A stretch of DNA of 33,816 nt. It comes from Ruminiclostridium sp. (GTDB taxonomy: Bacteria > Bacillota > Clostridia > Oscillospirales > Ruminococcaceae). Below the pieces are notes generated by a model. The model was not told where the DNA came from and did no database searches. It worked only from the letters and a program-made list of their open reading frames with translations. A program made the translations under genes and the position numbers. Position 1 is the stretch's first letter; each line of letters begins with the position of its first letter. Positions 1 to 33,816 of this stretch are shown here, piece after piece. Location: NCBI GenBank assembly GCA_017941355.1, contig JAGAWN010000165.1:1-33816 (forward strand). The letters run 5' to 3'.

Positions 1-1
1 A

Positions 2-2473
<2,472 letters not shown>

Positions 2474-2477
2474 CAGC

Positions 2478-2514
2478 AAAACCGCGTATCTGCAAAAAGC
2501 AGGTACGCGGTTTT
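2478..2514. terminator. Bidirectional terminator between lacZ and ackA
   Basis: Two 16-base arms (2478-2493 and 2499-2514) pair with a single G-T mismatch around an AAAAA loop. A run of T follows the stem on each strand. It sits four bases after the lacZ stop and about 27 bases past the ackA stop, so it can serve both convergent genes. Confidence 0.88.
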
Positions 2515-2540
2515 GGGGTTATTATGCCGGCTCAGCGGGA

Positions 2541-3740
2541 TCAAAGTCCGCAGAGAGCCTTTGTATCTCTTGCTATAAGCAGTTCCTCGTTGGTAGGTAT
2601 TACCCATACCTCGGTCTTGCTGTCTGCTGTGGAGATCTTGCAAAGCTTGCCGTGGATAGTGGAGTTCAGCTGTTCGTCGATCTTTATTCCGAAGTAATCC
2701 ATGTCGCGGCAAACGTCACGTCTTACGAGATCGGCATTCTCACCGATACCGCCTGTGAAGATAACTACATCGAGTCCGTTCATTGCGGCAGCGTAAGCAC
2801 CGATGTACTTCTTGATACCGTAGCGGAGGATCTCGCCCGCGAGGATAGCGCGCTTGTTGCCTGCCGCCGCTGCCGCTTCAACATCGCGGTTATCGCTGGA
2901 AACGCCGGAAACACCCAGGAAACCGGACTTCTTGTTTAAGTATTCAGCCATTTCGGGAGCGGAAAGACCGAGCTTGTCAGCCACAAATGTCACAGCGGAG
3001 GGGTCAACGCAGCCGGAGCGTGTTCCCATGAGAACGCCGTCAAGGGGAGTAAAGCCCATGGAGGTATCAACGGACTTGCCGCCGTCAACCGCTGTAATAG
3101 AGGAGCCGTTTCCGAGGTGGCAGGAAACTATCTTGAGGTTTGCGAGATCCTTGCCTGTCTCCATTGCGTACTTCATTGTGACGAAGCGGTGAGATGTACC
3201 GTGGAAACCGTACTTTCTTACGGCATACTTTTCATATACTTCATAGGGCATACCGAACATATATGCCTTTTCGGGCATTGTCTGGTGGAACGCGGTATCG
3301 AAGATAACAGCCTGCGGAACGGAAGCCGGAACTACTTTCTTGCAGGCACGCAGAGCGAGTGCGTGACCGTGGTTATGAACGGGAGCAAGCTCTCTGAGAT
3401 CGTCGATCTTGTCGATGACCTCGTCTGTAACGAGTACGGACTTCGGGAAAACTTCCGCGCCCTGGACTATTCTGTGACCTACGGCTGCTATCTCGGACAT
3501 ATCCTTGATAACGGCAGCATCGCCGGTGGTGAGAACTTCAACGACTTTCTCAAAAGCCTCTGTATGAGTGGGAAATTCGCAGTCAGCCTCGTACTTTCTG
3601 TCATCAAATGTGGAGTGCTTGATATGACCGCCGATACCTATTCTCTCACAAAGACCCTTTGCGATCACCTTTTCGTCGGTCATTTCGATCAGCTGATATT
3701 TCAGTGACGAGCTGCCCGCATTGATTACCAAAATGTTCAT
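2541..3740 (-). CDS. ackA: Acetate kinase
   Basis: Transfers phosphate between acetyl phosphate and ADP, giving acetate and ATP in fermentation (cytoplasmic, ASKHA fold). The 399-residue length is normal. The N-terminal signature NAGSSSLKYQ places N7, S10, S12 and K14 at the positions known in the Methanosarcina enzyme. Further conserved blocks are FDTAFHQTMP (catalytic Asp), CHLGNGSSI, DTSMGFTPLDGVLMGTRSG (catalytic Arg), FTGGIGENA and PTNEELLIARDT (metal-site Glu). The ATG is preceded by GAAAGGAA at suitable spacing. It appears monocistronic, with its own promoter and terminator; no phosphotransacetylase gene is adjacent, so pta must lie elsewhere. Confidence 0.98.
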   Translation of the reverse strand: MNILVINAGSSSLKYQLIEMTDEKVIAKGLCERIGIGGHIKHSTFDDRKYEADCEFPTHTEAFEKVVEVLTTGDAAVIKDMSEIAAVGHRIVQGAEVFPKSVLVTDEVIDKIDDLRELAPVHNHGHALALRACKKVVPASVPQAVIFDTAFHQTMPEKAYMFGMPYEVYEKYAVRKYGFHGTSHRFVTMKYAMETGKDLANLKIVSCHLGNGSSITAVDGGKSVDTSMGFTPLDGVLMGTRSGCVDPSAVTFVADKLGLSAPEMAEYLNKKSGFLGVSGVSSDNRDVEAAAAAGNKRAILAGEILRYGIKKYIGAYAAAMNGLDVVIFTGGIGENADLVRRDVCRDMDYFGIKIDEQLNSTIHGKLCKISTADSKTEVWVIPTNEELLIARDTKALCGL

Positions 3741-3802
3741 TCTTTTTGTTTCCTTTCAGATTTGATAGAACCGTGTATTTCACGGTAAAATATTACCTAT
3801 TA

Positions 3803-3831
3803 ATTTTACACTATTTCACGAAAAAAATCAA
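3803..3831 (-). promoter_or_regulatory. Probable ackA promoter
   Basis: On the minus strand a TTGATT -35 (3826-3831) is separated by 17 bases from a TAAAAT -10 (3803-3808). The leader downstream has a short perfect hairpin, ACCGTG/CACGGT (3770-3786), about 30 bases before the start codon. The role of that hairpin is unknown. Confidence 0.6.
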
Positions 3832-3857
3832 TAGTTTTCGGAATTTTTTATAAAAAT

Positions 3858-3884
3858 GCGATACCCGCAGTCTGCGGATACCGC
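3858..3884 (-). terminator. Terminator of the cysE-ttcA-like operon
   Basis: On the minus strand GCGGTATCCGCAG pairs with CTGCGGGTATCGC with only G-T wobbles. An ATTTTTATAAAAAATT stretch follows. It lies directly after the stop codon of the TtcA-like gene and separates it from the ackA promoter. Confidence 0.8.
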
Positions 3885-3889
3885 AAGGT

Positions 3890-4753
3890 TTATTTCTTTT
3901 TTCCGTCCTTGATGCTTTTTCCCTCGTCGTAATCGTCAAGGAAGTGGTGATAATCGCCGCCGTCGTGATAGGATATGAGAGTACGCAGGTTCACATTCTC
4001 CACGCTGCGGAAGATGTGCATATCCACTGCCGGATCAACGGCGCGGAGCTGTTTTAACAGCTGTTTTATCTCCTGCCTCTTGGAACCGCCGTCGCCGCTT
4101 GCGGTTATCGTTTCCGTAACGCTGCACGCGCAGTTCAGAAAGCTAAGCCCGTTCACGTCCCGCCATCTGATTATATCCTCCTCACGGATCATATACATGG
4201 GGCGGATAAGCTCCATGCCGGGGAAGTTCTCGCTGTGCAGCTTCGGCATCATAGTCTGCATCTGCGAGCCGTACAGCATACCCATGAGTATCGTTTCGAT
4301 AACATCGTCGAAATGGTGACCGAGGGCGATCTTGTTGCAGCCCAGCTCACCGGCGTATTTGTACAGATATCCGCGTCTCATGCGCGCGCACATATAGCAG
4401 GGATTCTTCCCGATGATCTCCACCGCGTCGAAAATACGCGCATCGAAGATCCTCACCGGGATATCCAGAAGCCTGGCGTTCTCGACGATACGCTGCCTGT
4501 TCGCGGGCGCGTAGCCGGGATCCATAACAAGGTATTCCGCTTCAAACGGCACCTTGCTGTATTTCTGAAGCTGCTTTACGCACATGGCCATGAGCATGGA
4601 ATCCTTGCCGCCGGAAATGCACACGGCAATGCGGTCATTCTCCTGTATCAGCTCATAGTTTTTTATTCCCTCAAGGAAACGCCCCCATATCGGCTTGCGG
4701 AACTTCCGCACGATCATACGGGTTATTTCCTCTGCTTTTGTCATTTCTTCCAC
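3890..4753 (-). CDS. TtcA-like PP-loop tRNA sulfurtransferase
   Basis: Member of the TtcA/TilS ATP pyrophosphatase superfamily, which adenylates a tRNA base; TtcA then installs sulfur at cytidine 32 using a [4Fe-4S] cluster. The PP-loop is SGGKDSM near residue 48. A CYMC pair lies near residue 118 and a further pair sits in NCACS, which fits the cysteine set of TtcA rather than TilS. GHHFDDVIETILMGMLYG is the conserved TtcA helix. At 287 residues it is of normal length. The start shown is GTG at 4751-4753; ATG three codons downstream (4742-4744) is equally possible, since AGGTGG lies 4 bases before the GTG and 13 before the ATG. It follows cysE by 13 bases on the same transcript, which links cysteine supply with tRNA thiolation. 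The exact target base is inferred, not seen. Confidence 0.8.
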   Translation of the reverse strand: MEEMTKAEEITRMIVRKFRKPIWGRFLEGIKNYELIQENDRIAVCISGGKDSMLMAMCVKQLQKYSKVPFEAEYLVMDPGYAPANRQRIVENARLLDIPVRIFDARIFDAVEIIGKNPCYMCARMRRGYLYKYAGELGCNKIALGHHFDDVIETILMGMLYGSQMQTMMPKLHSENFPGMELIRPMYMIREEDIIRWRDVNGLSFLNCACSVTETITASGDGGSKRQEIKQLLKQLRAVDPAVDMHIFRSVENVNLRTLISYHDGGDYHHFLDDYDEGKSIKDGKKK

Positions 4754-4766
4754 TTTTCCACCTGTA

Positions 4767-5726
4767 TTATATGATGTAGAACCAGTCTGTGTCGCTGCCG
4801 GAGGAATTTCCGCTTCCGGAACCGCTGCCGCTGCTGAAATTGTACTTGAGTTCCTGATTCACAACGCTTACCTTTGCGCCTGCCGGAACAGATTTGGTAA
4901 TGAACGCATTGCCGCCGATAACAGCGTCTTTTCCGATAACCGTGTTTCCGCCGAGAATGGAAGCACCGGAATAGATAGTCACGTTATCCTCGATAGTGGG
5001 GTGACGCTTCTTGCTGCGAAGATTCTGTCCGCCGCGTGTGGAAAGAGCGCCGAGGGTAACTCCCTGATATACCTTTACGTTATCGCCGATCTCTGTTGTC
5101 TCGCCTATAACTATGCCGGTGCCGTGGTCAATGAAGAAATATTTGCCGATAGACGCACCGGGGTGAATGTCGATACCGGTGACGCTGTGTGCGTACTCGG
5201 TCATTATGCGGGGTATCAGCGGGACTCTCAGCAGGAACAGTTCATGTGCGATACGGTTCACAAGTATTGCGAACAGTCCGGGGTAGGAATAGATGATCTC
5301 GTCCTTGTTATATGCGGCGGGGTCTCCCTCGAATGACGCTTCCACGTCAAGTTCGATGTACTCGCGGATCTTCGGAAGCCTTCCGAGAAACTCAAACGTG
5401 ATGTCCTCGGCTTTCTTCGCTACGGTAAGTTCATCTGCATCACTCAGCTCCTCGTCATAGCGCAGGACAATGGATATCTGACGTATCAGCTTGAAGATGA
5501 TGTCCTCGGTGAGCATGGATATGTTGTTGCGCACGGTATATACGCGGTAGGATTTATTGCGGAAATAGCCGGGGAAAATGATCTTTCTGATACTGTAAAT
5601 TATCTCGATAACAACGTCCTTATCCGGGTGATCGAAGCTCTTTACCTCGTCGATGACCCTGCCGCCCTCATAGTCCTCAAGCAGAGTTTTCACAAGAACG
5701 TTTATCCTGTCCTCAATCTGTTTCAT
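4767..5726 (-). CDS. cysE: Serine O-acetyltransferase with Gly/Ser-linked C-terminal tail
   Basis: Makes O-acetylserine from serine and acetyl-CoA, the first step of cysteine synthesis (cytoplasm). An N-terminal helical domain is followed by a left-handed beta-helix of hexapeptide repeats ([52 protein letters not shown]). DIHPGA and DHGTG contain the usual catalytic Asp/His residues. The start at 5726 is chosen because GGAGG lies five bases upstream; an in-frame ATG at 5744 lacks a ribosome site. This gives 319 residues. After the helix comes a Ser/Gly-rich stretch and then DTDWFYII, ending in Ile, which resembles the C-terminal peptide by which CysE docks into CysK. The gene leads a two-gene operon with the TtcA-like gene. 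Confidence 0.95.
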
Positions 5727-5753
5727 GGTATCCTCCGTAAGCATACTGTTTTG

Positions 5754-5770
5754 ATAGTAATAGATACTAT
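5754..5770. promoter_or_regulatory. Palindromic candidate operator at the cysE start site
   Basis: ATAGTA and TACTAT arms flank five bases. The site lies just downstream of the -10 box, covering roughly +2 to +18 of the transcript, where a repressor would block initiation. A cysteine-responsive repressor would fit, but the regulator is not identifiable from the sequence. Confidence 0.45.
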
Positions 5771-5778
5771 TTAATTGT

Positions 5779-5807
5779 ATTATATGCGTTTACAAGCTTC
5801 AAGTCAA
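5779..5807 (-). promoter_or_regulatory. cysE promoter
   Basis: Minus-strand TTGACT (5802-5807), a 17-base spacer and a perfect TATAAT (5779-5784). It drives cysE and the TtcA-like gene. Confidence 0.78.
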
Positions 5808-5964
5808 TGACCGCCCGTGATTTTTGTCTCATTTTCCAATTTCCGGCATATTGCGGCAAAGTTTTTGTCACAACAGCACAAAACAATATGTAGTCGATTT
5901 AATCAGAGTTTACAGGCATTTACGGCTTTTGTTCATATTTTTGGAGTAATGTTCATACAAGATG

Positions 5965-5993
5965 TTGACAAAACGTTTTTTTTGTAGTATAAT
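5965..5993 (+). promoter_or_regulatory. Consensus promoter of the LRR protein gene
   Basis: A perfect TTGACA (5965-5970), exactly 17 bases and a perfect TATAAT (5988-5993). The predicted start is near base 6000, giving a leader of about 100 bases before the ATG at 6102. Confidence 0.85.
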
Positions 5994-6101
5994 GTAGTTT
6001 GATATATAGTGCAGTGAAATATTGCTGCATTACGCGCAGAATTGAAAGAATCAGACATATATATTATACATCAGACGTTGTTCGGAACGGAGATCACTAC
6101 T

Positions 6102-8339
6102 ATGCAAATCAACAGTCGTTTTTCAGGAAGCCTGCTTTCCCGTGCGGCAGCCCTGCTGACAGCCGCGGCGATACTCATTTTCGCTCTGCCGTATATCTCG
6201 GCTGACGCTTCGGCGGTAGGCTCCGTCATATATGACAAAGATTCAAAACTCGGCTACACGATAGATGTATCCGCCGACGGAAAGTTCACCGCCACGATCT
6301 GCGAATTCATCCCCGACAACAAGTTCGATTCGGTTTACGACATCAAAATACCGGATACCATAAGCGCGGTAAAGTACCCTGTAACAGCGATAGCTTCCAG
6401 CGCTTTCAGCAGCTTCGTTTCGAGAGCGAACATCAGAAGTGTCTCCATTCCGAACAGTGTGCAGACTATCGGAGATTATGCTTTCAGTGACTGCACCGGT
6501 CTTGAAAAAGCCGATCTCTCCAACTCCCTTACAAAGCTGGGGACAATGGCATTTGCCGGGTGCATTTCGCTAAAGGAGATAAAGACTCCCGATACTCTGA
6601 AAGAGATCGGCTATGCGGCATTCTCCGGCTGCTCCGCAGTTCAGAAACTTACGCTTTCAAAAGGACTTACATATATCGGACAGTCCGCTTTTTCCGGCTG
6701 TACCGGTCTTAAAACCGTTGAGATACCGGACAATGTTGTCAATATCGGTTCTTCGGCATTTGAGGGCTGCACAGGCATCAACTCACTCAAGCTGTCCAAA
6801 GCTCTGACCGCAATAGACGCCTACGTTTTCCACAATTGCAGTTCACTGATAACCGTGGAGATCCCCGATTCCGTCAAGTCAATAGGAAACAACGCGTTTG
6901 CGGGCTGCGTAAGCCTGGCTTCTATAAATGTCCCGAACTCCGTTGAGTCGATAGGAAACAGCGCGTTCTCCGGATGCTCCAGCCTCGGCGCGGTCATACT
7001 CCCGCCAAATCTCGAAAACATCAGCGACGGTGCGTTCTACGGCGCACCCGTGACTATCTGGGGATATTCAAATTCCTATGCCGAAAGCTACGCCCACAGA
7101 AACAACCTTAACTTCCAGTCCAGCGGTTCCGTTTATACCGTAACTTTCTCCGCCGACAACTACAACGCTACCGTGAACAACATAGCTATCCGCTCCTCCA
7201 AGAACACTCTGGTCATTCCGCCCTCAAGCGTGACAAAGGGCGAACAGCTCACGATCAACGTTACGGCTCCTCAGGGTTTTGACGTGAACTACATCACGAT
7301 CAATGATGCGCCTTTCGCAAACGGCTCCACATTCACAGTAGCCGAGAGCGATGTGAACATTTTCGTTTCCTACAAAGCCAAGGAACAGACGACAACAACC
7401 ACTTCCGCTCCCGTGACCGCGGCTCCCACATCGTCAGCAGCAACTTCCGCAACTACAGCCGCGCAGGTCACAACTGTACCGCAGACAGCCTCGTCGTCTC
7501 AGACGACTGCTCCCGTTCCCTCCTCGACCCCCTCTTCCGCCGAGACAACTTCTCCCGCGGACGACGGCAGCAGTTCGGATTCCTACATAAAGGTTGACAG
7601 TGATCTTGAGGACATAAACGGCGAAAAGGTGCGTATAGTTTCAAAGCGCGAAAACTTCATAGGACCCGCCACCGTGCGCATAACCAATACTGCCGAAGCA
7701 TACGAAGCCGCAAGCAGCGCTTCGGAATCTCTCGATATCGACAACGCTATGTACTACGCCTTTGATATCAGCCTGCTGGATCAGAACGGCAGGGAGAATC
7801 AGGGGATCCTCGCAAGAGGTACGATCACATTCCAAATGCCGGTTCCTAACGAACTTCTTCCCTATGCCGACAAGATCAGGGTATATCACATAGTCGATGA
7901 AACGCCGGAACTTATCAGAAGCAGCATCATTGAGGACATTTCCGGTGTAAAGAGAGTACAGTTCGAGAGCGACAGCTTCTCGCCTTATATGCTTATTGCG
8001 GAGACCGAGGAAGAGTTTGTCCCCGTGATAAACGAGGAGGAACCCGGCGACGACGCTTCCCTGCTCCCCGATGATTCCGATGATACGACATCAGTTGCTG
8101 TGATCGAGGACGGCGATGATAACACAGGCTCCGGGAGCGGCAGTGTCACCCCCGATGCGCAGGTCGTGAACGACAAGCCGTCGTCCGGCAATACGCCCGC
8201 CTCAACGGTAAACTACAACGGTAATATCAATCCCCACACAGGCGCAATTGTTGCCGGCACCACGATCTCGGGACTCGCCCTTATCTGTATCCCGCTTGTG
8301 CGCAGCCGCAAGAAAAGAAAACGCGCAAAATCCCGCTGA
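6102..8339 (+). CDS. BspA-like leucine-rich-repeat surface protein with NPHTG sorting signal
   Basis: Exported, probably wall-anchored protein of 745 residues, likely for adhesion or binding. ATG 6102 is preferred because GGAG lies nine bases upstream and a signal peptide follows (LLTAAAILIFALPYISADASA); the frame also opens upstream at a TTG (6042). Residues of about 110-313 are nine tandem 23-residue LRR_5 repeats of the form IPDSVKSIGNNAFAGCVSL. A beta domain (about 340-425), a Thr/Ser/Ala-rich linker (about 428-490) and a further uncharacterised domain follow. The C-terminus is NPHTG (710-714), a hydrophobic segment and RSRKKRKRAKSR, the arrangement of a sortase substrate. No sortase gene is in the window. 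The GGDEF gene starts 83 bases later with no terminator seen between. The ligand is unknown. Confidence 0.85.
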   Translation: MQINSRFSGSLLSRAAALLTAAAILIFALPYISADASAVGSVIYDKDSKLGYTIDVSADGKFTATICEFIPDNKFDSVYDIKIPDTISAVKYPVTAIASSAFSSFVSRANIRSVSIPNSVQTIGDYAFSDCTGLEKADLSNSLTKLGTMAFAGCISLKEIKTPDTLKEIGYAAFSGCSAVQKLTLSKGLTYIGQSAFSGCTGLKTVEIPDNVVNIGSSAFEGCTGINSLKLSKALTAIDAYVFHNCSSLITVEIPDSVKSIGNNAFAGCVSLASINVPNSVESIGNSAFSGCSSLGAVILPPNLENISDGAFYGAPVTIWGYSNSYAESYAHRNNLNFQSSGSVYTVTFSADNYNATVNNIAIRSSKNTLVIPPSSVTKGEQLTINVTAPQGFDVNYITINDAPFANGSTFTVAESDVNIFVSYKAKEQTTTTTSAPVTAAPTSSAATSATTAAQVTTVPQTASSSQTTAPVPSSTPSSAETTSPADDGSSSDSYIKVDSDLEDINGEKVRIVSKRENFIGPATVRITNTAEAYEAASSASESLDIDNAMYYAFDISLLDQNGRENQGILARGTITFQMPVPNELLPYADKIRVYHIVDETPELIRSSIIEDISGVKRVQFESDSFSPYMLIAETEEEFVPVINEEEPGDDASLLPDDSDDTTSVAVIEDGDDNTGSGSGSVTPDAQVVNDKPSSGNTPASTVNYNGNINPHTGAIVAGTTISGLALICIPLVRSRKKRKRAKSR
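6431..7041 (+). repeat. Nine tandem 69-bp coding repeats (LRR_5)
   Basis: The coding sequence shows a 69-base period, each unit encoding one 23-residue repeat ending in AFxGCxxL. The copies have diverged at DNA level, so recent slippage is unlikely. Confidence 0.8.
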
Positions 8340-8422
8340 CATACGCCGGCTGTATTGCCTGTATTGTTTCCGCTAAACAGTGTTCATTATGGATCAATGT
8401 TCCCGGCTATGGAGGTATCTTT

Positions 8423-9541
8423 TTGCTGAAAGACACGTTTTTACAGAGCGTGGTGCAGATAAACTGCATACCCGTTCTGATCATAATTTTTCTGTTTTTC
8501 TTTCTGAAAACCAACTATCAGTACGAAAAAGCTATCACGAAGCAGTTCATTCCCTCTGTCATACTTCTGCTGTGCCTTATAGTCATCGACAATATCGACT
8601 ACTATGCATACGACATTCTCGCCGGAATTGAATCCGCGGATACGTTCCACAGATTCATAGCAATGCTCGGCTACGACATTCGCATCATACTCATGGCAAG
8701 CCTTATCGCTATTTCCGCAAAACGTATCTTCGCGGGAAAGCACTCGATCCTGCTGACATATCTTCCGGCGCTGATAAATGTGGTGATACTGCTTCCCTGC
8801 CTGTTCACGGATATTTTCTTCTATTACAATCCGGACGGCACTATCGGACGCGGTCCTCTGGCTTACGAACCGCATTTCCTGTCCGCTGTATATATGATGT
8901 TCCTGTTCGCTGTGGGAGTAAGCTGCCGCCGCCGTGCAAAATACACGGAAATGGGTTTTCTGATCCTCTCCGGAACGCTTACGATCGCGGGATTCTTAGC
9001 GGAATTCCTGTTCTCGCTGAGAGGGATACTGATAGGCGTTGTTGCGCTTGATATCACATTCTACTATCTGTATCTGCATATCGAGCATTTCCGCTTCGAT
9101 GCGCTCACCGGCATACTCAACCGTGACGCGTTCATAGCAGATGTATCGAAGTATGGAGGAAGAGGGATCATTTCCCACGTTCTCAGCATTGACCTCAACG
9201 ATCTGAAAAAGCTGAACGACACCTACGGTCACAACGAGGGCGACAAGGCTCTGAGAGCCATAGCGTTCGCGCTTAACAAAAAGTGCCTGCCCGGAAGCTT
9301 CGTTTACCGAGTAGGCGGCGACGAATTTGCCGCGATCTGCATAAACCGCCGCAACGATGAAGCCGAGAATATGATAGCGGAGATGTATGCCGAAGTCGAA
9401 AAAGCCGGCTACTCTTGTGCGATCGGCTGCTCAGAGTGGGACAACAACAAAACATTCACCGAGATCTACAAGGAAGCGGACGACAAGATGTACAGCAGAA
9501 AGCGTGAGATGAAGCAGGGTCGAGACTTCCAGACAGCATAA
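8423..9541 (+). CDS. Membrane diguanylate cyclase (GGDEF)
   Basis: Likely synthesises cyclic di-GMP in response to a membrane signal. The TTG start at 8423 is chosen because GGAGG (8411-8415) lies seven bases upstream and the first membrane segment begins soon after. Residues of about 15-220 hold six or seven hydrophobic helices. A C-terminal GGDEF domain follows, with SIDLNDLKKLNDTYGHNEGD and an intact VGGDEF (GGDEF at residues 298-302). The residues where an RxxD inhibitory site would lie are LPGS, so product feedback by that site is not expected. It follows the LRR-protein gene and ends before a bidirectional terminator, so it may share that transcript. The signal sensed is unknown. Confidence 0.9.
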   Translation: MLKDTFLQSVVQINCIPVLIIIFLFFFLKTNYQYEKAITKQFIPSVILLLCLIVIDNIDYYAYDILAGIESADTFHRFIAMLGYDIRIILMASLIAISAKRIFAGKHSILLTYLPALINVVILLPCLFTDIFFYYNPDGTIGRGPLAYEPHFLSAVYMMFLFAVGVSCRRRAKYTEMGFLILSGTLTIAGFLAEFLFSLRGILIGVVALDITFYYLYLHIEHFRFDALTGILNRDAFIADVSKYGGRGIISHVLSIDLNDLKKLNDTYGHNEGDKALRAIAFALNKKCLPGSFVYRVGGDEFAAICINRRNDEAENMIAEMYAEVEKAGYSCAIGCSEWDNNKTFTEIYKEADDKMYSRKREMKQGRDFQTA

Positions 9542-9566
9542 GACATAACGTTATCTTACAAAAACA

Positions 9567-9592
9567 GCACCCGGCGTTTTCCCGTCGGGTGC
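9567..9592. terminator. Bidirectional terminator between the GGDEF and GH3 genes
   Basis: GCACCCGGC pairs with GTCGGGTGC around an eight-base loop. The minus-strand side is followed by CTGTTTTTG, the plus-strand side by ATTTCTT. It lies between the two convergent stop codons. Confidence 0.78.
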
Positions 9593-9597
9593 ATTTC

Positions 9598-12333
9598 TTA
9601 TGAATTGATTATTTCAATGTCCAGCAGACACATTCCCTCGGCAATAGTAATTGCGAGTTTGTCGCTGTCACAGGGCTGTATCGGCACTGTCACCTCTGCA
9701 AAATCATCATAAGCATCGCAGATCGGTGCCGATATCTCCGCTTTTATATCACCTGCTCCGACAGTGACCTTACCCTCGCCGAGAAGCGACGAAACACGCA
9801 TCTTCACGGCTTTCGCTCTTGTCAGATCGACTCCGCAGTATTTAAGTTTTCCTACCCAATGAACGGCGCGCACATAGTCACGCGCGAGTCTGCGGGAACG
9901 GTATATCCTGATATCCTCATGCTCCTCAAAGCTGTCAGCCGTGAAGTATGCGGGACGCTTGCCGACAGTCTCACCCTCGATCAATGCTGTTGCAGTCACG
10001 CGGATATCCGCGCTCGACAATCCCGCGGCAAAGGTGTATGTGCCTTGCTCCACGATCATTCTGCCGCTGCGCACATCATAAACGCGCAGGATATGTCCGG
10101 GGATCGCAATTTCGGCAGTCACCGTCTCCCACGCTTTCACCGGCACGCGCTCAAATCCGCAGAGTTTTTTCTTCGGCAGCGGTATCAAGCTTTCGCTGCC
10201 CTCCGACAGACGGTATATCTGGACTGTGGCAGTCCCGTCTGTACCGGACTTGTTGGTTACTGCAACGACAGCGGTACAGCCGTTCTCCCCGCGCTTTATG
10301 CGGAACTCGCCAAGCTCAAACTCCGAGTATGTCAGCCCGTGTCCGAACGGATACAGCGGCGAACCCTCGAAATACATATATGTTGTTCCGGCTTTTGCAA
10401 TGTCGTATTCGTGGATATCCGGCAGGTCGCGCTCCGACTTATACCACGTCAGCGGCAGGTGTCCGGAGGGGTTGTTCTTTCCGGATATCGTCTGTGCAAC
10501 GGCAGTCCCGAGGTGCGCACCGGCATGGGTTGTGTACAGTATCGCGGGGTATTCCTGATCGGCGGTGTTTATCGAATACGGATAACTCGATATCAGCACC
10601 ATTACCGCGTTTGAGCAGTCGTACAGGCGCACCTCGCTTTCAAGTGTCAGCGAAGTGCGGTCATAGCACTCTTTCGCTGTCTGCACGGGGTGGTTGCCGG
10701 TGCAATAAACCACAAGGTCATTCTCCGCCGACAGCCTTTCCGCGCGTTCATAGCCGGAACTCACATATTCTATCTCAAAACGGTTGGCCGCAGTTGCCGC
10801 ACACTGTTTCTCAAACGCAAGCCCGCCGTTTTCGGTAAGCGTCAGCCGTTTGTGGAACTGAAAGTCCTCGATAATGCTGCTGTTGGCATATTCATAAATA
10901 CTGAACGTCTCGCGTGTAAACCAGTCGAATATCACTTCATTGTGCAGTTTAAGCGTGTCCGCGTCCATACGCAGATACTTCCCGTACTTCACGGAGTACA
11001 GGTTCTTCCAGTTCTCTCCCCAGCTCTGAAGCTCGAACTTCTCTGCGTCACCGACAGTATCCGAATCCGCGTGAACGGTACCGTCCTCATGCACGGAAAG
11101 ATACTTGCCGTTGGGAGCCTTTACCGCGATGATATCCCACAGGCTGTCATACACAACTTCCGAGTCGGGGAACTCCCGCTTTACGCCCTCGAAAACGGAC
11201 ACTGCCCCGGTGAAATAACCGGTGTACCAGTCGCGGAGATTGCAGTCTGCAAGCGCTCCTACGACTGCTATCTTCTTCGGCGCGGTCTTTACCGGCAGAA
11301 AACCGTCGTTTTTCAGCAGTACTACCTGTTCCAGCGCGGCACGCAGGTTAGTCTCACGATGTTCGGGACAGTCGATGATGCTTTTGTCAATGCTGTCAAA
11401 GGTGCAGTTCTCTGAAAGCTGCCCCAGCCGCAGCCTTGCAGCGACAGTACGCACTATTGAGCGGTCAATGTCCGCCCATGTGACAAGTCCGCGTTCAACA
11501 GCACGTTTTGCGGCAGCACGGACTATCTGCTCACCGTCGGTCATTACGTCGCAGCCGCCTTTCAGCGACATTGCAAACGCTTCCGCCATGCTGTCACAGC
11601 ACTTGTGCGCGGTCACATTCTGGGACATATCGCCGCCGTCACTGACAGCGAACCACATACCCCACTGCTCTTTGAGTATGTTCTCAACATCGGGATTCGC
11701 TATCCCGGGCTGTCCGTTTATCTCGTTGTACGCTGTCATAACGCTTTTCGCGCCGCCGTTTCGGATAGCGTTCTCAAACGCGGCGTAGTAATACTCATGT
11801 TTCAGACGAGGCGGCAGGAATGCGTCACAGTCCCCGCGGTCATTCTCATTGTTGTTGGCGCAGAAGTGTTTAAGCGTGGGAACGGTCATGCGGAATCCGT
11901 CCGCCGTTTCACCCGCCATACCCGCAGTGTACTGCGCAGTCAGTTCTCCCGCAAGCATCACGTCCTCGCCGTAGGCTTCCTCGGTTCGCCCCCAGCGCGG
12001 GTCGCGCTCCATATCGACTGTGGGTCCCCACAGCATAAGCCCGCCCTTTTTCTCCTCGTTGTAGTATGCGCGGGCTTCTTTCCCGGCGATCTCACCGAGT
12101 TCACGCAAAAGCTCACGGTCAAACGTGGCTGCAAGTCCCACCGGCTGCGGGAAAACCGTGGATATCTTCTCCGGCTCGCGTCCCACATAGCCGCGTGCTA
12201 CTTCTGTCCCTATGTAAAACTCCGGCAATCCCAGACGCTCAACAGCGTTCTGGTGTGTGGAAAGCATACCGAGCTTTTCTTCCTCAGTCATCTGAGCAAC
12301 TATTTCCGATGCGCGCTTTTCAAATCTGTCCAT
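9598..12333 (-). CDS. GH3 beta-glycosidase with fascin-like insertion
   Basis: Retaining exo-glycosidase of 911 residues without a signal peptide, so probably acting on imported oligosaccharides. The N-terminal barrel has LWGPTVDMERDPRWGRTEEA, TLKHFCANNNENDR and the nucleophile Asp232 in AVSDGGDMS. The alpha/beta sandwich domain starts near residue 330 but is interrupted at about 395-480 by a beta-trefoil-like, fascin-like segment (APNGKYLSVHEDG, KYGKYLRMD). The sandwich resumes (TAKECYDRTSLTL, NPSGHLPLTW), followed by YPFGHGLTYSEFE and a fibronectin-III-like domain (about 665-790). A carbohydrate-binding-module-like beta domain (about 815-911) ends the protein. ATG at 12333 has GGAGG five bases upstream. 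It is 15 bases after the histidine phosphatase gene. Beta-glucosidase or beta-xylosidase are both possible. Confidence 0.92.
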   Translation of the reverse strand: MDRFEKRASEIVAQMTEEEKLGMLSTHQNAVERLGLPEFYIGTEVARGYVGREPEKISTVFPQPVGLAATFDRELLRELGEIAGKEARAYYNEEKKGGLMLWGPTVDMERDPRWGRTEEAYGEDVMLAGELTAQYTAGMAGETADGFRMTVPTLKHFCANNNENDRGDCDAFLPPRLKHEYYYAAFENAIRNGGAKSVMTAYNEINGQPGIANPDVENILKEQWGMWFAVSDGGDMSQNVTAHKCCDSMAEAFAMSLKGGCDVMTDGEQIVRAAAKRAVERGLVTWADIDRSIVRTVAARLRLGQLSENCTFDSIDKSIIDCPEHRETNLRAALEQVVLLKNDGFLPVKTAPKKIAVVGALADCNLRDWYTGYFTGAVSVFEGVKREFPDSEVVYDSLWDIIAVKAPNGKYLSVHEDGTVHADSDTVGDAEKFELQSWGENWKNLYSVKYGKYLRMDADTLKLHNEVIFDWFTRETFSIYEYANSSIIEDFQFHKRLTLTENGGLAFEKQCAATAANRFEIEYVSSGYERAERLSAENDLVVYCTGNHPVQTAKECYDRTSLTLESEVRLYDCSNAVMVLISSYPYSINTADQEYPAILYTTHAGAHLGTAVAQTISGKNNPSGHLPLTWYKSERDLPDIHEYDIAKAGTTYMYFEGSPLYPFGHGLTYSEFELGEFRIKRGENGCTAVVAVTNKSGTDGTATVQIYRLSEGSESLIPLPKKKLCGFERVPVKAWETVTAEIAIPGHILRVYDVRSGRMIVEQGTYTFAAGLSSADIRVTATALIEGETVGKRPAYFTADSFEEHEDIRIYRSRRLARDYVRAVHWVGKLKYCGVDLTRAKAVKMRVSSLLGEGKVTVGAGDIKAEISAPICDAYDDFAEVTVPIQPCDSDKLAITIAEGMCLLDIEIINS

Positions 12334-12348
12334 ATTGACCTCCGCAGA

Positions 12349-13080
12349 TCAGTCGTGCCGTTCATTCTCGTTTTTGTACATCTCGCAGAACCGCCCGGAA
12401 AAAGACGGTTCCTCTCCTCCGGCGTACAGGTGCGAAATATCACCGAATCCGCTCATGCGGAATGACGCTATGCCCTCGCGGCGTTCCTCGGTGCAGAGCG
12501 TCGTCACCGATGTGGGCAGCGATATCGCGCCGTGCCACAGAACCATAGGTGATACTCCGATAATGTGACCGACAAGCACGCAGGTCACTCCGAAGTGGCA
12601 GAAGAACACCAGCGTGTCGTCATTCGGACATACCGCACGGTAGTAATTCCCGCAGCGCTCATATCCGTGAGCCGCGATTATCCCGTCAAGACCGTCGGTC
12701 ACCCGCTTCACATATTCCCCCATATCCGCGGAGCGCATCATGGGAACATTCACCCACCCGTCCTTATCGTAATACTCTCGTACAGCAGTCCACTCCGCCG
12801 GGAGCTGATCCCAAGCAAGACGCTTTTCACCGGTTTTCGGATCGCGCACATCGGGGGTGTCGAATTCCCGCAGCCAGTCGTGTATCTCTGCTTTGCGTCC
12901 GAGTCTCTCCAGCGTGTATGACGCGGTTTTACGCGCACGTCCGAGGGGCGAGCAGTATAGATCCTTAATATCGAGACGCGTGAGCCTGTCCGCCAGCAGT
13001 TTTGCTTCACGTTCCCCTTTATCCGTAAGCGTATCATGCTCATAGTCAGGGTCTCCGTGACGTACTATAATCAGTTTCAT
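12349..13080 (-). CDS. Histidine phosphatase family protein (phosphoglycerate-mutase-like)
   Basis: Cytoplasmic 243-residue phosphohydrolase or mutase of the RHG superfamily. The phosphoacceptor motif IVRHGDPDY is at the N-terminus (His8). CSPLGRARKTASYTL has the second Arg, and FFCHFGVTCVLVGH the second conserved His. The insert in the middle (about residues 80-165) is longer than in small phosphatases, as in many uncharacterised clostridial homologues. ATG 13080 follows GAGGTGA. It is the first gene of a two-gene unit with the GH3 enzyme, so a sugar phosphate is a reasonable but unproven substrate. Confidence 0.85.
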   Translation of the reverse strand: MKLIIVRHGDPDYEHDTLTDKGEREAKLLADRLTRLDIKDLYCSPLGRARKTASYTLERLGRKAEIHDWLREFDTPDVRDPKTGEKRLAWDQLPAEWTAVREYYDKDGWVNVPMMRSADMGEYVKRVTDGLDGIIAAHGYERCGNYYRAVCPNDDTLVFFCHFGVTCVLVGHIIGVSPMVLWHGAISLPTSVTTLCTEERREGIASFRMSGFGDISHLYAGGEEPSFSGRFCEMYKNENERHD

Positions 13081-13107
13081 ATTGTCACCTCGCTATGTTT
13101 CAGAAGT

Positions 13108-13136
13108 ATGATACCATAAATAAGAAGCTGTGTCAA
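13108..13136 (-). promoter_or_regulatory. Promoter of the phosphatase-GH3 operon
   Basis: Minus-strand TTGACA (13131-13136), 17-base spacer and TATCAT (13108-13113), about 27 bases before the start codon. Confidence 0.78.
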
Positions 13137-13143
13137 GCAAAAA

Positions 13144-13173
13144 ATATCCCCGTACTGTGCAGTACAGGGATAT
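13144..13173 (-). terminator. Terminator of the DUF2325 gene
   Basis: A 13-base stem (ATATCCCTGTACT with AGTACGGGGATAT, one G-T) closes a GCAC loop and is followed on the minus strand by TTTTTTGC. It lies about 115 bases beyond the DUF2325 stop. The intervening 3' region shows no convincing ORF on the transcribed strand. Confidence 0.82.
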
Positions 13174-13287
13174 TCTTGAAAATGGAGGGTAAAAGAAGTG
13201 AAACAAACTACAGGATGTAGTAAAGATAGTTTCCGTAACTTCGCAGGGACGCGCGTTTGCAGAAGAAACGAGCGTAACAAGCGACCT

Positions 13288-13569
13288 TCATTCGCAAAAC
13301 TGTTCGAGAACAGTTTTAAGCGCGTTCGCACTCGCGTTATGGATCTTCGCAACGGGGAAGCGATGCTTCTCCGCCTTTTTGTTTACCTGATTCGCCATTT
13401 TATGGGAGCAGGTATTTGTGAACATAACCACAAGATCGGGTGAACCCAGCTTGTTTTCAAAATCCGCGGGCATCTGTGTAAACACTTTTGCCTTACATTT
13501 GTAGCTTCCGCAGATCTCCTTGTACTTCGCGGCCATTCTGTCATTGCCGCCTACAACAACTACACTCAT
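13288..13569 (-). CDS. DUF2325 domain protein
   Basis: A 93-residue protein of the DUF2325 family, with a Rossmann-like start SVVVVGGNDRM and a central VVMFTNTCSHKM segment with one conserved Cys and His. Its biochemical role is not known. The family is often seen near iron and redox genes in Clostridia (general knowledge). Here the gene is monocistronic, with AAGGAG five bases before the ATG, its own strong promoter, an operator over the transcription start and its own terminator. The same operator occurs twice at the DUF3793-flavodoxin promoter 20 kb away, which places this gene in a common regulon. Confidence 0.85.
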   Translation of the reverse strand: MSVVVVGGNDRMAAKYKEICGSYKCKAKVFTQMPADFENKLGSPDLVVMFTNTCSHKMANQVNKKAEKHRFPVAKIHNASANALKTVLEQFCE

Positions 13570-13604
13570 ATATACTCCTTAATTCGGGGATCATACTCTT
13601 GCAA

Positions 13605-13620
13605 GTTAGCGTATGCTAAC
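13605..13620. promoter_or_regulatory. GTTAGC-N4-GCTAAC operator at the DUF2325 promoter
   Basis: Perfect six-base inverted arms with a four-base centre. The site begins ten bases downstream of the -10 box, so it covers the early transcribed region. It resembles DtxR/MntR-family sites in its GTTAG half-sites, but the regulator is not in the window. Confidence 0.7.
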
Positions 13621-13630
13621 CTCTATGTAT

Positions 13631-13659
13631 ATGATAACACAGTTTTTTTCTTTTGTCAA
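13631..13659 (-). promoter_or_regulatory. DUF2325 gene promoter
   Basis: Minus-strand TTGACA (13654-13659), 17-base spacer and TATCAT (13631-13636). Confidence 0.8.
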
Positions 13660-13681
13660 GAGTTTTTTGTAAAAAAGATAG

Positions 13682-13706
13682 TCCGCCGCATAATAATTGC
13701 GGCGGA
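13682..13706 (-). terminator. Terminator of the galactan operon (after the GH2 gene)
   Basis: TCCGCCGC pairs with GCGGCGGA, extended by A-T pairs towards the loop. It is followed on the minus strand by ATCTTTTTTA. It begins 13 bases after the stop codon of the GH2 beta-galactosidase. Confidence 0.85.
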
Positions 13707-13718
13707 TCCATGTATTAA

Positions 13719-16700
13719 TCAGTATTCAAATCTGAATGAGCGGAAGTCGAAATCGCAGCCCGGCAGGAAAATGAACGAGACCTTCACCTTTCCTGAAACG
13801 CCGTCAAGCGGGAACTCACGGGGAGTGTAGTCCTCCGCGCCCGCGAAGTCGAACACGAACCGTCCGCCATGCTCACCGTCAAGCATCACCTGTATGCTGT
13901 TCACGGGGAGCCTGCTCCTGCCCGTGATAACAAGCTTCTGCGGAGCTTTCGCGGTAAAGTCGAACTCCCCGAATGACAGTATCACGTTGTTGCCTATGCC
14001 GGTCACTTCGTTTTCACCGACAGTGAACTTGTCGCCGTAGATGCTTTCGCGGTTCACTGCGGATATCTCAGATGTCTCCTTTGCACGCTTCGTGAACAGA
14101 AGTCCGCCGAAGTCCGCCTTGCGGACGGTCTCAACACTTACTGTGCGGACTCCCCGCAGCACTTTCGTGAGTGTGTATGTTTCCGGTTGGAACTCCAGCC
14201 AACGCGACTGCTCGCAGTAAGAGAACTCCCCGATAAGCTCGCCGTTTTCCGGCGTACCGTCATAAACGCGTATCGGCATGGGTTCGTTGGTTTCCGTAAA
14301 TACCGGCAGCGTTATCTCGTCCGTACCGACTTCCCCGAAATCGATGTTCCCGATACCGAACCAACCGCCGGAAATTCCGGTACGGACGCCGTGTTCAATG
14401 CCGTTCTTCACGTCGCCGCCGGACAGCGTGTACAAGCCGCCCTCTATCAGCGAATACGGGTCGTGGAAAGCGCTCCCCAAGCCCTCGCCGGTGAGCTTCA
14501 CCACCGTCATAAGCCGCACTTTGTCACTTCCGTTTCTGCAAAGCGCCCGCAGATAAAACTCCCCGTCGCTTATGCACTCCACGGTAACGCTGTCCGCGTC
14601 CGATGACACTATCCGTGCAAGCTTGGTCTCTATGCCGTTCACGCTCGTAAGGCGGTAGGTAATGTCGCGGTAAGAAGCGTCTGACGGGTGCAGTACAGTT
14701 TCAAAACGCATAGTCTTTCTATCCGGGGTAAACGTCCTGCTCTCGCTTATAAGCTCTATCTTCCGGACGGGAATATCATTCGCCTCGTCCGGGCAGTCTG
14801 CGGGGTACGGCTTGTTTTCCTGTATGCAGGAAATGCCTTCCGGCACCTCGGCGGGAACTGCGTGAAGCGTAAGTTCCGCTCCCCGCGCAGAGGGCGAAGT
14901 GATCTTCACATTTATGTCTCCCGCATAGTCACGGGCAGCAATTATCGCAAGCAGCTTCCCGGAGAAAAGCCGCCGCGAAGTCCCCTTGTACTGTTCGAGA
15001 TCGGCAGAATCGCCGTTGTCGAGACCGATGAGCCGTCCCGCGCCGTTGACTTCCACATTCACGCGGTCGGAGGCGTTCGAGACAAACTCTTCGTCCCCGT
15101 CTGTCGCGGAGATCTCCACGAATATCAGGTCGCGCCCGTCGGCTTTCAGCTCCCACTTGTCCGGCACTGCCGCAAGTCTTGCGGTATCTCCGAAGCTGCG
15201 CCGCGTCTCACGGGCTTTCTCCTGCCCGTCCGAGTCATATCCCACCGCAAGCAGTTCCCCGCACTCATAAGCAACTTTCGCGTCCATAAGCAGTTCTTTC
15301 CCATGCTCACGGTCAAAGGACTGCTCCTTTATGAGCCTGCCGTTAAGATACAGCGCGACTTTCGGCAGATTTGAAGCCACGCGGACATCTATGATATCGC
15401 CCTCGGAGAAGTCCCAGTGCGGGAAGATATGCACGAAAGGCGAAGTATTGCCGTCCGTCCATGCTCCACGGAACACATACGCGCCGTCCTTCTCGAAGCC
15501 GGCGGTGTCGAACTGCCCGAAGTAGCTGTTCTTGCTGTCGTAGGGGGTAGGCTCACCTATGTAGTCGAAGCCCGTCCAGATAAACTGACCTGCGCAGTAG
15601 CCCGCGTCACGGTCACGGGTTATGCACCACTCCCAGTTCTTCGCCGCCCATATCGGGGAGCCGTTGCCGAGAGCGGAGCACTGCCCGTCGTCGTCGCCCA
15701 GATTCGCCTGCTCCAGCGGGAAGTGGTATATCCCGCGGCTTGTGACTATCGAGGAAGTCTCGCTGCCGTAGATACAGCGGGTCGGGTAGGCGGCATGGTC
15801 ATGCTCGTACAGCTCCTCGGCGTAGTTGTACCCCGCAAGTCCGAGGATATCGGCGCAGCGCTGTCCGTTCTCCGTGCGCATCTGATTGGAACCGATAGTC
15901 ACCGGCGCGCCGCAGCGCGGGTCATTCTGCCGTACAAGCCGCTTCATCAGCGCTGTGAGTTCCTGTCCGTGCTCGTCCGCGCCAGTATCGGGAATCTCGT
16001 TGCCGATGCTCCAGCCGATAACACAGGGGTGATTTCGGTCGCGGCGTATCCACGAAGCTATGTCGCGCTCCCGCCATTCCCTTGCGAAGCGAACATAGTC
16101 GAACTCTGTTTTCGGTATCTCCCACACGTCCGTGAACTCCGACAGCACCAAAAATCCCATTTCGTCAGCAAGCCCGAATAGTTCCGGCGCGGCGGGATTG
16201 TGGGAAGTGCGTATCGCGTTCACGCCCATTGTGCGCAGCTTTTCAAGCTTGCGCCGCAGGGCGGTCTTGTTCACTGCCGCGCCGAGAGCGCCAAGATCGT
16301 GGTGCTCGCAGACGCCGTGTATTTTGAGGTGTTCGCCGTTTAAGAAGAAGCCCTTGTCCGGGTCGAAATTTATGGTGCGGAAACCGAACTCTGTCTCGGA
16401 AGCATCGATCACCTCTCCGTTTCTGAGCAGCTCCGCGCGGCAGGTGTACAGCACACCGTTCCCCCCCACGTCCCACAAAGCGGGTGAGCTTTCGCGAAAA
16501 GTGAACGTGTTCACCGAGTATCTGCGCCCGTCCCGCACCACGAGCGCGGGAAGCTCTCCCCTGTCCGCGGCGGTAAGCGGCAGGACTGCCTTTTCGCGCA
16601 GTTCCCCGCCCTGCTTTCCGTACAGTATGTGCAATGAATGACCGCAAGCCTGCTCGGTATCGGGGCGTTCCGCTTCAACGGAAACGGTCACGTCCCAGCA

Positions 16701-17171
16701 GTCCCCGCTTTTCTTCGTTGTTACATATATGCCGTCGTGCAGGATATGCGTTTCGGGGTATCTGCAAAGCCACACATTGCGGTAAATGCCCGCGCCGGAG
16801 TACCAGCGGGAGTTGGGAGCGCGGTGATCGACACGCACCGCGATGACGTTCTCTCCCTCGCGGAGGAAGTCGGTGATGTCCGCGTCAAAGGTGGTGTAAC
16901 CGTTCTTCCACTCGAAAGCCTGCACGCCGTTGACATAGACGCGGCTGTCCATATACACGCCCTCGAACCGGAGCGCCGTGCGCTGTCCGTCGTTCCTGTG
17001 GACGCAGGTGCGCCTGTACCAGCCTGTCGAGTTCCTGTACAGATCTTTGGTGTCGTATATCAGCCAGTCGTGCGGGAGATCGACGGGCTGCCAGTCCTTC
17101 GCGTCCTCATAAACTGTATCGATCGGGCAGAGCGCAAATTCCCACTTGTCGCAGAATAGTCTTCGTTTCAT
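13719..17171 (-). CDS. GH2 beta-galactosidase (cytoplasmic, galactan operon)
   Basis: Likely releases galactose from imported galacto-oligosaccharides. The ATG at 17171 is chosen because AAAGGAG lies six bases upstream; the frame stays open to 17306 but without a ribosome site. The protein has 1150 residues and no signal peptide. A jelly-roll N-terminal domain (DLPHDWLIYDTKDLYRNSTG, YRRTCVH) leads to a TIM barrel with acid/base Glu392 in WSIGNEIPDTG and nucleophile Glu471 in YGSETSSI. C-terminal immunoglobulin-like domains and a terminal beta module of unknown function make it longer than LacZ and unlike the enzyme at the left end. It is the last gene of the operon, 64 bases after lacI. Substrate is inferred from the GH53 and ABC genes; GH2 also contains glucuronidases and mannosidases. 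Confidence 0.9.
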   Translation of the reverse strand: MKRRLFCDKWEFALCPIDTVYEDAKDWQPVDLPHDWLIYDTKDLYRNSTGWYRRTCVHRNDGQRTALRFEGVYMDSRVYVNGVQAFEWKNGYTTFDADITDFLREGENVIAVRVDHRAPNSRWYSGAGIYRNVWLCRYPETHILHDGIYVTTKKSGDCWDVTVSVEAERPDTEQACGHSLHILYGKQGGELREKAVLPLTAADRGELPALVVRDGRRYSVNTFTFRESSPALWDVGGNGVLYTCRAELLRNGEVIDASETEFGFRTINFDPDKGFFLNGEHLKIHGVCEHHDLGALGAAVNKTALRRKLEKLRTMGVNAIRTSHNPAAPELFGLADEMGFLVLSEFTDVWEIPKTEFDYVRFAREWRERDIASWIRRDRNHPCVIGWSIGNEIPDTGADEHGQELTALMKRLVRQNDPRCGAPVTIGSNQMRTENGQRCADILGLAGYNYAEELYEHDHAAYPTRCIYGSETSSIVTSRGIYHFPLEQANLGDDDGQCSALGNGSPIWAAKNWEWCITRDRDAGYCAGQFIWTGFDYIGEPTPYDSKNSYFGQFDTAGFEKDGAYVFRGAWTDGNTSPFVHIFPHWDFSEGDIIDVRVASNLPKVALYLNGRLIKEQSFDREHGKELLMDAKVAYECGELLAVGYDSDGQEKARETRRSFGDTARLAAVPDKWELKADGRDLIFVEISATDGDEEFVSNASDRVNVEVNGAGRLIGLDNGDSADLEQYKGTSRRLFSGKLLAIIAARDYAGDINVKITSPSARGAELTLHAVPAEVPEGISCIQENKPYPADCPDEANDIPVRKIELISESRTFTPDRKTMRFETVLHPSDASYRDITYRLTSVNGIETKLARIVSSDADSVTVECISDGEFYLRALCRNGSDKVRLMTVVKLTGEGLGSAFHDPYSLIEGGLYTLSGGDVKNGIEHGVRTGISGGWFGIGNIDFGEVGTDEITLPVFTETNEPMPIRVYDGTPENGELIGEFSYCEQSRWLEFQPETYTLTKVLRGVRTVSVETVRKADFGGLLFTKRAKETSEISAVNRESIYGDKFTVGENEVTGIGNNVILSFGEFDFTAKAPQKLVITGRSRLPVNSIQVMLDGEHGGRFVFDFAGAEDYTPREFPLDGVSGKVKVSFIFLPGCDFDFRSFRFEY

Positions 17172-17198
17172 AAATTTCTCCTTTTGCGGACACAATAA

Positions 17199-17234
17199 CG
17201 GCTGCCGCACGGTCAATTCCGCCTTCGGCAGCCG
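17199..17234 (-). other. Hairpin between the lacI-type and GH2 genes
   Basis: Perfect nine-base arms CGGCTGCCG/CGGCAGCCG enclose 18 bases. No T-run follows on the transcribed strand, so a processing or stability element is more likely than a terminator. It could adjust GH2 expression relative to the regulator. Confidence 0.5.
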
Positions 17235-17235
17235 T

Positions 17236-18246
17236 TTACATCGTCGATTTTCGTATGAGCATCTCAAATCCGAGCATGGTCTCACGGGAAGTCTCCTTAC
17301 CCTCAAGCATATCCAGAAGCAGCGTAGCGGCTGTCGCGCCGAGGTCTCCCGCTCTGAAACGCAGCGCGGTTATCGGCGGCGAGTTCATGTCGAGGTACAT
17401 ACTGTTGTAGAAAGAAGCAACGCGGATATCGCGCGGTATCACCTTTCCGATAGATGCAAGCATATTGACAACGTGCATACATATCATATCGTCGCCGCAG
17501 ATCACGCAGCCGCACTCCCGCTGGAGAAGGTCGTCTATCACCCTGCGCAGCTGGAGCTCCCCGTTCACGCCGAGGAACACAGTCTGATTCGGGACAGTTG
17601 CCCCGGAGGCTTCGACCGCTTTCACAAAGCCGTCATAACGGCTTTTGTTCACGGTCTGCTCCATGCTGCCGATGATAAGACCAAGCTTGTTTGGCTTGTT
17701 GTTCATCAGCAGGTAGGATGTAAGCTGACAGCAGCCCTCTTTATGTTCACTGTCGATAGTAACAGCGTCAACGCCGGAGCTCTGCCCCACGGTAACGTAG
17801 GGTATGCTCATGTCGGCTAGCAGCTGCTCCATGCTCCCGTTCCGGAGCGGGCGGGTTATGATAACGCCGTCGGCTTTCCGGCTTTCAAGTACACGTTTGA
17901 GCTGCGATACATCACCGCGCTCCGTTCCGATAACGAGAGTATCGTAGTTTCTCAGCGCACAGCACTTCGATATCCCCATAAGGCAGGTCTGAAAGAACGG
18001 TGCCTCGGTCTCCATATCGTCCATAGGTATCACAACGCCGATATTGTATGTGCGGTTCTCGGAGAAACTCTTGGCGATCATGTTGGGCGAATAGTTCATC
18101 ACCCTTATACATTCGAGCACCCTGTCTCTGGTCTCGGGACTTACCCTGCCCTTGCCGGAGATAGCCCTTGAAACTGTGGTCTTTGAGATACCGAGAGCCT
18201 TGGCTATATCGTCAAGCTGAACAGTACGGCTCACAGAATTATCCAT
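17236..18246 (-). CDS. LacI-family transcriptional regulator
   Basis: DNA-binding repressor of 336 residues. The N-terminal helix-turn-helix is typical (VQLDDIAKALGISKTTVSRA, then SGKGRVSPETRDRV), followed by the hinge helix region MNYSPNMIAKSFSENRTYNIG. A periplasmic-binding-protein-like effector domain fills the rest (IGVVIPMDD, FLLMNNKPN-like strands, GCVICGDDMICMHVVNML). The ATG is 17 bases after the ABC ATPase stop, so it is made from the operon it probably controls. The effector is likely galactose or a galacto-oligosaccharide by context. Candidate operators are the TTGCGCAA-type palindromes at the GH53 promoter. Confidence 0.93.
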   Translation of the reverse strand: MDNSVSRTVQLDDIAKALGISKTTVSRAISGKGRVSPETRDRVLECIRVMNYSPNMIAKSFSENRTYNIGVVIPMDDMETEAPFFQTCLMGISKCCALRNYDTLVIGTERGDVSQLKRVLESRKADGVIITRPLRNGSMEQLLADMSIPYVTVGQSSGVDAVTIDSEHKEGCCQLTSYLLMNNKPNKLGLIIGSMEQTVNKSRYDGFVKAVEASGATVPNQTVFLGVNGELQLRRVIDDLLQRECGCVICGDDMICMHVVNMLASIGKVIPRDIRVASFYNSMYLDMNSPPITALRFRAGDLGATAATLLLDMLEGKETSRETMLGFEMLIRKSTM

Positions 18247-18263
18247 AGTTCATCATCTTTCCG

Positions 18264-19481
18264 TCAGGACTTTTTCTTCTTGTCCTTCTTTTTCTTCTTG
18301 TCGAACTCGTCGGTATTTACGGCAGTCTCCGCTTTCTTCGGCACCGGCACAGCGTTCTCGACAGCGAGATTGCGTCCGTCATCGGGGTCGAAGAGATTGA
18401 TCGTGCGCTGACGGATACTGAACTCGAAGTCCTTGCGCGCCATCAGCTCGACCTGTGCTTCCTCGTCAAGATCCGCGGTCTGAACGCGCAGTATCACGTC
18501 CTTATCCATGCCGCAGTCCGCGTGTATGTGCATTTCGCTTCCCATCATCTCGGTGACTTTCATGCGGGCTTTGATAGTGTTCTTGCTGCCTGCGGGACGT
18601 ATCAGCAGGTTTTCCGGACGTGCGCCGAGTATCACGTTCTCCGGTACGGAGGAGCGCGCGTTCAGCTTCTCGCAGATGTAGTCCGGAACTTCTATCTCCG
18701 CTCCCCGCACATTTACTGTGTACTTACTGCCGTTTTTGATAAGCTTCGCGTCGAAGAAGTTCATCTGCGGAGTTCCTATAAATCCCGCTACGAACAGGTT
18801 TGCCGGGTGGTTGAAGAGTTCCTGCGGCGTGCCGACCTGCATAACATAGCCGTCCTTCATTATCACGATACGGTCGCCGAGCGTCATAGCCTCGGTCTGA
18901 TCGTGGGTAACATACACAAATGTAGTCTGTATCTTCCGGCGCAGCAGGATTATCTCCGCGCGCATCTGATTGCGCAGTTTCGCGTCGAGGTTGGAAAGCG
19001 GTTCGTCCATGAGGAACACTTTCGGAACACGCACTATCGCTCGTCCGATAGCAACACGCTGCCGCTGACCGCCGGAAAGCTGCTTGGGCTTGCGTCCGAG
19101 CAGTTCCGTGATACCGAGTATCTCCGCCGCTTCACACACTTTCTTATGTATCTCGTCGTTGGGCAGTCTGCGCAGTCTCAGACCGAACGCGATATTCTCG
19201 TAAACGCTCATGTGCGGGTACAGCGCATAGTTCTGGAATACCATAGCTATGTCTCTGTCTTTCGGCTCCATGTCGTTGACCACATTCTCACCTATCATTA
19301 TCTCGCCGCCGCTGATGTCCTCAAGACCCGCGATCATGCGAAGGGTGGTGGACTTTCCGCAGCCGGACGGCCCGACGAGAACTATGAACTCCTTGTCCTT
19401 TATTTCAAGGTTGAAATCATGTACGGCAACAAAACCGTTATCGTACTGCTTTTTTACATTTCTGAGCTTAACCTCTGCCAT
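18264..19481 (-). CDS. Sugar ABC transporter ATPase, MsmK/UgpC/MalK type
   Basis: Energises import of oligosaccharides as the ATPase of a CUT1 transporter. The nucleotide-binding domain has Walker A GPSGCGKST (residues 38-46), Q-loop MVFQNYALYPHMSV, signature LSGGQRQRVAIGRA, Walker B VFLMDEPLSNLD and switch VTHDQTEAMT. A C-terminal TOBE/OB-like regulatory domain (about 240-370) is typical of MalK-like proteins. The final residues are an unusual Lys/Asp-rich tail (DKKKKKDKKKKS). It lies between the permease genes and the lacI-type gene. MsmK-type ATPases can serve several transporters, so a wider role is possible. Confidence 0.95.
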   Translation of the reverse strand: MAEVKLRNVKKQYDNGFVAVHDFNLEIKDKEFIVLVGPSGCGKSTTLRMIAGLEDISGGEIMIGENVVNDMEPKDRDIAMVFQNYALYPHMSVYENIAFGLRLRRLPNDEIHKKVCEAAEILGITELLGRKPKQLSGGQRQRVAIGRAIVRVPKVFLMDEPLSNLDAKLRNQMRAEIILLRRKIQTTFVYVTHDQTEAMTLGDRIVIMKDGYVMQVGTPQELFNHPANLFVAGFIGTPQMNFFDAKLIKNGSKYTVNVRGAEIEVPDYICEKLNARSSVPENVILGARPENLLIRPAGSKNTIKARMKVTEMMGSEMHIHADCGMDKDVILRVQTADLDEEAQVELMARKDFEFSIRQRTINLFDPDDGRNLAVENAVPVPKKAETAVNTDEFDKKKKKDKKKKS

Positions 19482-19502
19482 AATGTACTCCTTATCGTTG
19501 AA

Positions 19503-20369
19503 TTAACCCTTGACCGCACCGCCGGTAACTCCCTCAACGTAGTATTTCTGCAGCGACATGAACAGCGCCGTTATCGGTATGGATACCAGCAATCCGCCCG
19601 CGCAGAATATCGTGAAGTAATTGCTTATATGCTCCTTGTCGAGCCATTTGTAAAGACCGACCGCAACGTTGTAGGCTTCCTCATGACCGAATGTGATGAG
19701 CGAAGCGTACATGAAGTCGCCCCACGGCGCTATGAACGCCATCATTATCGTGTAGATGATTATGGGCTTTGCCATAGGCATTATGATACGGAAGAACACA
19801 CGCGCTCTCGAAGCGCCGTCAATGCGCGCCGCTTCGTCAAGGGACTTCGGGATAGTGTCAAAGAATCCCTTTGCGATGTAGTAGCCCATTCCGGAGCTTG
19901 CCGCATAGACGAGTATCAGTCCCGGCACCGCGTTCTCACTGGTAAGTCCGAAAAGCTTCAGAATGAAGTAGGTAGCTATCATGGACAGGAACCCCGGGAA
20001 CATTCCGAGTACCAGCATAAGGTTCATCAGAAACTTGCGCCCCTTGAATCTCATTCGCGACAGTGCATAAGCCACGCACAGCACTATCACAGTCTGCAAT
20101 ACCGCGTTGAACAGCGCGATAATGAATGTGTTCAGATACCAGTGACCGAAATTGGTCTTAGTGAACAGGAATATGAAGTTGTCAAACGTCCACTGCTTCG
20201 GGATTATGTACGTTACCATTGATGTGGATTCCCCGCGGAACGCCTGGAAGATCAGGTAAACGAAAGGAATGAGCCATATCACACACAGCAGCGTGAGAAA
20301 GATGTAGATGATAGTCCGGGTAAGCCGTTCCCTGCCCGACTTGCTTCTGTATTTCTTGTTTTCGCTCAT
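19503..20369 (-). CDS. Sugar ABC transporter permease, MalG/GanQ type
   Basis: Inner component of a CUT1 oligosaccharide importer: 288 residues with six predicted membrane helices. The EAA loop that contacts the ATPase is LDEAARIDGASRARVFFRIIMPM-like, near residues 175-200. The C-terminus KYYVEGVTGGAVKG is characteristic of MalG-type permeases. The ATG overlaps the TGA of the upstream permease gene by four bases, implying translational coupling and equal synthesis. With its neighbours it resembles the Bacillus ganPQ pair. Confidence 0.95.
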   Translation of the reverse strand: MSENKKYRSKSGRERLTRTIIYIFLTLLCVIWLIPFVYLIFQAFRGESTSMVTYIIPKQWTFDNFIFLFTKTNFGHWYLNTFIIALFNAVLQTVIVLCVAYALSRMRFKGRKFLMNLMLVLGMFPGFLSMIATYFILKLFGLTSENAVPGLILVYAASSGMGYYIAKGFFDTIPKSLDEAARIDGASRARVFFRIIMPMAKPIIIYTIMMAFIAPWGDFMYASLITFGHEEAYNVAVGLYKWLDKEHISNYFTIFCAGGLLVSIPITALFMSLQKYYVEGVTGGAVKG

Positions 20370-21883
20370 TGGAAATCCTCCTCATTCTTCATTGCCGGAG
20401 ATACGTTGTAAACAATAAGCGAGATCACCGCCACGACGACGAATACCAGAATACCGATGACCGCGGCTATCTTGTAATCGTTGTTCGTGATCGTCAGTGT
20501 GTACAGCCACGTTATCAGCAGGTCGGTGCCTCCTGCGCCTCCCTCATACGCCATGGTCTTAGGCGCGCCTGCCGTCAGCAGGTAGATAACGTTGAAGTTG
20601 TTTATGTTCGCCGTAAAGCTTGTAAGCAGGTATGGACCCGTTACGAACAGCATATACGGGAGCGTGATCTTCGTGAACTGTCTGAACCCGGAAGCACCGT
20701 CAATCTTAGCGCTCTCATACAGGTCGGCGGGAATGTTCATCAGTACGCCGGTAGCTATCAGCATGAGGTACGGGATACCTACCCACAGGTTTACTACCAG
20801 CACCATTATACGCGCCATGTCCTGCGTTGTCCAGAACTTTATCTTCTCCGATATCCAGCCCCAGTTCATCAGCACGCTGTTCACGATGCCGTCATCAGAG
20901 AACATCTTCGATACCAGCAGCAGCGAAACGAACTGCGGGATAGCGATAGTCATGACGAGGATAGTTCTGAATACCTTCTTGAACTTTATACCCTTGCGGT
21001 TGATGCAGATAGCCACGAACATTCCGAGGAAGTAGTTTGAGAATGTGGCAACCAGCGCCCATATCAGCGTCCATATCAGTATCTCGCGGAACGTATAGGC
21101 AAACTTGTCGTTTCCGGAAGCGTCGGTCGCAAGCACGGTCTGGAAGTTGTCCCAGCCTACCCAGCCGAACAGCTTATCCGGCGGCAAGTGTGAATAGTCG
21201 TAGTTCGTGAACGCTATAAGTATCATAAAGAATATGGGGATTATCGTGAATACAGTGATACCCAGCAGCGGGACCGCAAGCAGGGTCTTGTAGTACTGCT
21301 CGTCGGCAAGGGATTTGATGTCGTCCTTGAATGCTTTCGGGCGCACGCCTTTCTGAATGAGCTTCTGCGCCGTGTAGTTCTGCTTTATGTTGGTGTACCA
21401 CGTCCATAAGAAGCCGATGATTATAAATATGGTAAGCACGCCGTACAGCAGTATTTTAAGGCTGTTGTCCTTGTATATGACCACCGAGAGACCATATTCG
21501 TTTGGTGGGCTAAATACAGTCGCCTCCGTGCCGAGGTCTTTCAGCCCGTAGAGATAACCGCCGCCCATGGCAATCATGAACCATACAAACAGACCCTCCA
21601 TTGCGAGGAAGATGATACCGCGTCCGATCTGATGACGGAATAACTGACCGAAGCCCATTATCAGGAACGATGCTTTGGTTTTCCAGTCGCCGTCAGCGAA
21701 GATATGACCGATACCGGCGAAGAATTTTCCGATCGCGCAGATACCTTTCCAGATCCCGAGAGGTATCTTTTTGAGGAAGTTAAGCAGGTTCCCCGGCAGC
21801 CGCACAAAGAACTGCCCGATGTCGTACAGCTTTCGCTTCCCGGGCGGCAGCCCCAGATAATCAAGTTCTGAAAGTTTGCTCAT
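20366..21883 (-). CDS. Sugar ABC transporter permease, MalF/GanP type
   Basis: Membrane component of the CUT1 importer, 505 residues with about eight helices. ATG 21883 (MSKLSELDYLGL) is chosen because GAAAGGA lies nine bases upstream; the frame extends 14 codons further without support. The first 150 residues form a long N-terminal extension with amphipathic and hydrophobic segments, as in firmicute MalF/GanP proteins. The EAA loop YESAKIDGASGFRQFTKITLP is near residue 415. A periplasm-facing loop carries FTNYDYSHLPPDKLFGWVGWDNF. Expression may be set apart from the binding protein by the repeat region just upstream. Confidence 0.94.
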   Translation of the reverse strand: MSKLSELDYLGLPPGKRKLYDIGQFFVRLPGNLLNFLKKIPLGIWKGICAIGKFFAGIGHIFADGDWKTKASFLIMGFGQLFRHQIGRGIIFLAMEGLFVWFMIAMGGGYLYGLKDLGTEATVFSPPNEYGLSVVIYKDNSLKILLYGVLTIFIIIGFLWTWYTNIKQNYTAQKLIQKGVRPKAFKDDIKSLADEQYYKTLLAVPLLGITVFTIIPIFFMILIAFTNYDYSHLPPDKLFGWVGWDNFQTVLATDASGNDKFAYTFREILIWTLIWALVATFSNYFLGMFVAICINRKGIKFKKVFRTILVMTIAIPQFVSLLLVSKMFSDDGIVNSVLMNWGWISEKIKFWTTQDMARIMVLVVNLWVGIPYLMLIATGVLMNIPADLYESAKIDGASGFRQFTKITLPYMLFVTGPYLLTSFTANINNFNVIYLLTAGAPKTMAYEGGAGGTDLLITWLYTLTITNNDYKIAAVIGILVFVVVAVISLIVYNVSPAMKNEEDFQ

Positions 21884-21943
21884 AATCAGCCGTCCTTTCG
21901 GTGCAACGCATGACAGCAGTTGCAAATGCTTAGTTTATTGAAT

Positions 21944-22049
21944 ATGTCCGACGTTTTCGCAGCGGGCAGCGGGCAGCGCCCGCAGGCATTCCGTATCGTA
22001 ATTGTCTGCTTTCGGCGAGTTATCTGCCTCGCAGCCAATTGTTTTCATT
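21944..22049. repeat. Tandem repeat copy 1 (106 bp)
   Basis: Begins ATGTCCGACGTTTTCGCAGC and matches copy 2 almost throughout. It has an extra seven bases (GCGGGCA duplicated) that make it 106 rather than 99 bases. It contains the hairpin-forming GCGGGC-AGC-GCCCGC and GCGAG/CTCGC segments. Confidence 0.9.
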
Positions 22050-22148
22050 ATGTCCGACGTTTTCGCAGCGGGCAGCGCCCGCAGGCGTTCCGTATCGTAA
22101 TTGTCTGCTTTCGGCGAGTTATCTGCCTCGCAGCCAATTGTTTTAATT
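22050..22148. repeat. Tandem repeat copy 2 (99 bp)
   Basis: Nearly identical to copy 1 apart from the seven-base indel and a few substitutions. The 99-base length is 33 codons, so frames remain open through it. Confidence 0.9.
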
Positions 22149-22170
22149 ATGTCCGACGTTTTCGCAGCGG
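22149..22170. repeat. Partial third repeat copy (22 bp)
   Basis: The first 22 bases of the unit recur exactly, then the sequence diverges. This marks the end of the tandem array. Confidence 0.85.
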
Positions 22171-22190
22171 ATGGTATGCAAGTCTCTCCC

Positions 22191-22240
22191 ACTGCGAGGC
22201 AGATAATGTGCCCATTGCTGAAAAGTATGATACGGAGAAA
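22191..22240. repeat. Degenerate inverted copy of part of the repeat
   Basis: GCGAGGCAGATAA (22194-22206) is the exact reverse complement of bases in both full copies (22020-22032 and 22119-22131). The resemblance to the reverse complement continues weakly to GATACGGA. The operon RNA could therefore fold over 100-200 bases. Confidence 0.7.
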
Positions 22241-22328
22241 CAGGCGAACGCCTGTGCCGCAATCCTCCCGCGCCCGCTTTGGAGGACACGAGCGCGGAAG
22301 TTAAACCTGCAGCTATCCGTTCCGAAAA

Positions 22329-22367
22329 CGGCGGACAGCGGGGAGATATACTCCCCTGTCCTGCCGT
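22329..22367 (-). terminator. Strong hairpin after the binding-protein gene (possible partial terminator)
   Basis: GGACAG-CG-GGGAG-type arms pair across an ATATA loop, with outer ACGGC/GCCGT pairs. Only four T residues follow on the minus strand, so read-through into the permease genes is expected. This is the usual layout for keeping binding protein in excess over permease. Confidence 0.6.
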
Positions 22368-22376
22368 AGTTGCCGC

Positions 22377-23738
22377 TTATTTTGCAGCCTTGATAGAGTT
22401 CTCAAGTTCTGTGAGCGCAGCTGTGAGAGTTGCATCGTCAGCATCTGCATACTTACCGGAGTTGATATCTGTACCGAAAGCGGTCGTGAGATCCCAGTAA
22501 GCGCCGGGGTACTGACCCTGACCGGGGCAGAATGCGAGCTGCTCCGCAAGTGCTGCGAGAGCTTCGTTAGACTGTACAGCGTCAGACTTCTGAGCGTTCA
22601 GGTTGGAGGGACCCCAGCCCTTTTCCTCAAATCTTGCCATCTGCATTTCCTCGGAAGTGATATAGTCAGCTACGAGGTGGCAGAATGTGAGCTTGTCGGA
22701 GTCTGTCTGCGGCTTTACACCTACGAGTTTGAAGCCGCCGAAGCCGCTCATCTGGTAGCTCTGACCGTCAACTGTGAATGTCGGCATCTTTGCTGCGCCG
22801 AAGTTGTCACCGAGGAAGTCCTTTACTGTCGCGTAGTCCCATGTTCCGGAAACGAGCGCGCCTGCTGTGCCGCCCTCGGGGTTGAAGAGAGAAGCTGCGC
22901 CGTCGGGAGACTGCTCATAGCCCTTGCCCTTGCTCTTCGCCATTTCTACCATTGCCTTCATTGCCGCAAGACCCTTTTCACTGCTGTAGTCGCAGGTGCA
23001 GCCTGTAACATTTCCGTCGGTGTCGTAATCGTAGTAGCACTGTGCGCCTGTGCCGAAGAAGAACGCAACATCATACCAGCCGGACTGGATATCCATATAG
23101 AAGTTCTTGCCTGCCGCGCCGCACTGCTCGATAATTCCTTCGAGTGTGGAGGGGTCTGTTACAACGGACTTGTCGTAGTAGAGGAAGTAGCCGTTATCGG
23201 AAGTCTCCGGATAAGCGTAAACATCACCGTTAAGTGTTACCGCGCCTACGGAACCCGCGTCATTGTTGTTCTTTACATTGTCAAGGAATACTCCGCCGGG
23301 TTTGGAGAGTGCGCCTGCCGCAACGAGACGTGCAAGCTGATCCTGTGCAAAGCCGAATACATCTGCGCCTGCTTCAACGTCGGTGAGCATCTGTGTTGTA
23401 GCTTCGCCCTCACCCATAGCGGAAACGGTTATGCTGTACTTGCCGTTCCAGTCAGCCTGACCTGCGAGCCAGTCGCTGAGCTTGGTCTGTGTGAGTTCAA
23501 CGACCTCCTCGGGAGCCCATACGGTTATGGTCTGCTTGTCGCCGGAAGCTGTGCTGTCGTCAGCAGCGGGAGCGGCTGTGGTATCTGCGGGTGCAGCGTC
23601 ATTTTTTGCCGCAGCGGCAGCTGTTGTTGTTGTGGTGGTGTCACCGCCGGAAGTGCTTCCGGAATTGCCGCAGCCCGCGAATGTGAGAAGTGATAATGCA
23701 AGCATTATCGGAAGGGTTTTCTTTGCTGTTTTCATCAT
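22377..23738 (-). CDS. Extracellular sugar-binding lipoprotein (CUT1, MalE/GanS-like)
   Basis: Captures oligosaccharides for the ABC importer on the outer face of the membrane. 453 residues. The signal sequence LPIMLALSLLTFAGC ends in a lipobox with Cys23, followed by a Thr/Ala/Asp-rich linker to about residue 70. The family 1 extracellular solute-binding fold follows (TITVWAPEEVVELTQTKLSD, ADVFGFAQDQLARLVAAGAL, GDVYAYPETSDNGYFLYYDK). ATG 23738 has AGGAGG eight bases upstream. The 102-base gap after the GH53 gene contains two small hairpins (23762-23776 and about 23791-23805), which could stabilise this part of the mRNA. Ligand is inferred as galacto-oligosaccharide from the neighbouring galactanase. 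Confidence 0.94.
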   Translation of the reverse strand: MMKTAKKTLPIMLALSLLTFAGCGNSGSTSGGDTTTTTTAAAAAKNDAAPADTTAAPAADDSTASGDKQTITVWAPEEVVELTQTKLSDWLAGQADWNGKYSITVSAMGEGEATTQMLTDVEAGADVFGFAQDQLARLVAAGALSKPGGVFLDNVKNNNDAGSVGAVTLNGDVYAYPETSDNGYFLYYDKSVVTDPSTLEGIIEQCGAAGKNFYMDIQSGWYDVAFFFGTGAQCYYDYDTDGNVTGCTCDYSSEKGLAAMKAMVEMAKSKGKGYEQSPDGAASLFNPEGGTAGALVSGTWDYATVKDFLGDNFGAAKMPTFTVDGQSYQMSGFGGFKLVGVKPQTDSDKLTFCHLVADYITSEEMQMARFEEKGWGPSNLNAQKSDAVQSNEALAALAEQLAFCPGQGQYPGAYWDLTTAFGTDINSGKYADADDATLTAALTELENSIKAAK

Positions 23739-23840
23739 CTGTTTGTCCTCCTGAATGTTGTGCGGCAGTTCGCCGCGATTGTTTATCTCAGGGCATTCAG
23801 CGCCCTTTATATCAAACGGATAAGCACCGCTTAATAACTG

Positions 23841-25931
23841 TTATTCCTCGTCCGGGATATCTCCCGAAGCGTCGTCCGGGATATCGTCGCCGGTTCCTTT
23901 CTGCGGATTGAGCAGGAAGTCGTCTATCGTTCCCCATGAGCCTTTTCCCGCCTTGACGTAAGCGCCTATCGTGACCGTGCCGCCTTCCGGGACAACAATG
24001 TTGTACACCTTGGGGTGCTGCCAGTTTGCGTAGCCGGACAGTTCTGTGCTTGCGGACTGCATCATTCCGAGATCGCCGTTCACCGCCGCAAAGATGTAGA
24101 TATCCTGCTCGTCACCGCCGTCGCCGCCCTGCACCGAAGCTGTGAGCGAATACGTCCCCGCCGGAATATCGGTGACATTCTGCATAGCCCGGAACTCCGT
24201 CCCGTTCTCGCCCCAGAAGTGCAGCGCATACTCGCCTGTCACAGCGTCGAGTGCTTTCTTCTGATAGTCTATCTGCGTGGTCTTGTCGTTTATATTCTCG
24301 ATCTCCCACATGGAGCGGTCTTCGTCCTCGAAGCTGTAGTTCACCGCGTAATTCGCATCTACCATAGCAACTCTGCAAACGGTTTCCATGCCGCCCGCCG
24401 TACCCTTTATCGTATAGGTCTGCGGCTCGCCGTTCGTCATTGCGTCAAGGTCAGCCGGTTCCCACTCAACGTCTATCTCCCGTTCGCTGCCGTCACTGTA
24501 TATCGCAGCCGCCTTTGCGGGCAGGTTTATCTGCTCTCCGAGCTTAACCGTAAGTTCGCTGTCCTTTATCGCATCCGGGACTATGGGAGCATCGTTGCCT
24601 GTACGCACAAGTCCCCATGTTTTCAGAGATTCAAGCGGTTTGCCCGAAAAGTCGAACATCGCCTGGTTTTCCCATGAACTGCCGCCGTAGTAAACTCCCG
24701 CGTCGTCCGGGTCATACTCCGCGGAGTAGCTTGAAGCCCAGCCCGCGCCGTACTGCTCCCACAGAGCCGAGCGTTCTTCCCATGTCTCTCCGGGAACGGG
24801 CAGCCACGCCGGCTCCCACCAGAACACGCCGATACCGCAGTCTCCGGTGTTGACAACAGCTTCCACGATGTCGCGCAATTCTCTCGACTGCCCCTGTACC
24901 GTGAACGGATAAGGCTTTTCGTAGTTCACCACATCTCCGATGCTGTTGCCGCTGCCGTCGCCGTCCTCCAGCGTATATGCGTAGGAAGTCTCTGCAACCA
25001 TGACTTTCTTGCCGTACTTCTCGTTCACCTGCTTCAGCACGGAGGTGAGGTTGTCGAGAGTGCCGTGCCAGTAGGGGTAATACGATGTAGCGAACACGTC
25101 GTAGTCAAGCTTGTAGTATTCAAGCTTTGACGCGTAATTGAGCATATTGTCGGTTGACTCGGGGTTTGTGAAATGCACCGCGACCAGCGCTTCGGGCAGT
25201 ATCTCTCTCACCGCGCGGGAGCCTGCGTCCATGAGGTAGTAAATGCTCATCCAGATCTTCTCGCCGCTCATTTTGCCGTTGGTCTCGTTGCCGAGCTGCA
25301 CCATGCCGACGTCCGCGCCCGCTTCCTTTAGTTTGGTAAGGCAGTCCTTTGTATATTCATAGAGAGCCTCTTTTTTCTCCTCTATCTCCATGCCCTCCCA
25401 TGCTTTCGGACACATTTGTTTGGAGGGGTCTGCCCAAAAGTCGGAGTAGTGGAAATCCGCGAGGAGTTTAAGACCTGCGTCCGCGGCGCGTTTGCCTATC
25501 TTACAGGCAGTCTCTATGTCGCAGTTGCCGCCGCCGTAGCCGTTGCCGCTGCCGTCAAAGGGATCGTTCCATATCCTCACGCGTATGTAGTTGACACCCG
25601 ATTGCGCAAGTGTGTCGAACAGATCGTTTTCCTCGCCGTTGTAGTCATAGAACTTCACGCCCGCGTTTTCGAGGGATATCACACTTGATATATCGCAGCC
25701 GAGAGCAAAATCATCGGGCATTCCCTCGACTTTTCTGACGTAGAGCGTATCGCTGGGGATCGCGTTATGCACCGTGGGAGCAGCGTTCTCCGCTTCCGCC
25801 GCCGACGTATCGGCAGCCGGGTTTTGTTCCGCGGCGGGAGTCCCGCTTTCCGTATTTCCGTTCGTGCAGCCCGCAGTGAGCAGGACTGCCGCTGCGGCAG
25901 CCGCCGCGCAAATCTGTTTCATAGTTTTCAT
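23841..25931 (-). CDS. ganB: Secreted arabinogalactan endo-beta-1,4-galactanase, GH53 lipoprotein
   Basis: Cuts beta-1,4-galactan side chains of pectin at the cell surface. ATG 25931 is chosen because the lipoprotein signal starts there (ICAAAAAAAVLLTAGC, Cys22) and AAGGAG lies 11 bases upstream; the longer open frame has no export signal. The 696-residue protein has a GH53 barrel (about 60-430) with GVNYIRVRIWNDPFDGSGNG, acid/base Glu216 in VQLGNETNGKM and nucleophile Glu314 in VMVAETSYAYT. The 98-residue spacing matches Bacillus GH53. A bacterial Ig-like domain (about 465-535) and a beta-sandwich module resembling CBM61 galactan binders (about 540-680) follow, with an acidic tail. It is the first gene of the operon. 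Confidence 0.94.
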   Translation of the reverse strand: MKTMKQICAAAAAAAVLLTAGCTNGNTESGTPAAEQNPAADTSAAEAENAAPTVHNAIPSDTLYVRKVEGMPDDFALGCDISSVISLENAGVKFYDYNGEENDLFDTLAQSGVNYIRVRIWNDPFDGSGNGYGGGNCDIETACKIGKRAADAGLKLLADFHYSDFWADPSKQMCPKAWEGMEIEEKKEALYEYTKDCLTKLKEAGADVGMVQLGNETNGKMSGEKIWMSIYYLMDAGSRAVREILPEALVAVHFTNPESTDNMLNYASKLEYYKLDYDVFATSYYPYWHGTLDNLTSVLKQVNEKYGKKVMVAETSYAYTLEDGDGSGNSIGDVVNYEKPYPFTVQGQSRELRDIVEAVVNTGDCGIGVFWWEPAWLPVPGETWEERSALWEQYGAGWASSYSAEYDPDDAGVYYGGSSWENQAMFDFSGKPLESLKTWGLVRTGNDAPIVPDAIKDSELTVKLGEQINLPAKAAAIYSDGSEREIDVEWEPADLDAMTNGEPQTYTIKGTAGGMETVCRVAMVDANYAVNYSFEDEDRSMWEIENINDKTTQIDYQKKALDAVTGEYALHFWGENGTEFRAMQNVTDIPAGTYSLTASVQGGDGGDEQDIYIFAAVNGDLGMMQSASTELSGYANWQHPKVYNIVVPEGGTVTIGAYVKAGKGSWGTIDDFLLNPQKGTGDDIPDDASGDIPDEE

Positions 25932-25973
25932 CTGGAAAACAGCTCCTTTTTCATCTCCGGGTGCATACCGCCT

Positions 25974-26076
25974 TTGTGCAATCGGTTGCGCAATTCTTGT
26001 TGATTTAATGATATCACAATTGCGCAGCGGTGTCAATCGACATTTTTTACAAACAAAGTTAATAATTTTTGTGCAA
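25974..26076. promoter_or_regulatory. Cluster of TTGCGCAA-type palindromes at the GH53 promoter
   Basis: Four related eight-base sites occur: TTGTGCAA (25974-25981), TTGCGCAA (25986-25993), TTGCGCAG (26020-26027, inside the promoter spacer) and TTGTGCAA (26069-26076). The central CG and symmetry suit LacI-family repressors, and a lacI-type gene is in the operon. Binding itself is inferred. Confidence 0.5.
26008..26036 (-). promoter_or_regulatory. Promoter of the galactan operon
   Basis: Minus-strand TTGACA (26031-26036), a 17-base spacer and TATCAT (26008-26013), with a leader of about 70 bases before the GH53 start. Confidence 0.8.
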
Positions 26077-26118
26077 TCCGCGCTTACCTCTTTGTCCGAG
26101 CGGTATTTCGGGACGTAA

Positions 26119-26154
26119 AAAGCCCTGTTGCACAAATTTGCGCAACAGGGCTTT
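26119..26154 (-). terminator. Terminator of the SpoIIE-type phosphatase gene
   Basis: Perfect 13-base arms (AAAGCCCTGTTGC with GCAACAGGGCTTT) close a short loop and are followed on the minus strand by further T residues. Confidence 0.9.
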
Positions 26155-26183
26155 CGCACGCTGTAATACAGCAATAAAAACCT

Positions 26184-27944
26184 TTACCGCTTTCCGAAAT
26201 AGTTGAGACACATCATTGTAACATCGTCAAAGGGGTCATCGCCGCTGAACATATCCACCTCGTTTTTCAGAGTTTTCAGCAGTTCTTCCGCTGTTTTGTC
26301 CGCGTTCGCGTTGAGGATCTCAAGCATTCTGTCCGTGCCGAAGCGCTTGCCCTCAGCGCTCTTCGCCTCGGGAACTCCGTCCGTGTAAAGGAACAGGCTT
26401 TCTCCCGGTTCCAGCACAGTCTTGGTATCCTCGTAAAGCATATCTTCCATTGCCGCAATCGGAGGATCGTTATCGCCGACGATCAGTTCGTACTGCCCGC
26501 CGGCACGCTTTATCGCCGGGTATTCGTGACCGGCGTTCGAGTATGTGAGTTTGCCGGTGGAGATCTCAAAAACTCCCAGCCACGCCGTAACGAACAGACC
26601 GGAGGCATTGTTCTCGCACAGACGGTTGTTTGCGTATTCAAGCACTCTCGCGGGGCTTCTTCCCATGAGTGCGCGATCCTGTATCAGGGTTTTGGCGATC
26701 ACCATGAACAGCGCGGCGGGGACTCCCTTTCCGGAAACGTCCGCCATAACAAGTCCGATATGGTCGCTGTCTATCTTAAAGTAGTCGTAGAAGTCACCGC
26801 CTACTTCCTTTGCCGGGGTCATGGCTGCATAGAGATCCAGTTCCGGTCGGTCGGGGAACTTCCTCGGCAGCATATCCGCCTGTATCTTCGTGGCAACGTT
26901 CAGATCGGCTCCGGCGCGCACACTCTCGGCAGTCTTTTTCCCGGTCTCCGCGATGCGCACTTCCGCACTCCGCATTGCAGCAGCCGTCTGTCCTGCAAGA
27001 AGCGACAGTTCCCCGCATTTCGGCGCGCACTGCTCCGTCCTGTCGGCAGCAGCCGGATCACCTGTCTGCGCGTATTCTCCCACGCACCCGCGGAGGGCGT
27101 TCAGCTTCCGGAGAATGCTGCGCTCCACATAGACCGGAAATGCGGCAGCACACAGAATAAGCGCCGCAAGCACCGCTATCATCGGCATCAGAGCCTCGCC
27201 GCCCTGTTTTATGTATGACATCGCGACTATCACGCCGTAAACTCCATTGCCGCCGGTGACCGGGACAGGCTCGGATACCGGCGTGAAGCTTATGACGGTA
27301 TTTCCGTCATTCACGATCCTGTGTTCATGATTATGGTATGAATCGCTGAACGCTGCGCCGATCTCACTTTTCTCGTTCGTCATATCCGAGAACGCGCGGT
27401 CGTTGCCGAAAGGGCTGAACAGACTTCCGCCCATGAACATGATCCCGTTCCCGCCGCTTTTCAGCGGAAGCGCGAAGCATACCCTGCCGGTGCCTAAAGT
27501 TTCGTTTGCGTCGTCGAAGATAACAGACCACTTCTCGTAAACATACGCGAGGTACTTTATCTTCACGTCACCGGAGAGTTCATCGAACTTCAGATCACGT
27601 CCGAACACCATACCGGGGTACTGCTGCTCAAAAAGCACGCGAAATTCCCGCTCCGCGTCCTCGTAGGATTCGAAGCCCTTCGGGAGCTTGTCGGCGAGAC
27701 TCGCGGTATTGTCGGAGTAAAACCCGGCGCAGGCTGCGATATCGTCCGTGCTGTGCTGCATAAGGTATGAAATGTGCTCCCCTACATTACGCACATTATC
27801 GGCGGTGCGTGCGCGGTCTGCGTTCTTCTGCACCGCGAACGCAGTGATACAGCCGGCTGCGGCAGTCACAACCGATATTATTAAAGATATCACTGCAAAC
27901 CTGAAAAGCAATGAATGTGTTTTCTTCATATTTCTGAATCCCAT
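26184..27944 (-). CDS. Membrane PP2C-type (SpoIIE/RsbU-like) serine phosphatase
   Basis: Probable signal-transducing phosphatase acting on an anti-sigma-factor antagonist or a similar phosphoprotein. 586 residues: membrane helix near 14-34, an extracytoplasmic sensor region to about 240, a second helix near 250-270, a linker, then the PP2C/SpoIIE domain (about 350-586). Metal-ligand motifs are intact: KEVGGDFYDYF, VMADVSGKGVPAALFM, YTDGVPEAKSAEG and DPFDDVTMM. The frame starts at 27944, but ATG 27929 (MKKTHSLLFRF) has GGGA nine bases upstream and may be the true start. No STAS or anti-sigma gene is adjacent, so its substrate is elsewhere. The signal is unknown. Confidence 0.9.
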   Translation of the reverse strand: MGFRNMKKTHSLLFRFAVISLIISVVTAAAGCITAFAVQKNADRARTADNVRNVGEHISYLMQHSTDDIAACAGFYSDNTASLADKLPKGFESYEDAEREFRVLFEQQYPGMVFGRDLKFDELSGDVKIKYLAYVYEKWSVIFDDANETLGTGRVCFALPLKSGGNGIMFMGGSLFSPFGNDRAFSDMTNEKSEIGAAFSDSYHNHEHRIVNDGNTVISFTPVSEPVPVTGGNGVYGVIVAMSYIKQGGEALMPMIAVLAALILCAAAFPVYVERSILRKLNALRGCVGEYAQTGDPAAADRTEQCAPKCGELSLLAGQTAAAMRSAEVRIAETGKKTAESVRAGADLNVATKIQADMLPRKFPDRPELDLYAAMTPAKEVGGDFYDYFKIDSDHIGLVMADVSGKGVPAALFMVIAKTLIQDRALMGRSPARVLEYANNRLCENNASGLFVTAWLGVFEISTGKLTYSNAGHEYPAIKRAGGQYELIVGDNDPPIAAMEDMLYEDTKTVLEPGESLFLYTDGVPEAKSAEGKRFGTDRMLEILNANADKTAEELLKTLKNEVDMFSGDDPFDDVTMMCLNYFGKR

Positions 27945-28012
27945 TTCTCATTTATGCAAAAACATTGTTGACAAAATGTGCCTCCGAAACCGTTCCCAAA
28001 AGAAACACTAAA

Positions 28013-28043
28013 GCAGTACAACACACGAACCGTGCTGTACTGC
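28013..28043 (-). promoter_or_regulatory. Hairpin or operator at the 5' end of the phosphatase transcript
   Basis: On the minus strand GCAGTACAGCACG pairs with TGTGTTGTACTGC (G-T wobbles only) across a five-base loop, beginning at the predicted +1. A T-rich stretch follows. It may be a palindromic operator, a 5' stabilising stem or an attenuator. Confidence 0.55.
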
Positions 28044-28046
28044 CTT

Positions 28047-28075
28047 ATTATATCATATTCCGCGCATAAAATCAA
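28047..28075 (-). promoter_or_regulatory. Promoter of the SpoIIE-type phosphatase gene
   Basis: Minus-strand TTGATT (28070-28075), 17-base spacer and TATAAT (28047-28052), giving a leader of about 95-110 bases. Confidence 0.72.
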
Positions 28076-28131
28076 GTGTCAATGCACATTTCCGGGCTGT
28101 GCGGCGATCTGTGAGAACCGTCCCGCCGCTG

Positions 28132-29133
28132 TCACTTTGCAAGCACCGACTCTATCTCCTCAAGCTCGCTTTCCGTGAAATCAAGCCTGTCCAGCGCACT
28201 CACATTATCCTGTATCTGCGAGGGCTTGCTCGCGCCAACCAGCACAGTCGCTACCGCTTCGTTGTGCAGCAGCCACGCTATCGCCATCTGCGAAAGCTTC
28301 TGACCGCGGCGCTGCGCGAGCTCATTCAGCGCTCTGAGCTTTGCCAGCATCTTTTCGTCAAGCTGCTGCGCTATCCATGTATTTCCCCTGCCTATGCGGG
28401 AATCCTCCGGGATACCGTTGAGGTAGCGATCTGTGAGGAATCCCTGATACAGCGGTGAGAAAACCGCAAGTCCCACGCCGTTTTCCTTGCAGTAACGGTC
28501 AAGTCCGTCATTCTCCACCCAGCGGTTGAGCATGGAATATGACGGCTGATTCACAACAAACGGGGTTTTCAGTTCTTTGAAGATCTTCATTATCTCTGCC
28601 GTCTGAGCCGCGTTATAATTTGATATCCCCACATACAGAGCCTTGCCCTGCCTTACGATATGATCCAGAGCAACAGCAGTCTCCTCGGCAGGCGTATCGG
28701 GATCGTAAACGTGATGATAGAAGATATCCACATAGTCAAGTCCCATGCGTTTGAGACTCTGATCGAGTGACGAGATAAGGTACTTGCGGCTGCCGTTCCT
28801 GTCGCCGTAGGGACCGTCCCACATCTCATACCCGGCTTTCGTGGAGATGCACAGTTCGTCGCGGTAACGTCCGAGTCCGTGTTCAAGCACCTTTCCGAAA
28901 TTCTCCTCAGCCGAGCCGTTGTAAGGGTGACCGTAGTTGTTTGCGAGATCGAAGTGGGTAATACCGAGATCGAACGCGGTTCGGCACATCGTCTCGACGT
29001 TTGCGAAGTCCGAGCCTGCCCCGAAATTCTGCCACAGTCCCAGCGAGATCGCCGGCAGTTTCAGTCCGCTGTTCCCGCAGCGGCGGTATTTCATCTTTGA
29101 GTATCTTTCTTCATTCGGTGTGTATGTGTTCAT
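28132..29133 (-). CDS. yghZ: Aldo-keto reductase, YghZ/L-glyceraldehyde-3-phosphate reductase family
   Basis: NADPH-dependent reduction of small aldehydes such as L-glyceraldehyde 3-phosphate or methylglyoxal (cytoplasm). 333 residues. The N-terminus ERYSKMKYRRCGNSGLKLPA and the loop FDLANNYGHPYNGSAEENFG identify the AKR14/YghZ group. The catalytic tetrad is Asp62, Tyr67, Lys99 (STKAG) and His141 (FYHHVYD). The C-terminal cofactor loop LVGASKPSQIQDNV is present. ATG 29133 follows GGAGG. It has its own promoter and is divergent from the fumarate reductase operon. Confidence 0.93.
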   Translation of the reverse strand: MNTYTPNEERYSKMKYRRCGNSGLKLPAISLGLWQNFGAGSDFANVETMCRTAFDLGITHFDLANNYGHPYNGSAEENFGKVLEHGLGRYRDELCISTKAGYEMWDGPYGDRNGSRKYLISSLDQSLKRMGLDYVDIFYHHVYDPDTPAEETAVALDHIVRQGKALYVGISNYNAAQTAEIMKIFKELKTPFVVNQPSYSMLNRWVENDGLDRYCKENGVGLAVFSPLYQGFLTDRYLNGIPEDSRIGRGNTWIAQQLDEKMLAKLRALNELAQRRGQKLSQMAIAWLLHNEAVATVLVGASKPSQIQDNVSALDRLDFTESELEEIESVLAK

Positions 29134-29171
29134 GCTGACCTCCCGTTATATCTCCCGTATTCCATAAAAAA

Positions 29172-29200
29172 AGTATATCATGACATTGTTGATTTGTCAA
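29172..29200 (-). promoter_or_regulatory. Promoter of the aldo-keto reductase gene
   Basis: Minus-strand TTGACA (29195-29200), 17-base spacer and TATACT (29172-29177). Confidence 0.78.
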
Positions 29201-29267
29201 TACAAACATTCCGCGTTCCGCCATTCCTGTCGTTTGCAGAAAAAATAGATCAGTGTCACATCTACAA

Positions 29268-29296
29268 TTGATTTTTTCCGCAAGCAGTGGTATAAT
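29268..29296 (+). promoter_or_regulatory. Promoter of the fumarate reductase operon
   Basis: TTGATT (29268-29273), 17-base spacer and TATAAT (29291-29296), about 30 bases before the flavoprotein start. Confidence 0.78.
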
Positions 29297-29326
29297 GGAA
29301 ATATATACACAGAAAGCAGGTGCAGA

Positions 29327-30931
29327 ATGGGCAGGATAAACATAATCGGAGCCGGGCTGAGCGGTCTGTCTGCGGCGCTGACGCTGGCGGAAGCCGGTAT
29401 CGGCAGCAGACTCATTTCCCTGCAGCGTTCGGAGCGTTCGCAGTCAGTGCTTGCCGAGGGCGGAATAAACGCAGCGCTTGACACGATGGGCGAAAACGAC
29501 ACCGCTGCGGAACACTTTGCGGACACCATGAAAGGCGGGGTATATCTCGCGGATCCGAACGCGGTCGACGGACTTACAAGAAACGCTCCCGCCGTCGTAA
29601 CACGCATGGCACAGCTCGGAGTCCCTTTCAACCGAACATCGCAGAACGGCATAATGCAGCGCAGCTTCGGCGGGCAGAAGAAAAAACGCACGGCATACGC
29701 GAAAAGCAGTACCGGGAAAATGCTGATGACCGCGCTTATCGACGAGGTTCGCAGATACGAGGTGACCGGGCTGATACAGAGATACCCGCATCACGAGTTT
29801 ATCAGGCTGCTCACAGACGGCGGGAGATGTACGGGAGTACGGATCCGCGATACCGGCACCGGGCTGTGTGCGGATCTTGACGGTGCGGTAATAGCCGCAA
29901 GCGGCGGAATGAACGGAATGTTCCCCGGACGCACAACGGGAACGACTATGAACGGCGGAGATGTGACAGCCGGACTTTTTGCGCAGGGAGTTCTGCTCGG
30001 GAACCCCGAAATGATGCAGTATCACCCGACCACGATCGGCATACCCGGAAAACGCTGTCTCATCAGTGAAGCGGCACGCGGAGAAGGCGGCAGACTGTAC
30101 ATAATGAAAAACTCCGGCGAACGCTCCTATTTTATGGAGGAAAAGTACCCGGAACTCGGCAACTTAATGCCCCGGGACGTGGTGGCACGCGAGATGTTCT
30201 TTGTCCGCAGAAGCGGCGATACCGAGGGCGAAGTGATGCTGGACATGACCGCGCTGCCGGAGGACACATGGAAGAACAGGCTCAGCGATCTGCGCGAGGA
30301 AATAATCCGCTATCTCGGCACCGACCCGAAAAAGTCGCCGATCCCGGTGCATGAGGGGATCCACTACTTCATGGGCGGCATTGACGTGAATGAACGGCAC
30401 TGCACCAACATTCCCGGGCTTTACGCGGGCGGTGAATGCTGCTCGCAGTACCACGGCGCGAACCGTCTCGGCGGAAACTCCCTGCTCGGTGCGATCTACG
30501 GCGGAAAAACAGCCGCACAGACAGCGGCAGCCGCATTTACCGACTGTCCGGACAGAGAGCCGATATTCACGGAAATGACTGATCCGCTGCTGGAAGAAGC
30601 CCGCGCCGACTTCAGCGAAAGGCTTGCGGTCATACTCTCCGGCGGGCTTGGGATCGTGCGAAGTGAGAAAACGCTCACTGACGCGGTATCGGCTGCAAAA
30701 GCCATGGACCTCGCAAACGAGCGGGAGAAAAACCGCCTTGCTCTCGGACTTGCAATGCTCATCGGCGCTCTGGAGCGCAGAGAAAGCCGCGGTGCGCACT
30801 ACCGCGAGGATTATCCCGAAGCAAGCGAGGATTACAGAAAAACAACCGTTGCGCAGAACTGCGGCGGCGAGATACGCATATCATTCAGGGATATCCCGGA
30901 AAGGAGGACCGACCGTGAAGATAACGCTTGA
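29327..30931 (+). CDS. frdA: Fumarate reductase/succinate dehydrogenase flavoprotein subunit
   Basis: FAD subunit that interconverts fumarate and succinate, in this anaerobe probably as fumarate reductase. 534 residues, shorter than the usual 570-600. The dinucleotide-binding motif IIGAGLSGLSAALTLAEAG opens the protein. Active-site residues are present: His233 (QYHPT), RGEGG, Arg288 (RDVVAR), His346 (HYFMGG) and Arg380 (GANRLGGNS). The C-terminal ESRGAHYREDYPE block is typical. The histidine that covalently binds FAD (RSHTV in E. coli SdhA) is replaced by Gln39 in RSQSVLAEGG, so the flavin is probably non-covalent. L-aspartate oxidase is a near relative, but the following iron-sulfur subunit argues against it. 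It overlaps that gene by 17 bases. Confidence 0.9.
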   Translation: MGRINIIGAGLSGLSAALTLAEAGIGSRLISLQRSERSQSVLAEGGINAALDTMGENDTAAEHFADTMKGGVYLADPNAVDGLTRNAPAVVTRMAQLGVPFNRTSQNGIMQRSFGGQKKKRTAYAKSSTGKMLMTALIDEVRRYEVTGLIQRYPHHEFIRLLTDGGRCTGVRIRDTGTGLCADLDGAVIAASGGMNGMFPGRTTGTTMNGGDVTAGLFAQGVLLGNPEMMQYHPTTIGIPGKRCLISEAARGEGGRLYIMKNSGERSYFMEEKYPELGNLMPRDVVAREMFFVRRSGDTEGEVMLDMTALPEDTWKNRLSDLREEIIRYLGTDPKKSPIPVHEGIHYFMGGIDVNERHCTNIPGLYAGGECCSQYHGANRLGGNSLLGAIYGGKTAAQTAAAAFTDCPDREPIFTEMTDPLLEEARADFSERLAVILSGGLGIVRSEKTLTDAVSAAKAMDLANEREKNRLALGLAMLIGALERRESRGAHYREDYPEASEDYRKTTVAQNCGGEIRISFRDIPERRTDREDNA

Positions 30932-31640
30932 CATAACCCGCCGCGAAAGTCCGGACGCCGAACCGTATATTCTCAGTGCCGCTTTTGAGACCGTTACCGG
31001 CAGCGAGACTGCGGCATACGCCCTCACATCGCTCAACGCCGATCCGGAGCGCAGGGACGTGAACGGAAAGCCGTTTCCGCCGATACGCTGGGAGAGCAGC
31101 TGCCTGCAGAAGAAGTGCGGAGCCTGCGCAATGGTCATCTGCGGAAAGCCCATGCTTGCCTGCGACGCGCGGCTCGAAGCCGTTGCGCGCGGCGGCAGGG
31201 TCACGCTGGAGCCGCTGAAAAAGTTTCCGGTCATAGCCGATCTTGCGGTTGACCGCGAGCCGATGTTCGCCGCGCTTGCGGAGATGAAACAATGGCTCGA
31301 AGAGCACGGCGAAGTCCGCCCGAAAGAAACAGACCGGGCATTTGACGCGTCCAAATGCCTGCAATGCGGCTGCTGCCTTGAAGTCTGCCCGAACTTCTGC
31401 ACCGGCTCCGCGTTCTACGGCACCGCAGCCGCAGTTCCCGCTTCAAGGCTCATGGCGGTCACAAATGACGCGGAACGCGCCGCACTCTACCGTAAGCACG
31501 TCTATAACGGCTGCGGAAAATCCCTCGCCTGCCGCAATATCTGTCCCGCCGGAATAGATATCGACAGTCTGCTTGTAAACTCAAACGCCGCCGCTGTCTG
31601 GAAACGGCGCCGAAAAGGAGGAAATCCATGGACATTATAG
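30915..31640 (+). CDS. frdB: Fumarate reductase/succinate dehydrogenase iron-sulfur subunit
   Basis: Electron-transfer partner of the flavoprotein. The GTG at 30915 is chosen because AAGGAGG lies seven bases upstream; an open frame further left is inside the preceding gene. 241 residues. The N-terminal ferredoxin domain ligates a [2Fe-2S] cluster with Cys63, Cys68, Cys71 and Cys83. The C-terminal domain has CLQCGCCLEVCP (148-159) and CGKSLACRNICP (200-211), matching the [4Fe-4S] and [3Fe-4S] sites of SdhB/FrdB. No cytochrome b or membrane-anchor gene of the usual kind follows; the next gene overlaps by 13 bases and encodes an unrelated zinc-ribbon membrane protein. Confidence 0.92.
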   Translation: MKITLDITRRESPDAEPYILSAAFETVTGSETAAYALTSLNADPERRDVNGKPFPPIRWESSCLQKKCGACAMVICGKPMLACDARLEAVARGGRVTLEPLKKFPVIADLAVDREPMFAALAEMKQWLEEHGEVRPKETDRAFDASKCLQCGCCLEVCPNFCTGSAFYGTAAAVPASRLMAVTNDAERAALYRKHVYNGCGKSLACRNICPAGIDIDSLLVNSNAAAVWKRRRKGGNPWTL

Positions 31641-32224
31641 GAAATCTCAACTGCCGCAACTGCGGAGCGCCCGTAACATCGGAGATCTGTCCGTACTGCG
31701 GCAGCAAGACCGGGCTCACCACCGAGACCGCAGATATGGAATACCCGGTCATCGAGTGCAAAGAAGCGAATATCGGCTTTTGGACAACGGTGTTCCCGCT
31801 GGCTTTCGCGCTCGGATTCGGTTTTTTCGGATTTGCTTTCCCGATCATGATGAGCAGCAGCGCAGACGATCCCGCGGGAGCGCCGCAGCCTTGGTTCATC
31901 TACCTGTTCTGTCTGCCTTTTGCGGCAGTGGGCATCGGTGCGGCAGTAATCACGATACTTCCGATAATACGCTGGTTCAGACTGAGATCCAGAGGAAAAC
32001 ACATAACCGCGACAGTTTACGGTTATGTGAACGATAACGTCCTTATCAACGGCCGCCCCGCGCAGGTAGTGAAGCTTCTCGCGGAAACCCCTGTCGGCAG
32101 GCGCTTCCTTATGTATCAGCTGGGCGGCACACAAAAGCCTTACGGCATAAATACCGAACTTGATCTGCTTGTCTATAAGGACTATTTCATGATCGTAAAG
32201 AAAAAGGAACATATCAACTGGTAG
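31628..32224 (+). CDS. Zinc-ribbon membrane protein of unknown function
   Basis: A 198-residue protein with an N-terminal zinc ribbon (CRNCGAPV, CPYCGSKTG, residues 9-27) and two hydrophobic helices (about 48-75 and 88-113). A short basic RWFRLRSRGK and a cytoplasmic beta-rich domain follow. AGGAGG lies six bases before the ATG, and the start overlaps frdB, so it is translated from the same mRNA. I do not recognise a specific family beyond the zinc ribbon. It lacks the paired helix histidines of heme-b anchors. A role in tethering or assembling the reductase is possible only by position. Confidence 0.8.
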   Translation: MDIIGNLNCRNCGAPVTSEICPYCGSKTGLTTETADMEYPVIECKEANIGFWTTVFPLAFALGFGFFGFAFPIMMSSSADDPAGAPQPWFIYLFCLPFAAVGIGAAVITILPIIRWFRLRSRGKHITATVYGYVNDNVLINGRPAQVVKLLAETPVGRRFLMYQLGGTQKPYGINTELDLLVYKDYFMIVKKKEHINW

Positions 32225-32269
32225 CGCGGATCTCCGGATAACGGAAACATGATAACGTATATGCAAAAC

Positions 32270-32301
32270 ACCCCTGTCCGGTAATAACACCGGGCAGGGG
32301 T
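32270..32301. terminator. Bidirectional terminator between the frd operon and flavodoxin
   Basis: ACCCCTGTCCGG pairs with CCGGGCAGGGGT (one G-T) across an eight-base loop. T-rich tracts follow on both strands, between convergent stop codons. Confidence 0.85.
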
Positions 32302-32340
32302 ATTTGTCAACAGCCAAGCCGACAGCGGGACGTTTCCCCG

Positions 32341-32745
32341 TCACACAAGGGCTTTGCCGAGTTCTTTGCACTTGGCAAGGATATCGTCGGACGGTTCGAG
32401 GTTCGAGATTATACCCGCGTCATTGACAAGAACGGCGCCTGCTGCCTTTACTCTGTCCTCCCATGTTCTCATCCACTGTCCGTCGCCCCAGTCGTAAGAG
32501 CCGAAGAGTGCGATCTTCTTACCGCTTATCTTGCTCTCGATGCCGGCAAAGAAAGGCTCAAATTCGCTTTCTTCAAGCACCTCGTCGCCCATTGCGGGGC
32601 TGCCGAGAGCAAGCGCGTCGTAGCTCGCAACATCTCCCTTGAAATCGGAAACGCTGACTGCTTCAACTCCCGCGCCCTCCGCTACTGCCTTTGCCATAGC
32701 CTCTGTGTTGCCTGTGCCGCTCCAGTAAATAACTGCTGCTGCCAT
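32341..32745 (-). CDS. Flavodoxin
   Basis: Small FMN electron carrier (134 residues) that can replace ferredoxin when iron is scarce. The FMN phosphate loop is IYWSGTGNTEAMA at the N-terminus. ALGSPAMGDE and FGSYDWGDGQWM supply the isoalloxazine-side loops. ATG 32745 is chosen because AGGAGGA is five bases upstream and the FMN loop must begin near the N-terminus; the longer frame lies in the preceding gene. It starts ten bases after the DUF3793 stop, whose codon lies in this ribosome site, so the two are co-transcribed and probably coupled. Confidence 0.94.
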   Translation of the reverse strand: MAAAVIYWSGTGNTEAMAKAVAEGAGVEAVSVSDFKGDVASYDALALGSPAMGDEVLEESEFEPFFAGIESKISGKKIALFGSYDWGDGQWMRTWEDRVKAAGAVLVNDAGIISNLEPSDDILAKCKELGKALV

Positions 32746-32755
32746 AATGTTCCTC

Positions 32756-33328
32756 CTATGATATCCTGAGGGCGCGGTAGATATCGCAGCCCTCATTTAA
32801 TTTATCGCACAGAAATTTTCTGCACTTTTCGTAATTTGCGAACGTGCGCCGCGCACGTTCCTCCGAACCGTAAACTTTCCAGCACCCGCAAAGCTTGTAG
32901 TTCTCGCCGTTGTTCTCTATAAATCCTTTCACGTCCTCGGTAGGATAGTCGAGAAAAAGCCCTATCTCATGCGGGAAACCGTTTCCCTGCGACATTCTGA
33001 CGGACAGAGTTTCAAGCATGGATTCAAGCCCGCCGTTCACGTCGTAGCCCTCTGCGGACAGCATTTTTCGGGTTTCCGGTTCCGCCAGCCTTGCCGCAAG
33101 CTTTTTTTCGTTATACACGAGCATGACCCGTCTTGTGGTGCAGCGGCTGACTTCGCGTATTTTCAGTCCCTTTTCGCGGGCGCGCAGATTGAAAAGTTTC
33201 AGGTGCGCACCGAGATCAAATTCCGAACAGGACAGGGATATGAGACTTGCACACTTTATCCCCATAAGCGTCGGTGCTGTATGAAACGCCAGCTTTCTGC
33301 CGAAGCGGCGGTATTCTTCTCTTGACAT
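32756..33328 (-). CDS. DUF3793 family protein
   Basis: A 190-residue protein of the DUF3793 family, function unknown. Visible marks are HTAPTLMGIKCASLISLS near the N-terminus, RRVMLVYNEKKL in the middle, HEIGLFLDYPTEDVKGFI and CGCWKVYGSEERARRTFANY. No signal peptide or membrane helix is seen. In Clostridia this family is commonly found beside flavodoxin and ferrous-iron transport genes (general knowledge). Here it leads a two-gene operon with flavodoxin. ATG 33328 follows GGAGG at ten bases. The promoter carries two copies of the operator also found at DUF2325, consistent with control by iron or redox state. Confidence 0.88.
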   Translation of the reverse strand: MSREEYRRFGRKLAFHTAPTLMGIKCASLISLSCSEFDLGAHLKLFNLRAREKGLKIREVSRCTTRRVMLVYNEKKLAARLAEPETRKMLSAEGYDVNGGLESMLETLSVRMSQGNGFPHEIGLFLDYPTEDVKGFIENNGENYKLCGCWKVYGSEERARRTFANYEKCRKFLCDKLNEGCDIYRALRIS

Positions 33329-33360
33329 TTACAGTTTTCCTCCGTAACTGCCGGATATTG

Positions 33361-33376
33361 GTAAGCATTTGCTAAC
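33361..33376. promoter_or_regulatory. Operator 2 of the DUF3793-flavodoxin promoter
   Basis: On the minus strand GTTAGC-AAAT-GCTTAC, one mismatch from the GTTAGC-N4-GCTAAC palindrome. Its centre is 21 bp (two helical turns) from operator 1. Confidence 0.68.
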
Positions 33377-33381
33377 TTTTG

Positions 33382-33397
33382 GTTAGTCTTAGCTAAC
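33382..33397. promoter_or_regulatory. Operator 1 of the DUF3793-flavodoxin promoter
   Basis: On the minus strand GTTAGC-TAAG-ACTAAC, one mismatch from the palindrome. An extra flanking G/C pair extends it to GGTTAG...CTAACC (33381-33398). It begins eight bases downstream of the -10 box. Confidence 0.68.
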
Positions 33398-33405
33398 CTT
33401 TAAGA

Positions 33406-33434
33406 ATTATAACACATACATTCGTTTTTGTCAA
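33406..33434 (-). promoter_or_regulatory. Consensus promoter of the DUF3793-flavodoxin operon
   Basis: Perfect minus-strand TTGACA (33429-33434), 17-base spacer and perfect TATAAT (33406-33411). Such strength suits a tightly repressed gene. Confidence 0.85.
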
Positions 33435-33512
33435 TAGCTTTTCAAAGAATTTTTCCGACAGCGCACCGCAGCACCGTCACAGCTCTTCTCCCCGGAGGGA
33501 GCGGAGATAAAG

Positions 33513-33548
33513 ATGTACGACCCGTTTGCGGGCAGGATACCCATGTAG
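33513..33548 (+). CDS. Possible 11-codon micro-ORF
   Basis: GGAG lies six bases before an ATG that opens MYDPFAGRIPM and a stop. It is far too short to judge by composition, I recognise no family, and no clear promoter precedes it. A leader peptide, a relic or chance are all possible. Confidence 0.15.
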   Translation: MYDPFAGRIPM

Positions 33549-33576
33549 TATGTGCGTTTTTATGGAATTATGCAAC

Positions 33577-33603
33577 AAAAAGCAGCATCGAAACTGCTTT
33601 TTT
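33577..33603. terminator. Terminator-like hairpin
   Basis: AAAAAGCAG pairs with CTGCTTTTT around an eight-base loop, followed by further T on the plus strand and preceded by A-run symmetry for the minus strand. It could end a minus-strand transcript from beyond the window or a short plus-strand RNA. Confidence 0.6.
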
Positions 33604-33619
33604 ACTGCAAAAATGCCAG

Positions 33620-33648
33620 TTGAAAAACAGAAACGGCAGTGTTATAAT
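33620..33648 (+). promoter_or_regulatory. Strong promoter upstream of the hairpin array
   Basis: TTGAAA (33620-33625), 17-base spacer and perfect TATAAT (33643-33648). The predicted start is near 33655, five bases before the first hairpin. Confidence 0.72.
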
Positions 33649-33659
33649 ATAATGTGACC

Positions 33660-33816
33660 TCAATAACTGCCTTTTGGCAGTTATTGACTGAAAATCTGCA
33701 AAACAGATTTTCAGATGTTGTTTAAATGCGCCTGCGGTGCATTTAAACAACGGACACATTCCTTGATGTCAAGCTCATTTCGTCCTTCGGACGAACAAAA
33801 GTGCAAGGAAAATCCT
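33660..33816 (+). ncRNA. Candidate structured RNA or leader: array of perfect hairpins
   Basis: Three large perfect stems follow one another: 12 bp with a TTTT loop (33660-33687), 11 bp with a CAAAA loop (33688-33714) and 13 bp with a nine-base loop (33717-33751). A fourth 7-bp stem, TTCGTCC/GGACGAA (about 33779-33795), is enclosed by TTCCTTG/CAAGGAA complementarity. None is followed by a T-run. It may be a 5' leader of a gene beyond the window, a stand-alone RNA or a mobile-repeat end. Confidence 0.5.

Follow-up and report, generated by a model that had tools for sequence, protein, structure and literature searches.

A conserved palindrome upstream of DUF3793, DUF2325 and iron-transport genes in Clostridia as a probable operator of a DtxR-type repressor

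The palindrome RGTTAGY-N4-RCTAACY is, judging from genome sequences, most likely the operator of a DtxR-type repressor that senses Fe(II) and stands over iron-uptake and iron-sparing genes, both in the family to which the window belongs and in other Clostridia. The distribution, position and conservation of the sites, the genes that lie behind them and their linkage to DtxR genes were all observed directly. This reading would provide a testable iron regulon for many Clostridia, and would tie two domains of unknown function, DUF3793 and DUF2325, to iron starvation.

The window, meaning the whole stretch of DNA that was analysed, comprises 33,816 nt of Ruminiclostridium sp. contig JAGAWN010000165.1 (assembly GCA_017941355.1, hereafter the source genome). 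Re-scanning it returned exactly the three 6-4-6 palindromes that had been described in the sequence-only reading, at 13605-13620 (no mismatches), 33361-33376 (one mismatch) and 33382-33397 (one mismatch), all of them serving genes on the minus strand. The perfect copy of GTTAGC-N4-GCTAAC (13605..13620) precedes a DUF2325 gene of 93 amino acids (13288..13569, minus strand; PF10087, E 3.4e-32), and the other two precede a DUF3793 gene of 190 amino acids (32756..33328, minus strand; PF12672, E 2.3e-54), which is followed on the same strand by a flavodoxin gene of 134 amino acids (32341..32745; PF00258, E 5.8e-17). Promoters with perfect -35 boxes are predicted from the sequence ahead of both units, with TTGACA-17-TATCAT before the site at 13605 (-35 box 13654..13659, -10 box 13631..13636, minus strand) and TTGACA-17-TATAAT before the site at 33382 (-35 box 33429..33434, -10 box 33406..33411, minus strand). 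Each palindrome had been said to lie just downstream of a -10 box; this is true of the sites at 13605 and 33382, where the -10 box begins 16 and 14 bp ahead, respectively, but not of the site at 33361, where it is 35 bp ahead. Operator 1 of the DUF3793-flavodoxin unit (33382..33397; GTTAGC-TAAG-ACTAAC on the minus strand) thus lies over the expected transcription start and is aligned in relatives, and operator 2 (33361..33376; GTTAGC-AAAT-GCTTAC on the minus strand) is a downstream copy further into the leader. The window also holds a 99-bp tandem repeat of 2.1 copies that are 98% alike (21966-22170). Within the window alone, 1.1 sites are expected at up to two mismatches and three or more sites were obtained in 14 of 100 shuffles; these statistics are unconvincing by themselves, and the source genome was therefore used for the test.

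The genome-wide scan that the sequence-only reading had proposed gave, across the 4.52 Mb of the source genome, 24 sites matching GTTAGC-N4-GCTAAC with at most one mismatch vs 1 for a reversed-pattern control, and 23 of the 24 are intergenic by an in-house gene caller, a home-made program rather than a published one that misplaces some gene starts. The wider pattern GTTAGYNNNNRCTAAC had 11 exact sites and no controls; at one mismatch it had 32 sites vs 11 controls, so that lone one-mismatch sites of this pattern may be chance matches. A near-consensus promoter with its -10 box beginning 7-16 bp before the site was found for 14 of 31 sites (the 32 of the wider pattern with that on C210 left out), compared with an intergenic background of 706 out of 68,285 strand-positions (1.0%) in the same genome, although the 7-16 bp threshold was chosen after looking and the nominal P is consequently too small. 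Repressor sites typically occupy such a position, over the transcription start. Matches within genes (L029, L280, L281, L030:6818) or a repeated element (L024, L030:6072) were discounted as probably fortuitous.

The pattern is conserved well beyond this genome. Across the 40 genomes of the genus, the source genome included, there are 52 exact GTTAGCNNNNGCTAAC sites in 28 genomes and no controls. The 198 family genomes together gave 666 sites of the Y/R pattern vs 61 controls, 13 of which come from genome G070 alone, with the motif exceeding the control in 159 genomes, falling below it in 7 and equalling it in 32. At the level of the class (243 genomes), 420 sites were found vs 100 controls, the motif being ahead in 111 genomes and the control in 36.

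The same is evident at DUF3793 loci specifically. Within the genus, 18 of 19 DUF3793 genes have a site no more than 350 bp upstream, the exception being L068; this count joins two scans, using core matches with at most one mismatch and including L077 and L079 by sites that were found separately. For the best 80 of 591 DUF3793-related loci, which come from named genomes, largely of gut and rumen origin, 62 have a site within 350 bp upstream compared with none of 80 for the control; 45 have an exact site and 39 have two or more sites, and the loci with a site include those of Eubacterium callanderi, Lactonifactor and Flavonifractor. Two of these 80 loci offer less than 350 bp of upstream DNA, and at least three overlap with the genus genomes (L195 = G039, L196 = G034, L199 = G022). 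The motif is absent from 18 of the 80, including all five loci from Selenomonas, Anaerovibrio and Veillonella, which means that DUF3793 is not always found behind such a site. When nine close DUF3793 leaders were aligned, the palindromes stood out against diverged DNA. The spacer between the half-sites is strict, as GTTAG-Nk-CTAAC was present upstream in 57 of the 80 loci with k = 6, in one with k = 10, and in none for the remaining nine values of k between 2 and 12.

The distance of 21 bp between the two palindromes upstream of DUF3793, which had been taken to suit cooperative binding two helical turns apart, is true of the window, but as a general feature it is ruled out, since the 80 loci contain 44 neighbouring pairs upstream of DUF3793 and not one of these is spaced by 20-22 bp (range 25-204 bp). 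A second copy 21-27 bp away does occur in six close relatives (L072, L073, L075, L077, L079 and L082), with 21 bp in L072, as in the source genome, and 25-27 bp in the other five, and L193 has its second copy 110 bp away.

The genes behind the sites are, to a large extent, genes of iron uptake. For the relatives, 57 genus and family loci were examined, which are a part of all sites; the 81 exact sites in these loci are all intergenic according to the in-house gene caller. The 66 distinct first downstream proteins include 29 FeoA or FeoB (20 and 9, respectively, with FeoA and FeoB of one operon counted apart), 5 with the DtxR domain Fe_dep_repr_C and 3 DUF3793, in addition to 5 ABC_membrane, 3 ZIP, 2 DUF2325 and 2 DUF6796, in a tally that lists 25 of 60 families. 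The targets in the source genome are an FTR1 permease, an ECF-type transporter (Trep_Strep, CbiQ, ABC), FMN-binding and Shr-like proteins with ApbE on the other side, an ABC exporter pair, a MacB-like exporter, ATC-hydrolase-, BAAT- and ApbA-DUF6796-type genes, and a heavy-metal P-type ATPase behind a 95-aa protein. No site was seen at feoAB of the source genome, which starts 14 bp behind an ORF running off the contig start, where the upstream DNA ends.

Several further gene arrangements were observed at these sites. In the source genome, a DUF6796 protein (L018:4637-5326, C139) is encoded after an ApbA-like reductase, with a perfect site ahead of both; as two of the 66 proteins counted in relatives belong to the same family, DUF6796 may be added, on sequence grounds, to the candidate families of iron starvation. 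A protein of 93-95 aa is followed by the heavy-metal P-type ATPase at L279:4625-7089 (C29 of the source genome, one site) and by a large P-type ATPase look-alike, as judged by eye, at L178:3472-5907 (G034:C10, two sites). Two proteins behind the operator, of 162 aa in the source genome (L031:5186-5674) and 173 aa in G034 (L178:6657-7178), are 51% identical and have no Pfam match; a protein at L020:5444-5941, which is also behind sites, has no detectable relation to them. At L173:4673-13194 and L174:3799-12321, two divergent TetR-like genes are each followed by an ABC-exporter-like pair (assigned by eye), and an exact palindrome separates each TetR-like gene from its pair. Finally, a one-mismatch site at L021:5841-5856 (C37 of the source genome) precedes the -35 box in the promoter region of a gene for a 56-aa protein resembling, by eye, a two-cluster ferredoxin; this placement would suit activation in iron-replete cells, or the site may be a chance match.

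DUF3793, DUF2325 and flavodoxin appear to belong to one regulon. DUF3793 occurs in 18 of the 40 genus genomes, DUF2325 in 18 and both in 16, and in 11 of these 16 the two genes lie within 1.5 kb on one strand. Adjoining arrangements are either DUF2325-DUF3793, with a gap of 38-102 bp, or DUF3793 followed by DUF2325 after ∼450 bp, an interval with room for a flavodoxin gene. A site of its own lies upstream of 10 of the 18 DUF2325 genes of the genus (control 0 of 18). Of the eight without a site, those of G002, G011, G034 and G039 follow DUF3793 and the sites belonging to it, and the others are those of G026, G007 (start misplaced by script), G031 and G036. As the two genes are 19 kb apart in the window but neighbours elsewhere, an old operon was probably broken up in the source genome, with each part retaining the operator. 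The proposal of a single iron-tied regulon for DUF3793-flavodoxin and DUF2325 is therefore supported by the scans of the genome, the genus, the family and the DUF3793 loci. In Clostridioides difficile, flavodoxin formation rises in low iron or without Fur, and a Fur box precedes fldX, according to the accessible text of PMC6311696. A DUF2325 protein of Campylobacter is strongly induced by violet-blue light, its gene adjoining a catalase gene, as stated in the accessible part of PMC9426514. A full-text search, with most subscription journals and the regulon databases outside its range, found no paper whose title or consulted passages link DUF3793 to iron or describe the operator.

The candidate regulator in the source genome is its single PF01325 protein, of 123 aa (L061, G000:C89), in which both PF01325 (Fe_dep_repress, 40.6 bits) and PF02742 (Fe_dep_repr_C, 56.1 bits) score above cut-off. 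The primary metal site is kept, with M9, C100, E103 and H104 corresponding to the DtxR ligands M10, C102, E105 and H106 (accessible part of PMC2628430). In the recognition helix, S36, P38, S39 and R42 align with Ser37, Pro39, Thr40 and Gln43 of IdeR, and by this alignment the residue at the position contacting the changed base of the operator (R42 vs Gln43) appears to be among those that differ. C was present in 16 of 22 half-sites when the scored DtxR has Arg, compared with 10 of 28 otherwise; this apparent co-variation of residue 42 with the operator base across genomes stays suggestive, because one DtxR was scored per genome, although several genomes (G034, G011, G001, G008 and G032 among them) have more, and because the genomes are related.

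DtxR genes also lie beside exact sites in seven genomes (G232, G140, G025, G012, G027, G059 and G197), a count in which L127 and L170 are one place. In five of the seven, the divergent neighbour of the DtxR gene is feo or DUF3793-flavodoxin: DUF3793-flavodoxin in G232 and G140, with two and one exact palindromes between, respectively; feoA-feoA-feoB in G025, with two exact palindromes and one near palindrome between; and feoA in G059 and G197. In G027 the divergent neighbour is a ZIP gene, and in G012 tandem sites lie ahead of the DtxR gene itself, which has ZnuA downstream. The DtxR gene of the source genome has no site upstream, and 3 of 43 scored DtxR-like genes have one, in a set that was loosely chosen and of which at least one, in L087, is not DtxR. 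No exact site was found in 21 of the 191 family genomes with a PF01325 protein, whereas G069 and G003 (82% complete) each have one site but no detected DtxR. The seven DtxR-less genomes of the family have fewer sites, but four of the seven are ≤1.1 Mb, and this lack of sites is no proof of a link with DtxR since it is confounded by small genome size. The source genome also encodes two FUR-family (PF01475) proteins, both of which look like Zur, as one is encoded beside a cobW gene and the other beside a ZnuA gene.

The metal sensed could conceivably be manganese, or another divalent metal, in which case the same DtxR-family repressor would govern a general metal-starvation regulon, but this is unlikely. 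Although the closest solved chain to the source-genome protein is MntR, which is also its best NCBIfam match, below cut-off, M and C occupy the primary-site positions in that protein that are D and E in MntR (accessible part of PMC2628430), and the high share of FeoA and FeoB among the relatives' downstream proteins argues for iron, as do FTR1, flavodoxin and Shr-like proteins among the source-genome targets. Manganese or zinc would suit the motif beside ZIP in G027 and ZnuA in G012, as well as the three ZIP proteins among the 66, and M10 is not conserved in all site-linked relatives, the position being D in the feo-linked DtxR of G059 and G197 and N in that of G027. It is quite improbable that the site belongs to an unrelated regulator of the TetR, MarR or Rrf2 type, the DtxR genes being merely co-regulated with the iron genes. 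The half-site and spacing equal those of the one-dimer IdeR site, in the accessible text of PMC8464063, and DtxR is the top regulator family among those listed for the relatives' first genes; TetR genes do lie beside sites in L016 and L019, and by eye in L173 and L174, one adjoins DUF3793 in G001 (L064), and a MarR gene is ∼1.4 kb from two sites, yet no TetR gene was seen at feo. That the palindrome acts as a 5' hairpin in the transcript rather than as a DNA operator, for which its place at or just after the expected transcription start, the strict spacer length and a possible 6-bp stem with 4-nt loop could speak, is highly improbable because the two bases flanking the spacer, one in each half, vary nearly independently of one another (44 C-G, 25 C-A, which do not pair, 14 T-A and 11 T-G in 94 exact sites from the 80 loci, near the 41 C-G, 42 mixed and 11 T-A expected with no pairing), and some sites lie between divergent genes.

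For the preferred reading, an Fe(II)-sensing DtxR-type repressor, we infer both the identity of the binding protein and iron as its metal. One dimer would bind each palindrome of 16-18 bp in the one-dimer layout of IdeR, except that C or T takes the place of G beside the spacer. As long as iron is plentiful, the dimer would carry Fe(II) and cover the transcription start, immediately after the -10 box, thereby blocking transcription, repression being the presumed effect. When iron is low, the dimer would be released, allowing FeoAB for ferrous uptake, other metal, heme-like and FTR1-type importers and the exporter pair to be made, together with an iron-sparing set of DUF2325, DUF3793 and flavodoxin, in which the roles of the two DUF proteins are likewise presumed. 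More broadly, the chances are about even that in many Clostridia iron homeostasis depends on an SH3-less DtxR-type Fe(II) repressor with an operator code of its own (TTAGC/T for TTAGG, with Arg for Gln in the source genome), and that DUF2325 and DUF3793 are proteins of iron starvation, forming an iron-sparing module together with flavodoxin.

Known regulators of iron offer both likenesses and differences. The Clostridial set resembles the Fur regulon of C. difficile, where feo and flavodoxin (fldX) are iron-controlled (accessible text of PMC6311696); there, however, the regulator is Fur with a Fur box, whereas in the source genome the FUR-family proteins appear to be Zur-like and the site is DtxR-like. 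Classical DtxR and IdeR have an ancillary metal site and an SH3-like domain, whereas L061 has no SH3-like region in its 123 aa and lacks two of the three ancillary ligands (H79, E83 and H98), with H78 kept and T82 and A96 at the other two places. It is in this respect similar to MntR of Bacillus subtilis and TroR of Treponema, which are short and SH3-less (MntR and T. pallidum TroR).

With regard to the operator, that of IdeR/DtxR in Actinobacteria is the 19-bp TTAGGTTAGSCTAACCTAA, with a one-dimer form TTAGGNNNNCCTAA, and is found at iron genes, as given in the accessible part of PMC8464063. By the same source, the one-dimer form has the TTAG-N6-CTAA layout in common with the Clostridial site, as well as a location at iron genes, and the Clostridial TTAGC-N4-GCTAA is this one-dimer site with one base changed. 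The base concerned, next to the spacer, is G in IdeR/DtxR sites (TTAGG...CCTAA) but mostly C or T in the Clostridial site (C 66% and T 34%, for sites preselected by a C/T pattern), with G on one side in few sites (L198, L199, L242 and L270; G022 and G004). The 19-bp site consists of two overlapping palindromes, whereas the Clostridial sites are separate single palindromes at least 21 bp apart. The sequence-only reading had concluded from the difference to classical DtxR sites that a distinct repressor may be involved, which does not agree with the 6-4-6 layout being that of the one-dimer IdeR site, nor with the proximity of exact sites to a DtxR gene in seven genomes; a member of the DtxR family whose base preference has changed seems likelier. 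By this reading, the one-dimer IdeR-type site would appear to be the standard form in a further group of bacteria.
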